From Eubacterium ventriosum (lineage in GTDB: Bacteria; Bacillota; Clostridia; Lachnospirales; Lachnospiraceae), in NCBI RefSeq assembly GCF_025150745.1, contig NZ_CP102282.1:2429501-2493500 (forward strand): 64,000 nt of DNA, written 5' to 3'. The translations under genes were made by a program, and so were the position numbers. The notes under the pieces are model-generated. The model had not been told where the DNA came from, did no database searches, and saw only the letters and a list, made by a program, of their open reading frames with translations. Shown piece by piece: positions 1-64,000 of this stretch. Within the stretch, counting starts at the first letter, position 1; each line of letters opens with the position of its first letter.

Positions 1-1236
1 TTTAATACGTTCAAAACAACTGTAAGCAATAATTATTCCATCGTAATCCTCATCTCTAATCTCTTCCATTACCTGTTTCCTGTTAATTGGTTTGAAAGTC
101 TTGGGCTCAATTGTTAAAAGTTTTGCATTAGGATACATTTGTTCAAAAATATCTTTCCATTGACCAACTATATTATTGGGAACAACATACATATTTTTAT
201 TAGAAATTCCCATACGTTTCATTTCCATTCCTGCTGCAATCATTGCATATGTTTTACCTGAGCCAACATCATGGGCTAATAATGTATTCGGTGTGAATAT
301 CATTCTTGCCACTGCATCCTTCTGATAAGGATAAAGTTGAATTTCAGAGGACATATTGGGAAAAGTCAAAAATGAACCATCAAAATTTCTTTTTCTGTTA
401 CTTCCATATTTTTGATTATAAATTTGTTCAAGCAGATTTTTTCTTTTATCGCTTTTCCACACCCACTTTTTAAAATATGCAATCATTTGATTTTGTTTTT
501 CCTGTGCTTCTATTGTTGCCTGCTCATCAATTACCCTCTTCTTTCCTGAACTGGTTGTTGTACTTGGAATTGTTTTATAAACTGCAACCGGTTTCATATT
601 CAACGTATTTTCTAATATTTGTATGCTATTAACCTTCTCCGTACCATATGGACCTTCTATATAAGTAGCCCAACTCAAAAAAGACTTATCAACAATTTCC
701 CAAACGCCAAGTTGTTCATTATGCACTGTTAATTCCTGTGTTGCTTTAAGGCGATACATTTGGCTAATAAAAGAATCAATTATCTCTGTAGGAATCCATG
801 GAGAACCCAGTGTTATGTAAATCTCTTCGAAATCAATATATTCAGGAAACACTTTCTCTATTGCTTCAATATTATCGTTAAAATATCCCTTGTATTTCCT
901 ATTATTCTCTACAGCCACAGCATATTTGTCATATAAATTACCTGACAAATACTCTTCTGCCGTCTCCCATCCCTTGTAAAAACACTCTTCCCAGGTTCTA
1001 GGATTCTGATATATCGAACCTTTTAAAGTTTCAATAACCGTCTTATATCTTTCTCCTGTAATAGCTGCAATGTATTCAATATCAACATGACCCAAATTAG
1101 AAAGACTAAGTATAAGTCCATCTGAAATACTATCAGCATGAACTCCAACTGTTGCAGGACTGGAATCAAAAATATTCTCCCAATCAATCGGCAAATCCAT
1201 ATGTGTTACATCTTTTATATTCTTTCCTTCTTCCAT
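1..1236 (-). CDS. SNF2-like helicase of integrative elements, N-terminal part
   Basis: The frame is open for 412 codons from an ATG at 1236 to the window edge, so the C-terminus lies outside. GAGAGG about nine bases before the ATG supports this start. An ATP-binding loop HDVGSGKT lies near residue 318, preceded by LYPYQKDAVARM (residue ~300) and followed by VVPNNIVGQWKDIF, the usual order of Q-like motif, motif I and motif Ia in SNF2 helicases. Very large proteins of this kind, often with an N6-adenine methylase region, are carried by Tn1549-like integrative elements and conjugative plasmids; that methylase part is not visible here. The PcfJ-like gene just upstream fits an integrated element or its remnant. 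The helicase fold is well supported; the element assignment is inferred. Confidence 0.75.
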   Translation of the reverse strand, partial: MEEGKNIKDVTHMDLPIDWENIFDSSPATVGVHADSISDGLILSLSNLGHVDIEYIAAITGERYKTVIETLKGSIYQNPRTWEECFYKGWETAEEYLSGNLYDKYAVAVENNRKYKGYFNDNIEAIEKVFPEYIDFEEIYITLGSPWIPTEIIDSFISQMYRLKATQELTVHNEQLGVWEIVDKSFLSWATYIEGPYGTEKVNSIQILENTLNMKPVAVYKTIPSTTTSSGKKRVIDEQATIEAQEKQNQMIAYFKKWVWKSDKRKNLLEQIYNQKYGSNRKRNFDGSFLTFPNMSSEIQLYPYQKDAVARMIFTPNTLLAHDVGSGKTYAMIAAGMEMKRMGISNKNMYVVPNNIVGQWKDIFEQMYPNAKLLTIEPKTFKPINRKQVMEEIRDEDYDGIIIAYSCFERIK

Positions 1237-1330
1237 TGTTTTTGTTCCTCTCTTGTGTAAATAGTATAAGAAAAGCCATGGGATATTTTTATCTCATCCT
1301 TTTTATACTCTATTTTTTATTTAAGGAACT

Positions 1331-2365
1331 TTATCTTATTTCTCCAAAATTATATTCCATTTGCAAATAATTATTTCTAAGTATTCCGTGTCTGTCACAA
1401 TAATCATTTATTAATTTCATCTCTTGTTCTGTACATTTTCTATTATTCTTACCATATGCTTCAAATAGCACGTATCTATTTTCACGATTGCATACTACAA
1501 TAGTTATATATGGCTGTTCTATATTGTCGCTTTTTCTCATAAACAAAATTGTCCTTTTGCAGTCGATTATATTGTTCAAATACAGTGTTGGTTCATCATC
1601 CATATAAACATTGTTCTTGCATAACTCATCTACTGTTTTTGGATATTCAATTGTAATTCCATTACATTCTTCATACCATTTATTTCCACGCATTTTATTT
1701 GATTGTTCTATTTTTTTATTTATCTTTTCTTTGTCTTCAAAAAGAATCTTATTTAACTCTTTTGCTCTTTCTAATTTCAATTCTGGTCTGCAGTAGCCTA
1801 TAAGTGCTCTTTTTAAATATTTCTTATATATGACATCTGTTTTTTCAATTTTTGCACATATTATGACAAATTCCATTTTGTCTTTTGTATCTTTTTGATT
1901 TATAAGAATATCTACCTGTTCTTCATTCCATAATTGACTTAATTTTTCACTAAATGAAAAAAATATATTTTCAATATCTTCACAGATAAAATATGTATTT
2001 ATCAGATACGCAATAAACTGACATTGTGCATCATTTAACTTTTTCTGAAAAATCTTACTACCATGTTTGTTTATTTGTTTTATTGCTATTCTGTTATTTT
2101 TACTTGAAAGTAATAATGCTCCTTTTTTACAATTTAAATTATTAAGAATTTCTATGTTGATTCCATCGTATAAATCTGACGGTGTGTCCGACAATAAATT
2201 AATTTCATCCATAAGATATATATTATTTGCTAATTCATCTAACCCTGCTTTGTACAATATTTCCTTTGGTGTATTTTTCCTCATTTCTTCAATACATCCT
2301 TTTATTATCTGTTCACTAACCTGTGGTGGTTTCCATTCATTTTTTTCCGTATTTAAATGCAACAT
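1331..2365 (-). CDS. PcfJ-like protein of mobile elements
   Basis: This 344-residue soluble protein has no signal peptide or membrane segment. Its last ~110 residues carry the order TVDELCKNN, RTILFMRKSD, YITIVV, FEAYGKNNRKCTEQE and INDYCDRHGI, which resembles the C-terminal domain of PcfJ-family proteins from conjugative plasmids and integrative elements. The usual His-Cys-Val pair of that domain is not visible, so it may be diverged. The N-terminal two thirds are charged and helical and were not recognised. It precedes the helicase gene on the same strand by about 95 bases. The biochemical role of PcfJ proteins is unknown; the assignment rests on pattern similarity only. Confidence 0.5.
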   Translation of the reverse strand: MLHLNTEKNEWKPPQVSEQIIKGCIEEMRKNTPKEILYKAGLDELANNIYLMDEINLLSDTPSDLYDGINIEILNNLNCKKGALLLSSKNNRIAIKQINKHGSKIFQKKLNDAQCQFIAYLINTYFICEDIENIFFSFSEKLSQLWNEEQVDILINQKDTKDKMEFVIICAKIEKTDVIYKKYLKRALIGYCRPELKLERAKELNKILFEDKEKINKKIEQSNKMRGNKWYEECNGITIEYPKTVDELCKNNVYMDDEPTLYLNNIIDCKRTILFMRKSDNIEQPYITIVVCNRENRYVLFEAYGKNNRKCTEQEMKLINDYCDRHGILRNNYLQMEYNFGEIR

Positions 2366-2457
2366 ACTTTTTCCTCTTTCAATAAAAATTTTTCAGCTTC
2401 TTATCATGCTAACTTTACATTTATTTTCATATTTGCGCTCTATAAATAGTATAAATA

Positions 2458-2488
2458 AAGCCATGGTATAAAATTACCCCATGGCTTT
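2458..2488 (-). terminator. Hairpin downstream of the 2575-3453 gene
   Basis: AAAGCCATGG and CCATGGCTTT form a perfect 10-bp stem. Read on the minus strand it is followed by ATTTATAC, so it is a likely terminator for the operon that ends at 2575. Half of the same sequence with similar flanks (GTATAAGAAAAGCCATGG) recurs at 1263-1280, in the spacer between the next two genes. Confidence 0.55.
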
Positions 2489-2574
2489 CCTAATTTCTGT
2501 CATTTTATTTACTAATTCTTTCTGAAAGACGATAATATTTTTTACTATTTTAGAATTGCACTCCAACTCCTGAA

Positions 2575-3453
2575 TTATTTTCTCTTTTGTAATGCAATAT
2601 TAATCCAATGCTCATTTTCCCATTCTAGTGGAGATTGATTTTCCGGTATTTTTATATTTTCATCAAACTTCTTTTTAAAAAGAGTATAGTCATCTTTCGT
2701 CCATTTGCTCCAAGGTTTAACTACATCAGCACTATATTTTTTCATCTTGTTTTTGTTATTTTTGCAATATATCTCTTTCACAAGCGAACTTTTATCTGAT
2801 TGAGTTTCCTTTTGTTCTTCTTCTATCTCTTCCCACATTTTTTTATTTTCTTCATTCCATATTGATTCCAAAATGTAATTGTCTATTGGAATGTGCAATT
2901 GCTTTTCAATATCTTTAGATATAAATTTTTTGCTTATTTCACAAAATCTATGCTGTATGTTCATTATTTCGCATAACGCACCAACTACATAAATATTTTT
3001 GATAGTCATATTTACCCATTTTTGAGCATTTCCATAGCTAAAAAGTGGTTCATTATTTTCGCTAATTTCTTTAAATTCTTTATTACACTCTTCAAATTTT
3101 TTCTTACTATCTCTAAATTCTTCATTAAACTTTTTAAATTTTCCTATTATTTCTTCGCATAAATCATTATACCAATTATTAAATTCATCATATGTATTAA
3201 ATTTAATAATTTTATTTTTTAACTCTTTCTTTGCTTCATCTCTCGCATCGTTCGCCTTTTCTTTTAGATTATTTTCATACTCTTTCTTAATAAGTGCGTA
3301 AAACGCCCCCTGTCTTGTTGCATCCTGATACGCACTTTCAATTAACTTGTCAATAATTTCATCTTCTGACATAGCTCCTTCTCGAATAGATATTCTGAAA
3401 GTACTATATAGCAAGAAATCAACGCAACTCATATATTTATCCATTTTCATCAT
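2575..3453 (-). CDS. Unknown coiled-coil protein coupled to a WYL regulator
   Basis: No family was recognised. The start chosen is the ATG at 3453, eight bases after TAGGAG, which begins MMKMDKYMSC; it lies seven bases beyond the stop of the WYL gene, so the two are probably translationally coupled. The protein is soluble, about 292 residues, very rich in Lys and Glu. Residues ~60-150 are strongly charged and probably a coiled coil (KKEYENNLKEKANDARDEAK and similar). A C-terminal segment WSKWTKDDYTLFKKKF is aromatic-rich. WYL regulators often control defence or DNA-repair operons, so this protein is a candidate effector, but no catalytic motif is visible. Confidence 0.65.
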   Translation of the reverse strand: MMKMDKYMSCVDFLLYSTFRISIREGAMSEDEIIDKLIESAYQDATRQGAFYALIKKEYENNLKEKANDARDEAKKELKNKIIKFNTYDEFNNWYNDLCEEIIGKFKKFNEEFRDSKKKFEECNKEFKEISENNEPLFSYGNAQKWVNMTIKNIYVVGALCEIMNIQHRFCEISKKFISKDIEKQLHIPIDNYILESIWNEENKKMWEEIEEEQKETQSDKSSLVKEIYCKNNKNKMKKYSADVVKPWSKWTKDDYTLFKKKFDENIKIPENQSPLEWENEHWINIALQKRK

Positions 3454-3460
3454 TTTTCTC

Positions 3461-4504
3461 CTAACTTTCTTCATAGTTCATCATTGCTGCTTTCAAATCG
3501 TTCCTAACTGACTCAACTAATGTCTGTGGGCTTAATACTTTTACGTGAAGTGCATATTGCATTGCCCACTTTCTCATTGATTGCTCATTTACATATACAG
3601 AACACACCACTTCATCTTCCGTTTTCTCTAGAAACTGTATGTCCTTTCCAAACCAATCAAAGATTTCACTTAATATATATTTCTTCGCTTTAAATTTTAC
3701 TCGAATGCTTTCACCACTAAACATATAAATATGCTCTGTAACGTGTTTTGGAAGGTCGATTCCATTCTCTAATCCCTTAACCTGCTTCTGTGGTTTTACT
3801 TTTTCTTTTAACATTTTTATGTCTGTTATTCTGTCAACTCTAAAATGTGCCACGTTGTCGTATTTATCAACATTGCAGATTAAATAATATTTATCATTAA
3901 CTGCGACCATCTGATAAGGGTTAATTATGTACGGTTCATTTCTTCGGGGATGAAGTTTCTTGTCCGTTCCATATTCATTGTAGGTAAATGAAACTTTTTT
4001 GTTCTTGCTAATTGCTTCATCCAAAACATCCAATGTAAAAAATATCTGATTGTTTCGTGGCATATTGTCCGGCAAATTCTGTATATGTTTAACACGTGAT
4101 TTAAAGAACTCATTTGAAAGCCCCTCTATCTTAGTAATCATATCTTTGCACTGACGAGCTGGCAAATATCTGTTAAAAAGTAAACTGTCAATCAAAAGTC
4201 TTAACTCACTATCCGTAAAATCTCTTTTCAAATAAAAATCTGACAAAGTAGAACTTTCTTCTTTTATGCCACTTTTATTTTTTATAAAACGAACCGTCTC
4301 TGTATATTCTATCTCATAGCCAAAATCAATAAGATTCATTATATTTCTCTTAATTGTTTTTCGTTCAACCTTAACATTATATTCTTTTTTTAATATGTCA
4401 GCTATCTGTTTCTGACTTAACCTATGGTTCTCATCCGTATAACGTTTGAGAATATCCAAGATGTTTATAATAATCATCTTTTTTGGCGGAATGGTATAGT
4501 TCAT
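3461..4504 (-). CDS. WYL-domain transcriptional regulator
   Basis: The 347-residue protein has an N-terminal winged helix-turn-helix (residues ~10-65, with LSQKQIADILKKEYNVKVER as the recognition region) and a central WYL-type domain (residues ~150-240), recognised by KLHPRRNEPYIINPYQMVA and by YYLICNVDKYDNVAHFRVDR. A WCX-like C-terminal extension follows (residues ~255-345). WYL proteins bind nucleic-acid or nucleotide ligands and regulate stress and phage-defence genes. It heads a two-gene operon with the unknown protein downstream. An inverted repeat about 90 bases upstream is a candidate operator. Family is secure; target genes are inferred. Confidence 0.88.
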   Translation of the reverse strand: MNYTIPPKKMIIINILDILKRYTDENHRLSQKQIADILKKEYNVKVERKTIKRNIMNLIDFGYEIEYTETVRFIKNKSGIKEESSTLSDFYLKRDFTDSELRLLIDSLLFNRYLPARQCKDMITKIEGLSNEFFKSRVKHIQNLPDNMPRNNQIFFTLDVLDEAISKNKKVSFTYNEYGTDKKLHPRRNEPYIINPYQMVAVNDKYYLICNVDKYDNVAHFRVDRITDIKMLKEKVKPQKQVKGLENGIDLPKHVTEHIYMFSGESIRVKFKAKKYILSEIFDWFGKDIQFLEKTEDEVVCSVYVNEQSMRKWAMQYALHVKVLSPQTLVESVRNDLKAAMMNYEES

Positions 4505-4589
4505 AAATTATCACCTCTGGATTAAACATATTTTCAATAATTCTTTAGATGTTTATAACCAATTTAATTATAACACTTTTCCCTTATAA

Positions 4590-4607
4590 TGTAATTATTA
4601 TATTACA
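4590..4607. promoter_or_regulatory. Inverted repeat upstream of the WYL gene
   Basis: TGTAAT and ATTACA flank a 6-bp AT spacer in the 180-base gap between the WYL gene start and the next gene. Position and symmetry suit an operator for the WYL regulator. The region is AT-rich, so chance symmetry is possible. Confidence 0.3.
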
Positions 4608-4685
4608 AGTGATGGTACTTTTTTGTCCCATCTTCTTTCCTGTTTTAATTATCTTGTTCGTGTAATATGAACACAATTTCACCCC

Positions 4686-5129
4686 TTATTTTATCAATGC
4701 ATCATATATCTTGTTAAATATTACCTGATTAGGATAGTATCTGTAATCTGCAAATATACTTATTCCATTCTTTTCGTAAAATTCCAAAATAGCTGCTGCA
4801 CATGCCGCACTTCTGCTTTGTCCATACTCACATTGGCATATAATATCCATATTCTTGCTATGAGCCTCCTTTATAAATTCAGCCAATTCCTCTGCTTCAG
4901 TAAAAAAGCTTTCAAAGGTAAAACCGTACTCCGAAAGAACTTCTATATCAATGTCATTAACAGCCACCTGAAAAAGCATATCTGTTTTGCCTTTATAATC
5001 CACAGGCTTTGCTCTTCCACTTCCAACATTTGGTGGATCATAAAAACTAATAACTGCTGTATTTTCCAATCTATCTGCCTTGTTTAATAACTCTTCTATT
5101 GCCTTCTTGGAATAAATTTTCACATTCAT
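4686..5129 (-). CDS. Dual-specificity-like cysteine phosphatase family protein
   Basis: The 147-residue protein contains CEYGQSRS at residue ~100, which is the CX5R signature of cysteine-based protein phosphatases, followed by AACAAAILEFY as in dual-specificity enzymes. In the usual HCX5RS motif the first position is His; here it is Gln (CQCEYGQSRS), and an N-terminal ISFYDP segment may hold the general acid. Proteins of this compact type are common in clostridial and phage genomes and are annotated as tyrosine-phosphatase-like; substrates are unknown. The next gene upstream is a metallophosphoesterase on the same strand, so two phosphoesterases lie side by side. Confidence 0.7.
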   Translation of the reverse strand: MNVKIYSKKAIEELLNKADRLENTAVISFYDPPNVGSGRAKPVDYKGKTDMLFQVAVNDIDIEVLSEYGFTFESFFTEAEELAEFIKEAHSKNMDIICQCEYGQSRSAACAAAILEFYEKNGISIFADYRYYPNQVIFNKIYDALIK

Positions 5130-5226
5130 ATTTTCAACCTTTCACTAAACTTAACAACAACTAACTTTCAAATCATTCAAAAATGTTAATTACAAAAATT
5201 AATTTTTAATTTACGTCATTTCTTAT

Positions 5227-5946
5227 CTAGCATAATCTGGAAAATTTTTTGGTAACCTCTCCTGACACCATATCCCGAACATAATTAAATATAACAATTT
5301 CTTCTTCATTTATTTTCTTATCCTTATGCCAATGTCCAAAATAATGCATCTTGTATTCAACATTATCTATTACCCATTGAATAAAGTTTTGCAATTTTTC
5401 CTCTTCTGCCACATTATGTCTTGCTCCCAGCTTTTCCACAAGACTTCTAGGACACGTATGAGTAAGAATATAATCTACTTTCATATTGTTTCTTTTTAAA
5501 TTCATTATTCCATTATCATATTCTTCCTGATTAGGTAGCTCCTCTTCAAAATATGTTTCATTCTTTACGCGCCAAAATCTGTCCACACTATAAGCTCCTC
5601 CAAAGCAAAAAATCTTAATGTCATCGATTCTTAAAATCTCTCCTCGCATTATATGGATAATCCTTGTCATAAGCTTATGACTTTTTGCTCCATAGAAATC
5701 GCTTACTTCCTGACTATTTAGAAATCTGTGGTTGTCATGATTTCCATCAACGAAAACAATATAAGAATTTTTGTTTTCAAGAATGTCATTTATTATTAGC
5801 ATTTTCTCCTGACAAATCTTTGTATCATACCAAAACATTCCAAAATCTCCCGCAACAAATAACATTTCCTCATCACTCATACTTTCTGTCATTCCAAATA
5901 AAAGAAAAACATCTCCGTGAATATCCCCTGTTACCGAAAGTTTCAT
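5227..5946 (-). CDS. Calcineurin-like metallophosphoesterase
   Basis: All metal-binding blocks of the family are visible in 239 residues: GDIHGD near residue 7, AGDFG near residue 32, DGNHDNH near residue 67, LTHTCP near residue 161 and FGHWHKD near residue 198. These bind two metal ions and hydrolyse phosphomonoesters or diesters. The protein is cytosolic, with no signal peptide. Size and motif spacing resemble small Ser/Thr-phosphatase-like enzymes of phages and clostridia. It is probably cotranscribed with the cysteine phosphatase-like gene ~100 bases downstream. The substrate cannot be deduced. Confidence 0.88.
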   Translation of the reverse strand: MKLSVTGDIHGDVFLLFGMTESMSDEEMLFVAGDFGMFWYDTKICQEKMLIINDILENKNSYIVFVDGNHDNHRFLNSQEVSDFYGAKSHKLMTRIIHIMRGEILRIDDIKIFCFGGAYSVDRFWRVKNETYFEEELPNQEEYDNGIMNLKRNNMKVDYILTHTCPRSLVEKLGARHNVAEEEKLQNFIQWVIDNVEYKMHYFGHWHKDKKINEEEIVIFNYVRDMVSGEVTKKFSRLC

Positions 5947-6075
5947 ACAACCACCAGCTTTCTCTTGTTATACGACTGTTATTTCAATTAATTTGTTTGG
6001 CCAAATTCAACATATCTATATGATAAACTATTGCATGGTCAAAAAATGTCTCATCCTAAAAATGATTAAAACAAA

Positions 6076-6120
6076 AACGCCAATCAATGAATTTAACTAA
6101 CTAAATCCAATGCTAGCGTT
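6076..6120 (-). terminator. Possible terminator after the 6145 gene
   Basis: Read on the minus strand, AACGC pairs with GCGTT around an inner ATTTA/TAAAT stem, and the right arm runs into TTTTTG. The stem is interrupted, so this is a moderate candidate. Confidence 0.4.
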
Positions 6121-6144
6121 CAATTTTTTATATATAATTTTGCT

Positions 6145-6603
6145 TTAATGTTCAAATATAGAAAAATATTCACGGTATTTATAAAGTGCAAAATAAAACT
6201 TTGCTCCGGCTGATGCATCATCATATCTTCCCTGTGCTTTTTTGCTATAAGTAATGCCATCATCATGCACATACATATTATATTTGTCCATATAATTTGA
6301 TATTACATTATTAACAAACTGGCTTTTTTCTTCACTTAGTTCTGGATTTACAAGCAGTTTCACTTCATAACCTGACGCTCCTGATTGATTCATATATTTA
6401 TAAATCACTCTTTTAACGCTTTCAATATCTTCAGGTGTTAGTTTATTAAATTCAGTTTTATAAAGCTGCTTTAAAACTTTTTGACTCACATCTGCATCCT
6501 CCATTTGCCTATTTCTTCCTTTATTTTTTTCATAAGCAATTTTTTCTATTCCGCTTATACTATCCTGATAAAATATTTCCTTTAGTATAGCACATTTCAA
6601 CAT
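6145..6603 (-). CDS. Unknown 152-residue protein
   Basis: No family was recognised. The protein is soluble and mixed helical. Its central segment (residues ~35-90) is charged, with KLTPEDIESVKRVIYKYMNQ, and its C-terminus is aromatic-rich (FYFALYKYREYFSIFEH). The start is uncertain: the first ATG lacks a clear ribosome site and the ATG at residue 34 (MEDADVSQ) is an alternative. It is a stand-alone gene. A hairpin at 6741-6784 separates it from the ApbE operon. Confidence 0.5.
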   Translation of the reverse strand: MLKCAILKEIFYQDSISGIEKIAYEKNKGRNRQMEDADVSQKVLKQLYKTEFNKLTPEDIESVKRVIYKYMNQSGASGYEVKLLVNPELSEEKSQFVNNVISNYMDKYNMYVHDDGITYSKKAQGRYDDASAGAKFYFALYKYREYFSIFEH

Positions 6604-6740
6604 ATATCGTTTTTATTATTTTTCTATTTATTATTGTTATTGTATAAATGTGACAAAAGCAGACAAAAATCGTAAACTGTATTGCTGTTAAAACAATATG
6701 TTGATATACTAATTGTAATAATAAAAAAATACTTTACAAG

Positions 6741-6784
6741 AAGGCTGTAAGTTTTTGATATAAACTTACAGCCTTATCTTTTTT
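6741..6784 (-). terminator. Terminator of the ApbE operon
   Basis: A 14-bp perfect stem (AAGGCTGTAAGTTT with AAACTTACAGCCTT, 7-base loop) lies just after the last gene of the ApbE operon. T-rich sequence follows on both strands, so it may act in both directions. Confidence 0.85.
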
Positions 6785-6860
6785 GTAAATCAATTATTTA
6801 TTCAGCTTTATTATTTGCTGATTTTTATTAGTTTTGGCTAACCCTATATTAAAAAAATTT

Positions 6861-7346
6861 TTATTTTTTTAATATATTTAATACTCTATGGGAAACTACT
6901 CCTATAATCCCACCTGTAATTACTCCTGCTATAAGAAGCATTGGAACATAGTAGTAAATGCCGTTGTTTTTTACTACAAATGCTGCAACGGCTATCTGTG
7001 CCATATTGTGACATACTGCCCCTATAATACTAACTCCCATAATTCCAAAAAAATCTGTTTTTTTAATTATCATCATTGCAATAAGACTTACTATGGCACC
7101 GGCAAGGCTATAGGCAATTGACATTAAACTGCCAAACATAAATCCTACAAGAACTATTCTTACCAATGATATTAACCATACGTCCCCCATATCTAAGCTA
7201 TACAATGCAATGACTATCACAAGGTTAGCCAGTCCCAGCTTTACACCAGGGATTCCTATATTAATTGGTATTAAAACCTCTACATAACTAAAAATTATTG
7301 CAAGAGCAACAAGCATTGCTATATTTGCTATTTTCTTTGTACTCAT
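6861..7346 (-). CDS. Gx transporter family membrane protein
   Basis: The 161-residue protein is almost entirely hydrophobic, with about five membrane segments. The N-terminal pattern VEVLIPINIGIPGVKLGLAN, with conserved proline and glycine, is typical of the Gx transporter family, which was once annotated as heptaprenyl diphosphate synthase component I and is related to ECF-type substrate-binding subunits. It is the last gene of an operon with a NusG-II protein and ApbE, the arrangement seen beside redox or flavin genes in clostridia. The substrate is not known; a flavin or quinone-related compound is a context-based guess. Confidence 0.8.
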   Translation of the reverse strand: MSTKKIANIAMLVALAIIFSYVEVLIPINIGIPGVKLGLANLVIVIALYSLDMGDVWLISLVRIVLVGFMFGSLMSIAYSLAGAIVSLIAMMIIKKTDFFGIMGVSIIGAVCHNMAQIAVAAFVVKNNGIYYYVPMLLIAGVITGGIIGVVSHRVLNILKK

Positions 7347-7382
7347 ATTTTCTCTCTTCTCTTTTGAAATTGCTAAAAACTC

Positions 7383-7775
7383 CTATTTTGCAATAACATC
7401 TGCCTCATTACCTTTTGTATTGTCTGATACTGCAATTTCCACAACAACCTTGTGTGGAAGACATACAATATTTTGTCTGGTCTTTGTTATTTTTCCCTGC
7501 TTAACACAATATTTATCAGGACAATCTGCTTCTTTCATTTCCACACAATTATCGTGAATCCAAACTATATTTTTACCTTTATCAGTTTTTATCTCTATTT
7601 CCTGATTCTTTGTCAATGAATAAGTTCCATATACATTTCCGTCTACGGTTATTTTTACTATTTCACCGTTATCCGACTGCATCTGATTCATTATAATATA
7701 CATGACAATGGCAATTACAATAATAACTGCTGCCAAAATTAAATCTTTCTTTTTCGTCAATTTCAAGTTATTCAT
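7383..7775 (-). CDS. NusG domain II-containing protein
   Basis: The 130-residue protein has one N-terminal membrane segment (residues ~12-30), so most of it lies outside the cell. The extracytoplasmic part is a single NusG domain II fold, with WIHDNCVEMKEADCPDKYC and IVCLPHKVVVEI as family signatures. Cysteines in DNCVEMKEADCPDKYC and the later C are conserved in the family and may bind metal or form disulfides. It overlaps the end of apbE by 8 bases, so the two are translationally coupled. The function is undefined; the constant partnership with ApbE and Gx transporters implies membrane flavoprotein maturation. Confidence 0.85.
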   Translation of the reverse strand: MNNLKLTKKKDLILAAVIIVIAIVMYIIMNQMQSDNGEIVKITVDGNVYGTYSLTKNQEIEIKTDKGKNIVWIHDNCVEMKEADCPDKYCVKQGKITKTRQNIVCLPHKVVVEIAVSDNTKGNEADVIAK

Positions 7776-8820
7776 TATGATTTTCCTTTTTTATTTTTTC
7801 TACCGGATAGTCCGTAGAATAATCACTATAAATTCCTTCTGTTACATATTGCTTGTTGTCGTTAGTTAACAGTATTGCGTCGAACTTATCGCTATTGGCC
7901 CTCCAATATTCCTTAGCCTTGTCAATACCCATAATAAATAATGATGTTGATAATCCGTCTGCCAAAGTTCCATCGGAGCTAATAATTGTAACTGATTTAA
8001 GTCCTGAATCTGCCGGATACCCTGTAGTCGGATCAATTATGTGGTGATATGTTTTTCCGTCTTTTTCAAAATAACGCTCATAGCCACCTGAAGTAATAAC
8101 TGCCTTGCCTGCAATTTCAAGAACTCCTATATAGCTTTCATCACTATCCGGATTCTGCACTGCAACTTTCCACTTGCTTCCGTCAGGCTTGGATCCAAGC
8201 GCCTGAACATTTCCACCAAGACTAACCAGACCGCTTTTAATTCCGTTATCCTTAAAAACTTTCATAACTTCCGATGAAGTATATCCTTTGGCGATTCCGC
8301 CAAAATCAATTTTCATTTTTTTATCTAGTTTTGCCACTCTTGTTTTTGAATCATATTTGATTTTTGATTCATTGATATTTTTTAATGTACTTTCCAGTTC
8401 TTTTTTATTAGGAACTTTGTAATTCTTTGTATCAAAACCCCATAACTGCATAATTGGATATATTGCAGGATTAAAGACACCGCCTGTACTTTCAGATATT
8501 TCTAAAGAACGCTCCATTATGTTTCCAACATCTTCCGACAACTTAAGTTCTTTCTCACTGTTTAATTTGCTAACTTCACTGTCGCTGTTTCCTGTAGAAA
8601 GCATTCCGTCTAATTCATTTATTCTGGCAGAAGCCTTTGCTACTGCTTCTTTTGCATTGTCACCATATGCTGTTATTTCCATATATGTGTCCATTGCAAA
8701 AAGTTCGCTTGTGTACTTCTGCTCATTATTCTGTGTTGTCTTCTGAGATTTTACCATGTTACCATTTCCACATCCACATAGCAGAATCGCACATATTAAT
8801 AATATAATTATTTTTTTCAT
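7768..8820 (-). CDS. apbE: FAD:protein FMN transferase (ApbE lipoprotein)
   Basis: The protein is 350 residues with a lipoprotein signal ending at LLCGCG (Cys16), so it acts on the outer face of the membrane. ApbE transfers FMN from FAD to a Thr in target proteins such as Rnf or Nqr subunits. Family blocks are present: AMDTYMEITAYG (residue ~42), GGVFNPAIYPIMQLWGF, DFGGIAKGYTSS (residue ~173), SLGGNVQALG, HHIIDPTTGYPA (residue ~264) and the FAD/Mg-binding DGLSTSLFIMG (residue ~289). No Rnf genes lie within the window, so its targets are elsewhere. It is the first gene of a three-gene operon. Confidence 0.95.
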   Translation of the reverse strand: MKKIIILLICAILLCGCGNGNMVKSQKTTQNNEQKYTSELFAMDTYMEITAYGDNAKEAVAKASARINELDGMLSTGNSDSEVSKLNSEKELKLSEDVGNIMERSLEISESTGGVFNPAIYPIMQLWGFDTKNYKVPNKKELESTLKNINESKIKYDSKTRVAKLDKKMKIDFGGIAKGYTSSEVMKVFKDNGIKSGLVSLGGNVQALGSKPDGSKWKVAVQNPDSDESYIGVLEIAGKAVITSGGYERYFEKDGKTYHHIIDPTTGYPADSGLKSVTIISSDGTLADGLSTSLFIMGIDKAKEYWRANSDKFDAILLTNDNKQYVTEGIYSDYSTDYPVEKIKKENHNE

Positions 8821-8961
8821 CTATAGCACCTTTGTATATATTTTCATTTTATAATTATGTATAACTTACTCAAGTTAATTTTTTTAACCTTGAATGGTCT
8901 AGCATAGGTTATTTCTGTTGTCAACAATCCAGATTTTGGAGTTTTAAAATAACATACACTA

Positions 8962-9447
8962 TTAATTGCCTTTACGGATTCTACGAAATATTTCGTATTG
9001 TCTTTTTAATTCTTCCTCTTCATTAATCGGATATCCTTTTGCCTCCAAAATTCTTTCTATTGCCTGACTTGGATCCATTGTATGATAAGCAAAAAATAAT
9101 TCCCGTAATTCTTTTGGTTTTATGATTTTATAAACCTGAGATGATGATTTTTCATATGTGTATGAAAAATAGCGGTAAATATACCCTATCCAGTACATTT
9201 CATTAGGAGAATACTTTACCGAACCATACTTTGACTCTCCATACTGTTCAACTATTCTTTCAAAAATATCTTTTGGTTGAATATTAGTCTGCAAAATATC
9301 TCCACTGTCTAAACTTTTTGCAATTATACTTTGCATAAACCTTCTTATAAATATTTCTGAACTTGTAGACGTCGTTTCAATTGACATTTCAAATACTTGT
9401 CCTTGCATTTCACATAATATTAAACCATCTTTGTCAAATTTTCTCAT
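8962..9447 (-). CDS. Probable antitoxin-like partner of the DUF3990 protein
   Basis: The 161-residue soluble protein is encoded 26 bases after the HTH-DUF3990 gene on the same strand. The middle (residues ~80-130) reads YWIGYIYRYFSYTYEKSSSQVYKI followed by KPKELRELFFAYHTMDPSQA, a pattern I recall from short proteins that accompany DUF3990 genes in Firmicutes. No enzymatic motif is visible. By position and size it is the likely antitoxin or immunity factor; that is inference. ATG 9447 is preceded by AGGAGCAG. Confidence 0.55.
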   Translation of the reverse strand: MRKFDKDGLILCEMQGQVFEMSIETTSTSSEIFIRRFMQSIIAKSLDSGDILQTNIQPKDIFERIVEQYGESKYGSVKYSPNEMYWIGYIYRYFSYTYEKSSSQVYKIIKPKELRELFFAYHTMDPSQAIERILEAKGYPINEEEELKRQYEIFRRIRKGN

Positions 9448-9473
9448 ATAATAACTGCTCCTTACAATCCTTT

Positions 9474-10328
9474 TTATTTCAGAATTTCATCTATATAACG
9501 ACCTTTTCCTCTATATTTAATTCTGGCTAATTTGACTTTATCATCTCCAAGCTTAGCATCCGAATTTCTCATTTTCTTATAGTATTCCTTTTCTTTTTCC
9601 GAAATATAACAACGTTCCAACATTTTAAGGCTTTTGATAGCTTTGTCACTTTTAAATACATACTGATAACCTAAATTGGTAGCCGCCAGACAGTGCTTAC
9701 ACTGCTCATCAGTTATTTCTCCCATAATAAATGAGTTAATAATCTGGAACATTCTATTATCCGCAATGGGAGCTATGATATAATCACAGTCACAGGATTT
9801 TTCTATTAGCTTTTTTATTATGGGATGATTTTCATATTCCTCTAAAACGCCACGATAATAAGCTATAGTCATCATCCATTCCTGATTCACATTATATTTT
9901 TTCCCTTTTAAACCTTCTTCCTTAAAATCAAAAATATACACACTTGACTTTTCAAAACCTGAAATAAATGATATCGCCTGTTCGTATCTCTCACCTGTAT
10001 AAAAGCCCTGTCCCAAATCATTATTCGTTCTGCTTTTGTGTATATCCAACTTTCCTTCTATCCTGCTCTTCGCTCCATGAAATAAAAGCTTATGATTCTT
10101 ATCCATATTTTCTATATAGAACATTTCTTTAAGCCTATTAAGTTTAATATTATTCTTAAAAGCAAATTCATACACATGCTCTAGCAATTTATCAGATGGG
10201 GTAGTTTTACCCATCTCATTACGCGAAATAGTAATCTGTTCAACACCAATTTTTTCAGCAATCTGAGATTGTGTTAACCCCAATATCTCCCTAATTGATT
10301 TCAAATCTTCTTTAAAGTTATATTCCAT
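9474..10328 (-). CDS. HTH-DUF3990 fusion, probable ADP-ribosyltransferase-like toxin
   Basis: 284 residues. Residues ~5-60 are a Cro/CI-type helix-turn-helix (LRSI-like start, LTQSQIAEKIGVEQITISRN, then ELLEHV-like). Residues ~80-250 match DUF3990, a family with an ADP-ribosyltransferase-like fold: LLFHGAKS (a His block), NNDLGQGFYTGERYEQAISF (a Tyr block) and VYIFDF. Toxin-antitoxin and phage-related roles are proposed for such domains. The fusion of operator-binding domain and catalytic-like domain means the protein may regulate its own promoter, which lies in a tandem repeat at 10341-10418. It is the first gene of a two-gene operon. Family is well supported; catalytic activity is not shown. 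Confidence 0.78.
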   Translation of the reverse strand: MEYNFKEDLKSIREILGLTQSQIAEKIGVEQITISRNEMGKTTPSDKLLEHVYEFAFKNNIKLNRLKEMFYIENMDKNHKLLFHGAKSRIEGKLDIHKSRTNNDLGQGFYTGERYEQAISFISGFEKSSVYIFDFKEEGLKGKKYNVNQEWMMTIAYYRGVLEEYENHPIIKKLIEKSCDCDYIIAPIADNRMFQIINSFIMGEITDEQCKHCLAATNLGYQYVFKSDKAIKSLKMLERCYISEKEKEYYKKMRNSDAKLGDDKVKLARIKYRGKGRYIDEILK

Positions 10329-10340
10329 ATTTTGTCACCT

Positions 10341-10418
10341 CAACTTATTTATATCATATTACTTAAATAAGTTTGTTGTCAACTTATTTACATCATATTA
10401 CTTAAACAAGTTTTAAGT
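10341..10418 (-). promoter_or_regulatory. 39-bp tandem operator and promoter of the HTH-DUF3990 operon
   Basis: Two adjacent 39-bp copies start with CAACTTATTTA and differ at only two of the first ~34 positions. Each copy contains an inverted repeat (ACTTATTT with AAATAAGT in the first). On the minus strand TTGACA (10377-10382) and TATGAT (10353-10358) form a promoter with an 18-base spacer inside the repeats. Binding of the HTH protein here would cover the promoter, consistent with autorepression. Confidence 0.7.
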
Positions 10419-10506
10419 TATAGCTGACCCTCGCATTCAGCTCGGTCGATTATTAATTAGTTTCTTTATACTTCTACTTCTTGTTAATTATCTTAAATAT
10501 TGTGAT

Positions 10507-10744
10507 TTATGCCGGTATTCCTATAATAAGAACGTTTCTAATCATTGAAGTCGAAATCTTTGCATCGCCAATTGACACTGACAATCTGTTAGTTTTTTAA
10601 TCATTACATAAACATAGTAGATATCCGCAATTAAATTTCCAAGAACCGTTGCAATTGCGGCACCTGCTGCACCCTGCTTTAATCCAAAAATAAATATTGG
10701 ATCAAGTATTATGTTGGCAACTGAACCTACCATTGAACCAACTT
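10507..10744 (-). pseudogene. MATE efflux transporter remnant
   Basis: The reading VANIILDPIFIFGLKQGAAG and AAIATVLGNLIADIYYVYVM matches the middle of MATE-family multidrug exporters. A frameshift follows near 10555: the next frame continues SIGDAKISTSMIRNVLIIGI, as expected for the next loop and helix, then stops at 10507. The N-terminal third and the C-terminal half of the ~450-residue transporter are missing. It is a decayed fragment. Confidence 0.85.
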
Positions 10745-10758
10745 GTCTCCTTATTTTT

Positions 10759-10797
10759 AGGGAACTTTTTTGTTGTTTTTCTTTCAAAAAGTTCCCT
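10759..10797. repeat. 12-bp perfect inverted repeat beside the MATE remnant
   Basis: AGGGAACTTTTT and AAAAAGTTCCCT flank a 15-base T-rich loop. It lies exactly where homology to the MATE transporter begins, so it could be an insertion scar, a small mobile hairpin or a terminator. Confidence 0.5.
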
Positions 10798-10820
10798 ATT
10801 TAAATTTCTTATTAATCAAA

Positions 10821-10860
10821 GAACATCCACAATCACAGAATAAATGGATTATAGATGTCC
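10821..10860 (-). terminator. Terminator-like hairpin after the cupin gene
   Basis: On the minus strand GGACATCTATAATC pairs imperfectly with GATTGTGGATGTTC, followed by TTTG. A GCGCAAATTGCGC palindrome lies between it and the gene end. It would end the transcript of the decarboxylase-cupin gene. Confidence 0.5.
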
Positions 10861-10894
10861 GACCGTAGCGCAAATTGCGCCCTATCATATTTAA

Positions 10895-11662
10895 TTATTT
10901 TAATTTTCCATATTCTTCATCTGATACAGGCTCACACCATTCATTTGATATTTCTTCACCCGGTACTTCAACTGCAAGATGGCTGAACCAACTGTCAGGT
11001 GCTGCACCATGCCAATGTTTTACTTCCGGTGGAATGTTAATGCAATCACCCGGTTTCATTTCAATTGCTTCCTTGCCTTCTTCTTGATAGTATCCACGAC
11101 CTGCTACGCATACAAGAATCTGTCCACCACCATTTTTTGCGTGATGAATATGCCAGTTATTTCTGCAACCCGGTTCAAATGTTACATTAAAGATTCCAAC
11201 CTGGTCTGTTGAAACTGGTGCAAGGAAACTCTTGCCACTGAAATACTGGGCAAAACCGTCATTAGGCTGTCCAATTGGAAATGGCATTTCCTTTGCATGT
11301 GCTCTCATTGCTGCGTCTTCATATGGTAAATCACCTTCGTTTACTCCCCATACTTCTTTTGACAAATTAAATACTGCCCAAGCTTTTGGCCAACCTGCAT
11401 AAAATGCAACATGAGTAATAATTGCTGCAATTTCCTTCTGTGTTACACCGTGGTCTTTTGCATTCTGCAAATGAAATTTTAAAGATGAATCTGTGATTCC
11501 CTGTGACATAAGGGCAACTACTGTAATTATACTTCTTGTTTTAACATCTATATCCTGATTATTCCAATTTTCTCCGAAAAGAACATCATCATTAAAATGT
11601 GCAAATTCAGGAGCAAATTCTCCTAAAGCATTTCTTCCTGCTGTCTGTACAATCTTTGCCAT
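10895..11662 (-). CDS. Carboxymuconolactone decarboxylase-like/cupin fusion protein
   Basis: The start is the ATG at 11662, which follows TTGGAGGATTTTACA and gives MAKIVQTAGRNALG. Residues ~1-115 are a carboxymuconolactone decarboxylase/AhpD-like helical domain (RSIITVVALMSQG, then HLQNAKDHGVTQKEIAAIIT and HVAFYAGWPKAW). It lacks an obvious CxxC peroxidatic pair. Residues ~140-250 are a cupin barrel with metal ligands in NNWHIHHAKNGGG and PGDCINIPPEVKHWHG. Such fusions are common in gut Firmicutes next to flavodoxins and LysR regulators, as here. They are presumed to handle oxidised or quinone-like compounds; the exact substrate is unknown. Confidence 0.88.
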   Translation of the reverse strand: MAKIVQTAGRNALGEFAPEFAHFNDDVLFGENWNNQDIDVKTRSIITVVALMSQGITDSSLKFHLQNAKDHGVTQKEIAAIITHVAFYAGWPKAWAVFNLSKEVWGVNEGDLPYEDAAMRAHAKEMPFPIGQPNDGFAQYFSGKSFLAPVSTDQVGIFNVTFEPGCRNNWHIHHAKNGGGQILVCVAGRGYYQEEGKEAIEMKPGDCINIPPEVKHWHGAAPDSWFSHLAVEVPGEEISNEWCEPVSDEEYGKLK

Positions 11663-11744
11663 TGTAAAATCCTCCAATTAATTTATTTCTAATCTTGATT
11701 TTGTGGATTGTTCTTTACTTCCGACTATCACAATTATGTAATTA

Positions 11745-12209
11745 TTATAAGCTTTTTGCAAACTTTTCAATTTCTGACTTACTATTTAAAATTTTGCCTT
11801 CAACAATTTCTGTATTTGGTGCTGATGGCTGTAATTCTTTAACTGTATTTCCAAATCCGCTTCCGCCTGATGTTGCAAACAAAACAACCTTCTTTCCTGA
11901 AAAATCAAATTTTTCTAAGAATGTGTTAACGATTGTTGGTGCAACGTACCACCAAATTGGAAAACCTAAAATTATTTCATCATATTCTGCTATGTTTGCA
12001 TCCTTGTCTTCTATTTCAGGTCTGAACTTTTTGTCATTCATTTCCACACTGCTTCTTGATTTTTTGTCCATCCAGTTAAGGTCTGCCTTTGTGTAAGCTA
12101 CCTTAGGTGTAATTTCGTATAAATCTGCTCCTGCTGCTTCTGCCAATAATTCAGCAGTCTTCTTTGTTGTTCCACTTGCGCTAAAATAAGCTACTAACTT
12201 CTTTGCCAT
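11745..12209 (-). CDS. Flavodoxin
   Basis: Start at ATG 12209 after TTGGAGGTAG, giving MAKKLVAYFSASGTTKKTAE. The phosphate-binding loop for FMN is FSASGTTKKTAELLAE (residues ~9-24). The flavin ring loops are IILGFPIWWYVAPTIVNTFL (residue ~82) and FATSGGSGFGNT (residue ~110). At ~154 residues it is a single-domain flavodoxin of the type that pairs with carboxymuconolactone-decarboxylase/cupin genes. It carries single electrons in the cytoplasm. It is followed within 85 bases by the decarboxylase-cupin gene, so the two probably form one transcript. Confidence 0.93.
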   Translation of the reverse strand: MAKKLVAYFSASGTTKKTAELLAEAAGADLYEITPKVAYTKADLNWMDKKSRSSVEMNDKKFRPEIEDKDANIAEYDEIILGFPIWWYVAPTIVNTFLEKFDFSGKKVVLFATSGGSGFGNTVKELQPSAPNTEIVEGKILNSKSEIEKFAKSL

Positions 12210-12310
12210 AAAAACTACCTCCAATACTTTCTTCTATCATGAATGTAATAATAAAATTTTCGGACTGCCAAATAAGTTTTGCTACTGCAATCCTCTCTCA
12301 TATATGAAAA

Positions 12311-12343
12311 AACGTGCAAAGCCTATCTCTGACCCTGCACGTT
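12311..12343 (-). terminator. Terminator downstream of the MerR-YbjQ operon
   Basis: AACGTGCA and TGCACGTT form the stem; on the minus strand it is followed by TTTTTTC. It separates the MerR/YbjQ and LysR-remnant region from the flavodoxin gene. Confidence 0.8.
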
Positions 12344-12394
12344 TATTATATCTCTTTTATTCAATTATTACCAATACCTATATTAAATCATAGT

Positions 12395-12502
12395 CTATGC
12401 CTTGTAAGCATTTATTTCTTCTATAAACAAATTAATTGCCTTAGAGTATGGTCTTTGTTCCTTTGCAACTGTCAAAAAATAACGCAATACTCTAAGTTCC
12501 AT
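12395..12502 (-). pseudogene. LysR regulator remnant with in-frame internal deletion
   Basis: The 35-residue frame begins MELRVLRYFLTVAKEQ, the N-terminus of LysR-family regulators, and jumps to PYSKAINLFIEEI, which looks like the C-terminus of one, then stops. It still has a ribosome site (AAAGGAAG). It looks like a LysR gene that lost about 260 internal codons in frame. LysR genes normally sit next to flavodoxin/cupin operons of this type. The remaining 200 bases of the 12225-12585 gap hold only the terminator and an AT-rich spacer. Confidence 0.7.
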
Positions 12503-12585
12503 TAATAGCTTCCTTTCGGTTTATGATTTGTTTATCACAGCTTTTTTACAATTGGTAATCAATTACTATGTGTCTGATTATTTAA

Positions 12586-12903
12586 TCACTTGTCTATAAT
12601 TTTTACGGCAGTACCATAGGCAATCACTTCTGCTGCTCCACTCATTACCTGTGATGAACCATATTTTACACCAATTACTGCATCTGCGTCCAGTTCTTTT
12701 GCCTCATCAACCATTCTCTTAACAGCAATCTGTCTTGCCTCATTTAACATTTCCGTATAACCTACGATTTCTCCACCTACAAGTGTTTTCATTCCTGCCA
12801 TAAAATCGCGACCTACATTTTTGGTCTGAACAACTGTTCCTTTTACCATACCCAATGCTTCTATTTCCGTTCCCGGAATATAATCAATACTTAGCAGCTT
12901 CAT
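12586..12903 (-). CDS. YbjQ/UPF0145 family protein
   Basis: Start at ATG 12903 after GGAGGAG, giving MKLLSIDYIPGTEIEALG. The 105-residue protein shows the family blocks GMVKGTVVQTKNVGRDF, AGMKTLVGGEIVGYTEMLNE and the C-terminal DADAVIGVKYGSSQ. It is a small, probably multimeric cytosolic protein of unknown function, sometimes annotated as a heavy-metal-binding domain. The gene overlaps the end of the merR-like gene by 20 bases, so they are translationally coupled. Confidence 0.9.
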   Translation of the reverse strand: MKLLSIDYIPGTEIEALGMVKGTVVQTKNVGRDFMAGMKTLVGGEIVGYTEMLNEARQIAVKRMVDEAKELDADAVIGVKYGSSQVMSGAAEVIAYGTAVKIIDK

Positions 12904-13525
12904 CTTCTTCTCCTCCATCTATTTCTCTTATTCTGCCTATTAAAACACCAATGATACATACAATGATAACAACCGGAATTGCTACTAAAACTATCAAAAG
13001 TCCTAAAGGAATTGGATCAACACTATTTCCCCACAGGAACATTCCAATAAGAAATATCATAAATACTATCATTACTGCTCCTCCGATTATTGCTCCCATT
13101 TTCTTCTTCATGTGGATGTCAATTTTGCTAATGTTCACAAAATCTATGCCCTCCTTCTCCATGTTTTCCATCTTCTCAAGCCATTCATCTGTTTTCAGAT
13201 TATTAAGTTCACATTTCTGATTTATGATTTCTTCGGTAAGATTATACATTTTGGTAAGGTTAGATTTTTGTTTTTCCAAAACATCTAAATATTTTTCCAA
13301 ACAATTTTCCAAAGTAACATTGTCATTTAATACTGATTTTATGTCTTCTACTGATATTCCGATTTTTCTTAAAAGTTTTATTTTTTTCAAAACTTCTATA
13401 TTATCCTGATGGTATTCTCTGTAACCATTATCAGCTCTTTCAGGTGTAAGTAATCCCTGACTTTCATAAAATCTAATATTTTTGCTTGTTATTCCAACTA
13501 GTTCTTCAACCTGTTTAATCTTCAC
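12884..13525 (-). CDS. MerR-family regulator with C-terminal membrane segments
   Basis: Residues 1-70 are a MerR helix-turn-helix (MKIKQVEELVGITSKNIRFY, then GLLTPERADNGYREYHQDNI). A coiled-coil follows (residues ~75-125). Residues ~140-205 form two membrane segments (KKMGAIIGGAVMIVFMIFLI and LGLLIVLVAIPVVIIVCIIG). MerR proteins are usually soluble dimers, so this is a membrane-anchored version. The effector is unknown; no Cys cluster for metal binding is visible. It is coupled to ybjQ. Confidence 0.88.
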   Translation of the reverse strand: MKIKQVEELVGITSKNIRFYESQGLLTPERADNGYREYHQDNIEVLKKIKLLRKIGISVEDIKSVLNDNVTLENCLEKYLDVLEKQKSNLTKMYNLTEEIINQKCELNNLKTDEWLEKMENMEKEGIDFVNISKIDIHMKKKMGAIIGGAVMIVFMIFLIGMFLWGNSVDPIPLGLLIVLVAIPVVIIVCIIGVLIGRIREIDGGEEDEAAKY

Positions 13526-13680
13526 CGGATAGCCTCCATCTTCTTGTTTTTAATAACCCGATTCACTTATAACTGTATCGATACGCCTTATTTATACAGC
13601 TTCCATAAGGTGGAAGGTCAATACTTTTTTAATTCTAATAATATTATTATATACCATACATTACAACATATAAAGAAAAA

Positions 13681-13701
13681 AGAGCCGGGCTCCCCAACTC
13701 T
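13681..13701 (-). terminator. Terminator of the ABC importer operon
   Basis: On the minus strand AGAGTTGGG-GAG-CCCGGCTCT folds with two G-T pairs and is followed by TTTTTTCTTT. It ends the importer transcript just after the last permease gene. Confidence 0.85.
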
Positions 13702-13722
13702 TTTCTCAACAAATTATGATTT

Positions 13723-14553
13723 TTATCCTTTTACTGCTCCAACTACAAGACTCTCCTGTACCTGTTTGCTTAAAAAGAAATAAATAATGATAGTAGGTAA
13801 TGTTGCTATAACCATACCTGCTCCTATTAATCCCCATTCTGTTGAATACTGACCTGCAAGTGACATTATTCCTACTGGAAGTGTTCTATACTGGTCACTG
13901 TCAACAAAAGTATTGGCTAACATTAATTCATTCCATGTTCCAAGAAATGTAAATATTGAAGCTGTGGCAATAGCCGGCTTAACCATTGGGAATATTATTT
14001 GAATAAAACATTTAAATATTCCACAGCCGTCAATATATGCGGCTTCTTCCATTTCTCTTGGTATTCCTTTATAGAAACCAACTAATATCATAATACTCAT
14101 TGGCAGAGCTCCTGCTATATATGGAATCATTAGTCCAAGATAACCTCCCTTTAACCCAAGTTTGTCAAGAATCTGGAATAATGGAAGTAATGCTGCCTGA
14201 GCAGGTATCATTATTCCTATCATAAATAATCCATAAACAGCATTCTTTAGTTTCCATGTCATTCTGGCAATGGCGTATGCTGCCATTGAAGATATTATTC
14301 CTGCCACAACAACGGTAACTACAGAATAAAAAACTGAATTAAGGAAATAACGAATTAAGTTAGATGAACTTAATGCTGTTATATAATTATCCCATCTCCA
14401 AACTTTTGGAAGTCCTATTACATTCTCGCCAAATATTTCCGTATTGCTTTTTAATGAAAAAGTTATAAGCCAGTATAAGGGAAACAACTGAGTCAAAGCA
14501 ATTAAAAGCAACACTATAAATTTTATCTTGCCTATAATATTTTTCTTCTTCAT
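13723..14553 (-). CDS. Carbohydrate ABC transporter permease (MalG type)
   Basis: 276 residues with six membrane segments. The start of the N-terminal helix and PLYWLITFSLKSNTEIFG are typical of MalG-type permeases. The cytoplasmic coupling loop EEAAYIDGCGIFKCFIQIIF (residue ~170) matches the EAA motif that contacts the ATPase. It is the third gene of the binding protein-permease-permease operon. No ATPase gene is present, so the importer probably uses a shared MsmX/UgpC-like ATPase encoded elsewhere. Context (GH81 enzyme, shared promoter element) points to beta-1,3-gluco-oligosaccharides as cargo. Confidence 0.93.
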   Translation of the reverse strand: MKKKNIIGKIKFIVLLLIALTQLFPLYWLITFSLKSNTEIFGENVIGLPKVWRWDNYITALSSSNLIRYFLNSVFYSVVTVVVAGIISSMAAYAIARMTWKLKNAVYGLFMIGIMIPAQAALLPLFQILDKLGLKGGYLGLMIPYIAGALPMSIMILVGFYKGIPREMEEAAYIDGCGIFKCFIQIIFPMVKPAIATASIFTFLGTWNELMLANTFVDSDQYRTLPVGIMSLAGQYSTEWGLIGAGMVIATLPTIIIYFFLSKQVQESLVVGAVKG

Positions 14554-14562
14554 TGTACCCTC

Positions 14563-15447
14563 CTATACTGCTGAAACATTTTGTTCTGCTTTTTTAAACA
14601 ATCTGTTTACAATAAATGTAAATATTAAACATTCGATTACTATAAAAAATGCCTGAGCACTTCCATAACCATATAATCCTTTTCTAAACAAATTGTTATA
14701 CATTAATGTTGCCGGAACCTCACTTATATGATTTGGTCCACCACCTGTCATTACATATACTAAATCAAAGGCTCTAAGTGAACCTGTAATTGCAAAGATT
14801 ACACAAGTCTTTATTACAGGAACCAGCAGAGGTAACGTAATTTTTCTATAAACCTGCCATGTTGATGCTCCATCAATCTGTGCAGCTTCATAGTAATCTG
14901 TTGAAATTGATTTAATTCCTGCGTAAAAAATAATCATGTGATAACCTATATATTGCCATACAGATGGAATTAACACGGTCATAAATGCATTTTTTGTAAG
15001 CCATGAGTGTTCATATTCCGGTACAAAATATCTTATTACAGTATTTATTACACCATAATCACTGTTAAACATTTTAAGCCATAATTGTCCAATAACCATA
15101 CTTGAAATTACAACAGGTATAAAATATATAGTTCTAAAAAAGTTATCCCCTTTTACACCTTTTGATAATATCAAGGCTAATATTAATGATATTGGTAACT
15201 GAATAAATAATGATGCTGCCACTAATATTAATGAATTTTTTACCGCCTGTGGAAAATATCTGTCGGAAGTAAATAATTCAATATAGTTTTTTATTCCAAT
15301 AAATGTTTTACTTCCAATCCCATTGTATTCAAAAAAGCTATATACTCCTGATGTTATCAATGGGATTAGAGTAAATCCTAAAAATAAAAGTAGCGCCGGT
15401 AATATGAAAATTAATATGTATTTTTTATTTCCAAGCATTTTTTCCAT
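14563..15447 (-). CDS. Sugar ABC transporter permease (MalF type)
   Basis: Start at ATG 15447 after AGAGGTGGG. About 294 residues with six membrane segments. N-terminal LPALLLFLGFTLIPLITSGV and the EAA loop YEAAQIDGASTWQVYRKITL (residue ~195) identify a MalF/UgpA-type subunit that pairs with the next gene. The gene lies 9 bases upstream of the MalG-type gene and about 20 bases after the binding-protein gene. The late segment FDLVYVMTGGGPNHISEVPA is a family hallmark. Confidence 0.93.
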   Translation of the reverse strand: MEKMLGNKKYILIFILPALLLFLGFTLIPLITSGVYSFFEYNGIGSKTFIGIKNYIELFTSDRYFPQAVKNSLILVAASLFIQLPISLILALILSKGVKGDNFFRTIYFIPVVISSMVIGQLWLKMFNSDYGVINTVIRYFVPEYEHSWLTKNAFMTVLIPSVWQYIGYHMIIFYAGIKSISTDYYEAAQIDGASTWQVYRKITLPLLVPVIKTCVIFAITGSLRAFDLVYVMTGGGPNHISEVPATLMYNNLFRKGLYGYGSAQAFFIVIECLIFTFIVNRLFKKAEQNVSAV

Positions 15448-15469
15448 AACACTACCCACCTCTTACTTC

Positions 15470-16783
15470 TTATTTGCCGTTGATTGCCGCTTTATGTTCA
15501 TCAATAAATTCATTTATATCTGCGCCATCTGCAAATAATGTCTGTACCTGTTCGTTATGAACTGCAGCAGGTTCTGCTTCTAAAGATGTATCCCATGCAA
15601 GAACACCCTGTTTTCCTTCTGCCAATAAATCTTTAATCTGAATGAATAATGGATTTAACTTACTTTCATCAGCTTTTGTTGTCCATCCACTGAATCCTGA
15701 ACCTGTTTCGTATGATGCAACACCCATTTTTTCATTAATGTAAATACAGAATTTTGCTGCTTCTTCTTTGTACTTAGTATTGTTGTTTACCCAGAATGAT
15801 TCAACATAACCACCACAGTAATCTGTTGATTCTCCATTTCCGTCAGAAATCATAGGAATCTTTAATGCTACAACTTCTTCAGGGTTAATTGTTGCTGCTT
15901 CATCTGTATATACGTTGTTCGCAAACCAGCTTCCCATAATTCTCATTGCTGCCTTGCCGTTTTCAAATGCTGCATTGGCGTCATCATTTCCCTGCTCTAA
16001 TGGATTTTCTCCAAAAGCTCCTAATTTGTATAAGTCTGATACTTTCTGTGCTGCCTTCTTATATCCCTCGTCACCAAATTCTTTTTTACCTGATAGCATT
16101 TCATTAACACCTGTAGCTCCTACTTCTCTCAAAGCTAATGCCTGGTATACAAAAGCTGCATTCCATCCGTCCTTTGCACCTGCTGCTAATGGTGTAACGC
16201 CGTCAAGAGTTTTTAATTTCTTAACTGCATCTACTAATTCATCATATGTTTCAGGAAGCTTAGCACCTGCCTTGTCAAATAATGTTTTGTTGCAGAATAA
16301 TGTCATATACCATGAGAACATTGGCGTTGAATATAATTTTCCATCATATTCAAATGCTGATGTTGAACCTTCCACCATTCTTGATTTAACATCATCTGTT
16401 AAGTAATCATCTAATGCCATTACTTTTCCTGCGTCAACTAATTTCTTAGCTGTACCTGCACCCCACCAGTAGAATACATCAATGCCCTTTGCATCTCCTG
16501 CAAACTCTGCATTAATCTTTGTCTTGTATGCTTCAGTATCCAATGTTTCTGTTTTGATTTTTACATTAGGATTATCTTTTTCGTAAGCCTTAACTGCTTC
16601 CTCATATCTACCCTTAAGTTCATTTGTGTCATTTGACCACTGATGCCATACATTTAATGTGATAGTTCCGTCATCCTTTTTTCCCTCACTCTTACTATCA
16701 CTGTTTCCGCATCCTACCATAGAGAATGCCATTGTTGATGCTAACGTAACCGCTAACACTTTCTTAAAGAAATTCTTTTTCAT
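15470..16783 (-). CDS. Extracellular sugar-binding lipoprotein of the ABC importer
   Basis: The 437-residue precursor has a lipoprotein signal ending AFSMVGCG (Cys25). The mature part is a family 1 solute-binding protein (ITLNVWHQWSNDTNELKGRY at residue ~40, FYWWGAGTAKKLVDAG at ~105). It would capture oligosaccharide outside the cell and hand it to the two permeases encoded directly downstream. The start follows GAGGAGGAAACAAA. The promoter carries the shared element at 16814-16878. Tryptophan-rich stretches suggest sugar stacking. Confidence 0.94.
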   Translation of the reverse strand: MKKNFFKKVLAVTLASTMAFSMVGCGNSDSKSEGKKDDGTITLNVWHQWSNDTNELKGRYEEAVKAYEKDNPNVKIKTETLDTEAYKTKINAEFAGDAKGIDVFYWWGAGTAKKLVDAGKVMALDDYLTDDVKSRMVEGSTSAFEYDGKLYSTPMFSWYMTLFCNKTLFDKAGAKLPETYDELVDAVKKLKTLDGVTPLAAGAKDGWNAAFVYQALALREVGATGVNEMLSGKKEFGDEGYKKAAQKVSDLYKLGAFGENPLEQGNDDANAAFENGKAAMRIMGSWFANNVYTDEAATINPEEVVALKIPMISDGNGESTDYCGGYVESFWVNNNTKYKEEAAKFCIYINEKMGVASYETGSGFSGWTTKADESKLNPLFIQIKDLLAEGKQGVLAWDTSLEAEPAAVHNEQVQTLFADGADINEFIDEHKAAINGK

Positions 16784-16813
16784 TTTGTTTCCTCCTCGAA
16801 TTTTTATACTGAG

Positions 16814-16878
16814 AGTATACTTTAGTACAACACCTATCTCAATTTAATATTTTGACCAAAAAAGGTTAAAAATTTTAC
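16814..16878 (-). promoter_or_regulatory. Promoter and shared regulon element of the importer operon
   Basis: On the minus strand a -35 box TTGAGA (16837-16842) and -10 box TATACT (16814-16819) are 17 bases apart. Directly upstream of the -35 lies a conserved ~35-base element (16843-16878) beginning GTAAAATTTTTAACC and containing GGTCAAAA. The same element precedes three other genes of the locus in the same place. Confidence 0.75.
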
Positions 16879-16899
16879 TAAAATTTCTAACCTTTTTTT
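16857..16899 (-). terminator. Terminator of the kinase-regulator operon overlapping the operator
   Basis: Six bases after the response-regulator stop the minus strand reads AAAAAAAAGGTTAGAAATTT, then pairs with AAAATTTTTAACCTTTTTT. The stem GGTTAGAAATTTT/AAAATTTTTAACC plus T-run is a good intrinsic terminator. Its right half is also the regulon element of the next promoter. Confidence 0.7.
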
Positions 16900-16904
16900 T
16901 AACA

Positions 16905-18455
16905 CTATGCTCTATATTCTTTTACTGTTTGTCCTGTCTGCTTTTTAAAGCAAATGCAGAAATAGTGGGAGTCTTTAAACCCTATTTTTTCCGCCACCTC
17001 ATACACTTTAAGCTCCGTCTCCTTAAGAAGTTTTTTGCTTGCTTCTATTCTTTTCTGGGAAATATATTCAATAAAACTTACACCATATGTTTTCTTAAAT
17101 TCCCTACTTAGGTAACTGTCATTTATGTATAAATCGGAGGCGACCTTTTTAAGTGAAAGTTCCGGGTTATACAGATTTCTGTTAACGTAATCCAGTGCAT
17201 CTTTTATTACATTTTTTCTCTTACATGAACGCTTTTTTTCATGATAATCACAAACCTGTTTAATGTATTTTATAACACACTCTGATGTATCATCTATGGT
17301 TCTTATTTCCCTAACATTTTGGAAAACTTCTTCCTCACTTGCCAATTGATATATGTTTGTTCCATATTTGTTTAATGTAGAGCTTGCCCTTAGGATTATT
17401 GTCATTGCCATTAATTTAAGATATTCCTCATCAGGTATTTTTTCTGCTTTAATTATTTCTGTGTAATCAGAAACATATTTTAGTACTTCTTCTCTTCTAC
17501 AATTAATTATTGCATCTGAAAATTCATCCCAGTCTATTTCCTTTTTTGAACTGTTTTTCTTCATTATTTCCTGATACTCAGAAAAGGTAACAACCTTATT
17601 TCTGCCTAATAATACAGAAACACCTATAGCTTTGTTTGCCTGACCATATGCTGCCGGTATTCCATTAAATTCACTGTTTTTTTCACTAACACCAATAGTT
17701 GCCGTTATTCCCATATTGTTTAATTTATTATGCAAATCATTAGCGTAATCAATGCATTTACTTACGTCTGTTTTTGTGAAAAACATTACAATGTTATGCA
17801 TAAAATGTATAAAAGAAAGGCTATTCTCATTATTTTGCTTTTGTATAAATTCATACACTTTTTTATAATTTTGATTTTCTTGGGCATCTTTGATTTTTAC
17901 ATTTATGCAAACACATCCATCAACTAAATCACTGCAATTATATGTTTCCAATTTTTTTGTAGCTTCCTCTTCTCCTATACGATTTTCTACTAATCTAAGA
18001 AGAAAGCTCTCCCTTAATATATCGTAATTTTTTTCCGCACTTTCTTTAAGCTTTGCTACTTTTGATTCCTCTTCATTGACTTTTGCTATTTCAGTTTTAA
18101 TTTTAGTCATAACTTCACTTATTTCTTTTATGTTGACAGGCTTTAAAAGAAATTCGTCAACTCCAAGCTTAATTGCTTTTCTTGCATATTCAAATTCACG
18201 AAATCCGGTTACAATTACTACCCTGCATTTAGGATTTTTTTGTAGCAATTTTTCCGTAAACTGCAATCCGTCCATTCCAGGCATATTAATATCCGTAATT
18301 ACAATATCAACATTGTGGTAGTTTATATATTCCAAGGCATCCTCTCCTGATGCAGCCTCTCCTACAATATTAAAACCGTTTTCTTCCCAATTATATCCTT
18401 TACGGATTAAAACTCTTTCTAACTTTTCATCGTCAACCAATAATACATTTAACAT
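16905..18455 (-). CDS. AraC-type response regulator (YesN-like)
   Basis: 516 residues. Residues 1-120 are a receiver domain: DDEKLERVLIRKG acidic pocket, phospho-acceptor Asp in VDIVITDINMPGMDG (~residue 55) and LLKPVN with the conserved Lys (~105). A middle region (~130-400) is a helical signalling segment. Residues ~415-516 are two AraC helix-turn-helix motifs (LSLKKVASDLYINDSYLSRE and GFKDSHYFCICFKKQTG). It is cotranscribed with the histidine kinase three bases upstream. Its likely targets are the four promoters that share the regulon element, which include its own operon. Confidence 0.94.
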   Translation of the reverse strand: MLNVLLVDDEKLERVLIRKGYNWEENGFNIVGEAASGEDALEYINYHNVDIVITDINMPGMDGLQFTEKLLQKNPKCRVVIVTGFREFEYARKAIKLGVDEFLLKPVNIKEISEVMTKIKTEIAKVNEEESKVAKLKESAEKNYDILRESFLLRLVENRIGEEEATKKLETYNCSDLVDGCVCINVKIKDAQENQNYKKVYEFIQKQNNENSLSFIHFMHNIVMFFTKTDVSKCIDYANDLHNKLNNMGITATIGVSEKNSEFNGIPAAYGQANKAIGVSVLLGRNKVVTFSEYQEIMKKNSSKKEIDWDEFSDAIINCRREEVLKYVSDYTEIIKAEKIPDEEYLKLMAMTIILRASSTLNKYGTNIYQLASEEEVFQNVREIRTIDDTSECVIKYIKQVCDYHEKKRSCKRKNVIKDALDYVNRNLYNPELSLKKVASDLYINDSYLSREFKKTYGVSFIEYISQKRIEASKKLLKETELKVYEVAEKIGFKDSHYFCICFKKQTGQTVKEYRA

Positions 18456-18458
18456 ATG

Positions 18459-20267
18459 TTATTTCTCCATTTTAATCTTTTTGATTGTGACAATTATCTC
18501 CGTTCCTACACCAACTTCACTTTGTATAATTACAGGATTTTCTATTCCGTATGTAAGACGAATTCTCTGTATTAAACTATATAAACCAAATCCTGACTTT
18601 CCGGTAACTGTTCTTCCTGCAAGTATATCTTCTATTTTTTCATCACTCATTCCCACTCCATCGTCTGATACTATGAAAATTATTTCATCTTCCTGCTCAA
18701 ATACCTTAATTTCAATATTACCTCCTTCACCATTTAAGCCATGATGTACAGCATTTTCTACCAGCGGCTGTAACAGTAATTTAAGCACTTTTTCATGTTT
18801 TACAACATCTTCTATATCATAGCTAATTGCAATCTGGTTTTCATATCTGGTGTTTAAAATTGTAATGTAGCTTTCAATACAACCGATTTCATCTTCTACG
18901 CTTATATAATCCAGTCCACTGTTTAAACTATTTTTGTAAAAGTTACCCAATGCCTGTATCATCTGAAAGCATTTTTCATTCTCTTCCATTAAAGCCAATG
19001 CCGAAATTGCATCTAAAGTATTATACAAAAAATGAGGATTTATCTGAGCGTAAATTATGTCTAACTTTCCTTTTGCAATTATTCTTTCCTCATCCTTTAC
19101 TCTCTTCATTAATGCCTTAACTGATAAAATCATATGATTGAAAACTTTTCTTAAATTCGTTATTTCGTTATCATAGTCATCCACAGGCATTGTAATAAAT
19201 TCCCCATTTTCTACTATCTGCATATGATTTTCTATTTTTCTTAAAGGTTTAAAAATAAGATACGTAAGTAGCGTGGAGCACAAAAATACAAAAATAATAT
19301 TAATTCCCATAATTATTGCAATAATCGTTGAATAATACGGTGCCAAAGATGTAATATCGTCCATTGAAAAAACTCCTACCAGTTTCCAATCCTGTATTCC
19401 CATATCCTGACAGGCTACAATACACTCTTCTCCATTATTTTTTACTTCTTTGTATCCTTCATTAATATTTTCTGCTACTTTCGTATACTTTTTGAAATCT
19501 CTTTTTTCCTCCTGAGGTTTTATTACATAATTTCCTTTTGAATCAATAATATAAAACTGATTCTTTGAATCTTCACTTACCTGATTAAAATATCCCTGAA
19601 GAACAGTATTATCAAAAGTAATAAGCAGTGTTGCTAAAGGCTTATAATCTTTTTTGTCTAAAATCTGCCTTACATAACACAAATAGTTATTATTTTCATA
19701 GTATTCTATTGTGCCATCACTTCCCTTATAAAAAAATCCATTGCCACCGGCACTTTGCATTTTCTTATACCAGTCAGCTCCCTGGATGTACTTATTAACT
19801 TTTCTTGGTGTTCTTTTATATGAACTGTAACAATTGTTATATTGATCAAATATATATACTCCTGAAACATAATCTCCTGATAAAATCATGTTAAAAAGAC
19901 TTTTGGTTATGTTCTTCTGATAATTTAAATCAATATTAGCTGAATTAATTTGTCTTAGAGAATCCTGTACAATATCATCAAAATATAGATACGTAGAAAG
20001 CTGCGTAACATTTTCAAACACTAATGCTAAGTTTCCCTGAAGTGCGCTAACTGTCTGAACACCTGCTTTTCCGATTTCTTCCTTAGTATACTTATTATTA
20101 ACAGCCCATATCATTGAAAACGTCATAACAAATGATAGTAGCAAAATTAATATATATGTAAATATAATCTGTGTTCTTATTTTGGATTTTTTCCAATATT
20201 TTATAATTTTTTTCAACTTTTTTCTGCTCCATAATTTTTTTGTAAATCCGTATCCTTCTATACTCAA
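18459..20267 (-). CDS. Sensor histidine kinase (YesM-like)
   Basis: 602 residues. A membrane segment at ~35-55 and another at ~305-330 bracket an extracellular sensor (~56-300). A HAMP domain follows (FKPLRKIENHMQIVENGEFI), then the His-kinase block INPHFLYNTLDAISALALME with the phospho-acceptor His (~residue 415), and an ATPase domain (LLLQPLVENAVHHGL, VSDDGVGMS, GKSGFGLYSL). YesM-type kinases sense extracellular sugars directly or through binding proteins. The start is a TTG at 20267 with only a weak ribosome site, and a later TTG (~residue 18) is possible. The receiver partner is encoded three bases downstream. Confidence 0.93.
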   Translation of the reverse strand: MSIEGYGFTKKLWSRKKLKKIIKYWKKSKIRTQIIFTYILILLLSFVMTFSMIWAVNNKYTKEEIGKAGVQTVSALQGNLALVFENVTQLSTYLYFDDIVQDSLRQINSANIDLNYQKNITKSLFNMILSGDYVSGVYIFDQYNNCYSSYKRTPRKVNKYIQGADWYKKMQSAGGNGFFYKGSDGTIEYYENNNYLCYVRQILDKKDYKPLATLLITFDNTVLQGYFNQVSEDSKNQFYIIDSKGNYVIKPQEEKRDFKKYTKVAENINEGYKEVKNNGEECIVACQDMGIQDWKLVGVFSMDDITSLAPYYSTIIAIIMGINIIFVFLCSTLLTYLIFKPLRKIENHMQIVENGEFITMPVDDYDNEITNLRKVFNHMILSVKALMKRVKDEERIIAKGKLDIIYAQINPHFLYNTLDAISALALMEENEKCFQMIQALGNFYKNSLNSGLDYISVEDEIGCIESYITILNTRYENQIAISYDIEDVVKHEKVLKLLLQPLVENAVHHGLNGEGGNIEIKVFEQEDEIIFIVSDDGVGMSDEKIEDILAGRTVTGKSGFGLYSLIQRIRLTYGIENPVIIQSEVGVGTEIIVTIKKIKMEK

Positions 20268-20371
20268 CTATAGCCTATCTTTTCAGGTTGTACAACTTAA
20301 AACCAGACATTGAAATTTTTTATTTTTTTTTTAGGTAATTTTTTCTTTTCCGTACTTATCTTGTTAATTAT

Positions 20372-20436
20372 ATATTACTAATTTATTTGAAACGTCTCAA
20401 TTGATTTTTTTGACTTAAAAAGGTTAAAATTTTTAC
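20372..20436 (-). promoter_or_regulatory. Promoter and shared element of the kinase-regulator operon
   Basis: TTGAGA (20395-20400) and TAATAT (20372-20377) are separated by 17 bases on the minus strand. The ~35-base regulon element lies directly upstream (20401-20436), starting GTAAAAATTTTAACC and including AAGTCAAA. This suggests autoregulation. Confidence 0.75.
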
Positions 20437-20512
20437 TAAGAAATCTGATTGGTAAAAATATCTACCTTTTTGTTTAAAAATACTCAACATATCCTTATAA
20501 ATAACAGGAAGA

Positions 20513-20536
20513 GAGAGCCTGGCATGCCAGACTCTC
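20513..20536 (-). terminator. Terminator of the GH81 gene
   Basis: GAGAGcCTGGC and GCCAGaCTCTC form the stem. On the minus strand CTCTCTTCCTGTT follows. It lies 27 bases after the GH81 stop. Confidence 0.65.
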
Positions 20537-20562
20537 CCCTGAGAAGTGTATATATTGTATTT

Positions 20563-23500
20563 TTACTTAATTGTAACTTTTACTTTCTTGTAAACACCAT
20601 TTTGTGCATATGCATAAATTGTGCACTTACCTCTCTTTAGGGCTGTTATTTTACCACGCTTTGACACTGTAGCTATTTCAGGATTACTTGATTCGAAACT
20701 TACCTTTCTATGTTTTTTAATCTTAACATTTTTGCTGTCTGCAATCTGTTTTACTTTAATCTTGAATTTTTTTCCAAGTAAAAGTTTTACTTTAGTCTTA
20801 TTTAATTTTAAAGATTTACAATTTCCTACTTTTCCACCTTTAGTTGCTACATGAATCAATTTTGATGTAGCCAAGACCTCACCTTTATCATTCTGTGCAA
20901 CTACAAGATATTTGTAATATTTACCTTTCTTTAATTTATTAGCTGTAAATGTCTTCTTGCTTACTTCTTTAATCTTCTTATACGATGTGCCACATTTAGC
21001 TCCATATATAACATACTTTGTTGCTCCGGACATCTTCTTCCAAACAAGCTTAACTGACTTCTTAGTTGTTTTCTTTACTCTAACACTAAGTTTTGCAAAT
21101 GTAGAATTTGCAAAATCCTTATCATCCTTCTTTTCCAGAATTTCTTTTTCCATCTGTTCAGCTGTTTTGTAAGTGCTTGATGTTTCCACAGATGTTACTG
21201 CACCATTATTTGTAGTTGTTTCCTGTTCTGTATCTTTCGTTGTTGATACTGCCGTTGTTGTTGGCGCTACCGTTGTTGTTGGTGCTTCTGTTGTTGGCGC
21301 TACCGTTGTTGTTGGTACTACCGTTGTTGGCGCTGCTGTTGTTGGCGCTGCTGTTGTTGGCGCTACCGTTGTTGGTGCTGCTGTTGTTGGTGCTACCGTT
21401 GTTGGTGGCACTACCGTTGTTGGTGGCGCTACCGTTGTTGTTGGGTGATTTCCATCATCAACATAGTTATACATAATAGATGTTATTCTTGAGCGTTTGT
21501 TTCCTTTTACAGTTGCAACACCTATTTCATATTCTCCTGATCCTTTTGTAAATGCTGTGTAATCTAAATTAACATTTCCATCAACTACATTTTTAACGCA
21601 AACTCCATTAACGTAAACATTATATGAATCTGCTCCATCTGCTCTTGCCCACGCAAAATAGTATGGTAACTGTGCATTTCCTGCCCATACAAGCCCTTCC
21701 GGTGCCTTAATACTTTCATCAACACTTGGATCTACTTCCGGAGATTCTGTTGTTGAGGCTATCGTCGTTGTTGTGGCTACCGTTGTTGTTGGCGCTGGTT
21801 TTGTCTCAGTTGACACTTTTTCAACATCAGATATTTTTGAAATAACCCAATCCGTTAATTCTTTGTCATTAATATTGAATCTAAATACTACATACTGCTC
21901 GCCTGTCACTTCCTGATCAACAATTTTTTTAAATCCAATATCTGTCTTATTCATTGGATATCCTGGACAATTTCCACCATTTGTTTCTACTGCCTGCTTA
22001 TAAAAAGCTTCTGCCTCTGTTTTTCCATTAAGTATTTCATAATATACAATTGCACTGTTGACATCGTCTTTTGCAATGAAATTTAACTTTCCATTTTCAT
22101 CAACATATGCTCCTCTTTGTATTCTTGATTCAGGGCTTTTTTTAATATCATAATATAAGCGAAGAACTAATTTCCCTTCTGCTATTACTATTCCCTTAGT
22201 CACTGAGTTTTCGCTAAGAATATAACCATCATACTCCTTTTCCTCTGCAGAAACCTCTGTACCGATTATAGCTTCTATTCTCTCAGTATCTTCAGTTACA
22301 AGGTCATATCCGCTTTCATCTTCTTTCTGTTTATAATACTCTACCGTATACTGGGATATAGTTGACTCATCAAGGAACTTTGCATACAGTACTAAATTTT
22401 CTGCTGTAGAATCTGTTATTTCCGTTATCTGATTCTGATAATTATCATCTGTATACCAACCAAGGAACTTATAACCTTCTCTCGTTGGATTATTAAGTTT
22501 TATTGAACTTCCGAATCTATAACCGTTAGGGTTTGCATCATTGTTTGTTCCATCGTTTAATTCATACTGAATTGTATAGCTATTACGTTTATAATACGCC
22601 TTAACCGTAGCTGTATTGTCTTCTTTTACAACCGTTGTAAGTATATTATTGCTATTTCCATTATCATATGTAAATCCCGTAATGTTCTCTGGTTCATACG
22701 TATAACTTGTAGTTCCCTCTTTTACGCTAACCTGTTTTTCCTGCTTTTCGTATCCGGTTCCCTCATAATTTTCAAGATATATTTCCACGTTAACTTTTGA
22801 AGTATTTCCTAGCAATTCACTTTCATCAACATTTGGATTTGAACCGTTCCCTGTTTTTGGTCCAACATAGCTTGAATTAGCTGGTACATCAACATATGTA
22901 TTATCTGTAAAATATACTCTCTTTACTTCATCAGTATGATTTTCTGCAACATATGTTTTGTTTCCATCCTTGCTCAATACTAGTGAAAGTGGCTCACTGC
23001 CTGTAATGGAAAAATCCTGATTTCCATACTTCTGTAATGATGTTATATATGAAAGAGTATGTGCCCTTGATTCACCATTTTCAACTTTTCCACTATCACT
23101 CATATCCCATCTTGCAAGGGCACCATCCGGATCATAATAAGCATAATACTCTGCTACTACATCCTGATTAGTCTTTGGATCTGTAAGCATGTCAACTTTA
23201 TTGAAATTATTGCAAATCTGTTCTTTATTAGAAACAAAATGTTTCCACTGATTACTGTTTTCATCTATACTGTCTACAACGTTTTTGACTTTATCCTTAT
23301 ATTTTCCCATATAAAGTGTTGCTCCGGAAATTGGTAACATTGTAATTGTAGTTACTTCAATAGAGTTTTCTGTCCACCATGCTGTATGATCATAGCGACC
23401 ACCAAATAATCTTGTAACTGTCTGAATATTATAATTACCTGCATCTTTATATTTTTCTGTGAAAATTTCATTATGTACATCATAATAATAGTCTTCAATT

Positions 23501-25452
23501 GCAGCTATTTCAGTTGTATACATGTAAATACCCGCATCTCTGATTGTAGTATTTCCAACTGCTTCTCCCCATAAGATTAATGATGCCCATGCATTAATTG
23601 CCTCAGATGATGATTCCTGGTTATTTCCACCTGAAAGACCACCCTTCTTGTCAACTAACTCTCCATTCTCATCATATTCATAATTAGCCACACCTGATGC
23701 CCATGAATGACCTTCATAAATATCAAAGTTTCTAAGGAATGGATACTTAGTAGGACTGTTAGCATTATAACCTTTTCCGTCACGATTAACATTAGCAATA
23801 TCACCAATCATCTCATAAACCATTCCGCCCCATTCTTTAGCCCACTGTGGATCTTTCATTGCAACTGCTGCAGCTGCCTTAATCCAATATCCATAATGGA
23901 AATGATGGTCATTAACCTGCTTGTCTGAATCATATGATGATGGATAGCCTATTAATGTTCCATAATTTTCATCATAATAGAAATAGTCATCCTTGTTATC
24001 ACCACTTATATATGCCTGATATGGATCAAACCAGAATTCAAGATAGTTTTCTACTCCTTCTACCATTTCATTTGTTATATTCTTCATATCCGCATCATCA
24101 CCATCCAGCTGACCTGAAAGCCATATTGCATCTGATAATGTATTAAGATTCTTTCCTATCCAATATGTGTCAAATCCACCATACTGACCTTCCAAATTGC
24201 AAATCCACTTAGGATCTTCTTTGTTTTTTCTATAATCATAAAGATATCCTAACTGCTGCTTAATATTTCCAATTGTATTTTCGTCAGTTGTAACCGGCAA
24301 TGAAGATAAAATTCCGTTGTATTGCATTTCAGTTACATAACTTGTTCCAACAATCGTTTTCATTGTTCCACGAATTGTTTTGTATGTATAGTTAGTATAT
24401 TTAGAATTAGAATAACGCCACTGATGAGGATATAGTGCCATAATAGTATCTCCACCTGTGCTTCCATTCTCCATATTCTTTGTTGTTACATTATATTTAG
24501 TAACGACCTTAGAAGAATTCTTTAAATATTCCCACTGTACCTTTGTATCTGTAATAAAGTTAAATGCATATTTTTCATATAAAGAAAATGCTTCATTGCT
24601 TCCATCAGGAAGTATTGCTACAGACATATAGTTTTTTCCTGAAGGCATCTTTGCTGTAAGTTTTCCACCTGCATTAATCCATGTTGTACCTGATGGTGCT
24701 GCTAACATGTAATAATGTATTTTTCCATCTTTTTTATTTTTTAAACTTACACCGATTATATTTGAAGATGTTGTATTTTTTACTATTGCAAGGTCTGTTG
24801 CACCTGCACCAAGTGAAATTGTTGGTGTAACATTATCAAATGTATAATAGGCATATGGAGTTCCCTTTGCAATAATTGAACGCATCGAACTATTGCCTGC
24901 ATTATCTGCCATTACAATTTCATAACTCCAATCTGTTGTTTTATCCACCTTAGCATCTTTAGCTGAAAAATTTTCACCACCAACAACCATTTCTACTGTA
25001 TCATCATTTAATAAACTTTCTACTGTTGGTTCACCGTCAACATAAGAAGTACTATCTACTACAGCCGGTGATGCCATCTGCATACCATTACTTGCAGCTC
25101 TATATGCAAGAGGATGTGCATACAATGACTCTGAATACTGGTCAAATACAACTGAACTTGCCCAGTCATTTGTTGGAACAGTTCCAACTGTCTCTTTATA
25201 ATTGTCAGTTAAATAAACCTTTGATGGAGGTAATGATTCTTTTCTATCTGTCCAGTTTACTCCCCAGTCGTCAGTTCTAACTCCAAAGACTTCTTTCTTA
25301 TATCCGCCTTTGTCAATCATTACCGAATTGTTCTCATCAAAAAAATCTCCTGTTGCCGCTTTTATGTTTATTGCAGTAAATGGTATGCTTGTTGCTAACA
25401 TTGTAATCGAACAACATAATGCTATTGATTTTTTTAGTGCTCTTTTTTTCAT
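20563..25452 (-). CDS. Secreted GH81 endo-beta-1,3-glucanase, multidomain
   Basis: Start at ATG 25452 after AAAGGAGATTAAA, giving 1629 residues and a clear signal peptide (LKKSIALCCSITMLATSIPF). Residues ~60-730 are the family GH81 catalytic domain: PTNDWASSVVFDQYSESLYA near the start, NDHHFHYGYWIKAA (~516) with the acidic residue of the active site, and GGNNQESSSEAINAW (~610) with the catalytic Glu pair. The enzyme cuts internal beta-1,3-glucan bonds (laminarin, curdlan, callose, fungal wall). Then come a Listeria-Bacteroides repeat (~965-1030), a MucBP-like repeat (~1030-1105), an unclassified ~90-residue module (~1240-1330), a Thr-rich linker (~1330-1420) and FN3 plus Ig-like group 2 domains (~1447-1628), which probably hold it on the wall. 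No LPXTG is present. Confidence 0.93.
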   Translation of the reverse strand: MKKRALKKSIALCCSITMLATSIPFTAINIKAATGDFFDENNSVMIDKGGYKKEVFGVRTDDWGVNWTDRKESLPPSKVYLTDNYKETVGTVPTNDWASSVVFDQYSESLYAHPLAYRAASNGMQMASPAVVDSTSYVDGEPTVESLLNDDTVEMVVGGENFSAKDAKVDKTTDWSYEIVMADNAGNSSMRSIIAKGTPYAYYTFDNVTPTISLGAGATDLAIVKNTTSSNIIGVSLKNKKDGKIHYYMLAAPSGTTWINAGGKLTAKMPSGKNYMSVAILPDGSNEAFSLYEKYAFNFITDTKVQWEYLKNSSKVVTKYNVTTKNMENGSTGGDTIMALYPHQWRYSNSKYTNYTYKTIRGTMKTIVGTSYVTEMQYNGILSSLPVTTDENTIGNIKQQLGYLYDYRKNKEDPKWICNLEGQYGGFDTYWIGKNLNTLSDAIWLSGQLDGDDADMKNITNEMVEGVENYLEFWFDPYQAYISGDNKDDYFYYDENYGTLIGYPSSYDSDKQVNDHHFHYGYWIKAAAAVAMKDPQWAKEWGGMVYEMIGDIANVNRDGKGYNANSPTKYPFLRNFDIYEGHSWASGVANYEYDENGELVDKKGGLSGGNNQESSSEAINAWASLILWGEAVGNTTIRDAGIYMYTTEIAAIEDYYYDVHNEIFTEKYKDAGNYNIQTVTRLFGGRYDHTAWWTENSIEVTTITMLPISGATLYMGKYKDKVKNVVDSIDENSNQWKHFVSNKEQICNNFNKVDMLTDPKTNQDVVAEYYAYYDPDGALARWDMSDSGKVENGESRAHTLSYITSLQKYGNQDFSITGSEPLSLVLSKDGNKTYVAENHTDEVKRVYFTDNTYVDVPANSSYVGPKTGNGSNPNVDESELLGNTSKVNVEIYLENYEGTGYEKQEKQVSVKEGTTSYTYEPENITGFTYDNGNSNNILTTVVKEDNTATVKAYYKRNSYTIQYELNDGTNNDANPNGYRFGSSIKLNNPTREGYKFLGWYTDDNYQNQITEITDSTAENLVLYAKFLDESTISQYTVEYYKQKEDESGYDLVTEDTERIEAIIGTEVSAEEKEYDGYILSENSVTKGIVIAEGKLVLRLYYDIKKSPESRIQRGAYVDENGKLNFIAKDDVNSAIVYYEILNGKTEAEAFYKQAVETNGGNCPGYPMNKTDIGFKKIVDQEVTGEQYVVFRFNINDKELTDWVISKISDVEKVSTETKPAPTTTVATTTTIASTTESPEVDPSVDESIKAPEGLVWAGNAQLPYYFAWARADGADSYNVYVNGVCVKNVVDGNVNLDYTAFTKGSGEYEIGVATVKGNKRSRITSIMYNYVDDGNHPTTTVAPPTTVVPPTTVAPTTAAPTTVAPTTAAPTTAAPTTVVPTTTVAPTTEAPTTTVAPTTTAVSTTKDTEQETTTNNGAVTSVETSSTYKTAEQMEKEILEKKDDKDFANSTFAKLSVRVKKTTKKSVKLVWKKMSGATKYVIYGAKCGTSYKKIKEVSKKTFTANKLKKGKYYKYLVVAQNDKGEVLATSKLIHVATKGGKVGNCKSLKLNKTKVKLLLGKKFKIKVKQIADSKNVKIKKHRKVSFESSNPEIATVSKRGKITALKRGKCTIYAYAQNGVYKKVKVTIK
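21190..21460 (-). repeat. Thr-Pro-rich linker repeat in GH81
   Basis: Codes for repeats of TTVAPTTAAP type, about 90 residues. The DNA is a near-perfect tandem of GTTGTTGG-containing units. It is a flexible linker and a slippage-prone stretch. Confidence 0.85.
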
Positions 25453-25504
25453 TTTAATCTCCTTTTTGTAATCTAAAAACGAAATTTTCATTTCTTCTTA
25501 CATA

Positions 25505-25568
25505 ATAATATACTTTTTCTTGTTCTCTCTCAATCTAATTTTTTAACAAAAAGGGTTAAAATTTTTAC
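25505..25568 (-). promoter_or_regulatory. Promoter and shared element of the GH81 gene
   Basis: TTGAGA (25528-25533) and TATTAT (25505-25510) are 17 bases apart on the minus strand. The regulon element (25534-25568) lies directly upstream, starting GTAAAAATTTTAACCC. Confidence 0.75.
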
Positions 25569-25576
25569 TTTTTACA

Positions 25577-28500
25577 CTATTTTATGTTAAATAACTGGAA
25601 GTCATATAATCTAAGTGTTCCAACACCTTCATCAGGTGTAAATATTTTAATCATTATATATCTTGCCTTTTGGTTTCCTATATTAAATGAAGATACTGCA
25701 CTGTTGTTGGACGGTTGATAATCTACTGATGTCCATTCATTTCCATCGTTGGATACAAGAACTTCCCATTCAGTAGTATTTCCAAAACCTTCCTTACTTC
25801 TTGTATTGTAAAGCGTGTATGTATTAAACTCTTTTTCCTGACCCAAATCAATTTTTACCCAATGCTTTACGCCATTTAATTTGTACTCACCACTAGTTAC
25901 ATTAGAACTTGTTGCACACCATTTTGTATTTAAATCTCCATCTATTAATTTTTGTGCATTCTCGTTATCGTTTGTATATCCGGAGCAATCATACACCTTT
26001 CCTCCAAGACAAAGATTTGTTCCTTCTGTAACTGTATTATTTAACTGAGTTGCTGTTTTATTTCCATGTAGTTTCTCACCAACCATTGGATATTCAGGAT
26101 TTGGTATTCCGTCAATATTTTCAGTAAGCCAATTATCTTCATAATCAGCAAATCCTTTAAATGTCCATGTACCCTGCTGCAACTCTTCTACATATCTCTC
26201 TCTTAAAGACTCAATACAATCATAACCTGTAATCTGTTTTACTACATTATTAAATGGTGTTGTTGTATTATAAGGATCATCTGTGTAAGTACTTCCGGTG
26301 TTATTGTCTTTAATTAATTTATTTATACTATCAATAAGTCCATATTTTAATGTTCCATCTGCATTCTTTCTTGTTGGATACTTTGAGTCCATATATGCAA
26401 AGAACCATTTATTATTTCCGTACTGTTCATAACCCCAGTCCTGAAGTGATGTATCCGTAGCTTCATAAACCTGTACATATTTAGGATTTGACCAATGGAA
26501 GTATCTGAACCCTCCATAATTTGCCATATTTTCTGTCCACCACGCTACATCATCACCATAATTAAGTTTTCCACTATATTGCTGTACTGAATGAGTTATT
26601 TCATGTGAGAAAAATCCTATATCTTTCGGATGACTGTTAGCGTACTTAGTTGAAACACATACTGTAGTTCCCTGACAATATGCTACGCCATCATAATTGT
26701 TATCAGCCTTAAATGTAATAGTTGTAGGTTCTGTTCCATTACCCCATCTCTGGTATAATCTTGGATAACTGTTGTAGAACAGTTTTGTAAGTTCTTCCAA
26801 ATAACCATCTACTGTTACATCTTTCCAATCGCCTGTAAACAAAATATCATATTTACTTGGGCTTATATAGGCTCCTTTCAATGATATTTCTGACAACTGT
26901 ACTGAACTTCCATATCCCGCTTTAACATCTAATTTGTAATATCTATATGAACCAACCTTATCCACTGTGTAATTGTATGTCTTAAAGTTAACATCTTCCA
27001 TTCCACTATTATTTACAGTGTCAATTTTTTCCCAATTAGTTCCATCTGATGATCCATATAATATCCATGATTTTGGATTTCTGCCCTTATATGCTTCATT
27101 ATCATTAGCTGTTGTTAAACTGTAACTATATAATGTTGTATCCTGTTTCATTTTCCAGGCAATGCTAAACTGATTTGAAAATTCAAATAATTTTGATTCT
27201 TTACGTCCATCAAATAAATTAAATGGTGTTTCATCACCATTACCTTTTGCAGTTGTAGCACTTGCAAAAATGCTGTCATAGTAAGAAGATAAATCTTCTC
27301 CCATTTCCTTATCAACATCTGCCACATCACCATTAAGTGAAATTTCTGCCAACTGGAATCCATAATAATTTGTTCCATTTCCTTCAAACTGTATTAAATA
27401 ATACTGATAGCTTTCCTGAATATCTGTTTCATATGTATAAGATTTTGAATTTTTTGCTTCAATTCCACTATCTGTTACAGTATCTATCTGTGTCCATGAT
27501 GTTCCATTATTTGAGCCATACAAATGCCATGATTTTGGATTTCTATAAGAATAAGTCTCACTATCATTGGCTGTTGTTAATGTATATTTTTTCAATATAA
27601 TTGGCTTTTTCATCTGCCATGATATTCTTAGTGGAAATCCATCTGATGTACATAACTTTGTATTTATATCTCCATCAAAAAGTTTTTCCATTCCTTCATT
27701 TGCACTTGTTTTAATGCTAGTTGAACTTGAAGTATCTATCTGCCTCATATAATTGTCAACATTTATGTTCTTAGGATGAACTTCTGTTTCCGGCTCTTCA
27801 TAAAACTCTTTTTGTGTAGTTGTTGTAACTTCTGTTATTTTTTCTGTTGGAGCCACTGTTGTTACATGTTGTCCTTCCTTATTATAAGTATACTTGATTG
27901 ATGTTGAATTAGATTTTTTATTGCCTTTTACTGCTGCAACTGAGATTGTATATTCTCCTGAACCTTTTTCAAATACACTTTTATCCAAATTAACTGAACT
28001 TACTTCAACATTTGTTACATATTTATTATCTACATAAACATTATATGAATCAGCTCCATCTGTAGCTGCCCAAGCAAAATAATATGGTAATTCCTTATTT
28101 CCTGCCCATACAAGTCCTTCCGGTGCTTTAATGTTTTCATCTACTTCCTGGCTTGGAGCTGTTGGCGCTATTGTTGTTTGAATTTCTGTTGTTGCTATTG
28201 TTGTTGGCATTACTGTTGTTGTAGTTTTCACTGTTGTAGCGTCTGTTGGTGTATTTGTTACTTTTTCCGATTCTGTTGTAACAAGCTGACCATCTGGCGA
28301 AAATGTATATTTTAATGATGTTGCAACAGATACTTTATTACCTTTTACTGCTGCAACTGAGATTGTATATTCTCCTGAACCTTTTTCAAATACAGAGGCA
28401 TCTAAGTTAACCGCTCCATCTACCACATTTTTAATACATTTTCCATCTACATAAACATTATATGAATCTACATCACTTGCCTTAGCCCATGCAAAATAAT

Positions 28501-29326
28501 ATGGTAATTCTTTATTCCCAGCCCATACAAGTCCTTCCGGTGCTTTGATGTTTTCATCTACTTCCATGTCCGGAATAATTGGTGCTGTTGTTGATGCTAC
28601 TGTTGTTGGTGTCACTGTTGCTGGTGCTACTGTTGTTGGCACTACTGTTGTCGGTGCCATTGTTATTGGCATTACCGTTGTTGATGCCACTGTTGTTGGT
28701 GCTACTGTTGTCGGTGCCATTGTTGTTGGTATCGCTGTTGTTGGTATCGCTGTTGTTGGCATTACCGTTGTTGATGCCACTGTTGTTGGTACTACTGTTG
28801 TCGGTGCCATTGTTGTTGGCATCACTGTTGTTGGTTCTACTGTTGTCGGTACTGTTGTTACTCTTGCCTCGGTTGTAGATACTGTTGAAGATTTCTCTGT
28901 TGTTTGAACCGTAGTTTTTGATGTGTTTTCTATATTCTTTGGTGTTTCTACGTTTTTAGAAATATTTTCTTTATTATTTCCCTTAACTGTCACTTTAAGA
29001 ATATATTTTTTCTTTCCATATACAGCCTTTATTTTTGCTTTACCAATTTTTTTACCTTTAATCTGTATTTTCTGTTTATATTTTCCTTTTTTCTTTATTG
29101 ATATATTCTTTTTTCCTGATATAATTTTCCATACTACTTTATATTTTGCTTTTTTTAATTTTACTGTTTTCTTCTTTCCAACATTTACTGAAATTTTAGT
29201 TTTGCTTAACATTGATTTTTTCGATGCAGCATTAACTGTAATTGAGCCATTAGGCACTAAACATGTCATTAATGACATTGTTACTGCAACTGCTATTGCC
29301 TTTTTTATTATTACTCTCCTTTTCAA
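25577..29326 (-). CDS. Secreted BSP-like metallopeptidase with discoidin domains
   Basis: 1249 residues with signal peptide (AIAVAVTMSLMTCLVPNG). Order: an Ig-like Lys-rich domain (~35-120), a Thr-rich linker (~135-255), two copies of the ~90-residue module also found in GH81 (~257-345 and ~399-485), two F5/8 type C (discoidin/CBM32-like) domains (~528-668 and ~675-822), a basic secretory protein domain (~825-1075) and a third F5/8 domain (~1085-1249). The BSP domain contains SHEITHSVQQ (~909), an HExxH zinc site, and AWWTENMANYGGFRYFH, which match plant basic secretory proteins, a putative peptidase family. It likely attacks protein or glycoprotein on the same polymer as the neighbouring glucanase; that is inference. 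Confidence 0.85.
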   Translation of the reverse strand: MKRRVIIKKAIAVAVTMSLMTCLVPNGSITVNAASKKSMLSKTKISVNVGKKKTVKLKKAKYKVVWKIISGKKNISIKKKGKYKQKIQIKGKKIGKAKIKAVYGKKKYILKVTVKGNNKENISKNVETPKNIENTSKTTVQTTEKSSTVSTTEARVTTVPTTVEPTTVMPTTMAPTTVVPTTVASTTVMPTTAIPTTAIPTTMAPTTVAPTTVASTTVMPITMAPTTVVPTTVAPATVTPTTVASTTAPIIPDMEVDENIKAPEGLVWAGNKELPYYFAWAKASDVDSYNVYVDGKCIKNVVDGAVNLDASVFEKGSGEYTISVAAVKGNKVSVATSLKYTFSPDGQLVTTESEKVTNTPTDATTVKTTTTVMPTTIATTEIQTTIAPTAPSQEVDENIKAPEGLVWAGNKELPYYFAWAATDGADSYNVYVDNKYVTNVEVSSVNLDKSVFEKGSGEYTISVAAVKGNKKSNSTSIKYTYNKEGQHVTTVAPTEKITEVTTTTQKEFYEEPETEVHPKNINVDNYMRQIDTSSSTSIKTSANEGMEKLFDGDINTKLCTSDGFPLRISWQMKKPIILKKYTLTTANDSETYSYRNPKSWHLYGSNNGTSWTQIDTVTDSGIEAKNSKSYTYETDIQESYQYYLIQFEGNGTNYYGFQLAEISLNGDVADVDKEMGEDLSSYYDSIFASATTAKGNGDETPFNLFDGRKESKLFEFSNQFSIAWKMKQDTTLYSYSLTTANDNEAYKGRNPKSWILYGSSDGTNWEKIDTVNNSGMEDVNFKTYNYTVDKVGSYRYYKLDVKAGYGSSVQLSEISLKGAYISPSKYDILFTGDWKDVTVDGYLEELTKLFYNSYPRLYQRWGNGTEPTTITFKADNNYDGVAYCQGTTVCVSTKYANSHPKDIGFFSHEITHSVQQYSGKLNYGDDVAWWTENMANYGGFRYFHWSNPKYVQVYEATDTSLQDWGYEQYGNNKWFFAYMDSKYPTRKNADGTLKYGLIDSINKLIKDNNTGSTYTDDPYNTTTPFNNVVKQITGYDCIESLRERYVEELQQGTWTFKGFADYEDNWLTENIDGIPNPEYPMVGEKLHGNKTATQLNNTVTEGTNLCLGGKVYDCSGYTNDNENAQKLIDGDLNTKWCATSSNVTSGEYKLNGVKHWVKIDLGQEKEFNTYTLYNTRSKEGFGNTTEWEVLVSNDGNEWTSVDYQPSNNSAVSSFNIGNQKARYIMIKIFTPDEGVGTLRLYDFQLFNIK
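28560..28920 (-). repeat. Thr-rich linker repeat in the BSP-like protein
   Basis: About 120 residues of TTVVPTTVAP-type units; the DNA is a tandem of imperfect 12-15-base GTTGTTGG units. Same style as the linker in the neighbouring glucanase. Confidence 0.8.
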
Positions 29327-29377
29327 AATTCTTCCTCCTTTTTTATAGTAAAATACATACTTATCTACATAAATTAC

Positions 29378-29442
29378 AATATAACATTTTTTAGCTTTGT
29401 TTTCAATTCAATTATTTTACTTAAAAAGGTGAATTTTTTTCC
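29378..29442 (-). promoter_or_regulatory. Promoter and shared element of the BSP-like gene
   Basis: TTGAAA (29401-29406) and TATATT (29378-29383) are 17 bases apart on the minus strand. The regulon element directly upstream (29407-29442) is the most diverged of the four: CACCTTTTTAAG replaces AACCTTTTTAAG and the outer A/T tract is shifted. Confidence 0.7.
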
Positions 29443-29463
29443 AACATTCTTTATTAAAGAAAA

Positions 29464-29511
29464 AAGTCATAGTTTAGCATGCATTTTTTACACAATACAA
29501 AACTATGACTT
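29464..29511 (-). terminator. Terminator of the amt-glnB operon
   Basis: AAGTCATAGTTT pairs perfectly with AAACTATGACTT, and on the minus strand TTTTTCTTT follows. It lies 29 bases after the P-II gene stop. Confidence 0.85.
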
Positions 29512-29539
29512 GTTAACTTAAATATTTTTATATAAAGCT

Positions 29540-29896
29540 TTATTCCTGACACTGTACAGCATCATACCCTGTTTCACCTGTTCTTATTTTTGTGGCACTG
29601 GCAACAGGGTAACTGAAGATTTTTCCATCTCCGAACTCCCCTGTGTAAGCCGCTTTTTTTATTGCTTCTATTGTTTTTTCTGCCCACTCTTCTGAAGAAA
29701 CAACAATCTCAAATTTAACCTTTGGCTGCATCTGTGGCTCAACTTCCATACCACGGACAATTTCTTTATAGCCTCTCTGTAAGCCACATCCCATTACCTG
29801 AGATACTGTAAGACCATTAACTTCTATCTCCATTAATGCATTTTTTACATCTTCAAATTTTTCTTCTCTAACAATTGCATCTATTTTCATTATCAT
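29540..29896 (-). CDS. glnB: Nitrogen regulatory protein P-II
   Basis: 118 residues with the P-II fold: GLTVSQVMGCGLQRG, the T-loop, then PKVKFEIVVS and GEFGDGKIFSYPV at the nucleotide-binding B and C loops. P-II trimers bind ATP/ADP and 2-oxoglutarate and plug or open AmtB. The T-loop position that is normally Tyr51 (RGAEY in enterics) reads RGMEV here, so uridylylation at that site is not possible. It follows the Amt gene by 24 bases; the pair is a classic ammonium uptake module. Confidence 0.93.
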   Translation of the reverse strand: MIMKIDAIVREEKFEDVKNALMEIEVNGLTVSQVMGCGLQRGYKEIVRGMEVEPQMQPKVKFEIVVSSEEWAEKTIEAIKKAAYTGEFGDGKIFSYPVASATKIRTGETGYDAVQCQE

Positions 29897-29920
29897 AGAA
29901 TATCATCTCCTCTTAATTAA

Positions 29921-31162
29921 TTACTGATCCATACCATTAAAACTTGGATATGCATTTTCACCGTGCTGTGATATATCAAGTCCAATTCTTTCTTCTCTAT
30001 CTGTTACTCTAAGTGTTGTAAATATTCTTACTATTGCTACACAAATTAAGGTTCCCACAACTGCAATTACAATTGTAATAAGTATTCCTTCTATCTGTGC
30101 TACAAATAACCTCCATTCGCCATAAACTAATCCGTCCCATTTTGCTACCGGATTAATAGAACTTTTTCCAAATATACCTGTTGCGATTCCTCCCCATATA
30201 CCACCTATTCCGTGACAACCAAATGCATCTAATGCATCATCAATTTTTAATTTTTTCTTTATAAGTATAACTCCATAATAACATATTGGGCTGACAAGAG
30301 CACCAATTATAAAAGATGACCAAATTGGAACAAATCCTGCTCCCGGTGTAATAGCTACCAGACCAATTACCAAACCAGTTGAGGCTCCTACCAAAGTTGT
30401 TTTTCTGTCATTTATTACATCTAATAACATCCATGATAACAATGCTGACGCCGATGCAATAGCTGATGTCATAAATGCATGCGCCGCAAGTCCGTCTGCT
30501 TTCAAGGCACTTCCTGCATTAAATCCAAACCATCCAAACCAAAGTATTGTAGCCCCTAATACAACAAATGGAATATTATGTATTCTGTATGTCGCTCTCT
30601 CATAACCTTTTCTTCTTCCAAGAATAATTGCAAGTACCAATGCTGTTATTCCTGAGCTGATATGTACAACATCTCCTCCTGCAAAATCTACAGAACCTAA
30701 TTCTGCCAAAAGTCCCCCCTGCCCCCATACCATATGTGCTAACGGATAATAAACTATTATTGACCATATTGCCACAAATATGAATAAAGCTTTAAATTTC
30801 ATTCTTCCTACAACAGAACCTGTAATTAACGCCGGTGTGATAATTGCAAACATCATCTGAAATGCACAAAATACTAAATTAGGAATTGAATCTGAATAAG
30901 GTCCAGTGCCCCATCCAACTCCTTCTAAGCCAAGCCATCTGAAATCTCCTATTATTCCACCATGATTTCCACCAAATGCTAATGAAAATCCAAACAATGC
31001 CCACATAACAACAGCTAATCCCATAATCATAACTATTGCCATCATAGTGTTAACTACATTTTTTCTTCTTACTAAACCTCCATAGAAAAATGCCAACCCC
31101 GGTGTCATAAAAAATACCAAAGCCGCACAAGTCAACATAAAACCTGTGTCTCCTGCATTCAT
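29921..31162 (-). CDS. amt: Ammonium transporter
   Basis: 413 residues with 11 predicted membrane segments. Family signatures are FFMTPGLAFFYGGLVRRKNV near the N-terminus, DFAGGDVVHISSGITALVLA (~160) and GAAILWF-like core with paired pore His in AFGCHGIGGIWGG (~315). It moves ammonium across the cytoplasmic membrane and is controlled by the P-II protein encoded directly downstream. The start follows an AGGAGG site. Confidence 0.95.
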   Translation of the reverse strand: MNAGDTGFMLTCAALVFFMTPGLAFFYGGLVRRKNVVNTMMAIVMIMGLAVVMWALFGFSLAFGGNHGGIIGDFRWLGLEGVGWGTGPYSDSIPNLVFCAFQMMFAIITPALITGSVVGRMKFKALFIFVAIWSIIVYYPLAHMVWGQGGLLAELGSVDFAGGDVVHISSGITALVLAIILGRRKGYERATYRIHNIPFVVLGATILWFGWFGFNAGSALKADGLAAHAFMTSAIASASALLSWMLLDVINDRKTTLVGASTGLVIGLVAITPGAGFVPIWSSFIIGALVSPICYYGVILIKKKLKIDDALDAFGCHGIGGIWGGIATGIFGKSSINPVAKWDGLVYGEWRLFVAQIEGILITIVIAVVGTLICVAIVRIFTTLRVTDREERIGLDISQHGENAYPSFNGMDQ

Positions 31163-31229
31163 GCAATAATACCTCCTGCTCTTTTAACATATTTTTCTTA
31201 ATTCTCATCTTGTGTACCAAAACATTTCA

Positions 31230-31263
31230 ATGCCATAAATTTCAGTCCAAGTATTTATGGCAT
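31230..31263 (-). promoter_or_regulatory. Inverted repeat in the amt leader
   Basis: ATGCCATAAA pairs with TTTATGGCAT across 14 bases, 67-100 bases upstream of the amt start. It has no T-run and could be a leader structure or an operator. Confidence 0.35.
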
Positions 31264-31267
31264 CGAA

Positions 31268-31299
31268 AAGGGCGCCTGGCCATAAAGCCAAACGCCCTT
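31268..31299 (-). terminator. Terminator of the amidase gene
   Basis: AAGGGCG...GGC pairs with GCC...CGCCCTT, followed on the minus strand by TTTTC. It lies about 100 bases after the amidase stop. Confidence 0.8.
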
Positions 31300-31397
31300 G
31301 TTTGTTGACGTGAAGTCTATCATTTATTAAGTGAAAACACAAGTATATATTTTATTTTTTTAATTATCTAATGAATTTATTTAATTATTTTAAGTTT

Positions 31398-32609
31398 TTA
31401 CTTAATTTTGTTTAGTCCCTTTCCAATGCCTATTGCAATCTTCTTTAACGTTTTGCTTGAATGGTCGCTTCTCTTATCTCCCACTTCCAAATCTACAGAT
31501 GGTATTGTTGAGTAAGAAGTCTGAGTAAGATCTATTGCCATGGAACCATTGCCATAAATTTTAACACCGGCACTTCTCATTCCGTTTACAAGGTTCTTTC
31601 CTAAATTATTGTGTTTCTTCCAATTCTTTGAAACAGGATACATACTTCTATATTTGTTGTTGTTAGGAACACTAATATAGAAAGCTCCTTTATTAGAAGA
31701 TGTTGAATCATAATGTAATGCAATATGGTAATCCGCATTATTATTAGCAAAAACTGTTCTTGCTATATTATCTAATTGTGCATCATCGCTTTCTCTAACC
31801 ATAAGAACATTATAGCCTTCTTTTAAAAGCTGTTTCTTAACAGTCATAGCAAGTTTAAGTGTGGCTGTTGCCTCCCTTGTTCCATCGGCTAGAGTTGTTC
31901 CACCATTAATAGATGTAGCAGTTATGGCTCCCTGTCCTGTACTTCCTCCTGTAACCTTGCTACTTCCATCAGGATGGCATAAAGTTTTAACACTTTCTCC
32001 GCCTCTTGTTCCATGTCCTGCATTTACACATACTGTTTTGTTTTTCTTTTTAGCTGCATTAGAGAAATATAATGTAGGTGAATCAGTATGAATCTTTGAA
32101 TTTTTTGCAAATTCCCACTTAGTATTCCATGCAATAACTTCTGCTACATTACTCCACTCAGAATAATATTTTTTATTATTCTTTTTTACGTAAGCACTAA
32201 CACGAACATAATAGTTCTTAGACTTATTTACTTTTGCAATCTTAGTCTTTGTCTTTGATGCACTTTTTACATTTTTGTTTTTTACGTTCTTGAAATCCTT
32301 ATCATTAGAATACTGGATTCTATAGCCATTAGCCTTTTTATTCTTTTTCCATGAAACAGAAATAGTTCCTGACTTTCTTGTTACCGTGTCTATGCTAATC
32401 TTCTTAACATTAACCTTAACATTAGTCTTGTTTGTTGTCTGCTTATTTGTTACCTGCTCATTTGTCTTAACTACAACATTTGATATGGTTGGATTCGGCG
32501 TGGTAGCTTTTGGAATATCCGCATAACTATTACCTGTTCCTTGGAAAAACACTACCGTAGCTATAATTAATGTAAAAGCAACTATTTTATTAACTACTCT
32601 TTTACTCAT
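31398..32609 (-). CDS. Secreted N-acetylmuramoyl-L-alanine amidase with FN3 domain
   Basis: 403 residues with a signal peptide (residues ~5-30). Residues ~70-165 form a Lys-rich FN3-like domain (GTISVSWKKNKKANGYRIQY, YYVRVSAYVKKNNKKYYSEW). Residues ~195-400 are an Amidase_3 catalytic domain: zinc ligands in VCVNAGHGTRGGES (~195), a Glu in LADGTREATATLKLA (~243), HIALHYDSTSSNKGAF (~290) and a catalytic Glu in PSVDLEVGD (~378). It cleaves the bond between MurNAc and L-Ala in peptidoglycan. It stands alone between amt and the TAXI gene. Confidence 0.93.
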   Translation of the reverse strand: MSKRVVNKIVAFTLIIATVVFFQGTGNSYADIPKATTPNPTISNVVVKTNEQVTNKQTTNKTNVKVNVKKISIDTVTRKSGTISVSWKKNKKANGYRIQYSNDKDFKNVKNKNVKSASKTKTKIAKVNKSKNYYVRVSAYVKKNNKKYYSEWSNVAEVIAWNTKWEFAKNSKIHTDSPTLYFSNAAKKKNKTVCVNAGHGTRGGESVKTLCHPDGSSKVTGGSTGQGAITATSINGGTTLADGTREATATLKLAMTVKKQLLKEGYNVLMVRESDDAQLDNIARTVFANNNADYHIALHYDSTSSNKGAFYISVPNNNKYRSMYPVSKNWKKHNNLGKNLVNGMRSAGVKIYGNGSMAIDLTQTSYSTIPSVDLEVGDKRSDHSSKTLKKIAIGIGKGLNKIK

Positions 32610-32762
32610 TTGTACCTCCTGAAAATTGTAAATATCTGTAATTTAATTATACCATTTTTTTGTCTTATTGTTTATTTTAATATATCTTATATTTTTTTCT
32701 TTTCTTAAAGGCAATTTCATTGTAAAATAAATATAATGAAAACGACAGAAAGGAGCGAATAC

Positions 32763-33695
32763 ATGAAAAAAAAGCTTAGTATTCTGCTATGTTTAACACT
32801 ATTAATTCTTAGTGGTTGCCGTGCTTCGGGAAATACTATCCGATTCGGTGCCGCTGATATTGGTGGTATGTATTACTCTTTTGCTAACACTTTTACTGAA
32901 CTGGCAAATGAGGAATATGATAATTATAAATTTGAAGTTAGAACCACTGCAGGTTCATCTGCTAACCTGCGACTTTTATCTGACAACTATATTGAGTTAG
33001 GTATTGCCCAAGCTGATTTGCTTAACAACGCTTACAAGAAGAACAGCAATCTGCGTGCCATTGCAGGATTATATACCGAAGCATGTCAGCTTGTTGTAAA
33101 GGCTGATTCAGATATTAAATCAATTAACGACCTTTCCGGTCATACAGTAAGTATTGGAGCAGAAGAATCAGGTACTGAATTAAACGCCAATCAGATATTG
33201 GAATTTTCAGGTATGCCTTCTTCCATTGTTACAACTAAGAATATGGATTACATTGATGCTGCTAATAGCCTTAAGTCAGGTGACATTGATGCGTTCTTCT
33301 GTACAGCCGGATTAAAAACTACAATTATTGATGAGCTTTCAAGAGAATGTGACATTCGCATTATTCCTATTGATGACACAGTTATCAACAAAATGCTCAC
33401 ATATTCAAGTTCTTATAGTCGTTATACTATTCCTGCCGGAACATATAAGGGACAGGATGAAGATATAAACACAATTGGAGTAAAGTCTGTTCTTATAACA
33501 TCAGACTCTATTTCAGAAGCTCTTGTTAAACAGCTTACGCAAATGCTCTTCAAGAAATCAAAAGAACTCCAGTATTCAACATCCCTGGATCTTCAGATTG
33601 ATGAAAAATTTGCCACTGACGACATTACAATTCCTTTTCATTCAGGTGCAGAATCCTACTATAAAGAAAAAGGAATTAATCTAAATACACAATAA
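32763..33695 (+). CDS. TAXI-family solute-binding lipoprotein
   Basis: Start at ATG 32763 after AAAGGAGCG. The lipoprotein signal ends at LILSGC (Cys18). The mature part matches TAXI binding proteins of TRAP transporters: IRFGAADIGGMYYSFANTF, FEVRTTAGSSANLRLLSD and ELGIAQADLLNNAYK, then TVSIGAEESGTELNA. TAXI receptors normally serve DctQ/DctM membrane subunits, and at least one binds glutamate/glutamine. Here the next gene is a GltS symporter instead, 19 bases downstream, so the receptor probably feeds GltS. Confidence 0.9.
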   Translation: MKKKLSILLCLTLLILSGCRASGNTIRFGAADIGGMYYSFANTFTELANEEYDNYKFEVRTTAGSSANLRLLSDNYIELGIAQADLLNNAYKKNSNLRAIAGLYTEACQLVVKADSDIKSINDLSGHTVSIGAEESGTELNANQILEFSGMPSSIVTTKNMDYIDAANSLKSGDIDAFFCTAGLKTTIIDELSRECDIRIIPIDDTVINKMLTYSSSYSRYTIPAGTYKGQDEDINTIGVKSVLITSDSISEALVKQLTQMLFKKSKELQYSTSLDLQIDEKFATDDITIPFHSGAESYYKEKGINLNTQ

Positions 33696-33714
33696 TTAAC
33701 AGAAAGGGTAAATA

Positions 33715-34902
33715 ATGAAGATTCAATTGGATATGTACCAGACGTTAGCTGTTGCTGTTTTGGTACTTTTACTTGGAAATTTTTTAAAGAAACGAATTAA
33801 CTTTTTGGAAAAATTTTGTATTCCTTCTCCTGTAATCGGAGGACTTTTGTTCGCCATTATGACATGTATTTGTTACACAACAGGAATTGCTGAATTTTCC
33901 TTTGATGACACTTTACGAGAAGTTTGCATGGTATTCTTTTTTACATCTGTAGGATTCCAGGCAAATCTTAAAGTTTTAAAAAGCGGTGGTAAATCACTGA
34001 TTGTATTTCTTGGACTTGTTATCGTATTGATACTTCTCCAGAACGTTACTGCCGTAGGACTTGCCAAAGCTTTAGGACTTGATCCTCTTATTGGAATGTG
34101 TACAGGTTCAATTCCAATGGTTGGTGGTCACGGTACAGCCGGAGCTTTTGGTCCTGTACTTGAAGATTTTAATATCAGTGGTGCTACTACAATATGTACA
34201 GCTGCTGCCACATTTGGACTTATCTTCGGAAGTTTAGTTGGTGGTCCTCTTGGTAAGCGTCTTATTGAAAAACATAATCTACTTGATACTGTATCAACAG
34301 ATGATGACAGCTTACTTGTAGAAGATGAAAAGAAACATGAACGACATACTAATATGTATCCTGCTGCTGTTTTCCAGCTTATTCTTGCTATTGGACTTGG
34401 AACTATTTTTTCAATGTTCCTTACACAGACAGGACTTACATTCCCTATTTATATTGGTGCCATGCTTGCCGCTGCACTTATGAGAAACATTTGCGAATAC
34501 ACAAGCATTACTACTATTCACATGGGTGAAATTAACGACCTTGGTGGTATTAGCCTTTCATTATTCCTTGGAATGGCTATGATTACTTTAAAGCTTTGGG
34601 AACTTGCTTCTCTAGCTCTACCACTTGTTATTTTATTAGCAACTCAGGTTGTTTTAATTTGTGTTTTCACTTATTTTGTGGAATTTAACATTATGGGAAG
34701 AGATTACGATGCCGCTATTCTTGTTTCAGGAACTTGTGGTTTCGGTATGGGTGCTACACCTAATGCCATGGCAAACATGCAGGCAGTTTGTGAAAAATAT
34801 GCTCCTTCAGTAAAGGCATACCTGCTCATACCACTTGTAGGAAGTTTGTTTGCTGACTTCCTTAATAGTTTAGTTATCACATTTTTTATTAATATATTAT
34901 AA
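33715..34902 (+). CDS. gltS: GltS-type sodium/glutamate symporter
   Basis: 395 residues with ~10 membrane segments in two inverted halves. Half one has IGMCTGSIPMVGGHGTAGAF (~130) and half two SGTCGFGMGATPNAMANMQA (~340), the paired Gly-rich re-entrant loops of GltS. It imports glutamate with sodium. The middle cytoplasmic loop (~195-215) is charged. It is cotranscribed with a TAXI binding lipoprotein upstream and a 68-residue protein downstream, which is not the usual stand-alone setting for gltS. Confidence 0.93.
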   Translation: MKIQLDMYQTLAVAVLVLLLGNFLKKRINFLEKFCIPSPVIGGLLFAIMTCICYTTGIAEFSFDDTLREVCMVFFFTSVGFQANLKVLKSGGKSLIVFLGLVIVLILLQNVTAVGLAKALGLDPLIGMCTGSIPMVGGHGTAGAFGPVLEDFNISGATTICTAAATFGLIFGSLVGGPLGKRLIEKHNLLDTVSTDDDSLLVEDEKKHERHTNMYPAAVFQLILAIGLGTIFSMFLTQTGLTFPIYIGAMLAAALMRNICEYTSITTIHMGEINDLGGISLSLFLGMAMITLKLWELASLALPLVILLATQVVLICVFTYFVEFNIMGRDYDAAILVSGTCGFGMGATPNAMANMQAVCEKYAPSVKAYLLIPLVGSLFADFLNSLVITFFINIL

Positions 34903-34918
34903 TTTTGAGGAGTAAAAT

Positions 34919-35125
34919 ATGTTTGAGAAATTGAGAAAATTTTTTGAAGCAAAAAAAGAACAGCATGAGTATAATTACAATGTTACGTTCGACAACGTAG
35001 CCATTCCTGAGGTTCACACTCACAAATCAGATAAGCACGAAGAGGAAAAACCTAAACACTCTCCGATAAACTATGAAAATGTAGCTATACCGGAAGTTCA
35101 TATTCGTACAAAGAAAAATAAATAA
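34919..35125 (+). CDS. 68-residue repeat protein of the TAXI-GltS operon
   Basis: The gene starts 16 bases after gltS with TGAGGAGTAAAAT before the ATG. The N-terminus (MFEKLRKFFEAKKEQ) is an amphipathic helix. The rest has two copies of a short unit: VTFDNVAIPEVHTH and INYENVAIPEVHIR. The protein is soluble and strongly charged. No known family was recognised. Position suggests an accessory or regulatory subunit of the symporter; the helix could bind the membrane surface. Confidence 0.7.
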   Translation: MFEKLRKFFEAKKEQHEYNYNVTFDNVAIPEVHTHKSDKHEEEKPKHSPINYENVAIPEVHIRTKKNK

Positions 35126-35163
35126 TATTATATGGATTTTCAAAAATCCTTAATTAAATTCTA

Positions 35164-35203
35164 AAAGTCCGCTATCATTTTGCGTCTTGATAACGGACTT
35201 TTT
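35164..35203 (+). terminator. Terminator of the TAXI-GltS operon
   Basis: AAAGTCCG..ATCA pairs with TGAT..CGGACTTT and is followed by a run of Ts on the plus strand. Confidence 0.9.
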
Positions 35204-35419
35204 TTATTTTAAATTCATATACAATAGTGGATAAATATTTCCTTCTTCATCAAGGTCTGTCCTTTTATATGTTTCAACTCCCATATATTCATAAAAACCA
35301 ACTGCCCAGGGATTTTGTTCATTTATACTTTCCTCTCCGTTCAATACAAAATTCAATAACTGTTTTCCTATACCTTTTGACCGCATATTCTTTTCAACAA
35401 TCACTCCATATTCAGCCAA
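35204..35419 (-). pseudogene. GNAT acetyltransferase remnant
   Basis: AEYGVIVEKNMRSKGIGKQL is the acetyl-CoA-binding motif of GNAT enzymes (V-x-x-x-x-R-x-x-G-I-G-x-x-L), and NPWAVGFYEYMGVE is the C-terminal strand-helix. The first half is missing and about 15 residues between these blocks are deleted. The fragment cannot fold into a full GNAT domain. Confidence 0.75.
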
Positions 35420-35449
35420 TTAAATTATATCCATTATCTAGCCATATAA

Positions 35450-35495
35450 AATCACCTTCAAACCATATTTTTTCAATTATAGCTTGAAGGTGATT
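35450..35495. repeat. 12-bp perfect inverted repeat at the GNAT remnant
   Basis: AATCACCTTCAA and TTGAAGGTGATT are separated by 22 bases at the broken end of the GNAT remnant. It may be a terminator or an insertion scar. Confidence 0.45.
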
Positions 35496-35551
35496 ATTTT
35501 TAAAGTTACCATTAAATTTAATAGTGACTGTGATATCGGATGTAAAAAGTA

Positions 35552-36133
35552 TTATTTTTTTGTCTTTACCTTTATCGTCTTGGACCAAATTCCACCAATT
35601 TTCTTATATTCTTTTAGAGTGGATACGTCAGTTGTAATACTATATCTTATGTAGTAAGTTGTGTTAGGCTTTAGCTTTTTAATTGCCCTAAGTCCACCGC
35701 CCTTTTTATCCCATACAGTTTTAGCATTCTTAAATGATTTATTTTTTGAATATTGAACAATATCAACAGGTATCAGCATTTTTTCAAAGGATATCTGTTT
35801 TTTCTTTATATTAAGACGCTTCTTTTTCATCTTTGGTGGTCTGTTGTCCAACGAAAGAACTATCTGTGTAGCTTCTGTTGCTCCTGTTTTATAATTTGCT
35901 GCAATATTCACCAGAATAATATTTCTGTTATTTTTAAAATAAGATCTGTTTACAGTAATTGATGTTTTCTTATAATCGGTCTTTTTAAAGAAAGCTTTCG
36001 AGTTTTTCCCGATACCGGTGTATGTAATGTTATAACCTGTACATCCAGGAGACTTAGACCATGACAATACATATTGATTATTTTTTACATTGCTTACAAA
36101 AAGATTTTTTACTTTAGTTTTGTGTTCCGTTCA
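35552..36133 (-). pseudogene. Truncated FN3-type wall protein remnant
   Basis: The frame opens after a TGA near 36133 and has no ATG before residue ~20; translation could begin only at a TTG (36067). It encodes about 190 Lys-rich residues of two FN3-like repeats (LSWSKSPGCTGYNITYTGIG and LRAIKKLKPNTTYYIRYSIT) and no signal peptide. It looks like the C-terminal piece of a secreted wall protein similar in style to the FN3 part of the amidase at 31398, whose N-terminus was lost upstream, where the IS3-type remnant now lies. Confidence 0.6.
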
Positions 36134-36255
36134 CTAATGTCTTACATCTCTTAATGCATAAACATTGTCTATTTGTCTAATAACTATTATATCACTTTTA
36201 TGCTACTTTTTCACTTGCTTTATTATCTATGCATGTAACCCTAAAATAAAATTTT

Positions 36256-36287
36256 AAATTCCACTCTCCTACCTTACAGTGGAATTT
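36256..36287. repeat. 10-bp perfect inverted repeat
   Basis: AAATTCCACT and AGTGGAATTT, with a third partial copy (AGTGGAATTTAA) at 36300-36311, lie between the FN3 remnant and the insertion-sequence remnant. Confidence 0.4.
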
Positions 36288-36334
36288 ACTTTTACATAAG
36301 TGGAATTTAACCTTTCACACCATTTTCATCTACC

Positions 36335-36749
36335 TGTAGTGGTCAAGCATTTTTGTAACACTTTGTTCGATAAATATCTATCTGTAACGAGCTTCCATTG
36401 GTGTTAAATAATCATTGTACGAATGAGGACGAACATAATTATACCAATTGATATATTTCATGGTAAGCTCATCCATCATCTCCACACTTGAAAATGAGGT
36501 TACATTAAAAAACGGTGGTATAAAGGCATTCTTCCCTGTATTCGTTAGCCCACTTGCTAACGGAACTTTTTGCAACATTGAATTCAACAGCAAGTTGATG
36601 TATTGATCTGTCGCCTGCCATATAGGCTTTAACTACTTCTTTTTTGAAGTCTTCGCTGTAACGTATTGACATAATTATGTCCTCCTTGTTTGAGTAATAT
36701 TATAATATATTATTCGAACGAGGTGTTACAAATTTAGTTTACCACTACA
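36335..36749 (-). mobile_element. Internally deleted IS3-type element with both terminal repeats
   Basis: Imperfect 27-bp inverted ends are present: TGTAGTGGT...TTGTAACAC at 36335-36361 and its inverse at 36723-36749. Inside, on the minus strand, the orfA start (ATG 36672, after GGAGGACATAATT) encodes MSIRYSEDFKKEVVKAYMAG, and the end of orfB reads MKYINWYNYVRPHSYNDYLT followed by PMEARYR, the C-terminus of the IS3 integrase. About 0.8-1 kb of internal transposase sequence is missing. No clear target duplication is seen. Confidence 0.8.
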
Positions 36750-36860
36750 GAAGTTTTTTTCATTTTTTAACATACTCATCTTATTTCCCATGCCCTTTCA
36801 TTTCAGGTATGGGATTTTTTCTGTCCTTCATGATAACGAACTTTCCTATAAAGTAAACAA

Positions 36861-36893
36861 GAGCTATAAGCTCATTTCATGAACTTACAGCTC
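36861..36893. terminator. Hairpin after the small-gene pair
   Basis: GAGCTATAAGCTCAT pairs with ATGAACTTACAGCTC. A similar stem sequence (GGAGCTGTAAGTTCAT) forms the terminator at 50475, so this is probably a recurrent terminator type. The rest of the 36750-36990 spacer shows nothing recognised. Confidence 0.5.
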
Positions 36894-36992
36894 CATCAAT
36901 TATCATAGAATGTCTATTTACAGACTTTATTTCACAGTCTCCTCTCATCTAGGGAGAGCTTGCAAACTCTTATTGTAAATAATTCTATTTTT

Positions 36993-37175
36993 TCATAACA
37001 AAAGTTCCAGATTCTCTCCATTTTCTTCACATGTGCAAGTCATAATAAAATCCATACCAACCAAATTTCCAAAATATCTGTCTCCACCAAATTCACATTC
37101 TAATTGATTTCCCCAATATATGCTCTGATCATTCAAGAATTTAACTTTTTTCACCACTTGACAACGATATGCCAA
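36993..37175 (-). CDS. Possible 60-residue protein
   Basis: A TTG start at 37175 follows AAGAGGCGAT. The product (AYRCQVVKKVKFLNDQSIYW, later LVGMDFIMTCTCEENGENLE) has three cysteines and is not recognised. It lies 11 bases after another small frame on the same strand, downstream of the arsenate-reductase-like gene. The two small frames could be pieces of one decayed gene. Confidence 0.35.
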   Translation of the reverse strand: MAYRCQVVKKVKFLNDQSIYWGNQLECEFGGDRYFGNLVGMDFIMTCTCEENGENLELLL

Positions 37176-37186
37176 ATCGCCTCTTA

Positions 37187-37318
37187 TTACATATATTCAA
37201 TGTTTTCAGCGTGTCTTTCAGGAATAATGCTTTTATAAATTTCCATAATTTTTTCAAAAAAATATAGAGCCTCATTTCTGTTTTCAAAATCAAGGTCATT
37301 CAATATTACTCTATCCAA
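37187..37318 (-). CDS. Possible 43-residue protein
   Basis: A TTG start at 37318 follows TTTAGGAGAAAAAATTTC, a good ribosome site. The product reads LDRVILNDLDFENRNEALYF then FEKIMEIYKSIIPERHAENI. It is helical and charged, with no recognised family. It begins 35 bases after the stop of the arsenate-reductase-like gene and may be cotranscribed with it. Confidence 0.35.
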   Translation of the reverse strand: MDRVILNDLDFENRNEALYFFEKIMEIYKSIIPERHAENIEYM

Positions 37319-37352
37319 GAAATTTTTTCTCCTAAACTGAAATTTGTGCCGT

Positions 37353-37757
37353 TTATTCCTTATCTAATTTGCTTCTTAATTCCAAAATATCATTTCTGAT
37401 TTGTTCAATAACTATCTTAAATTTCTCATCGCTTTTTCCTGTTGGATCTTCAATTCCCCAATTATCATCAAACGGTCTTCCAATAAATGGACATCCTACA
37501 TTGCAACCCATAGATATTGCAATATCTGGATCTGGAATATCATTAATAAGCTTACTATGCTGTCCCTCTGCTTCCATGTCTATTCCATGCAATTCCTTCA
37601 TGATACGGACAGCGTCCTGGTTAATCTGTGGTTTTGTTTCTGTTCCTGCTGAGTAACTTTCAAAAACATCTGATGCTAAATGACGTCCAAGTGCCTCTGC
37701 AATCTGACTTCTACAAGAATTATGTACGCAAATAAAAGCTATTTTTTTCTTACTCAT
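37353..37757 (-). CDS. arsC: Arsenate reductase-like low-molecular-weight phosphatase
   Basis: 134 residues of the low-molecular-weight tyrosine phosphatase fold. The P-loop FICVHNSCRSQIAEALGRH (CX5R, residues ~10-16) and a second cysteine pair in SMGCNVGCPFIG (~residues 83-88) match the thioredoxin-coupled ArsC type, in which three cysteines relay electrons to reduce arsenate. DNWGIEDPTGKSDEKF holds the conserved Asp general acid. No ars efflux pump or ArsR lies nearby, so the arsenic role rests on the family alone. Confidence 0.85.
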   Translation of the reverse strand: MSKKKIAFICVHNSCRSQIAEALGRHLASDVFESYSAGTETKPQINQDAVRIMKELHGIDMEAEGQHSKLINDIPDPDIAISMGCNVGCPFIGRPFDDNWGIEDPTGKSDEKFKIVIEQIRNDILELRSKLDKE

Positions 37758-38053
37758 AAAATGGACACCTCTCTTTTATACACTGTTTATTGTGTTCTAT
37801 CTTTTGAATTATTATAGATTATAATTCAAAACGTATCAATGGCAGATATACTAGACTAGTACATACATTTAATAACTTTAACCTTAACCGTTACTGCTTC
37901 TTAATAACATAAGTAATATTTCTAAAATCATAATATCCTAATGTATAATTTGAGTAATGGAAATTTATTTCAAGACAAGCTATTAAAATGTTAAAAATGC
38001 CACTATTATCATTAATATAAGATGGTGTCCTCTTTGTTTTCTAATTATATAAT

Positions 38054-38110
38054 TTCTACAAAGCATTTAAGGAATACTACCAGATGACTCCACGAGAATA
38101 CCTAAATTGA
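38054..38110 (+). pseudogene. C-terminal scrap of an AraC-family regulator
   Basis: The reading FYKAFKEYYQMTPREYLN then stop matches the last helix of AraC-type DNA-binding domains. No upstream coding continuity is visible. Nothing else was recognised in the AT-rich 37758-38224 spacer. Confidence 0.6.
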
Positions 38111-38224
38111 TTTATTTGACAGGTCGGCTGTTGGTTCATTTAGGATTTTGTACTCGTTAAGTAGAAATCTTTCTTCACCATTCCACAATGCTTTACTTAC
38201 TTCAGAATTTGGAAGTGATAGATT

Positions 38225-38875
38225 TTACATATTTTCTATATAATCAATTGCCTGTGATAAGTCCTCTAAAACCACTTCTGCCTTGTCTTTGTGAGCCTGA
38301 CTTGGTTGTAGCATATCAGGAACGCAAATAACCGGAATATTTCCATTGTACGCTGCATCAATTCCTGCTTCAGAATCTTCAAAAACCACAGCTTCTTCCG
38401 GTGTTGCTCCAAGCTTCTTGCACGCTTTGAGGAATATTTCGGGATTTGGTTTCCCTATATTAACTTCATCTCCACAAATCGAATCATCTAAATAGTCAGT
38501 TAGTTTCATTTTATTAATTATTAAATCCACTTTATCTCTGTTACTCGATGATGCTAAAATAGTTTTGCAATTATTTTCTTTTAAATATGTTAATAATTCA
38601 ATCAACCCTTTCTTTAGGGCAACTCCTTCTTCTTTGATTTTATCTGCACACATTGAATAAACTTTTTCGATGCATAAATCTGAATCAAAATCTTGTCCAT
38701 ATTCATCCTTTAATAATTTCTTACAATCTCTTAAAGTTCTTCCTGTCATTGTTACATAAAACTCTTTTGTAATTGAAAGCCCTAACGTAGCCATATATAT
38801 TTTATATACATCAAGTGTCAATCTTTCGCTATCAATCATTAATCCATCCATGTCAAATATTGCTGCTTTAAACAT
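38225..38875 (-). CDS. HAD hydrolase, beta-phosphoglucomutase/sugar phosphatase-like
   Basis: Start at ATG 38875 (MFKAAIFDMDGLMIDSERLT), which overlaps the end of the YitT-family gene by 8 bases. HAD motifs: AIFDMDGLMID (residues ~5-15), LASSSNRDKV (motif II Ser/Thr), K in GDEVNIGKPNPEIFLKA and acidic motif EEAVVFEDSEAGIDAAYNGN. About 216 residues with an alpha-helical C1 cap, like beta-phosphoglucomutase and 2-deoxyglucose-6-phosphatase. Substrate unknown; likely a sugar phosphate from the adjacent pathway. Confidence 0.9.
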   Translation of the reverse strand: MFKAAIFDMDGLMIDSERLTLDVYKIYMATLGLSITKEFYVTMTGRTLRDCKKLLKDEYGQDFDSDLCIEKVYSMCADKIKEEGVALKKGLIELLTYLKENNCKTILASSSNRDKVDLIINKMKLTDYLDDSICGDEVNIGKPNPEIFLKACKKLGATPEEAVVFEDSEAGIDAAYNGNIPVICVPDMLQPSQAHKDKAEVVLEDLSQAIDYIENM

Positions 38876-39536
38876 TTTTATCTTCCTTATCACTAGGTAC
38901 ATATCCTACAACCTTTTTACCAACATGTTCTCCAAAGAAGCTAATAAGTGGTCCTGCAAAGAATCCAAAGAAAAATGTTGCCACACCCACTGTTGCTCCA
39001 GTAAAATATCCTATTGCAATAGCTGTACAATCATATACCATTCTAACATACCTGTATTTTATTTTTCCGTTTGATTTCATTTCAAAAACCTGACCTAATC
39101 TGTCCCACGGAGCTGCTCCAAGATCGCATGACATATAAATTCCGCAACCACAAGCTGCAATTAACACTGCAACTGATAACAATATAATTCTTAGAACCAT
39201 TTTGTCCGCAAAATTTTCTGCATTAATACCTAACTTATCTGTCCAAAAAACATTAAACTCGATCATATATCCCAATAAAACCATATTAATAATAGCACCA
39301 ATGCCAAAGCTTCTTCTATCAAACACAAAAATAATAGCAAATAATACTATATTAATCAATAACTGATATGTTCCTAAGCTTATTGGCAAATGACTGCTTA
39401 CACCTAAGTTCATGCATGTAAACGGGTCAGTTCCAAAATCAGCTGCATACAAAAATGAAATTCCGAAACTTATAATATAATTACCAAGAAAAGCCATTAT
39501 TACTCTTCTTATCAGGTTATTTTCTTTCCAATTCAT
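38868..39536 (-). CDS. YczE/YitT-family membrane protein
   Basis: Start at ATG 39536 after ATGAGGATAT. About 222 residues with five to six membrane segments. FGTDPFTCMNLGVSSHL and DLGAAPWDRLGQVF are the two repeated half-motifs that mark the YczE/YyaS/YitT group of integral membrane proteins of unknown transport function. It is upstream of and overlapping the HAD gene, with which it probably forms a unit. A terminator at 39604-39637 separates it from the sugar operon. Confidence 0.85.
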   Translation of the reverse strand: MNWKENNLIRRVIMAFLGNYIISFGISFLYAADFGTDPFTCMNLGVSSHLPISLGTYQLLINIVLFAIIFVFDRRSFGIGAIINMVLLGYMIEFNVFWTDKLGINAENFADKMVLRIILLSVAVLIAACGCGIYMSCDLGAAPWDRLGQVFEMKSNGKIKYRYVRMVYDCTAIAIGYFTGATVGVATFFFGFFAGPLISFFGEHVGKKVVGYVPSDKEDKNV

Positions 39537-39603
39537 ATATATCCTCATATAACCTAATTGTTTAATATTAAGCTCTCAGATTATACATTCCTTTCTTTTT
39601 TAT

Positions 39604-39637
39604 AAAAAGAACTGCTTAATTAAAAACAGTTCTTTTT
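39604..39637 (-). terminator. Terminator of the PTS-aldolase operon
   Basis: AAAAAGAACTG pairs perfectly with CAGTTCTTTTT. It lies just after the class II aldolase stop and T-tracts occur on both sides. Confidence 0.8.
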
Positions 39638-39647
39638 ATTATAATGT

Positions 39648-40289
39648 TTATCTTTGTCTATAAGTTTTGAAAGCTTCCAATACTACATCTATGTCCTCAT
39701 CTTTCAACATCTTTGGTCCACCTGCAAGTAAAGTATTATAATATATATTAGCAACAAACTCTATCTGCTCTGCTATATCCATAGCATACGAAATGTTCCC
39801 TGCACAAGCCAATAATCCATGATTTCCCAATAAGCATGCATAATTGTCACCCATTGTTTCATATGCTGCCTCAGCTAATTCATATGATCCAATCGTTTTA
39901 TATGGTGTACATGGAACTTCTCTTCCTGAATATGCAATTAAATAATGCATTGGTGGAATAGATTTACCCATTGTTGCAAGGGTAACAGCATATCTTGAAT
40001 GTGTATGTACAACTGCTTTTATTTCCGGTCTTTTCTGATAAAAAATTCTATGCATATCTAATTCACTTGATGGCTTAGCTGTTCCTTCAACTTTTTCTCC
40101 TTCCGGTGTGCAAATAACAACATCCTCAGGGGTTGTCTTATAGTAATCCATGCCACTTGGAGATATAGCAAAAAGATTTTCTTTTTCATTATATATGCTT
40201 ATATTTCCAAAAGTTCCTACAGATAAGTTTCTCTCTAACAATTGCTTTCCGTACTCTACAACCTGTTCCCTTTCTTCTTTTAATAACAT
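39648..40289 (-). CDS. Class II aldolase/epimerase (FucA/AraD family)
   Basis: 213 residues. Zinc ligands and active-site blocks: LSVGTFGNISIYNEKENLFA, SPSGMDYYKT-like substrate loop, KPSSELDMHRIFYQKRPE, AVVHTHSRYAVTLATMG (HxH at ~93-95) and LLGNHGLLACAGN with the third His (~155). Enzymes of the family cleave or epimerise phosphorylated ketoses such as L-fuculose-1-P and L-ribulose-5-P. It is the last gene of the seven-gene PTS operon. Actual substrate unknown. Confidence 0.9.
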   Translation of the reverse strand: MLLKEEREQVVEYGKQLLERNLSVGTFGNISIYNEKENLFAISPSGMDYYKTTPEDVVICTPEGEKVEGTAKPSSELDMHRIFYQKRPEIKAVVHTHSRYAVTLATMGKSIPPMHYLIAYSGREVPCTPYKTIGSYELAEAAYETMGDNYACLLGNHGLLACAGNISYAMDIAEQIEFVANIYYNTLLAGGPKMLKDEDIDVVLEAFKTYRQR

Positions 40290-40311
40290 ATTGAACCTCC
40301 TTTAAAACTTT

Positions 40312-41394
40312 CTATGCTTCTAGATCTTTTTCATTAACAATACGATTTGTAACACCTGTTTCAAAATATCTGTCTAGCTCAGCCATTAATAAAAATGGTG
40401 ATTTTGGAACTGCATCTTCTGACATTCCGGCAATATGTGAAGTCAAAAGAACGTTATCCATTTTTATTAAAGGACTGTCTGATGGAATTGGCTCCTTTTT
40501 AACTACATCAAGGGCTGCTCCTTTAAAATATCCTTTCTGTAAAGAAGTAATAAGTGCATCTTCATCAATCAGACCGCCTCTTGCTGTATTAATAAAGTAA
40601 GCTGTTTTTTTCATTAATTTAAAATAGTCCTCATTTATAATCCCTTCTGTCTCCGGAGTTAATCTTAAATGTAATGAAACGATATCCGCTTTTTTAAATA
40701 CATCCTCCATCGTTTCAACTTTTTTGATAAATCCAAGTCCCTGTTGAGCCAATCTTTCTTCTGACACAAAAGAGTCATAAGCAATAATTGATACTCCCAA
40801 AGCATTAAGTCTTCTTGCAATAGCTGCTCCCACGTTTCCTATACCAACTAATCCTACCAGATGACCATTGAACAGTTTAATCTGCCCTGTATTGTAATAT
40901 TCATGCATCCATTGTCCATTTCTAATAAACTTATCAGATAAAGTAATATTTCTTGTAATGTCTAACATTAAACCAAGTGCAAAATCTGCAACAGGTTCTG
41001 CATTTCGAATCACATTAAATACCGGAATATTGTGATTACTTGCTTCCTTTACATTAATATGTTCTACTCCACCTCTTGAAGTAAGAATAAGTTTTAAATT
41101 CTTTCCCTTCTCAATTATATATTTGGGTATGGGAGAAAAATGTGTCATCACAATATCCGCATCAACTATTGCTTCCTCTAATCCTTCAGCAATAGGTGCT
41201 GCATCAGAGCCATGATTTTCCAGATTCTGCTGATTTTCTGCAAAATGTGTTTTGTCATAATCTCCCCAAAACAATTGCGTAATCTTGCCACAATTAATTT
41301 TACTCTTTTCCAATGACTCTACCATCACGTCTGTAGACACATACATATCCCCAATCACAACAATGTTTTGTGGTGATGAAATCAAATCCTTCAT
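40312..41394 (-). CDS. D-isomer 2-hydroxyacid dehydrogenase
   Basis: Start at ATG 41394 after AGGAGGTGTTAACAG, giving ~360 residues. The NAD fold reads GLVGIGNVGAAIARRLNALG (~180). Catalytic residues appear in order: INTARGGLIDEDAL (Arg, ~265), VKKEP (Glu, ~295) and LTSHIAGMSEDAV (His, ~315). It reduces or oxidises a 2-oxo/2-hydroxy acid, as in phosphoglycerate or erythronate-4-phosphate dehydrogenases. It lies between a HAD phosphatase and a class II aldolase in the PTS operon. The substrate is unknown. Confidence 0.9.
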   Translation of the reverse strand: MKDLISSPQNIVVIGDMYVSTDVMVESLEKSKINCGKITQLFWGDYDKTHFAENQQNLENHGSDAAPIAEGLEEAIVDADIVMTHFSPIPKYIIEKGKNLKLILTSRGGVEHINVKEASNHNIPVFNVIRNAEPVADFALGLMLDITRNITLSDKFIRNGQWMHEYYNTGQIKLFNGHLVGLVGIGNVGAAIARRLNALGVSIIAYDSFVSEERLAQQGLGFIKKVETMEDVFKKADIVSLHLRLTPETEGIINEDYFKLMKKTAYFINTARGGLIDEDALITSLQKGYFKGAALDVVKKEPIPSDSPLIKMDNVLLTSHIAGMSEDAVPKSPFLLMAELDRYFETGVTNRIVNEKDLEA

Positions 41395-41416
41395 TCTGTT
41401 AACACCTCCTATTTTT

Positions 41417-42202
41417 TTAAATCCATTTATATTTTTTACATGCGTTATAAATTCCATCCTCTAATACTTCATCTGTAACATATGTACTTACTTTCTTAAC
41501 CGTTTCGAGACCTTGTCCTAAGCAAATTGATATATCTGCTCCCTTCATCATTTCAAGGTCGTTGTTAGAGTCTCCAAAAGCCACATAACCATCCATATTA
41601 TAGTACTCTAACATTTTTTCTATCCCCTTCTTCTTATTTATTCCTTTATTAACCACGTCAAGATAATCATTTTGGCCATGATATAATTCAATTTCCTCTA
41701 TATCCTTAAACACAGATATATCACATCCACACGGAGCACACATAACCATTCCAAAAATATCATTTCCCTTATATTCTTCATATGATGGCATATCCATATG
41801 AAAATATTCACATGCCGTTTTTGCATATTTAAAATATTCGTTAGCCATAACAGTTCTTTTTTCTTCCAAAAGCATCATATTATACTTTTGTTCATTAACT
41901 TTTTCTATTAATCTCCTAACTACATCTTTAGAGTATGCATAATTATAAAACATAACTCTTTCTTTGTTGTAAATGCCTTGTCCGTTAAAGCACACATATC
42001 CATCCCATGGAACGTCAAAAAAGATTGATGGATTAGCTTTATTAAATAAAGGTCTACCTGTAGATATACAAATTTTGTGACCATTTTCCTGTAGATTATG
42101 TAATGCTTCTATTGTTGATTCAGGTACTTTTCCTGTTTTGCTATCTACCAATGTATCGTCAACATCAAAAAATAATATTTTTTTATCGTATCTTTTGTCC
42201 AT
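41417..42202 (-). CDS. Cof-type HAD sugar phosphatase
   Basis: 261 residues. FFDVDDTLVDSKTGKVPEST holds motif I (DxDxT), ICISTGRP motif II, KGINKKKGIEKML the motif III Lys and AFGDSNNDLEMMKGA motif IV. The large C2 cap places it in the Cof/YidA group, which dephosphorylates sugar phosphates in the cytoplasm. It is the fifth gene of the PTS operon. Confidence 0.92.
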   Translation of the reverse strand: MDKRYDKKILFFDVDDTLVDSKTGKVPESTIEALHNLQENGHKICISTGRPLFNKANPSIFFDVPWDGYVCFNGQGIYNKERVMFYNYAYSKDVVRRLIEKVNEQKYNMMLLEEKRTVMANEYFKYAKTACEYFHMDMPSYEEYKGNDIFGMVMCAPCGCDISVFKDIEEIELYHGQNDYLDVVNKGINKKKGIEKMLEYYNMDGYVAFGDSNNDLEMMKGADISICLGQGLETVKKVSTYVTDEVLEDGIYNACKKYKWI

Positions 42203-42255
42203 AGTCTTTTCCTTTAAAAAATATTTTTACTATCTCATATTTTGCCCAATTTGCT

Positions 42256-42696
42256 TTATACAAAAAATAATACCGCAAATACAACTGCACTAATCATTAA
42301 CAAGCCACCAATAACTTTACAAATCTTTACTGTTTTCTTAATGTTTACTTTGTAGAAAGTTTCAAATGAAATAAATGGATATGGTAAAAAGAAAAATGCT
42401 ATACCACCTAACATTTGTGAACAGCTTAATAACAATAAGTTTTGAATACTAAATAGCTGTGTAATAATATAAATAACACATGCTACAAATATAAGCATAA
42501 ACATAGCTGTTTTTCTTTTTTTATCTTTTTGAATATAACTTTCAAGGGCTGCTTTACATTCGTCATTGCAAACCTTAAAGCTTCTTGTAACTGCCATTGC
42601 CCATTTATATTTATGTCCTAACTCATTTCCACAATAAACACACTTTGTCTGATCCTCAGGTCTTTCTGTATATTCTTTATCTAAGTTTAAAGCCAT
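42256..42696 (-). CDS. Zinc-ribbon membrane protein of unknown function
   Basis: 146 residues. The N-terminus has CVYCGNELGHKYKW and FKVCNDECKAALESY, a two-Cys-pair zinc finger of TRASH/MYM type. Three to four membrane segments follow (residues ~62-80, 85-105, 125-146). No family was recognised. It sits between the PTS IIC gene and a HAD gene; a hairpin at 42724-42753 upstream could limit its transcription. Confidence 0.65.
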   Translation of the reverse strand: MALNLDKEYTERPEDQTKCVYCGNELGHKYKWAMAVTRSFKVCNDECKAALESYIQKDKKRKTAMFMLIFVACVIYIITQLFSIQNLLLLSCSQMLGGIAFFFLPYPFISFETFYKVNIKKTVKICKVIGGLLMISAVVFAVLFFV

Positions 42697-42723
42697 AACT
42701 CTTTCCTCCTTTAAAACAAATCA

Positions 42724-42753
42724 GGCAACTGTCTTCTTGGAAAAGCAGTCGCC
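42724..42753. terminator. Hairpin between PTS IIC and zinc-ribbon genes
   Basis: GGCAACTG pairs with CAGTCGCC. The T-run is on the plus strand only, so on the operon strand it may be an attenuating or processing structure rather than a full terminator. Confidence 0.45.
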
Positions 42754-42798
42754 CTTTTTGTACTTTGTTTTATTATTAAATTGTCATTTTTTATATAC

Positions 42799-44208
42799 TT
42801 ATAGCTGATATTTTGCTGCCTGATTTTCCATCCAATCAACGAATGTATATCTATTCTTTTTGAAGAGAACATATAATACTACGTAAACAACAATGATAAT
42901 TGCAATTGCAATATAGTTCTGGAACCAGAAAGCTGCAAATAAACCAACAATAAATGGATGACACAATACACCGAATGAAACAATTGATACACCTGCTGCA
43001 TTGTAGTCTGCAAGGTTAACACCCTGTTCTATAGCAATCTGAGTCATTGCCGGACAGAACTGAGATACGATAATCATACCAAGTGAGAACCAAATTACAT
43101 TCATAGCTACTGTCTTAGCAATATTACCATTTGATGTTGCACAGAATACTTCTGACATATATGGTAAAGCTACTAAGTCAGCCATAGGAAGAATAATATT
43201 TCCCGGAAGTACGAATGATAATATTAAAATTATTGGAATTGAAAGGATACCAGCTGCTAATGTGTTAGGTTCACCATAAGCTACTGCATCGTTAACTGAT
43301 AAGTACCAGTCTCTATCTTTTCCTTTTTCAGCTGCTTTTGATTTGTAAGCATCTGTGATAATTGTAAAGGCACCTGCAAAGATACCCGCAACTCTTGGGA
43401 ATACTGCCATAATAGCTGCTGTTGAAACTGCTGCTGTAATTATGCTACCCCAACCAGCTACTGTAGTAAGATCGTTAATATTTCCAAGGAAACCAATTAA
43501 AGCACCAACTACTAAACCGATAAACATTGGTTCGCCAAAAATACCAAGTTTCTTCTGTAATGTTGTTGCATTGATTTTAATCTTATCAAATCCAATCTTT
43601 CCAAGTATCCAGTTCATAATAACAGCAAATGGAAGTCCCTCTAAGTGGTGAGGCGCTGTCATACAGCACTGTGGATAATTGTAGAAAGTTGAAAATCTCT
43701 TAGCAAATGCTTCTGAGAATAATAAGATATAAAGTAACTGTACTAACATACAAATTAATGCGAATGCAAAACTCTTTGTATGGAAGTATACTAATGAACC
43801 CCAGATCATAAATGAGTAGTTATTCCAAAGATCTGATGCCATAAATACATCTGTAAACTTACATAAGAATAATACAATCTGTAAGATAATACAGATACCA
43901 ATCCAGATAAGACCTACCTGAGTACCGTAAGCAATAACAGAAAATGCCTGCCAACCTACGTCTAAACAACTAAGTTTTACACCTGTACTGTCAACCATAG
44001 ACTGTACTACCGGTGCTATAATACCTGAATAACTGTTAATAACTAATGAGAAACCTGTTAATCCAGCTGCACAAAGTAAAGCAGCTCTAAACGCTTTCTG
44101 TCCTTTACATCCCATAAATAATGCAATAATAAATAGCATTACAGGTACACAGAATGAAGATCCTAATGTTGAAAGAACATCTCCTACTGATTGAAAAAAT
44201 TGAGCCAT
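42799..44208 (-). CDS. PTS system galactitol-type IIC component
   Basis: 469 residues with ~12 hydrophobic segments. The GatC-type pattern is visible in FCVPVMLFIIALFMGCKGQK near the start, HLEGLPFAVIMNWILGKIGF (~200) and PNTLAAGILSIPIILILSFV (~320). IIC is the membrane channel that moves a polyol or sugar while it is phosphorylated. IIB and IIA genes are directly upstream. Galactitol-type IIC proteins serve several pentitols and other polyols, so the name does not fix the substrate. Confidence 0.9.
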   Translation of the reverse strand: MAQFFQSVGDVLSTLGSSFCVPVMLFIIALFMGCKGQKAFRAALLCAAGLTGFSLVINSYSGIIAPVVQSMVDSTGVKLSCLDVGWQAFSVIAYGTQVGLIWIGICIILQIVLFLCKFTDVFMASDLWNNYSFMIWGSLVYFHTKSFAFALICMLVQLLYILLFSEAFAKRFSTFYNYPQCCMTAPHHLEGLPFAVIMNWILGKIGFDKIKINATTLQKKLGIFGEPMFIGLVVGALIGFLGNINDLTTVAGWGSIITAAVSTAAIMAVFPRVAGIFAGAFTIITDAYKSKAAEKGKDRDWYLSVNDAVAYGEPNTLAAGILSIPIILILSFVLPGNIILPMADLVALPYMSEVFCATSNGNIAKTVAMNVIWFSLGMIIVSQFCPAMTQIAIEQGVNLADYNAAGVSIVSFGVLCHPFIVGLFAAFWFQNYIAIAIIIVVYVVLYVLFKKNRYTFVDWMENQAAKYQL

Positions 44209-44255
44209 AAATTTTCTCCCTTCTTTAATTTAAATTAACGTTTACCTCTCGCTAA

Positions 44256-44546
44256 TTAACCTTCTAAAATTTTTAAACAATCTTCGATTACCTGTTTTTC
44301 TGCCATTCCTGTTAACATGCCTACAGCGTTAACTTTTGGAATGTCGTAATCCTGATAAACCGGGCTAACACATGCGATAATATCATATTTGTTTCCCATA
44401 AGTTCTGTTTCAACACCACCCGGGCTTGTTTCAACAGTTGTACAATCCCAACCAGCTTCTCCTAACTGGTCTCTTAACTTATTAGCTACCATGTTTGAGC
44501 TAACTGTTCCTGATCCGCATACGCATAAAATTCTGCAAGTTTTCAT
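44256..44546 (-). CDS. PTS IIB component
   Basis: Start at ATG 44546 after AAAGGAGATACGTAA. The 96-residue protein begins MKTCRILCVCGSGTVSSNMV; the Cys in CVCGSG is the phosphorylation site, and the P-loop-like turn CGSGTVSS matches galactitol/lactose-type IIB. It takes phosphate from IIA and passes it to the sugar in IIC. Confidence 0.92.
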   Translation of the reverse strand: MKTCRILCVCGSGTVSSNMVANKLRDQLGEAGWDCTTVETSPGGVETELMGNKYDIIACVSPVYQDYDIPKVNAVGMLTGMAEKQVIEDCLKILEG

Positions 44547-44577
44547 TTTACGTATCTCCTTTCGTTTCATATTTTTT

Positions 44578-45042
44578 CTAGTCCTCTAAGCCAATATGCT
44601 TATAAGCGACCTTATAAAGTTCCTCGTTTGTTGTTGCATCCTTAAATTCCTTTGCGATCTCCGGTTTTTGAAATACATTCATAACTTTTGATAAAGTCTC
44701 CAGATGTTGACTAGGATCTGTAATTGCCATCATAAATAACATTTCTGCCTCAACCGGTTGATCTTCCGTTCCCATATGTATGAATGTTACTGGTTTTGCT
44801 AGCTTTGCTACACAAACGCCGGATTTATATACATGTGGTGGATCTGTGTGTGGCATTGCCACTCCCATATCCGCCAATTGTAATCCTGTTGGATATACTT
44901 TTTCCCTTGCAACAACGGCATCAATGTAAGTATCTTTTACAAATCCGTTATCTAAGAAAATCTGACCTACTTTTCTAATTGCTTCTTCTGATGTTTCTGC
45001 CTGAACATCAACCGCTATTAATTCTGGATATATTGAATTCAT
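44578..45042 (-). CDS. PTS IIA component, fructose/mannitol superfamily
   Basis: 154 residues of PTS IIA type 2 fold. The phospho-acceptor His is in MGVAMPHTDPPHVYKSG (~residue 67). VYPTGLQLADMGVAMPH and EDQPVEAEMLFMMAITDPSQ are family blocks. It accepts phosphate from HPr and feeds the IIB protein. It is the first gene of the operon; its mRNA leader is the 21-nt repeat region at 45056-45185. Confidence 0.92.
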   Translation of the reverse strand: MNSIYPELIAVDVQAETSEEAIRKVGQIFLDNGFVKDTYIDAVVAREKVYPTGLQLADMGVAMPHTDPPHVYKSGVCVAKLAKPVTFIHMGTEDQPVEAEMLFMMAITDPSQHLETLSKVMNVFQKPEIAKEFKDATTNEELYKVAYKHIGLED

Positions 45043-45055
45043 ACTTTCTCCTTTT

Positions 45056-45185
45056 TGTTTTGTTATTCTCTTTTGTGTTTTTGTTATTTTTTCTTATATT
45101 TTACTGTTTTCTCTTTTGTAATTTTGTTATTTTCTCTTGTACTCTTATTGTTTATCTCTTGTAAATTTATTATTTTCTTCTATTT
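45056..45185 (-). repeat. Degenerate 21-22-nt tandem repeats in the PTS leader
   Basis: On the minus strand five units of 18-22 bases of the type ACAAGAGAAAATAACAAA run up to the IIA ribosome site (unit ends on the plus strand near 45076, 45097, 45119, 45140 and 45162). The period is two DNA helical turns. The region is almost free of G-C and unable to fold. Confidence 0.65.
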
Positions 45186-45217
45186 TTTTAAAATCGTTAT
45201 TTCTATCTTTTACATTA

Positions 45218-45255
45218 TTTCACGATATTGTCATTTTTTCACAATATGATATACT
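45218..45255 (+). promoter_or_regulatory. Promoter of the SorC regulator with direct repeats
   Basis: TTGTCA (45228-45233) and TATACT (45250-45255) are 16 bases apart. Direct repeats TTTCACGATATTG and TTTCACAATATGA, 19 bases apart, overlap the promoter and are a candidate autoregulatory site. Confidence 0.55.
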
Positions 45256-45315
45256 GTGTTATAAAAGAATAAATGTCTTAAACTAAAACAATATCTTAAT
45301 CAGAAAGGATAACTT

Positions 45316-46254
45316 ATGAACAATCATGAAAGTTTACTAGTTCATGTGGCCCAATTATATTATCAACAAAATCTTAATCAAAGTGAAATATCTAAAATAG
45401 TAGGTTTGTCCAGACCAACTGTTTCACGAATGCTTGAAGAAGCTCGCGAAGTTGGAATAGTCGAAATAATCGTACACGATCCTATAAGAAAGAATCATGA
45501 CCTGTCAGCACGTCTTCGTGATCAACTTGGTCTTAGAGAAGCTTTAATCATCTCCGGTAAATACCAACACGATGTTGCTTTAGAAAAATGTGCTAATGAA
45601 GCTGCACAATTCGTTTCTTCTATATTAGATAATAATATGTCAATTGGTTTTTCCTGGGGGCGTGCTATTCGTGCCGTATGTAATGCCTTCCAGTCTAGTG
45701 AATACTATAACGTAACTGTTGTACAGATGGCCGGTTGTCTTAGTGTCGGAGATCCAACCTATGACGGACTTGAACTTGCTACCACTGTAGCTCAAAAATT
45801 CAATGCCTCTTATACTAATATTGTTTCTCCTGTCTATGTAGACCATATGTTAGTTCAACAGGCTCTTTTAGCTGCTCCTCAGATTAAAAAAGCTTTAGCT
45901 GCTACCCGTAATTTAGATATTGCTCTTACCGGTATCGGTACTTTAGATGATACAAATGGTTCATCTTATCTCTTTACAGGTTCCGAAAACGACTTAAAGT
46001 TGGCTAAAGAGTACGGGGCTGTAGGACACGTTTTAGCAAGATTAATGGATAAAGACGGTAACGAAGTAACATTTCCGAATCATTATCCTATTGCTGCCCC
46101 TTTAGAAGCTCTTAGGGAAGCAGATTGGTCAATCGGTATCGTAGCCTCAAAGGAAAAGGCTTTGGCTACACTTGCTGCCATTAAAGGTGGCTACATCAAT
46201 TGCCTTATTGCCGATGAGTCCTTAGCTTTAGAATTATTAAAACTAACCAAATAA
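45316..46254 (+). CDS. SorC/DeoR-type sugar-binding transcriptional regulator
   Basis: 312 residues. Residues ~8-55 are a helix-turn-helix (YYQQNLNQSEISKIVGLSRP, then TVSRMLEEAREVGIVEI). Residues ~60-310 are the SorC effector domain with VSSILDNNMSIGFSWGRAIR, the phosphosugar-binding loop. Such regulators respond to phosphorylated sugars made by PTS uptake. It is divergent from the PTS operon and is the likely regulator of both the PTS operon and the transketolase operon. Start after AGAAAGGATAACTT. Confidence 0.92.
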   Translation: MNNHESLLVHVAQLYYQQNLNQSEISKIVGLSRPTVSRMLEEAREVGIVEIIVHDPIRKNHDLSARLRDQLGLREALIISGKYQHDVALEKCANEAAQFVSSILDNNMSIGFSWGRAIRAVCNAFQSSEYYNVTVVQMAGCLSVGDPTYDGLELATTVAQKFNASYTNIVSPVYVDHMLVQQALLAAPQIKKALAATRNLDIALTGIGTLDDTNGSSYLFTGSENDLKLAKEYGAVGHVLARLMDKDGNEVTFPNHYPIAAPLEALREADWSIGIVASKEKALATLAAIKGGYINCLIADESLALELLKLTK

Positions 46255-46270
46255 CATTTACTCTTTATAT

Positions 46271-46304
46271 AACATCTATCTCTTTCCTATAAGGGACAGG
46301 TGTT
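46271..46304 (+). terminator. Terminator of the SorC gene
   Basis: AACATCT pairs with AGGTGTT around an inner TCTCTTTCC/AAGGGA stem and is followed by ATTTTTTTC on the plus strand. Confidence 0.75.
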
Positions 46305-46360
46305 ATTTTTTTCTATATTTAGTTTTCAATTTTCTATTTTGATTTTAATCGTTTGTTTTC

Positions 46361-47407
46361 CTATTCTAATTCTTCATCAATAGTTATAACCCACTTAGCA
46401 CCTTCGCCTTTAGCCATTCTGTCAAAGCCATCTCTCCAGTTTTCGAGGGTTACAAAGTTCTTTGCAGTTTTTTCAGGTACTACCTTTCCGTCTGCCATTA
46501 ATTCTAATGCCTTAACCCATGATGAAGGTTTCTGACTTCTTGATCCAACATAATTAATTTCTTTATGAAGAATCCAGTCTGTGCAAATTTCAACTTTTGA
46601 TTTTGAGAAAACTCCCATCTGTACCACAGTTCCTTTTCTTCTGCAAAGATCAAGGGCTGTATTTGCTGCAACAACAGCGCCTGAACATTCAAAGCACTTA
46701 TCTGCGCCTTCGTTGTTTGTCATTTCCATAACTATTGACTTTAAGTCCTGTGTCATTTGGTCAACTGTAACATCTATTCCACATTCCTTTGCGATTTTAA
46801 ATCTCTCAGCATCATTTGTTAATCCAGCCATAATAACTGTTGCTCCGCATCCTTTTGCAACCTGTGCAACCATCTGTCCAATTGCTCCCGCTCCAAATAC
46901 AACGCAGATATCTCCAGGCTGAACATTTCCTTTTTCAATTACTGCATGAACACCACACGCTAATGGTTCTGTAAGAGATGCTGATAATAGCGAAACATTA
47001 TCCGGTAATACATGAACACTTTCTTCTCTCGATACAACATATTCCGCCATTGATCCGTTAATCTGTGTTCCAATACCCTGTCTATTACCACAAAGATTAT
47101 AATCCTTGCTTGCACACATCGAACAATGTCCACATGTTGTAAAAGTAGTTTCGCTTGTTACTCTATCTCCCACTTTAATATTTTTTACATCTGGTCCAAC
47201 CTCAGTAACAATTCCCGAAAATTCATGTCCTAATATAACAGGAGGTTTTGTGCTTCCGTATTCACCTCTAAATGCATGTAAATCAGTTCCGCAAATTCCC
47301 GAGTACGCAATTTTGATTTTTACTAAATCTCTTTCTGCCTTTGGTTCTTCCACTTCTTTATAAACCATGTTGTCAAAACCGACCTCTGTTTTTACTACTG
47401 CTTTCAT
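46361..47407 (-). CDS. Zinc-dependent polyol/alcohol dehydrogenase
   Basis: Start at ATG 47407 after AAAGGAGACAAT, giving 348 residues. Medium-chain dehydrogenase: catalytic zinc in SGICGTDLHAFRG and GHEFSGIV (~40 and ~60), the structural zinc cluster CGHCSMCASKDYNLC (~95-110) and the NAD fold VVFGAGAIGQMVAQVAKGCG (~170). It resembles sorbitol/L-iditol or galactitol-1-phosphate dehydrogenases. By context it oxidises the phosphorylated polyol delivered by the PTS to a ketose phosphate. It faces the transketolase operon across a ~370-base divergent region. Confidence 0.9.
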   Translation of the reverse strand: MKAVVKTEVGFDNMVYKEVEEPKAERDLVKIKIAYSGICGTDLHAFRGEYGSTKPPVILGHEFSGIVTEVGPDVKNIKVGDRVTSETTFTTCGHCSMCASKDYNLCGNRQGIGTQINGSMAEYVVSREESVHVLPDNVSLLSASLTEPLACGVHAVIEKGNVQPGDICVVFGAGAIGQMVAQVAKGCGATVIMAGLTNDAERFKIAKECGIDVTVDQMTQDLKSIVMEMTNNEGADKCFECSGAVVAANTALDLCRRKGTVVQMGVFSKSKVEICTDWILHKEINYVGSRSQKPSSWVKALELMADGKVVPEKTAKNFVTLENWRDGFDRMAKGEGAKWVITIDEELE

Positions 47408-47477
47408 ATTGTCTCCTTTGTAATAATACATAACTCTTTAATGTATTTCATAAGAATAATATTTGTGTTTACCTTTT

Positions 47478-47488
47478 GCATTTGTTCA
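47478..47488. promoter_or_regulatory. Shared motif upstream of the zinc dehydrogenase
   Basis: GCATTTGTTCAAGTTGA at 47478-47494 matches GCATTTGTTCAGGTAGA at 47714-47730 near the transketolase promoter. It lies ~70 bases upstream of the dehydrogenase start and could be bound by SorC. The rest of the 47410-47770 spacer is AT-rich. Confidence 0.45.
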
Positions 47489-47676
47489 AGTTGATGCACA
47501 TTTGTATCGCGTTAATCTTAATATAACACCCTTTGGTGAAAATTACAACGCCAAATATTTATTGGAACGTTTTTTTTTGTGAATTTTCACCAATTTTTCG
47601 CACTGTTTCTCATTTAAAAAGCTGTTTCTTCCTTTTTAATGTAAAAACAAACTTTCAAAAAATCTGCTAAAAAGTG

Positions 47677-47730
47677 TTGACAATTTAGTTGTTGAATGAA
47701 TATAATTAAGTTAGCATTTGTTCAGGTAGA
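47677..47730 (+). promoter_or_regulatory. Transketolase operon promoter with candidate operator
   Basis: TTGACA (47677-47682) and TATAAT (47701-47706) with an 18-base spacer are near-perfect housekeeping boxes. The repeat GCATTTGTTCA (47714-47724) lies just downstream, around the expected transcription start, so a repressor bound there would block initiation. Confidence 0.65.
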
Positions 47731-47774
47731 CGAAATTTTGTAAATTAATTTGATTATTTGAAAGGAGTATTATA

Positions 47775-48716
47775 ATGACACAAAAAGCTACAATTGATGA
47801 AATTCAGAAAGTTGCCAATAAGATTAGAAAGCAAATTCTGGGTGTTGCACTTGAAAAAGGTGGTTGCTACTTATCTCAGGCTTGTTCTTCAGCTGAGATT
47901 GTTGCCAGCCTTTATATGGAAATAATGAACTTAGGACCTTCAACAGGTAATCCTGAGCCAATCCCATTCCCTGGAGTTCCGGGACCGGATAATATGGATT
48001 ATCCAAAGGGAGCATATTACAATGGATGTTACAAACCAACTAAGCCTGGTATGTTTGTTGGATGTGATGCTGACAAAGATCGTTTCTTTGTTTCATGTTG
48101 TCACTATGCATCAGTTATCTACTGTGCATTACAGGCTACAGGTCGTATTTCAGAACATGCTATGGATAAATTCAACGTTGACGGTTGGAATATGGAAATG
48201 ATCGGTGCTGAACATTCTCCAGGATTCGAAAATACAGCCGGTTCATTAGGACAGACAATCTCAATCGCTGGTGGTACTGCTCATGCTCGTAAGATGAGAG
48301 GTGATACCGGTAAAGTATTCGTTATGCTTGGTGATGGCGAATTGCAGGAAGGTCAGACTTGGGAATTTGTTGAATCTGCTGCTTTCTATAAATTAGATAA
48401 TATGGTAATCGTTAGTGATTATAACTGTCAGCAGGTAGAAGGTGCTACTGACAATCAGACATGTGTTTCTAATATGGCTGATAGATTTAATGCATTCGGA
48501 GCTAAATGTGTTGAATGTAACGGACATGACATTCAGGCAATTATAGATGCTTGTAATGTTGAACACGAGGGAAAACCTTTAGTAGTTCTTTGCAAGACAA
48601 GTGGTACAACAATGATACCACCTCTTGAGAAAAAGAAACCATTCTTACATTTTGTACGTATTCCTAAAGACTCTCCGGATAGAGCTGAATACGAAAGAAT
48701 TTATGAGGAATTATAG
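47775..48716 (+). CDS. Transketolase, N-terminal subunit
   Basis: 313 residues carrying the thiamine-diphosphate pyrophosphate-binding half of transketolase. GDGELQEGQTWEFVESAAFY then YKLDNMVIVSDYN forms the GDG-N metal/TPP motif (~190-220). HSPGFENTAGSLGQTISIAG contributes active-site His/Gly residues. The C-terminal half is the next gene, 19 bases downstream. Split transketolases of this size often serve catabolic pathways rather than the pentose-phosphate pathway. It has an unusual insert FPGVPGPDNMDYPKGAYYNG near residue 65. Confidence 0.93.
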   Translation: MTQKATIDEIQKVANKIRKQILGVALEKGGCYLSQACSSAEIVASLYMEIMNLGPSTGNPEPIPFPGVPGPDNMDYPKGAYYNGCYKPTKPGMFVGCDADKDRFFVSCCHYASVIYCALQATGRISEHAMDKFNVDGWNMEMIGAEHSPGFENTAGSLGQTISIAGGTAHARKMRGDTGKVFVMLGDGELQEGQTWEFVESAAFYKLDNMVIVSDYNCQQVEGATDNQTCVSNMADRFNAFGAKCVECNGHDIQAIIDACNVEHEGKPLVVLCKTSGTTMIPPLEKKKPFLHFVRIPKDSPDRAEYERIYEEL

Positions 48717-48735
48717 AGAAGGGAGTTAAGAAATA

Positions 48736-49722
48736 ATGAAAATAGAAGTAAACACACATGAAAGATGTATGCTTGATTTTGCAAACAAACATCCAGAAAC
48801 ATTAGTATTATCAGCTGACTTAGGAACTTCCTGTGAAGTTAAGAAATTCAGAGCTGAGAAACCGGACCAGTATTTAACAATGGGTATTGCTGAGCAGAAT
48901 ATGTGTTCATGGGCTGCAGGTTTAGCTCGTGAAGGTTACCGTCCTTTCTTACACACTTTCTCAGTTTTCCTTTCACGTAGAATTTTAGATCAGGTGGAAA
49001 TGAGTGTTGCATACCCTAATCTTCCTGTTACATTTGTAGGTTTTGTACCTGGTATTACTACTCCAGGTGGAGTAACACATCAGTCAATCAATGATGTTGG
49101 TATTATGCGTACAGTACCAAATATGGCCATTTTTGATGTTGGTGACGCTACAGATATTGAAGGCGTTTTAGATTTAGTATATGAATGGAATGGTCCTGCT
49201 TATATCAGAATGCTTCGTAAGGAAGTTCCAAGATTATTCCCAGCAAATGAGCCTATGGTATTTAATAGAGCCAGAACAATTACAGAAGGTGATGATGTTC
49301 TTATCCTTTCATCATCAATCTGTACAGAAGAAGCTATGCGTGCTACAGCTGCTTTGGAAGACAAGGGTGTATCAGTTCAGCATATGCATGTTTCAACATT
49401 AAAACCATTTACAGATCCTACTATTGTAGAAGCTCTTAAGAAATGTAAATATGGTGTTGTTACAATGGAAAATCATTATAATATCGGTGGTTTAGGTTCA
49501 GCAGTTGCTGACTTAATGGCTGAAAATGGAATTGGTAAGAAGTTAATTAAGATTGGTCTTAACGGTTACGCACATGGTGCTTCAAAGATGTACTTGATGA
49601 CAAAATATGGTATTGATGCTATGAACCTTGTTAAATCTGTTGAAGAACTAATTGGTAAAGATCTTGGTATCAAAGAAGATGATCTTGACAATCAGCGTTT
49701 CGTAGACTTTTTGGAAGTGTAA
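48736..49722 (+). CDS. Transketolase, C-terminal subunit
   Basis: 328 residues: the pyrimidine-binding and C-terminal domains. TMGIAEQNMCSWAAGLAREG (~58) carries the catalytic Glu of the TPP pyrimidine site; TFVGFVPGITTPGGVTHQSI (~100) lines the substrate channel. VQHMHVSTLKPFTDPTIVEA belongs to the C-terminal domain. It works with the N-terminal subunit encoded just upstream to move two-carbon units between ketose and aldose phosphates. Confidence 0.93.
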   Translation: MKIEVNTHERCMLDFANKHPETLVLSADLGTSCEVKKFRAEKPDQYLTMGIAEQNMCSWAAGLAREGYRPFLHTFSVFLSRRILDQVEMSVAYPNLPVTFVGFVPGITTPGGVTHQSINDVGIMRTVPNMAIFDVGDATDIEGVLDLVYEWNGPAYIRMLRKEVPRLFPANEPMVFNRARTITEGDDVLILSSSICTEEAMRATAALEDKGVSVQHMHVSTLKPFTDPTIVEALKKCKYGVVTMENHYNIGGLGSAVADLMAENGIGKKLIKIGLNGYAHGASKMYLMTKYGIDAMNLVKSVEELIGKDLGIKEDDLDNQRFVDFLEV

Positions 49723-49738
49723 TCTAAGGAGGATAAAA

Positions 49739-50422
49739 ATGAGCATGTTTTTAGAAGAGAAGAAAAAAATTATAGATGCAGGTATTAAACTTGATAGATA
49801 TGGTCTTATTTCATTAGCAGGTGGTAACGTGTCCATGAGAATGCCTACCGGAGAAATTCTGGTTACACCTTCAGGTATGATTTATGAAGATATGGAGCCT
49901 GATGATGTTTTAGTAATGGATATTGATGGAAATATTATTGAAGGAACAAACAAACCTTCATCTGATACACCTGGTATATTATATATTTTCAAACATCGTC
50001 CTGATGTTATGGCTACAATTCATACACATCAGCCATATGCTACAGCTATTTCTCTTATTCAGAAAGAATTCAGAGCTGACCTTACAACTGTAGGCAATGC
50101 CTGTGGCGGTAACGTTGCAGTTACTGAATATAGTTCACCAGGATCAGTTGAAATGGGAATGGACGTAGTTAAGTACTTAGGGGATAGCCTGGCAGTTATT
50201 TTAGCACATCATGGTGTAATGACAGTCGGAAAGAATTTGAAACAGGCATTAACAGCTGCTGTTTACTTGGAAGAAACAGCAAAAGGCTATTTAGCTGCCA
50301 GAGCTTGTGGAGAAATCGAACATTTATCAGATGAACAGATTAAACAGACTGTTGAGATTTACAAATATGTAGGTCAGGGTACAGCCGATATGCCTGAGGG
50401 TTTAACTGACAGAATTAAATAA
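49739..50422 (+). CDS. Class II aldolase (FucA/AraD family)
   Basis: 227 residues. LISLAGGNVSMRMPTGEILV, PSSDTPGILYIFKHRPD, TIHTHQPYATAISLIQ (HxH, ~97-99) and VILAHHGVMTVGKNLK (third His, ~160) are family blocks. It is the second class II aldolase of the locus and is only distantly similar to the first. It follows the transketolase genes by 16 bases in the same operon and likely cleaves or epimerises the same kind of ketose phosphate. Confidence 0.9.
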   Translation: MSMFLEEKKKIIDAGIKLDRYGLISLAGGNVSMRMPTGEILVTPSGMIYEDMEPDDVLVMDIDGNIIEGTNKPSSDTPGILYIFKHRPDVMATIHTHQPYATAISLIQKEFRADLTTVGNACGGNVAVTEYSSPGSVEMGMDVVKYLGDSLAVILAHHGVMTVGKNLKQALTAAVYLEETAKGYLAARACGEIEHLSDEQIKQTVEIYKYVGQGTADMPEGLTDRIK

Positions 50423-50474
50423 ATTATAGACTATGAAATAGAATCTGTAACTATACACTCTATGATAAGTTATG

Positions 50475-50507
50475 GAGCTGTAAGTTCATAAAATGGATTT
50501 GCAGCTC
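50475..50507 (+). terminator. Terminator of the transketolase-aldolase operon
   Basis: GAGCTGTAA pairs with TTTGCAGCTC and is followed by TTTTC. The stem resembles the hairpin at 36861. Confidence 0.8.
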
Positions 50508-50544
50508 TTTTCATATATCTAACTTATATAAATACCCATATCAA

Positions 50545-50571
50545 AAGCGCCTGTATGATTAACAGGCGCTT
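50545..50571 (-). terminator. Terminator of the iron alcohol dehydrogenase gene
   Basis: AAGCGCCTGT and ACAGGCGCTT form a perfect 10-bp stem with a 7-base loop, placed 35 bases after the dehydrogenase stop. Confidence 0.75.
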
Positions 50572-50605
50572 CTTCATTTACTATATTAAACTTGAATTCC
50601 TTAAA

Positions 50606-51685
50606 TTAAAAGCTAATAATATTCTTAATAACTTCTGCATCTACTTTATATGGGCAATTAGCTAATTTTCTTTGATTAGAAAGGATTAACTCTCCTGTTT
50701 TGTCTAAAAGTTCCTGTGGAAATTTTTCATATCCACAAGCCTTCTTATAGAATTTGGAAAATTCTTCTACTGATTCAAATCCTGCTGCCTTCAAAACAAA
50801 TTCTTTATCCTCATCTGTAGCTTCATTAATATAACCAGGCAAAAAATATCCAACTGCTTTTCCATGAGGAATTCCTAATTCATAGGTAATAGGATAACTT
50901 AATCCATGTGGAAGAGATGTTCCTGCGTGAGCAATGCACATTCCCGCCAACGTTGAAGCATACATCATATTGTGGAAATCCTCATCTGTAGCTTCTCTAT
51001 TTCCAAGTAACACATCTTTAAATTTACTCCATGCTTCTAAGCCTTCTTTTGCAAACATCTTACTATATTCGGTTGCATTATTGTTAATACAGCTTTCAAC
51101 AATATGAGCTAATGCATCAATTGCTGTGTCACAGATTACTTTCAAAGGTGCATTTTTAATATATTTTTCATCAACTAAAGCCATCCTTGGAAATATTCTA
51201 TGAGACATTGATTTTTTAGTTTTCTCATTATGCACCGTTAAAACTGCTACAGTTGTAACTTCCGAGCCTGTGCCACATGTAGTTGGTACTTCTATAACCG
51301 GCAAAGATTGTGAATTGGAAACTGACTTGTATAAGAAATCCTTATTTTCATTCTTATGGTAAATCATTACTCCTATCGCTTTTGCCGCATCCATTGGAGA
51401 GCCTCCACCAATACCTATTATAAAATCACAACCTGCTTTAACACCTATTTCTCTGGCCTCCATTACAGTTTCTACAGATGGGTTTTCCTCTACGCCATCA
51501 TAAACTGTATATTTAATATTCTTAGATTTTAAAGCATTTATTACATCATCTAAAGAACCGTTCTTTTTTGAAGAATTCCTGCCTGTTACAATTAAAGCAT
51601 TTTTGCCCATCTGAGCTATTTCATCTGCATGATTATGTACACAATTTTTTTCCTGATATACTAAAACTGGAAGATTAAAACGCAT
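50606..51685 (-). CDS. Iron-containing alcohol dehydrogenase
   Basis: 359 residues. NAD-binding loop GIGGGSPMDAAKAIGVM (~93-109) and PTTCGTGSEVTTVAV (~137). Iron ligands appear as Asp in DTAIDALAHIVE and the His pair of LPHGLSYPITYELGIPHGKA (~265-280). It reduces an aldehyde to an alcohol, such as a lactaldehyde, propanediol or glycolaldehyde type. It stands alone and convergent to the transketolase operon; class II aldolase products (glycolaldehyde or lactaldehyde) would be natural substrates. Confidence 0.92.
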   Translation of the reverse strand: MRFNLPVLVYQEKNCVHNHADEIAQMGKNALIVTGRNSSKKNGSLDDVINALKSKNIKYTVYDGVEENPSVETVMEAREIGVKAGCDFIIGIGGGSPMDAAKAIGVMIYHKNENKDFLYKSVSNSQSLPVIEVPTTCGTGSEVTTVAVLTVHNEKTKKSMSHRIFPRMALVDEKYIKNAPLKVICDTAIDALAHIVESCINNNATEYSKMFAKEGLEAWSKFKDVLLGNREATDEDFHNMMYASTLAGMCIAHAGTSLPHGLSYPITYELGIPHGKAVGYFLPGYINEATDEDKEFVLKAAGFESVEEFSKFYKKACGYEKFPQELLDKTGELILSNQRKLANCPYKVDAEVIKNIISF

Positions 51686-51877
51686 TATACCACCTTTCTG
51701 CGATAAATAATTTTATTATTTACGATATAATCTGTTCTGTTTTTTATTTGAAATTAAGTAAATAAATTTTTCCAAATTTCTTTATTTATTGCAATAATAT
51801 TTTACCATATTAAAGATTTTTTTTCATTAAAATAAAAAACTCAATCTTTATTTTTAGATCAGAGCTTTTTACTACAA

Positions 51878-52957
51878 CTATTTAGAATATCCTATTGCCT
51901 CAGCAAACTTTTCTGCCATTTTTCCAGGCCAGCACCCCAGAATATAATTAACTACATCCTGTTGTTTTTCCTTTATAAATTCTTGTGTATAAGCCTCCAT
52001 ATAACCAATTTGTCTATCGTTAAACTTGGCCTTTTCTGCCTCATCAGAAAGTATACTTTGATGATATTCATATTGCTTTTGCATCTGCTCTTTTAATGCT
52101 TCAAAATATTTCGCTGCATTTTCAAATCTGCCTAAAATAACCTCTGCATTAATTAGATATTTATAAATATCTCTTAAGAAACCTCTACAATATGATTTCA
52201 AATATTTATTTTCACCGAATACCTCTATTAGTCTAATTGCCCACTGACCAAATTCTACTGCACGCAAAGGTTTCTGCCATGAAAAAGTCTCCATTGCGTA
52301 CAAATTTTCCTTGTTAATTGCACGAACAAAATTTTGAAGATTTTTAGTTACTGCTTCATCCATTGCATCAATGCCATTCTCAAAAGCTTCCAACTGTGCC
52401 AAGATACTTTCCTGAAGTCTGTTAGAAGATACTGATGGCAGTTGTTCAATATGTTCTCTGGCATACGCATAATTTCTATCATGTATGTAAATCCACGCCA
52501 ACGCAAAATGTGCACGTTCAATCCATTCCTTATTGTTTGCAAATCTTATGGCATTGGAACCGTACTTTATAGCCAATTCCCTGTACTCAGCCCACTTGTC
52601 CTCGGCATATTTTTCCAAATCTACAAATCTGCTTAAATTTGCAACCTGCTCTACAAAAAAAACTGAATAAATATAATTATCTGGTGCTTCATAAACTTTC
52701 TTTAACATAAACTGACAGGATAAAAGTGCTGCTTCTGCCTTTCTCCCTGATTCAGTTTCTATTTTTTCTATATGTCTTTTTAGTTCTACATAAACATTGT
52801 CATCAATTTCATTTTTCTCTAATCCAAAGAGATAATCCGTTGAAACATTAAGTGTTTTTGCCAATGACACTACCATAGAAATATCAGGCATCCCTGTTCC
52901 TGCTCGTGTCAACCCTAGACCAAAAAAAATTAATTTTTTTGTACCCTCAAATATCAC
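51878..52957 (-). pseudogene. XRE-family regulator with truncated DNA-binding domain
   Basis: The first ~45 residues contain only the second half of a Cro/CI helix-turn-helix (GMPDISMVVSLAKTLNVSTD then YLFGLEKNE); the first two helices are missing. The rest (~60-359) is a helical tetratricopeptide-like sensor region (ERAHFALAWIYIHDRNYAYA). The break lies right where the serine recombinase segment begins, so insertion probably removed the 5' end. A GTG at 52957 and a TATAAT box nearby could still allow expression of the truncated form. Confidence 0.7.
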
Positions 52958-53016
52958 TTTCCATTATACCTGCTATCGCAGTATATTGAAAGCAATACTT
53001 ATGCCTGCTGAAGAAA

Positions 53017-53042
53017 GGAGTGCCATATTTTTTCGGCACTCC
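53017..53042 (-). terminator. Terminator of the serine recombinase gene
   Basis: GGAGTGCC and GGCACTCC form an 8-bp stem just after the recombinase stop; TTTCTTC follows on the minus strand. Confidence 0.75.
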
Positions 53043-53062
53043 AAACTCCATAAGCATCCATC

Positions 53063-54613
53063 TTACTTGAAAAATGGATCATCTGTATTCCATACAATCT
53101 CTATATTGTCCTCTCCATTGATAATCACTTTTTTGATTACCTTCTGGATTTTCTCTCTGTCAAAAGATTCCATATTGATGATACTTTCTAACTGTGTCTC
53201 AAACTTACTAGAAGAATTATCTTCTGGCGGTATTTCTGTTTTAAGCTGTTCGATTTCCTGATGCAATTCATCAATCTGCTCCACCATCGCCTTTGAACGC
53301 TTGACATACTCTTCTCTAGTGAGCTTGTCATCCTTATAATCAGAATACAACATCATTTTTTTACTGCTGAGGCTCTTCACCTTCTTTTCAAGTGTTGCAA
53401 TCTTTTCTTCCGGAGATACTTCTTTCGATTTACCAGCTTTCTTTATTCCTTTCTCATCCAGATAAGCTGTTGCATACATATTTACAATTTTCATGATTGC
53501 ATCTTCAACCTTGGCAATTTCCACCCTGTTGCTTTTGCATGGAGAATTTTTCTCAATTCGGGACGATGAGCAAAGAAGAATGTCACCTTTTACCCTTTTG
53601 CTGGGTGCCAAGGCTCTGCCACATACCCCACAATAATAAAACGGATTATAGTTTCTCTTACCACGCTTTGGACGAATATATTTTTTTGAATTAGCGTGTG
53701 CCATATCAAATAATTTCTGAGTAATAATAGGTTCATGACAATTCTCTATCACAATCCATTCGTCTTTAGGCACATAGGTTGAAGTGTTATTGCTGCCTAC
53801 CCTCTTCTTTGTTTTATTCCATATCAGTTTTCCAAGATAAACTTCATCGTTTAATATATCGCGGATAGAAGAAGTACTCCACAAGCTTTTCACTTCAACT
53901 GCATGAAAAAAGTTTTTGCTTCCTTTTCTCTTCTTATATGCGGATGGTGTATCAATACCGTGAGCATTTAAGTAATTTGCCACTTCCGTTTTTCTTTTGC
54001 CCTGTGCGGTCAGTTCAAATATCAGCTTAACCACTTCTGCTGCTTCCGGATCTACAATAATCTTATGCTTATCATTTGGGTCTTTGACATATCCATACCT
54101 CAACTGACCACTAATGTTCTCCCCATTCAGTATCCTTGTGTGCTTTGCAGAACATATTTTATTGGACAAGTCCCTGCTATAAAGCATATAAATTAAATTC
54201 TTAAACGCAACATTCATACCACCGGTGGAACCATCATAGTTATCGCTGTCATAATTGTCATTAACTGCAATAACCCGCACCTGATAAAGTGGAAGTATCT
54301 GCTCCAGAAGACTTCCAACTTCAATATAATCCCTTCCGAGTCTGGATAAATCCTTTACTACAATGCATGATATTTTCTCAGCCCGGATATCCTCCATAAG
54401 CTTCGTATAGCCTGGTCTTTCAAATTTTGTTCCAGTAAATCCATCATCACAGTATTCCTGTACCTTCGTATCCTTAAGCTCCGAATGATTTTCAATATAT
54501 GCTTTTAACAATTCCCTCTGGCTGGATACACTGTTACTCTCCTCTTTCCGATTTAATGATACATCTTCATCTTCCATAGAAAGGCGAATATACATAGCAG
54601 TTATCTTACTCAT
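53063..54613 (-). CDS. Large serine recombinase
   Basis: 516 residues. The catalytic domain (~1-150) begins ITAMYIRLSMEDED and includes SVSSQRELLKAYIENHSELK (catalytic Ser and neighbouring motif) and VVKDLSRLGRDYIEVG with the active-site Arg residues. A recombinase domain (~165-290) and a zinc ribbon (FYYCGVCGRALAPSKRVKGD and SSRIEKNSPCKSN) are followed by a coiled coil. Such enzymes integrate and excise phages and integrative elements. It overlaps the upstream recombinase fragment by 8 bases. Confidence 0.95.
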   Translation of the reverse strand: MSKITAMYIRLSMEDEDVSLNRKEESNSVSSQRELLKAYIENHSELKDTKVQEYCDDGFTGTKFERPGYTKLMEDIRAEKISCIVVKDLSRLGRDYIEVGSLLEQILPLYQVRVIAVNDNYDSDNYDGSTGGMNVAFKNLIYMLYSRDLSNKICSAKHTRILNGENISGQLRYGYVKDPNDKHKIIVDPEAAEVVKLIFELTAQGKRKTEVANYLNAHGIDTPSAYKKRKGSKNFFHAVEVKSLWSTSSIRDILNDEVYLGKLIWNKTKKRVGSNNTSTYVPKDEWIVIENCHEPIITQKLFDMAHANSKKYIRPKRGKRNYNPFYYCGVCGRALAPSKRVKGDILLCSSSRIEKNSPCKSNRVEIAKVEDAIMKIVNMYATAYLDEKGIKKAGKSKEVSPEEKIATLEKKVKSLSSKKMMLYSDYKDDKLTREEYVKRSKAMVEQIDELHQEIEQLKTEIPPEDNSSSKFETQLESIINMESFDREKIQKVIKKVIINGEDNIEIVWNTDDPFFK

Positions 54614-55511
54614 TCAAATCACCTTCTCTCTTATTTTTTACCTGTAACAGTTCTTCCAGACAATCATCATAAACCAGATTTACGGAAATTCTGCCACCTT
54701 CAAACACCTGTACCTTGTCAACAAATGCATCTGCCAGCTCTTTGTTGAGTTTTCTGCATTTCAGATATTTATTGATAAGATTTTCCCAGTCTTCATCAAT
54801 CTTATAATTCTTTGAATACAAGTTCTGAGATATTAAAAGATTATCTATCTCCTTCTTCAAAGCTTCGCTTTTTAAAAGATACTGCTGTTTTAATGTCAAA
54901 TATTCACTCTCATTAATCAAATGTTCGGAATAATCTCCATATAACTCAGAAAACTTGCGGTTTACCTTCTCCAGTTCCCTGCGCTGTCTGGTAATGGCTT
55001 TTTCATACACATCGTATTTTTTCAGTCCACTACTTCTTGAGTTTAATTCCCGTATTACGCTTAATGCGTCAATACAACAACGCATATGATTTGAAATCTG
55101 AGCAAATACAGCTTTGTTGACATCCTCCTGATCAATTTTGTGTCTTGAACATGCCGGATTAACGCCATCTGAAAAAGTTCCACAATAATATACATACGAT
55201 TTTGTTGTTCTTGGAGCAAGTCTCATTCCCTTGCCACAATCTCCGCATATAATTTTTCCCTTTAGTAAATTCTTTTCGTTAGTTGGATGTTTCTTAAACT
55301 CTTTTGCAAAATAAGCATCCGAGATTTCCTTTACTCTTTCCTGTGCCTTTTCAAATGTCTTTTTGTCGATAAGCGGCTCATGCGTATTTTCAACAACGAC
55401 CCATTCACTTGGATCTGTTGCATGGAGTGGAATATTATTGTATTTCTCAATTACTACTTTCCCATGCACCGCCGAACCAATATAAGGGAACTGCTCCCTG
55501 TCACATCAAGC
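54606..55511 (-). pseudogene. Second serine recombinase, C-terminal half only
   Basis: From about 55511 the frame reads FPYIGSAVHGKVVIEKYNN, the end of a recombinase domain, then VVVENTHEPLIDKKTFEKAQ, a zinc ribbon (IICGDCGKGMRLAPR, YYCGTFSDGVNPACSRH) and a long coiled coil. The catalytic N-terminal domain and half the recombinase domain are absent, replaced by dinB sequence. A start at ~55469 is possible, but the product cannot recombine DNA by itself. It may still serve as a partner for the intact recombinase. Confidence 0.85.
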
Positions 55512-55837
55512 CAGCACTCATCAATTCCATATGGCTCCTGTCTGTCCGTATATTCTGCATATATCTCATGAGCCATTCTTGAGAACCGAAGATATAAGTC
55601 CATTCTTGGTGATACAAATGTTATGTCCGGACAGACCTGCTTTGCCTGCCAGAGTGCCATTCCTGTTTTCACACCGTACTTCTTGGCAATATAGTCGGCT
55701 GTTAAGACAATCCCATGTCTTGCCTCCGGGTCACCGCCTACTGCCAGTGGCTTTCCTGCAAGCTCCGGATGATGCAGATGCTCAATCGAAGCATAGCAAC
55801 AGTTGATATCTGAATGAAGTATTACCCTGTCTCCCAT
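55454..55837 (-). pseudogene. Y-family DNA polymerase (dinB/umuC) truncated at the junction
   Basis: Start at ATG 55837 after AGGAGG. MGDRVILHSDINCCYASIEH carries the Asp of the palm and the steric-gate-like Tyr; GKPLAVGGDPEARHGIVLTA and YGIDECWLDVTGSS with the catalytic DE follow. At about residue 120 dinB sequence stops and runs into the recombinase fragment in another frame, ending after ~10 foreign codons. The rest of the ~420-residue polymerase is missing here. It is divergent from the LexA-like gene. Confidence 0.88.
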
Positions 55838-55947
55838 CTGCATAACCTCCTGCATTTAATCTGTCACTACCATAACCTTTAGTCCAAGTATATGAGTAAT
55901 GTTTCTTACAGGGCATAGTATAACCCCAAGAATAATCGACTGTCAAC

Positions 55948-55961
55948 GGACACATGTGTCC
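55948..55961. promoter_or_regulatory. 14-bp palindrome between dinB and the LexA-like gene
   Basis: GGACACATGTGTCC is a perfect palindrome in the divergent promoter region. A half copy (GGACACAT) occurs at 56828-56835, upstream of the small XRE gene. It is a good operator candidate for the HTH-S24 regulator. Confidence 0.65.
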
Positions 55962-55988
55962 TTTTTCTCATTATATTGGATTTTTAAC

Positions 55989-56017
55989 TTGAATAATTGG
56001 CACTATTGCTATATACT
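55989..56017 (+). promoter_or_regulatory. Promoter of the HTH-S24 regulator
   Basis: TTGAAT (55989-55994) and TATACT (56012-56017) are 17 bases apart, ~55 bases before the start codon. Confidence 0.65.
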
Positions 56018-56072
56018 ATGGAGTGAAAAGAGACATTTGAAATCAACAAAATGAAAGAAAAGAGGCGTATGT

Positions 56073-56807
56073 ATGTACTCAATCGGAGAAATCATTTCAT
56101 CATATAGAAAAAAGAAAGGCTTGCTCCAACAGGATCTCGCTGATGAACTGGCAAAGGAAGGCATTACCATTTCCTATAAAGCCATATCCAACTGGGAGAG
56201 AAATCTTGCTGAACCAAGCGTTACCATATTTTACAAAGTGTGTAGAATCCTTGGTGTTACTAACATGTATGAGGCATATTTTGGAGTAAATCCTACTGAT
56301 CCTTTCTCCTCACTTACTGATGAAGGCAGGGAAAAGGCTATGGATTATATCAATCTGCTCCACGCATCCGGAATGTATGAAAAGCAGACTGCTAAGATAA
56401 TTCCATTCCGTAGCATTGATATTTTTGAAAATGCCGTATCAGCCGGAACCGGTAACTTCCTTGTAGACGGACCGAAAGAGACTGTACGCATAGATGAATC
56501 TATCCTGCCGGAAGATACTACTTTCGGTGTCCGCATTAGTGGTGACAGTATGGAACCAGAATTCCACAATGGTCAGATTGCATGGGTATTACAACAGGAA
56601 TCTGTTGCTAATGGAGAAATCGGCATATTCGCTCTTAACGGAGAAGCCTATATTAAGAAATTACAAAACGATAAAGACGGAATTTTCCTTATCTCACTCA
56701 ATGAAAAGTATGCACCTATCAAGGTCGGAGAAAACGACCGCTTAGACATATTTGGAAAAGTTCTTGGAAAATCTGATGCTTCTGCTATTACAGGACATTG
56801 TCGATAA
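56073..56807 (+). CDS. LexA-like HTH-S24 regulator
   Basis: 244 residues. N-terminal Cro/CI helix-turn-helix (residues ~8-65: LLQQDLADELAKEGITISYK then AISNWERNLAEPSV). Residues ~125-240 are an S24/LexA peptidase: catalytic Ser in GVRISGDSMEPEFHNGQ (~165) and catalytic Lys in GEAYIKKLQNDKDG (~195). DNA damage would trigger self-cleavage and relieve repression. It is divergent from dinB and is the likely controller of that SOS-type polymerase. The start follows GAAAAGAGGCGT. Confidence 0.92.
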   Translation: MYSIGEIISSYRKKKGLLQQDLADELAKEGITISYKAISNWERNLAEPSVTIFYKVCRILGVTNMYEAYFGVNPTDPFSSLTDEGREKAMDYINLLHASGMYEKQTAKIIPFRSIDIFENAVSAGTGNFLVDGPKETVRIDESILPEDTTFGVRISGDSMEPEFHNGQIAWVLQQESVANGEIGIFALNGEAYIKKLQNDKDGIFLISLNEKYAPIKVGENDRLDIFGKVLGKSDASAITGHCR

Positions 56808-56891
56808 AATTGCAATTCCTTTTTATTGGACACATTATTTTGCATAATTGAAAATAAGAAAATATCTATAGAACTGAAAGAAGGGATTTTT

Positions 56892-57092
56892 ATGGCGGTT
56901 ACCAATAATATCAGAGAAATCCGAGAGCAGCGTGGCATTTACCAGGATGACCTTGCCGCTGCTATCGGATACAGCACCAAAACTGTCGGCAGGATAGAAC
57001 GTGGGGACAGCACCCCATCTGCCGAGTTTATGCTGCGAATATCAAAGTACTTTAATATGCTGGTGGAAGATGTATTCCATGTGGAAGATTGA
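56892..57092 (+). CDS. Small XRE-family regulator
   Basis: 66 residues starting at ATG 56892 after GAAAGAAGGG. IREIREQRGIYQDDLAAAIG and YSTKTVGRIERGDSTPSAEF form a complete Cro/CI helix-turn-helix, and the protein has little else. It lies about 85 bases after the HTH-S24 gene and a half-palindrome lies in front of it. Confidence 0.88.
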   Translation: MAVTNNIREIREQRGIYQDDLAAAIGYSTKTVGRIERGDSTPSAEFMLRISKYFNMLVEDVFHVED

Positions 57093-57119
57093 GCTGGGTA
57101 TTTTATCCAGCTTAATCTT
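57085..57119. terminator. Hairpin after the small XRE gene
   Basis: AAGATTgAGCTGG pairs with CCAGCTtAATCTT. No T-run follows, so it may be a partial terminator. Confidence 0.5.
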
Positions 57120-57196
57120 CCGCTCCCTGTAAATGAGAATTTGTCCGCTCCTTTATATAAAATAATTCCATTTTTCAGAACTACTAACTATTTTTC

Positions 57197-57250
57197 TTAT
57201 CTAAATGACATTGATTATCTAATTAACTACATTATTTTCTGTCTAAAATA
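57197..57250. repeat. Direct repeat, left copy, at the ftsH end
   Basis: CTTATCTAAATGACATTGA and, after a spacer, TTATTTTCTGTCTAAAAT recur as CTTATCTAAATGACATTGA and TTATTTTCTATCTAAAAT at 60852-60900. The two copies bracket ftsH, the hydrolase gene and the IS4 remnant. Confidence 0.6.
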
Positions 57251-59046
57251 TCCATAAATTCGTCGCCTGTAATTGTTTCCTTCTCATACAGGTACATAGC
57301 CAGTTCGTCCAGTTTTTCCCTGTTTTCAGCAAGGATTTTTCTTGCTTTTTCATGCTCTGCTTTTACGAGCTGCACGACTTTTTCATCAATTTCCTTCTGT
57401 GTATCTGCAGAACAGGAAAGAGACGTATCGCCGCCAAGATACTGGTTGGTCACGTTTTCCATTGCCACCATGTCGAATTCATCTGTCATGCCGTAGCGGG
57501 TGATCATCGCTCTTGCAATTTTTGTTGCCTGTTCGATATCATTGGAGGCTCCGGTCGTGATCTCACCAAATACGATCTCCTCTGCCGCACGTCCGCCTGT
57601 AAATGTAGCAATCTTATTCTCAAGTTCTTTTTTCGTCATCAGATATTTATCACCCTGCTCAACCTGCATAGTGTAGCCGAGTGCACCTGAGGTACGCGGG
57701 ATGATCGTAATCTTCTGGACCGGAGCTGAATGACTCTGTAATGCAGCTACCAGAGCGTGTCCTATCTCATGATATGCAACAACCTTCTTCTCTTGATCTG
57801 AAAGAACCGCATTCTTCTTCTGATATCCTGCAATAACCACTTCTATACTTTCTTCGAGATCAGATTCATTTACAACGGTCCTTCCACTACGGACAGCACG
57901 TAATGCTGCTTCATTTATGATATTGGCAAGCTCCGCACCGGATGCACCCGATGCCATACGTGCAATCGTATGCAGATCAACATCATCAGATGCTTTTATC
58001 TTCTTTGCATGAACCTTTAAAATTGCTTCACGGCCTGCAAGATCCGGCAGTTCAACCGGCACACGTCTGTCAAAACGTCCCGGACGTGTAAGTGCCGGAT
58101 CTAACGACTCCGGACGATTCGTTGCAGCAAGAATGATGACACCATTATTTCCTTCAAATCCGTCCATCTCTGTAAGAAGCTGGTTTAAGGTCTGCTCCCT
58201 CTCATCATTTCCGCCCATTTGTCCGTCACGCTTTTTACCAATGGCATCAATTTCATCAATAAACACGATACATGGTGCCTTTTCCTTTGCCTGTCCGAAA
58301 AGATCTCGAACTTTGGAAGCTCCCATACCGACAAACATCTCAACAAATTCTGATCCGGACATTGAGAAAAATGGTACATTTGATTCACCCGCCACTGCTT
58401 TTGCAAGCATTGTTTTGCCGGTTCCCGGAGGTCCTACAAGAAGGACACCTTTTGGCATAGACGCACCTACATCGGTATACTTCTTCGGATTGTGAAGATA
58501 ATCAACGATCTCTGAAAGGTTTTCTTTCGCCTCATCTTCTCCTGCAACGTCTGAAAAACGGATTCCCTCACTGGATTGCACATAAATCTTCGCATTGCTT
58601 TTTCCCATTCCAAAAGCCATCGAATTTTTTCCTCCGGCATGCTCCATCAGTTTCTTCGCCATATAATTTCCCAGTGCGATAAAAAGGATCAATGGCAAAA
58701 CCCCTGTCAGCAGGAAGCTGATGATCGGTGACATCTGCTTATCGATATCTTTTGCGAATACTGCTCCACATTCATATAGCCTGTCCGTCAGGTTCGGATC
58801 GTTCATCAGACCTGTTTTATAAATATTTTTTTGATCTTTATCTGTAAAGATGATCTGATTGTCCTTAACTTCTACTTCACCGATATTCTTCTTCTCGATC
58901 ATGCTCATAAAAGTTCCATAATCCGTTTCCTTTACCTGATGCTCCATAAGGATTGGTGTGACAACCAGATTAAATACGATCAGCACTATTAACACAATCC
59001 CATAATAATATGCCAGTGGTTTTTTCGGTGTTTTAACTTCTTTCAT
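57232..59046 (-). CDS. ftsH: ATP-dependent zinc metalloprotease FtsH
   Basis: 604 residues. Two N-terminal membrane segments (~12-30 and ~110-128) bracket a small extracellular domain. AAA+ ATPase: [17 protein letters not shown] (Walker A, ~205), [12 protein letters not shown] (Walker B, ~265), [19 protein letters not shown] (second region of homology, ~315). Zinc protease: [11 protein letters not shown] (HExxH, ~430) and a third zinc ligand near [16 protein letters not shown] (~505). It degrades membrane proteins. Base composition is clearly more G-C-rich than in the first 50 kb, suggesting transfer. It is preceded by the hydrolase gene on the same strand. Confidence 0.96.
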
Positions 59047-59096
59047 GGTCTTTCCTCCTGTTGTTCTGCGATATACTTTCTCCGTGCATTTTCGTA

Positions 59097-60086
59097 TTAT
59101 TTATTCTGCCATCTGACTTCGCCCTTGGACAGAAGCGGATAACAGATCAGCTGATCTGAATCCAGATTTTCCGCATGCATGTCAACCGCTGTGATCTGAT
59201 GATTATCATAAGTCGTATAATAATAAATACCTTTTGCTGTATTACAACAGGACGTGTATATCGTGATCTCATATTTGCCTTCTGTCACCTCACAACATCC
59301 ACGCTGCTGATCTACAGATCCTAAGATATGGAAGAACTGGCTTACACTCTCACCCTCTTCTTCACCGGAGATCGAATTTAATTTTGTAAAGGCAACTTTC
59401 ACAAATCTTGACTGGCTGGAAAGATCTCCAGGTATTCCCATTCCACCCATTCCTCTGCTATATGCATCAAGCTGTAATACTCCTGCAAAAGTACTCTCCG
59501 GCTGTTTTCTGGATACTCCGGCATAATTATTCAGTGCAAACATCTGACCCAGGAATGGTGGATTATTGGTAAGCACTCCTACCGGATTATCATATACATG
59601 CAGCCCATCCTTCATAGACTCAACAACGATACAGGCGTCTTTGTCTGCAATGATCCAGTGAAGCTGTGCTGTCGGCAGCTGTTCACTGAATGCTGTGCCT
59701 GTCAGTCTCATTGCTGCCAGCTTCTCTCTCGCCTCTGCTACAGTAGCACACTGTGTAAGGATCCATGGGATGAACTCGAACTGTGCCACCTGGCTGACTT
59801 CTGTTTCATCTTCCGGCAAAGCCTCTTCATATGCCGCATTGCCGACAAAATTAAGACCTGCCATTCCAAGGCCTTTTTCATTAACAGCATCATAATAAAG
59901 CGGATAACCTCCTGCAACAAATGCCATTCCGATCAAAGCATAATGGCTTTTTATCTTCCCGGCAAACCGGAAATCAAATTCGTAATTTCTTGGCGTTATC
60001 GTGATCTGTTCCCCATAGGAAAATTCATAATCAAGCGTTCTGCCCATATAAAAATCTTTTGTTTTGTAAGTTGCTGCTGTACACAT
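59097..60086 (-). CDS. Choloylglycine hydrolase family protein (bile salt hydrolase-like)
   Basis: Start at ATG 60086 after AAGAAGAGGTG, giving MCTAATYKTKDFYMGRTLDY; removal of Met exposes Cys2, the N-terminal nucleophile. The family residues follow: Arg in MGRTLDY (~17), Asp20, Asn of VLTNNPPFLG (~170) and Arg of SSQSRFVKVAF (~225). About 329 residues, usual length. Enzymes of this family release amino acids from conjugated bile acids or cleave penicillin V-type amides. In a gut Lachnospiraceae a bile-salt role is most likely; specificity needs assay. Cytoplasmic, no signal peptide. Confidence 0.9.
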   Translation of the reverse strand: MCTAATYKTKDFYMGRTLDYEFSYGEQITITPRNYEFDFRFAGKIKSHYALIGMAFVAGGYPLYYDAVNEKGLGMAGLNFVGNAAYEEALPEDETEVSQVAQFEFIPWILTQCATVAEAREKLAAMRLTGTAFSEQLPTAQLHWIIADKDACIVVESMKDGLHVYDNPVGVLTNNPPFLGQMFALNNYAGVSRKQPESTFAGVLQLDAYSRGMGGMGIPGDLSSQSRFVKVAFTKLNSISGEEEGESVSQFFHILGSVDQQRGCCEVTEGKYEITIYTSCCNTAKGIYYYTTYDNHQITAVDMHAENLDSDQLICYPLLSKGEVRWQNK

Positions 60087-60107
60087 ATCGAACACCTCTT
60101 CTTTCTG

Positions 60108-60299
60108 CTATAATAATCCTGCAAACAATCGCATAAACAACTGTTCGAGCCGTAAATATGCACTCCGTCCTGTGCGGTACTTTTTGGTCACTTCCCTGCA
60201 TTCATTCATGGTTGCTCCCAGATCATCTCTTATATCCAAAACTGTCTGACTATCCGCCATAAAACAACCATTTTCAAAGTGGTGATAAAGCAATGCCAT
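60108..60299 (-). pseudogene. Cardiolipin synthase C-terminal remnant
   Basis: ALLYHHFENGCFMADSQTVL and ECREVTKKYRTGRSAYLRLE then MRLFAGLL match the very C-terminus of phospholipase D-type cardiolipin synthases of Firmicutes, including the conserved YxHFE and terminal RLFAPLL-like end. The two HKD catalytic motifs are missing. It ends 22 bases before the hydrolase gene. Confidence 0.75.
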
Positions 60300-60317
60300 T
60301 CAGTTAAGCATCATTTT

Positions 60318-60344
60318 AGTGGTTTTCTGTCATAGAAAGCCACT
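60318..60344. terminator. Hairpin upstream of the cls remnant
   Basis: AGTGGtTTTCTgtcaTAGAAAgCCACT followed by GTTTTTA on the plus strand. It lies exactly at the break point of the cardiolipin synthase homology. Confidence 0.45.
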
Positions 60345-60454
60345 GTTTTTATACCTAAAACTTTAAAAATATTACAAAAAACAGTTGACAAGTAAGCCAA
60401 TATATGTTGCGTAAGCCTTGATTATAAACATATTTCAAGGCGGCTCATTATGGC

Positions 60455-60787
60455 TGATTTTTCTTATCTAATTTAAAATCCACACTCGACAACTGCATCA
60501 CAGAACTCGATGAAATTCACTCCATGTTCTGCCGTAATCCGGAAAGTGATTTTACTAGGAACCGCAAACTTTCTTTCCGCGAATATATTCAGTTTATGCT
60601 CCAGATGCAGAGTAAATCCGTTTCAAATGCAGTAAACATATGCAGGGCATATCTCAAACACGATGGTAACGAAACAGAGTCCATGCTTCTCATACAAAAG
60701 TATCTGACACCTGTCAAGTACAATCGAAAATATCCTATCCACCTCCGTCCAAAGAGAAATAGGGATTTCATGTATCGGGTTGCATAA
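60455..60787 (+). pseudogene. IS4-type transposase remnant
   Basis: The frame after a TGA at 60450 reads DNCITELDEIHSMFCRNPES and DFTRNRKLSFREYIQFMLQM, the N-terminus of IS4-family transposases, then jumps to LIQKYLTPVKYNRKYPIHLR, its C-terminus. The DDE catalytic core is deleted and no start codon remains. Confidence 0.7.
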
Positions 60788-60851
60788 ATCTCGTTACCAT
60801 TATACTGCATTATAAGGCAAATAAGCAATCTGTCTTTTTGTCATAAAAAAC

Positions 60852-60900
60852 CTTATCTAAATGACATTGAATGATTTATTTTCTATCTAAAATTTTATTA
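60852..60900. repeat. Direct repeat, right copy
   Basis: Matches the ftsH end region at 57197-57250, with a ~12-base deletion between the two halves. It looks like a decayed copy of the last codons and trailer of ftsH. Confidence 0.55.
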
Positions 60901-60994
60901 AAGCGACTAAAGACTCCATAGTTTGTGTGTTTGACTTACTGTTTATATCTATCTTCTCCTAAATATTTTTCTAGTCATTGCAATATAAAATTGC

Positions 60995-61385
60995 TTATAC
61001 AGTCTCTCCCTTAAGCGTCCTGGTATTCTGGATAATATACAGAGCGACCGATATGACCATCATTATAGCGCACAAACCAATCAACAGATCTGATACCATC
61101 GGTGTAATTTGGAACCATATAATATCCCTATTTGGTATGTAACTTGCTTTTACTAATCCATGGCGTACCAGATCGGCAATCCACTCTGCATCTTTTACAT
61201 CCGTCTTACGTCCGGGAACTCCTTTGATATGCTGCGCATTCACAACCATGATCGGTATCTGTTCTTCTTCAAATATATTATATACAGGTTTCCAATAAGA
61301 GCCCGTACTTTCCATGGCAGCCATCTCACAATCTGTTTCTTTCAGCCACGAAACTAATTGGAGATCTTGCAGGCCTCCTGGATTC
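60995..61385 (-). pseudogene. IS110 transposase N-terminal remnant fused to a membrane tail
   Basis: MAAMESTGSYWKPVYNIFEE and VPGRKTDVKDAEWIADLVRH belong to the RuvC-like N-terminal domain of IS110 transposases. After IPNRD the sequence switches to VSDLLIGLCAIMMVISVALY then IIQNTRTLKGETV, a hydrophobic tail of unknown origin. The transposase is truncated and non-functional. Confidence 0.8.
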
Positions 61386-61395
61386 TATCGACCAG

Positions 61396-62983
61396 CTTTT
61401 TGGAAAATATAATGCTTTTTTATAATCTAATAGCTTTTGAAAATCTAATGCTGCTATTTTAAATCCGAAGAATAACCGGGTACGTTTTTTGCCATGCACA
61501 GGTATCTTGTCCACATGATATCTTCGACGAAGAAGAGAGGGAATTGCTTCTACTCCATTTCTAAATTTTGCATATTCAGAAAATTCTTCCGTCTGCATGT
61601 ACTGTAATTGTTTTGCACGACCAACGGATTTCCAAGATACTTCCTTTCGGACTCGTGTTTTTAGAAAACGCGACTGACACCGTTCTTTGTAAGGACATCC
61701 TTCGCAGTCACTTATCCGAAAATACGCAACGGAACGCTCATTGCCTGGATCATAGATACAGTCTTCAGGTACACGATTATTCTTACATTTGATGAGATAT
61801 TTTCCATCATCAGTAAAAACAAAATCAGCATATATTTCATCTGGTTTGCGTCCTGTGAAATTGGTTGTAACAAGTTTTAGATTATGTTCAGATGCTAAAC
61901 GTGAGTTCTCTTCTCCGCTGTATGCCCCATCGGCAACAATAAAAGAACCATCAGAAAAATCTTTTTTCTCATTAAGATAATCTTTCATAAACTGATTATC
62001 TGCGTAGGTATTTTGCTGGTAATCGTAGACAATGACCAGACTGCTTTTTTCTCCGACAGCTTCAACTACGTTTCCAACGTATCCAAGATGTCTGCCACCT
62101 GCTTTATAGCGGAAAGTGGCTTCTGGATCAGAAGGATTAAGCAATACTTCTGAAGGATTTTCAACTTCCTCTTTTTTGTCGAAGCCGCCTTGAGCCACCA
62201 TCATCAATGATTGTGCGTTCCTTTAATAGGCGAATAAGAAGCTGATATTCACTTGTATCATCAAAATCACCGGTTGAATCACAAATCTTTATCAAGATAT
62301 CTGCATCTTTCATCACAACAACGTTTCTCTCAGTTGCATCCATATCCCGCTTGTGATAAATGCATTTATTATAATCATCTTTTTTAATATAATGATATTG
62401 TTCATCCGGAATTTTTGTTCCACGCTCATCCATTATTTTGCAAAGATTAGCAACACAAGTATAAAACAATTCAAGCAATGAGAGGTTTCTGATATTTGCA
62501 GCAACCATTAAACTGTCCATACGTTGTTTATCCGGAGTGATATCCATAAAATCAGATATTTCTTTTGCCATTTTTACAACACATTCATGAATAAGATCAA
62601 CATCATGCTCTGTTTCCTCTTGCTCTAAACCTGCTGAGGGTTCTGTCACTAATTGGCTGCTCTTCAAAACTGGTTGTGTGCAGTGCATACTGATAGCGGA
62701 TATCAAATGCCATAGCTTCAACGATCTCATCGTCAGTAACATTAAGAGCTTCTTTAAGAATCAGTGCCCCAACAATCACATTGACCGGAGTATTAGGTCT
62801 GGATGCTTTTTTACTGTAAAGAACAGAAAAAATATTTTCATCAATAGCAGGAAAAACTTTGTCTGCAAAAGTATTTGCCCATGATTTTTCTAACATTCGT
62901 TTTTCGCGTTCTGTAAGATTAAAAGTACTGTCTAAAACAGTAAGCTGTTGATTATCATTTTTAACAAAAGACATATAGATCAC
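61396..62983 (-). mobile_element. IS1182-family transposase broken by frameshifts
   Basis: Three overlapping frames together make one IS1182-type transposase. 62983 onward: LTEREKRMLEKSWANTFADK. The middle frame (to ~62190) has DITPDKQRMDSLMVAANIRN with the first catalytic Asp. The last frame (62207 down to ~61396) has NPSDPEATFRYKAGGRHLGY, FIVADGAYSGEENSRLASEH and a zinc cluster CEGCPYKERC. Frame changes lie near 62660 and 62190, and the C-terminus runs into IS110 debris. No clear terminal repeats were found. Confidence 0.85.
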
Positions 62984-63125
62984 CTCATAAAATGCTACCT
63001 ACATTTTACCAAAGAATCCAATGTTTTTACATATCGTGTTAAGTTTTCAAGGTACAAATTTATATCAAAGGCTATAAACCTTTTGACACCCTAATCTTTT
63101 ATTTTATCTTCTCCGGAGCAGTTTT

Positions 63126-63998
63126 TTACACTGGCTTACAGGTGCATCCGATTCCCAGTCCATCCGGACCGATATGACAGGACAAACCGAAGGAAAGTTT
63201 ATCACACATGACTTCCATTCCCGGGAAACTTTCTTTAATCTGGTTTACCCATTCTTCTGTCACTTCATCGGTACTGCTGGACGCCGCCATCAGGTACACT
63301 TTACCCGCAGCATATTCTTCTCGGAAATTCGTTTCCAGCTCATGCTTCATTGCATCGATCATAACTTTACGTGATTTCTTCATACCACGGCATTTCTGGT
63401 AGATATCAAGCTTTCCTGTGCTGAAATGCATAACAGGTTTGATATTCAGGACATCTGCTGCCAAAGCTGTCACAGAGCTGACTCTTCCTCCTTTTTTGAG
63501 ATATTTCAGTGTGCTGAGACCGATATAAATTGTCATTTTTTCTCTGGTTTCTTCAAGAATTTTCTTGATTTCGACTACACTGTATCCTTCTTCTGCCATT
63601 TCTACTGCATCAAGAACAGAACGATGCATCGGGGTTGCCACACGACCGTTATCTACGACAAACACCTTACCGGCAAATTCATCTTCATTTGCCATGGCTT
63701 CTGCTGTCATACAGGACCCACTTAAAGCACTACTAAGAGGAATATAAACAATCTCCTCATATTCTTTCAGCATCTCTTTCCACATATCCATAACTTCTGT
63801 TGGTGACGGCTGAGATGTAGATACATCTACGCCCTTTCGAAGCATATCATAAAATTCATCTCTGGAAAGATCTACTCCTTCACGATACACTTTCTCTCCG
63901 ATATAAAAGGGCATCGGTAGTACCTTAATTCCGAGTCTCTGCGCTTCTTCGCTCAAAATTCCACTGTGGCTGTCTGTCATGATTCCTATTTTCTTCAT
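63126..63998 (-). CDS. DegV-family fatty-acid-binding protein
   Basis: 290 residues, complete. IGIMTDSHSGILSEEAQRLG, STSQPSPTEVMDMWKEMLKE (Thr-Ser of the lipid carboxylate site), IPLSSALSGSCMTAEAMANE and LKYLKKGGRVSSVTALAADV (~160) are the DegV blocks. Members bind a fatty acid and in Firmicutes act as FakB, delivering it to the FakA kinase. No fakA is nearby. It reads away from the transposase debris and is G-C-richer than the first 50 kb. Confidence 0.93.
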   Translation of the reverse strand: MKKIGIMTDSHSGILSEEAQRLGIKVLPMPFYIGEKVYREGVDLSRDEFYDMLRKGVDVSTSQPSPTEVMDMWKEMLKEYEEIVYIPLSSALSGSCMTAEAMANEDEFAGKVFVVDNGRVATPMHRSVLDAVEMAEEGYSVVEIKKILEETREKMTIYIGLSTLKYLKKGGRVSSVTALAADVLNIKPVMHFSTGKLDIYQKCRGMKKSRKVMIDAMKHELETNFREEYAAGKVYLMAASSSTDEVTEEWVNQIKESFPGMEVMCDKLSFGLSCHIGPDGLGIGCTCKPV

Positions 63999-64000
63999 AA

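Follow-up and report, generated by a model that had tools for sequence, protein, structure and literature searches.

We analysed a stretch of 64,000 nucleotides from the genome of Eubacterium ventriosum (the window), in which a two-component system is encoded beside a sugar importer and two large proteins, all on the minus strand. The response regulator (16905..18455) comprises a receiver domain (PF00072) with the ITDINMP phospho-acceptor region, a variable middle part and a C-terminal AraC-type helix-turn-helix (HTH; PF12833, PF00165). Beside it lies the gene for a sensor histidine kinase (18459..20267; start codon uncertain, TTG) with an outer dCache_1 domain, a His_kinase domain (NPHFLYNT) and a HATPase_c domain. 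The ABC importer consists of a solute-binding protein (15470..16783; PF01547) and two permeases (14563..15459 and 13723..14553; PF00528 in both). By sequence only, the closest solved structure to the solute-binding protein is 4g68, which leaves the ligand unsettled. Ten proteins of the cassette and its flanks were scanned, and none of them is a transporter ATPase. The only solute-binding protein of the cassette is that of the importer operon; the kinase operon has no dedicated one, as a three-component system would. The remaining genes code for a GH81-domain protein of the beta-1,3-glucanase family (20563..25491; 1642 aa; PF17652, 1.9e-36), whose true start is likely the in-frame ATG that follows AAAGGAG, downstream of the first ATG, and for a BSP-like protein (25577..29326; 1249 aa) with three F5/8 type C stretches and a HEITH motif. 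We take this motif to resemble that of basic-secretory-protein peptidases, and the protein has no Pfam match to that family.

A first-pass annotation had proposed four minus-strand promoters sharing one upstream element, and all four are present exactly at the proposed coordinates. The importer promoter (S1, 16814..16878) is composed of half-site 1 (GTAAAATTTTTAACC, 16878-16864), a 7-bp linker, half-site 2 (GTCAAAATATTAAAT, 16856-16842), the -35 box TTGAGA (16842-16837) and, after 17 bp, the -10 box TATACT (16819-16814). In the promoter of the kinase-regulator operon (S2, 20372..20436), where autoregulation is predicted, the half-sites at 20436-20422 and 20414-20400 precede TTGAGA (20400-20395) and TAATAT (20377-20372). 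The GH81 promoter (S3, 25505..25568) has half-sites at 25568-25554 and 25547-25533, here with 21-bp spacing, followed by TTGAGA (25533-25528) and TATTAT (25510-25505). The promoter of the BSP-like gene (S4, 29378..29442), the weakest of the four, has half-sites at 29442-29428 and 29420-29406, and is the only one with TTGAAA (29406-29401), followed by TATATT (29383-29378). These -35 and -10 boxes and their 17-bp spacers are exactly those claimed. The near-consensus -35 boxes could function without an activator.

The shared element is a direct repeat of the 15-bp half-site GTMAAAATNNTNACC, whose two copies stand 21-22 bp apart in all four promoters; the last base of half-site 2 is also the first of the -35 box. 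The first-pass annotation had instead described a common core, which is found as an exact 17-bp sequence in S2 only. S1 and S4 each deviate at two positions and S3 has a 1-bp deletion, so that a scan with the core misses S3; the statement that the core is degenerate at the fourth site was therefore imprecise. Moreover, the core runs from the tail of half-site 1 across the linker into the beginning of half-site 2. Since it straddles both half-sites, the core is not the repeat unit. An additional half-site pair that the earlier description lacked lies 15 bp from S2 in reversed orientation (20452..20488, plus strand; 22-bp spacing; pair score 24.0; genome rank 6, E 0.217), and no good promoter follows it on the plus strand. 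When half-sites alone were listed, S2 was masked by 20-nt merging with this inverted pair. The repeat geometry recurs in relatives: in their importer and phosphorylase promoters, the best second match to the half-site 1 matrix is at offset 21 or 22. Half-site 2 is degenerate: at offset 21, the relatives' importer promoters have a mean half-site 1 score below zero. The S3 half-site pair by itself scores 21.4, below the maximum of 50 shuffles (22.1), and the kinase promoter in L085-L087 has two clean half-site copies (pair scores 36.9-37.5).

Taken as a whole, the arrangement greatly exceeds what chance would produce. A matrix trained on nine importer promoters, all from other species, ranks the four sites first to fourth in the window (S1 50.3, S3 30.3, S2 28.7, S4 16.8). 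The next window score is 1.2, and the largest value in 200 dinucleotide shuffles was 13.99, below that of S4. In the genome, a model built from relatives only, with which 150 of 4362 first-look candidates were scored, places S1 at rank 1 (E 3.8e-7), S2 at rank 2 (E 1.5e-4), S3 at rank 3 (E 2.8e-4, model positions 1-46 only) and S4 at rank 5 (E 0.194). Rank 4 falls within a gene and has a full-matrix score of -9.0. Similarly, the pattern CTTTTTN{0,3}GTNAAAN{5,12}TTGANA has six matches in 2.86 Mb, four of which are S1-S4, and none for the reversed control; the other two, at 466663 and 788959, were set aside as their loci (L009, L010) contain nothing above 8. A genome scan had been suggested as a check on the shared element, and it upheld the claim: the best full-length matches are these four promoters, and the element is nearly absent elsewhere. 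The core by itself is weak evidence and is not distinctive as a genome probe. With up to three mismatches it gave four matches against 0.84 expected, a number reached in 2 of 100 shuffles, and one of these matches (17142, plus strand) lies within the regulator gene. Its 13-mer with up to one mismatch has 33 genome matches, against 25 for the reversed control, and a 39-mer consensus with three mismatches finds S2 only.

The element also precedes the importer in all 18 genomes found to carry the kinase-regulator-importer cassette, four of them with weaker scores (13.7-23.3). The cassette occurs in several families within one order, and a single occurrence lies outside that order. Thus, the box is conserved with orthologous regulators before the orthologous importer. 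In 15 relatives, the regulator HTH is 47-57% identical and the middle part 24-38%. As a pointer to the substrate, the relatives' linked genes code for laminaribiose phosphorylase (6ggy, 990 bits) and GH161 (9qqk, 1081 bits), and the element was found at 12 of 13 linked laminaribiose-phosphorylase genes, twice weakly. The importers linked to laminaribiose phosphorylase are 66-78% identical to that of E. ventriosum per subunit (solute-binding protein, 56-69%). Model R1 was run on 17 of the 18 cassette genomes (G116 was left out), and at E 0.05 it did not list the importer site of the weakest relative, G354. A GH39 gene adjoins the cassette of G354, whose substrate may therefore differ. Of 65 other loci (245,609 bases), 63 gave no match scoring higher than 8, and the remaining two proved to be cassette loci. 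A wider scan of non-cassette loci peaked at 13.1 (L102); L131, with 23.1, is a cassette locus. Six loci with kinase-like long frames (L062, L063, L067, L068, L069 and L070) were not used as paralogues. Within the genus, the cassette occurs in this lineage only among the 23 genomes searched. In the 22 genus-mates without the regulator, local matches to R1 reached 23.1 bits, comparable to S2 and S3, and the full matrix reached 4.2 (at most 7.7 over the loci retrieved). A regulator scan of genome contigs returned two loci with segments 32-35% identical and no orthologue.

The reach of the element in E. ventriosum is narrower than the self-contained glucan regulon initially envisaged. The absence of a transporter ATPase from the ten scanned proteins likewise tells against self-containment. 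An extracellular beta-1,3-glucanase gene, that of GH81, does lie behind S3, and it is the only one of five GH81 genes with the element, as none was found within 400 nt upstream of the other four. No cytoplasmic phosphorylase gene of E. ventriosum lies behind the element. The genes resembling those of GH94 laminaribiose phosphorylase and GH161 are located elsewhere, at 1.246-1.253 Mb, where a LacI-family gene adjoins them. The own GH94 gene has no element upstream (best score -10.7), and neither have the GH161-like genes, including the second one within 400 nt. It is conceivable, and we propose it tentatively with somewhat less than even confidence, that the importer has been a target since the ancestor while the others were swapped: phosphorylase in relatives; GH81, the BSP-like F5/8C protein and the own operon with its inverted pair here, with the phosphorylases near LacI. 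Two sensing systems at unlinked loci would then divide the outside and inside steps of a single pathway between them.

The best genome matches at the four promoters, the abutment on the -35 box and the co-occurrence in 18 of 18 genomes fit direct activation. Box conservation and position would suit an AraC/YesN-type response regulator, autoregulation included. We consider it very probable that the box is bound by the neighbouring regulator, phosphorylated by the kinase in response to beta-1,3-gluco-oligosaccharide, and that S1-S4, including its own promoter, are thereby activated. In this model, the dCache kinase would sense beta-1,3-gluco-oligosaccharide outside the cell, either by itself or together with the solute-binding protein, and phosphorylate the regulator. 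A regulator dimer could then place its two AraC-type DNA-binding domains on the direct half-sites, on the same DNA face (21-22 bp, two turns). The promoter-proximal domain would touch the -35 box and RNA polymerase would be recruited, in a class II-type activation. The importer (S1), GH81 (S3) and the F5/8C BSP-like protein (S4) would be switched on, and induction of the kinase-regulator operon through S2 would provide positive feedback.

The same regulator might use the same box mainly for repression, or act as a repressor without inducer. A dimer ending at a near-consensus -35 box, which half-site 2 overlaps by one base, could block polymerase, and the promoters in the window have good -35/-10 pairs. 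However, the relatives' phosphorylase promoters with the element have poor -35 boxes (TTTAGT, TTCTAC), and in their kinase promoters the element sits 9 bp further upstream; such promoters need help, not blocking. The AraC-type two-component regulators with tandem-repeat sites upstream in C. bescii are also inferred activators in the portion of PMC8579813 concerned, and we regard repression as unlikely.

A different factor, such as another AraC-type regulator, could read the element while the neighbouring regulator controls something else. This genome holds 27 matches to the regulator, and in its paralogous system L176 an importer and a secreted-type protein are preceded by a similar 21-bp paired element (13.1 and 5.4), which makes cross-talk conceivable. 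Against this, element and regulator occur together in every cassette genome, and among the 65 other loci, matches above 8 are confined to the two that proved to be cassettes. We rejected this reading on these grounds and give it a slightly lower chance still than repression. Finally, A-tracts lie immediately upstream of the -35 box at all four sites, as would befit an A/T-rich UP-type element that the alpha subunit of polymerase contacts and that involves no regulator. The conserved GT...ACC ends, the 21-22-bp repetition and the presence only with the cassette, in an A/T-rich genome where the element is otherwise nearly absent, led us to reject this explanation as highly improbable. Activation by the neighbouring regulator is thus our preferred reading.

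Altogether, we read the locus as a real, if conventional, genetic switch for beta-1,3-glucan utilisation. It yields a box and a list of targets with which a two-component system for beta-1,3-glucan can be tested. Because the importer and laminaribiose phosphorylase lie behind the same box in relatives, this co-regulation suggests that an importer of unproven ligand is linked to beta-1,3-gluco-oligosaccharides. The point of interest is that the regulon seems to have retained the importer and exchanged its other targets, a rewiring whose timing could be worked out by comparison.

In the araI1-I2 site of E. coli araBAD, AraC recognizes a pair of direct half-sites separated by two helical turns, the weaker, promoter-proximal one being at the -35 box. 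The element described here shares this geometry, including the weaker proximal half-site, and differs in sequence and in its predicted reader, a two-component response regulator instead of a sugar-binding one-component AraC. Our literature search found no paper stating the araI1-I2 geometry. The AraC-type two-component systems of Caldicellulosiruptor bescii have widely spaced tandem repeats ahead of promoters (PMC8579813); the likeness extends to the local regulator and the CUT1 importer, the boxes being compared by description, and laminari- words do not occur in the main text. Loci with an importer, GH94 and GH161 for beta-1,3-gluco-oligosaccharides have been described (PMC6484121); the words regulator, two-component and promoter are absent from that main text, and we found no such box in the passages on importer and phosphorylase loci that we surveyed. 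According to parts of PMC10384115, the YesN/AraC-type regulator and kinase of CuaDSR/cuaABC in Ruminiclostridium cellulolyticum control a beta-gluco-disaccharide importer and a phosphorylase; that system differs in its additional sensing solute-binding protein in the operon, its response to cellobiose and its constitutive operon. In Clostridium cellulolyticum, the kinase XydS and the 532-aa AraC-type response regulator XydR activate extracellular glycan enzymes, and direct repeats were noted before the -35 boxes as well as on them, as reported in sections of PMC3572039. Unlike the autoregulation predicted here, XydR acts on xylan-related genes and, in the same sections, binds no DNA upstream of xydS/xydR. 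The regulator of E. ventriosum combines the receiver domain and C-terminal AraC-type HTH of this class, and its predicted target promoters have direct half-sites about two turns apart at and upstream of the -35 box.

Four minus-strand promoters of the window carry a common element, made of two direct 15-bp half-sites. The first-pass annotation had described a shared ~35-bp element next to a -35/-10 pair with 17-bp spacing, and the exact geometry bears this out: all four sites read half-site 1, linker, half-site 2, -35 box, 17 bp and -10 box, with half-site 2 overlapping the -35 box by a single base. In S1 (16814-16878), S2 (20372-20436), S3 (25505-25568) and S4 (29378-29442), the linker measures 7, 7, 6 and 7 bp and the half-site spacing is 22, 22, 21 and 22 bp, respectively. 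The half-sites of the four pairs agree at 10/15, 8/15, 9/15 and 10/15 positions, and mean agreement over offsets 15-49 peaks at the observed spacing (9.25), one base further being second best (8.25). On the minus strand, S1 precedes the importer, with its solute-binding protein (15470-16783) and two permeases alongside; S2, the kinase-regulator pair (18459-20267, 16905-18455); S3, a GH81-domain gene (20563-25491); and S4, the BSP-like gene (25577-29326), with three F5/8C stretches and a HEITH motif.

A full matrix of half-sites and promoter boxes was trained on nine importer promoters, all from other species. In the window, it gave 50.3 (S1), 30.3 (S3), 28.7 (S2) and 16.8 (S4) at the four sites and 1.2 at the next-best place; the maximum in 200 dinucleotide shuffles was 13.99, below the weakest site. 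When promoter boxes were omitted, five window pairs scored 31.2, 28.7, 24.0, 22.5 and 21.4; the maxima of 50 shuffles averaged 12.1 and reached 22.1. Hence, the certainty of S3 and S4 comes partly from their promoter boxes and position before a gene. The genome scan proposed earlier, using a model from 19 relatives' sites only and scoring 150 of 4362 first-look candidates, placed S1-S3 at ranks 1-3 and S4 at rank 5. Rank 4 was an in-gene partial match (-9.0 by the full matrix), and rank 6 an inverted half-site pair (20452-20488, + strand). This pair has S2, the autoregulatory promoter, on one side and the terminator-like hairpin of the GH81 gene on the other, and could be a second operator.

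Among the top 20 matches, beyond the four sites, the full matrix exceeded 8 only at L102 (13.1), in a paralogous system. This system of the E. ventriosum genome is a paralogous kinase-regulator pair (L176, genome positions 236000-255000; pair at 10945-14284 of L176) accompanied by a separate importer and a 753-aa F5/8C protein; variant boxes (5925 and 10822, - strand) sharing AAAGTTTTGTAAAAATATTCTATT precede the two. These boxes have the geometry of S1-S4 and a different sequence, and cross-talk with the window system is conceivable. A GH65-family gene lies downstream of that importer. The local model built from relatives' sites is of incomplete specificity: with it, every one of 23 genus genomes has at least one match at E 0.3, and those in G001 and G020 reach 23.1 bits, on a par with S2 and S3, with 4.2 by the full matrix. 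In G213, a partial element-like pair (L171, 1500-1564; full matrix 4.2) precedes the gene of a distantly related solute-binding protein (29% identity).

The regulator had matches at E 1e-60 or better in 24 of 392 genomes of the order, that of E. ventriosum included; apart from the latter, 15 genomes scored 346-511 bits (37-48% identity), followed by one at 253 bits. Three genomes were added: G562 (from 391 genomes of the class), G026 (short regulator, from 40 relatives) and G354 (the 253-bit match). In 17 of 18 genomes, the genes for the kinase, the regulator and the solute-binding protein are clustered, with a chemoreceptor gene interposed in G061; in G093 they are split by contig ends. The element precedes the solute-binding protein gene in all 18, which are not independent (G216, G116 and G357 are mutually close, likewise G061 and G093). 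Importer sites score 50.5-63.0 in 14 genomes and 23.3, 23.1, 20.4 and 13.7 in the remaining four; nine of the 18 formed the training set (leave-one-out scores, 42.9-61.7). Among 22 genus-mates, most with incomplete assemblies, no regulator orthologue was found (best 1.1e-27, 25% identity). The G354 cassette may serve another sugar, since it adjoins a GH39 gene and its importer site is absent from the local-model matches. In some relatives, chemoreceptor genes lie within or directly after the cassette (L084, 7058-9004; L085, 5002-6768), which suggests taxis toward the sugar it serves.

Further targets were compared in 16 loci (L075-L089 and L132). Thirteen of them contain a GH94 homologue of laminaribiose phosphorylase, for which 6ggy is the closest solved structure, and eight a GH161 gene (closest 9qqk). 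The element precedes 12 of the 13 linked GH94 genes (ten at 15.1-28.4, two weak at 5.8 and 4.0); the L132 gene, downstream of permeases, is without it. The kinase promoters of L085-L087 have two near-perfect half-sites, 21 bp apart, located 9 bp farther from the -10 box than those of importer promoters. This distribution suggests that importer and phosphorylase were the ancestral shared targets, with autoregulation in some genomes only. In the E. ventriosum genome, no element was found upstream of the GH94 gene (1250011-1252650), which has a GAAACGTTTC palindrome upstream, or of the adjoining GH161-like gene (1246645-1249785), both behind a LacI-family gene. Likewise, 400 nt upstream of the second GH161-like gene (-20.1) and of the four GH81 genes outside the window (-8.6 to -15.5; five in the genome) no element was detected. 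GH81 is rare in the order (5/392 genomes), and this genome and two sampled genus-mates have five genes each. The self-contained glucan regulon proposed earlier thus holds for outside steps and uptake and fails for inside steps. Altogether, the observation is confirmed and its interpretation partly supported; the case is ordinary in kind and of moderate worth, which lies in the swapped regulon targets.

The regulator has a receiver domain, whose acidic pocket is as expected, and an AraC-type HTH at its C-terminus. Across 15 relatives, identity is 47-57% in the HTH, 55-67% in the receiver and 24-38% in the middle part. The recognition segment SYLSR.FK is kept in relatives, some paralogues having SYFS.FK. 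The G026 regulator (L174, 8241-9014; 257 aa) has no middle part; with the element still present at the importer promoter of that genome (50.5), this part seems dispensable for box recognition. Direct half-sites two turns apart, with the weaker one at the -35 box, are the textbook arrangement of AraC-type activators. Given this layout and two parallels, the best reading is activation: the regulator is predicted to bind the element and would activate the four promoters. In C. bescii, promoters under AraC-type two-component regulators are preceded by tandem repeats, and these regulators are inferred to be activators (PMC8579813); for XydR, direct repeats and homologies were noted both on the -35 boxes and upstream of them (PMC3572039).
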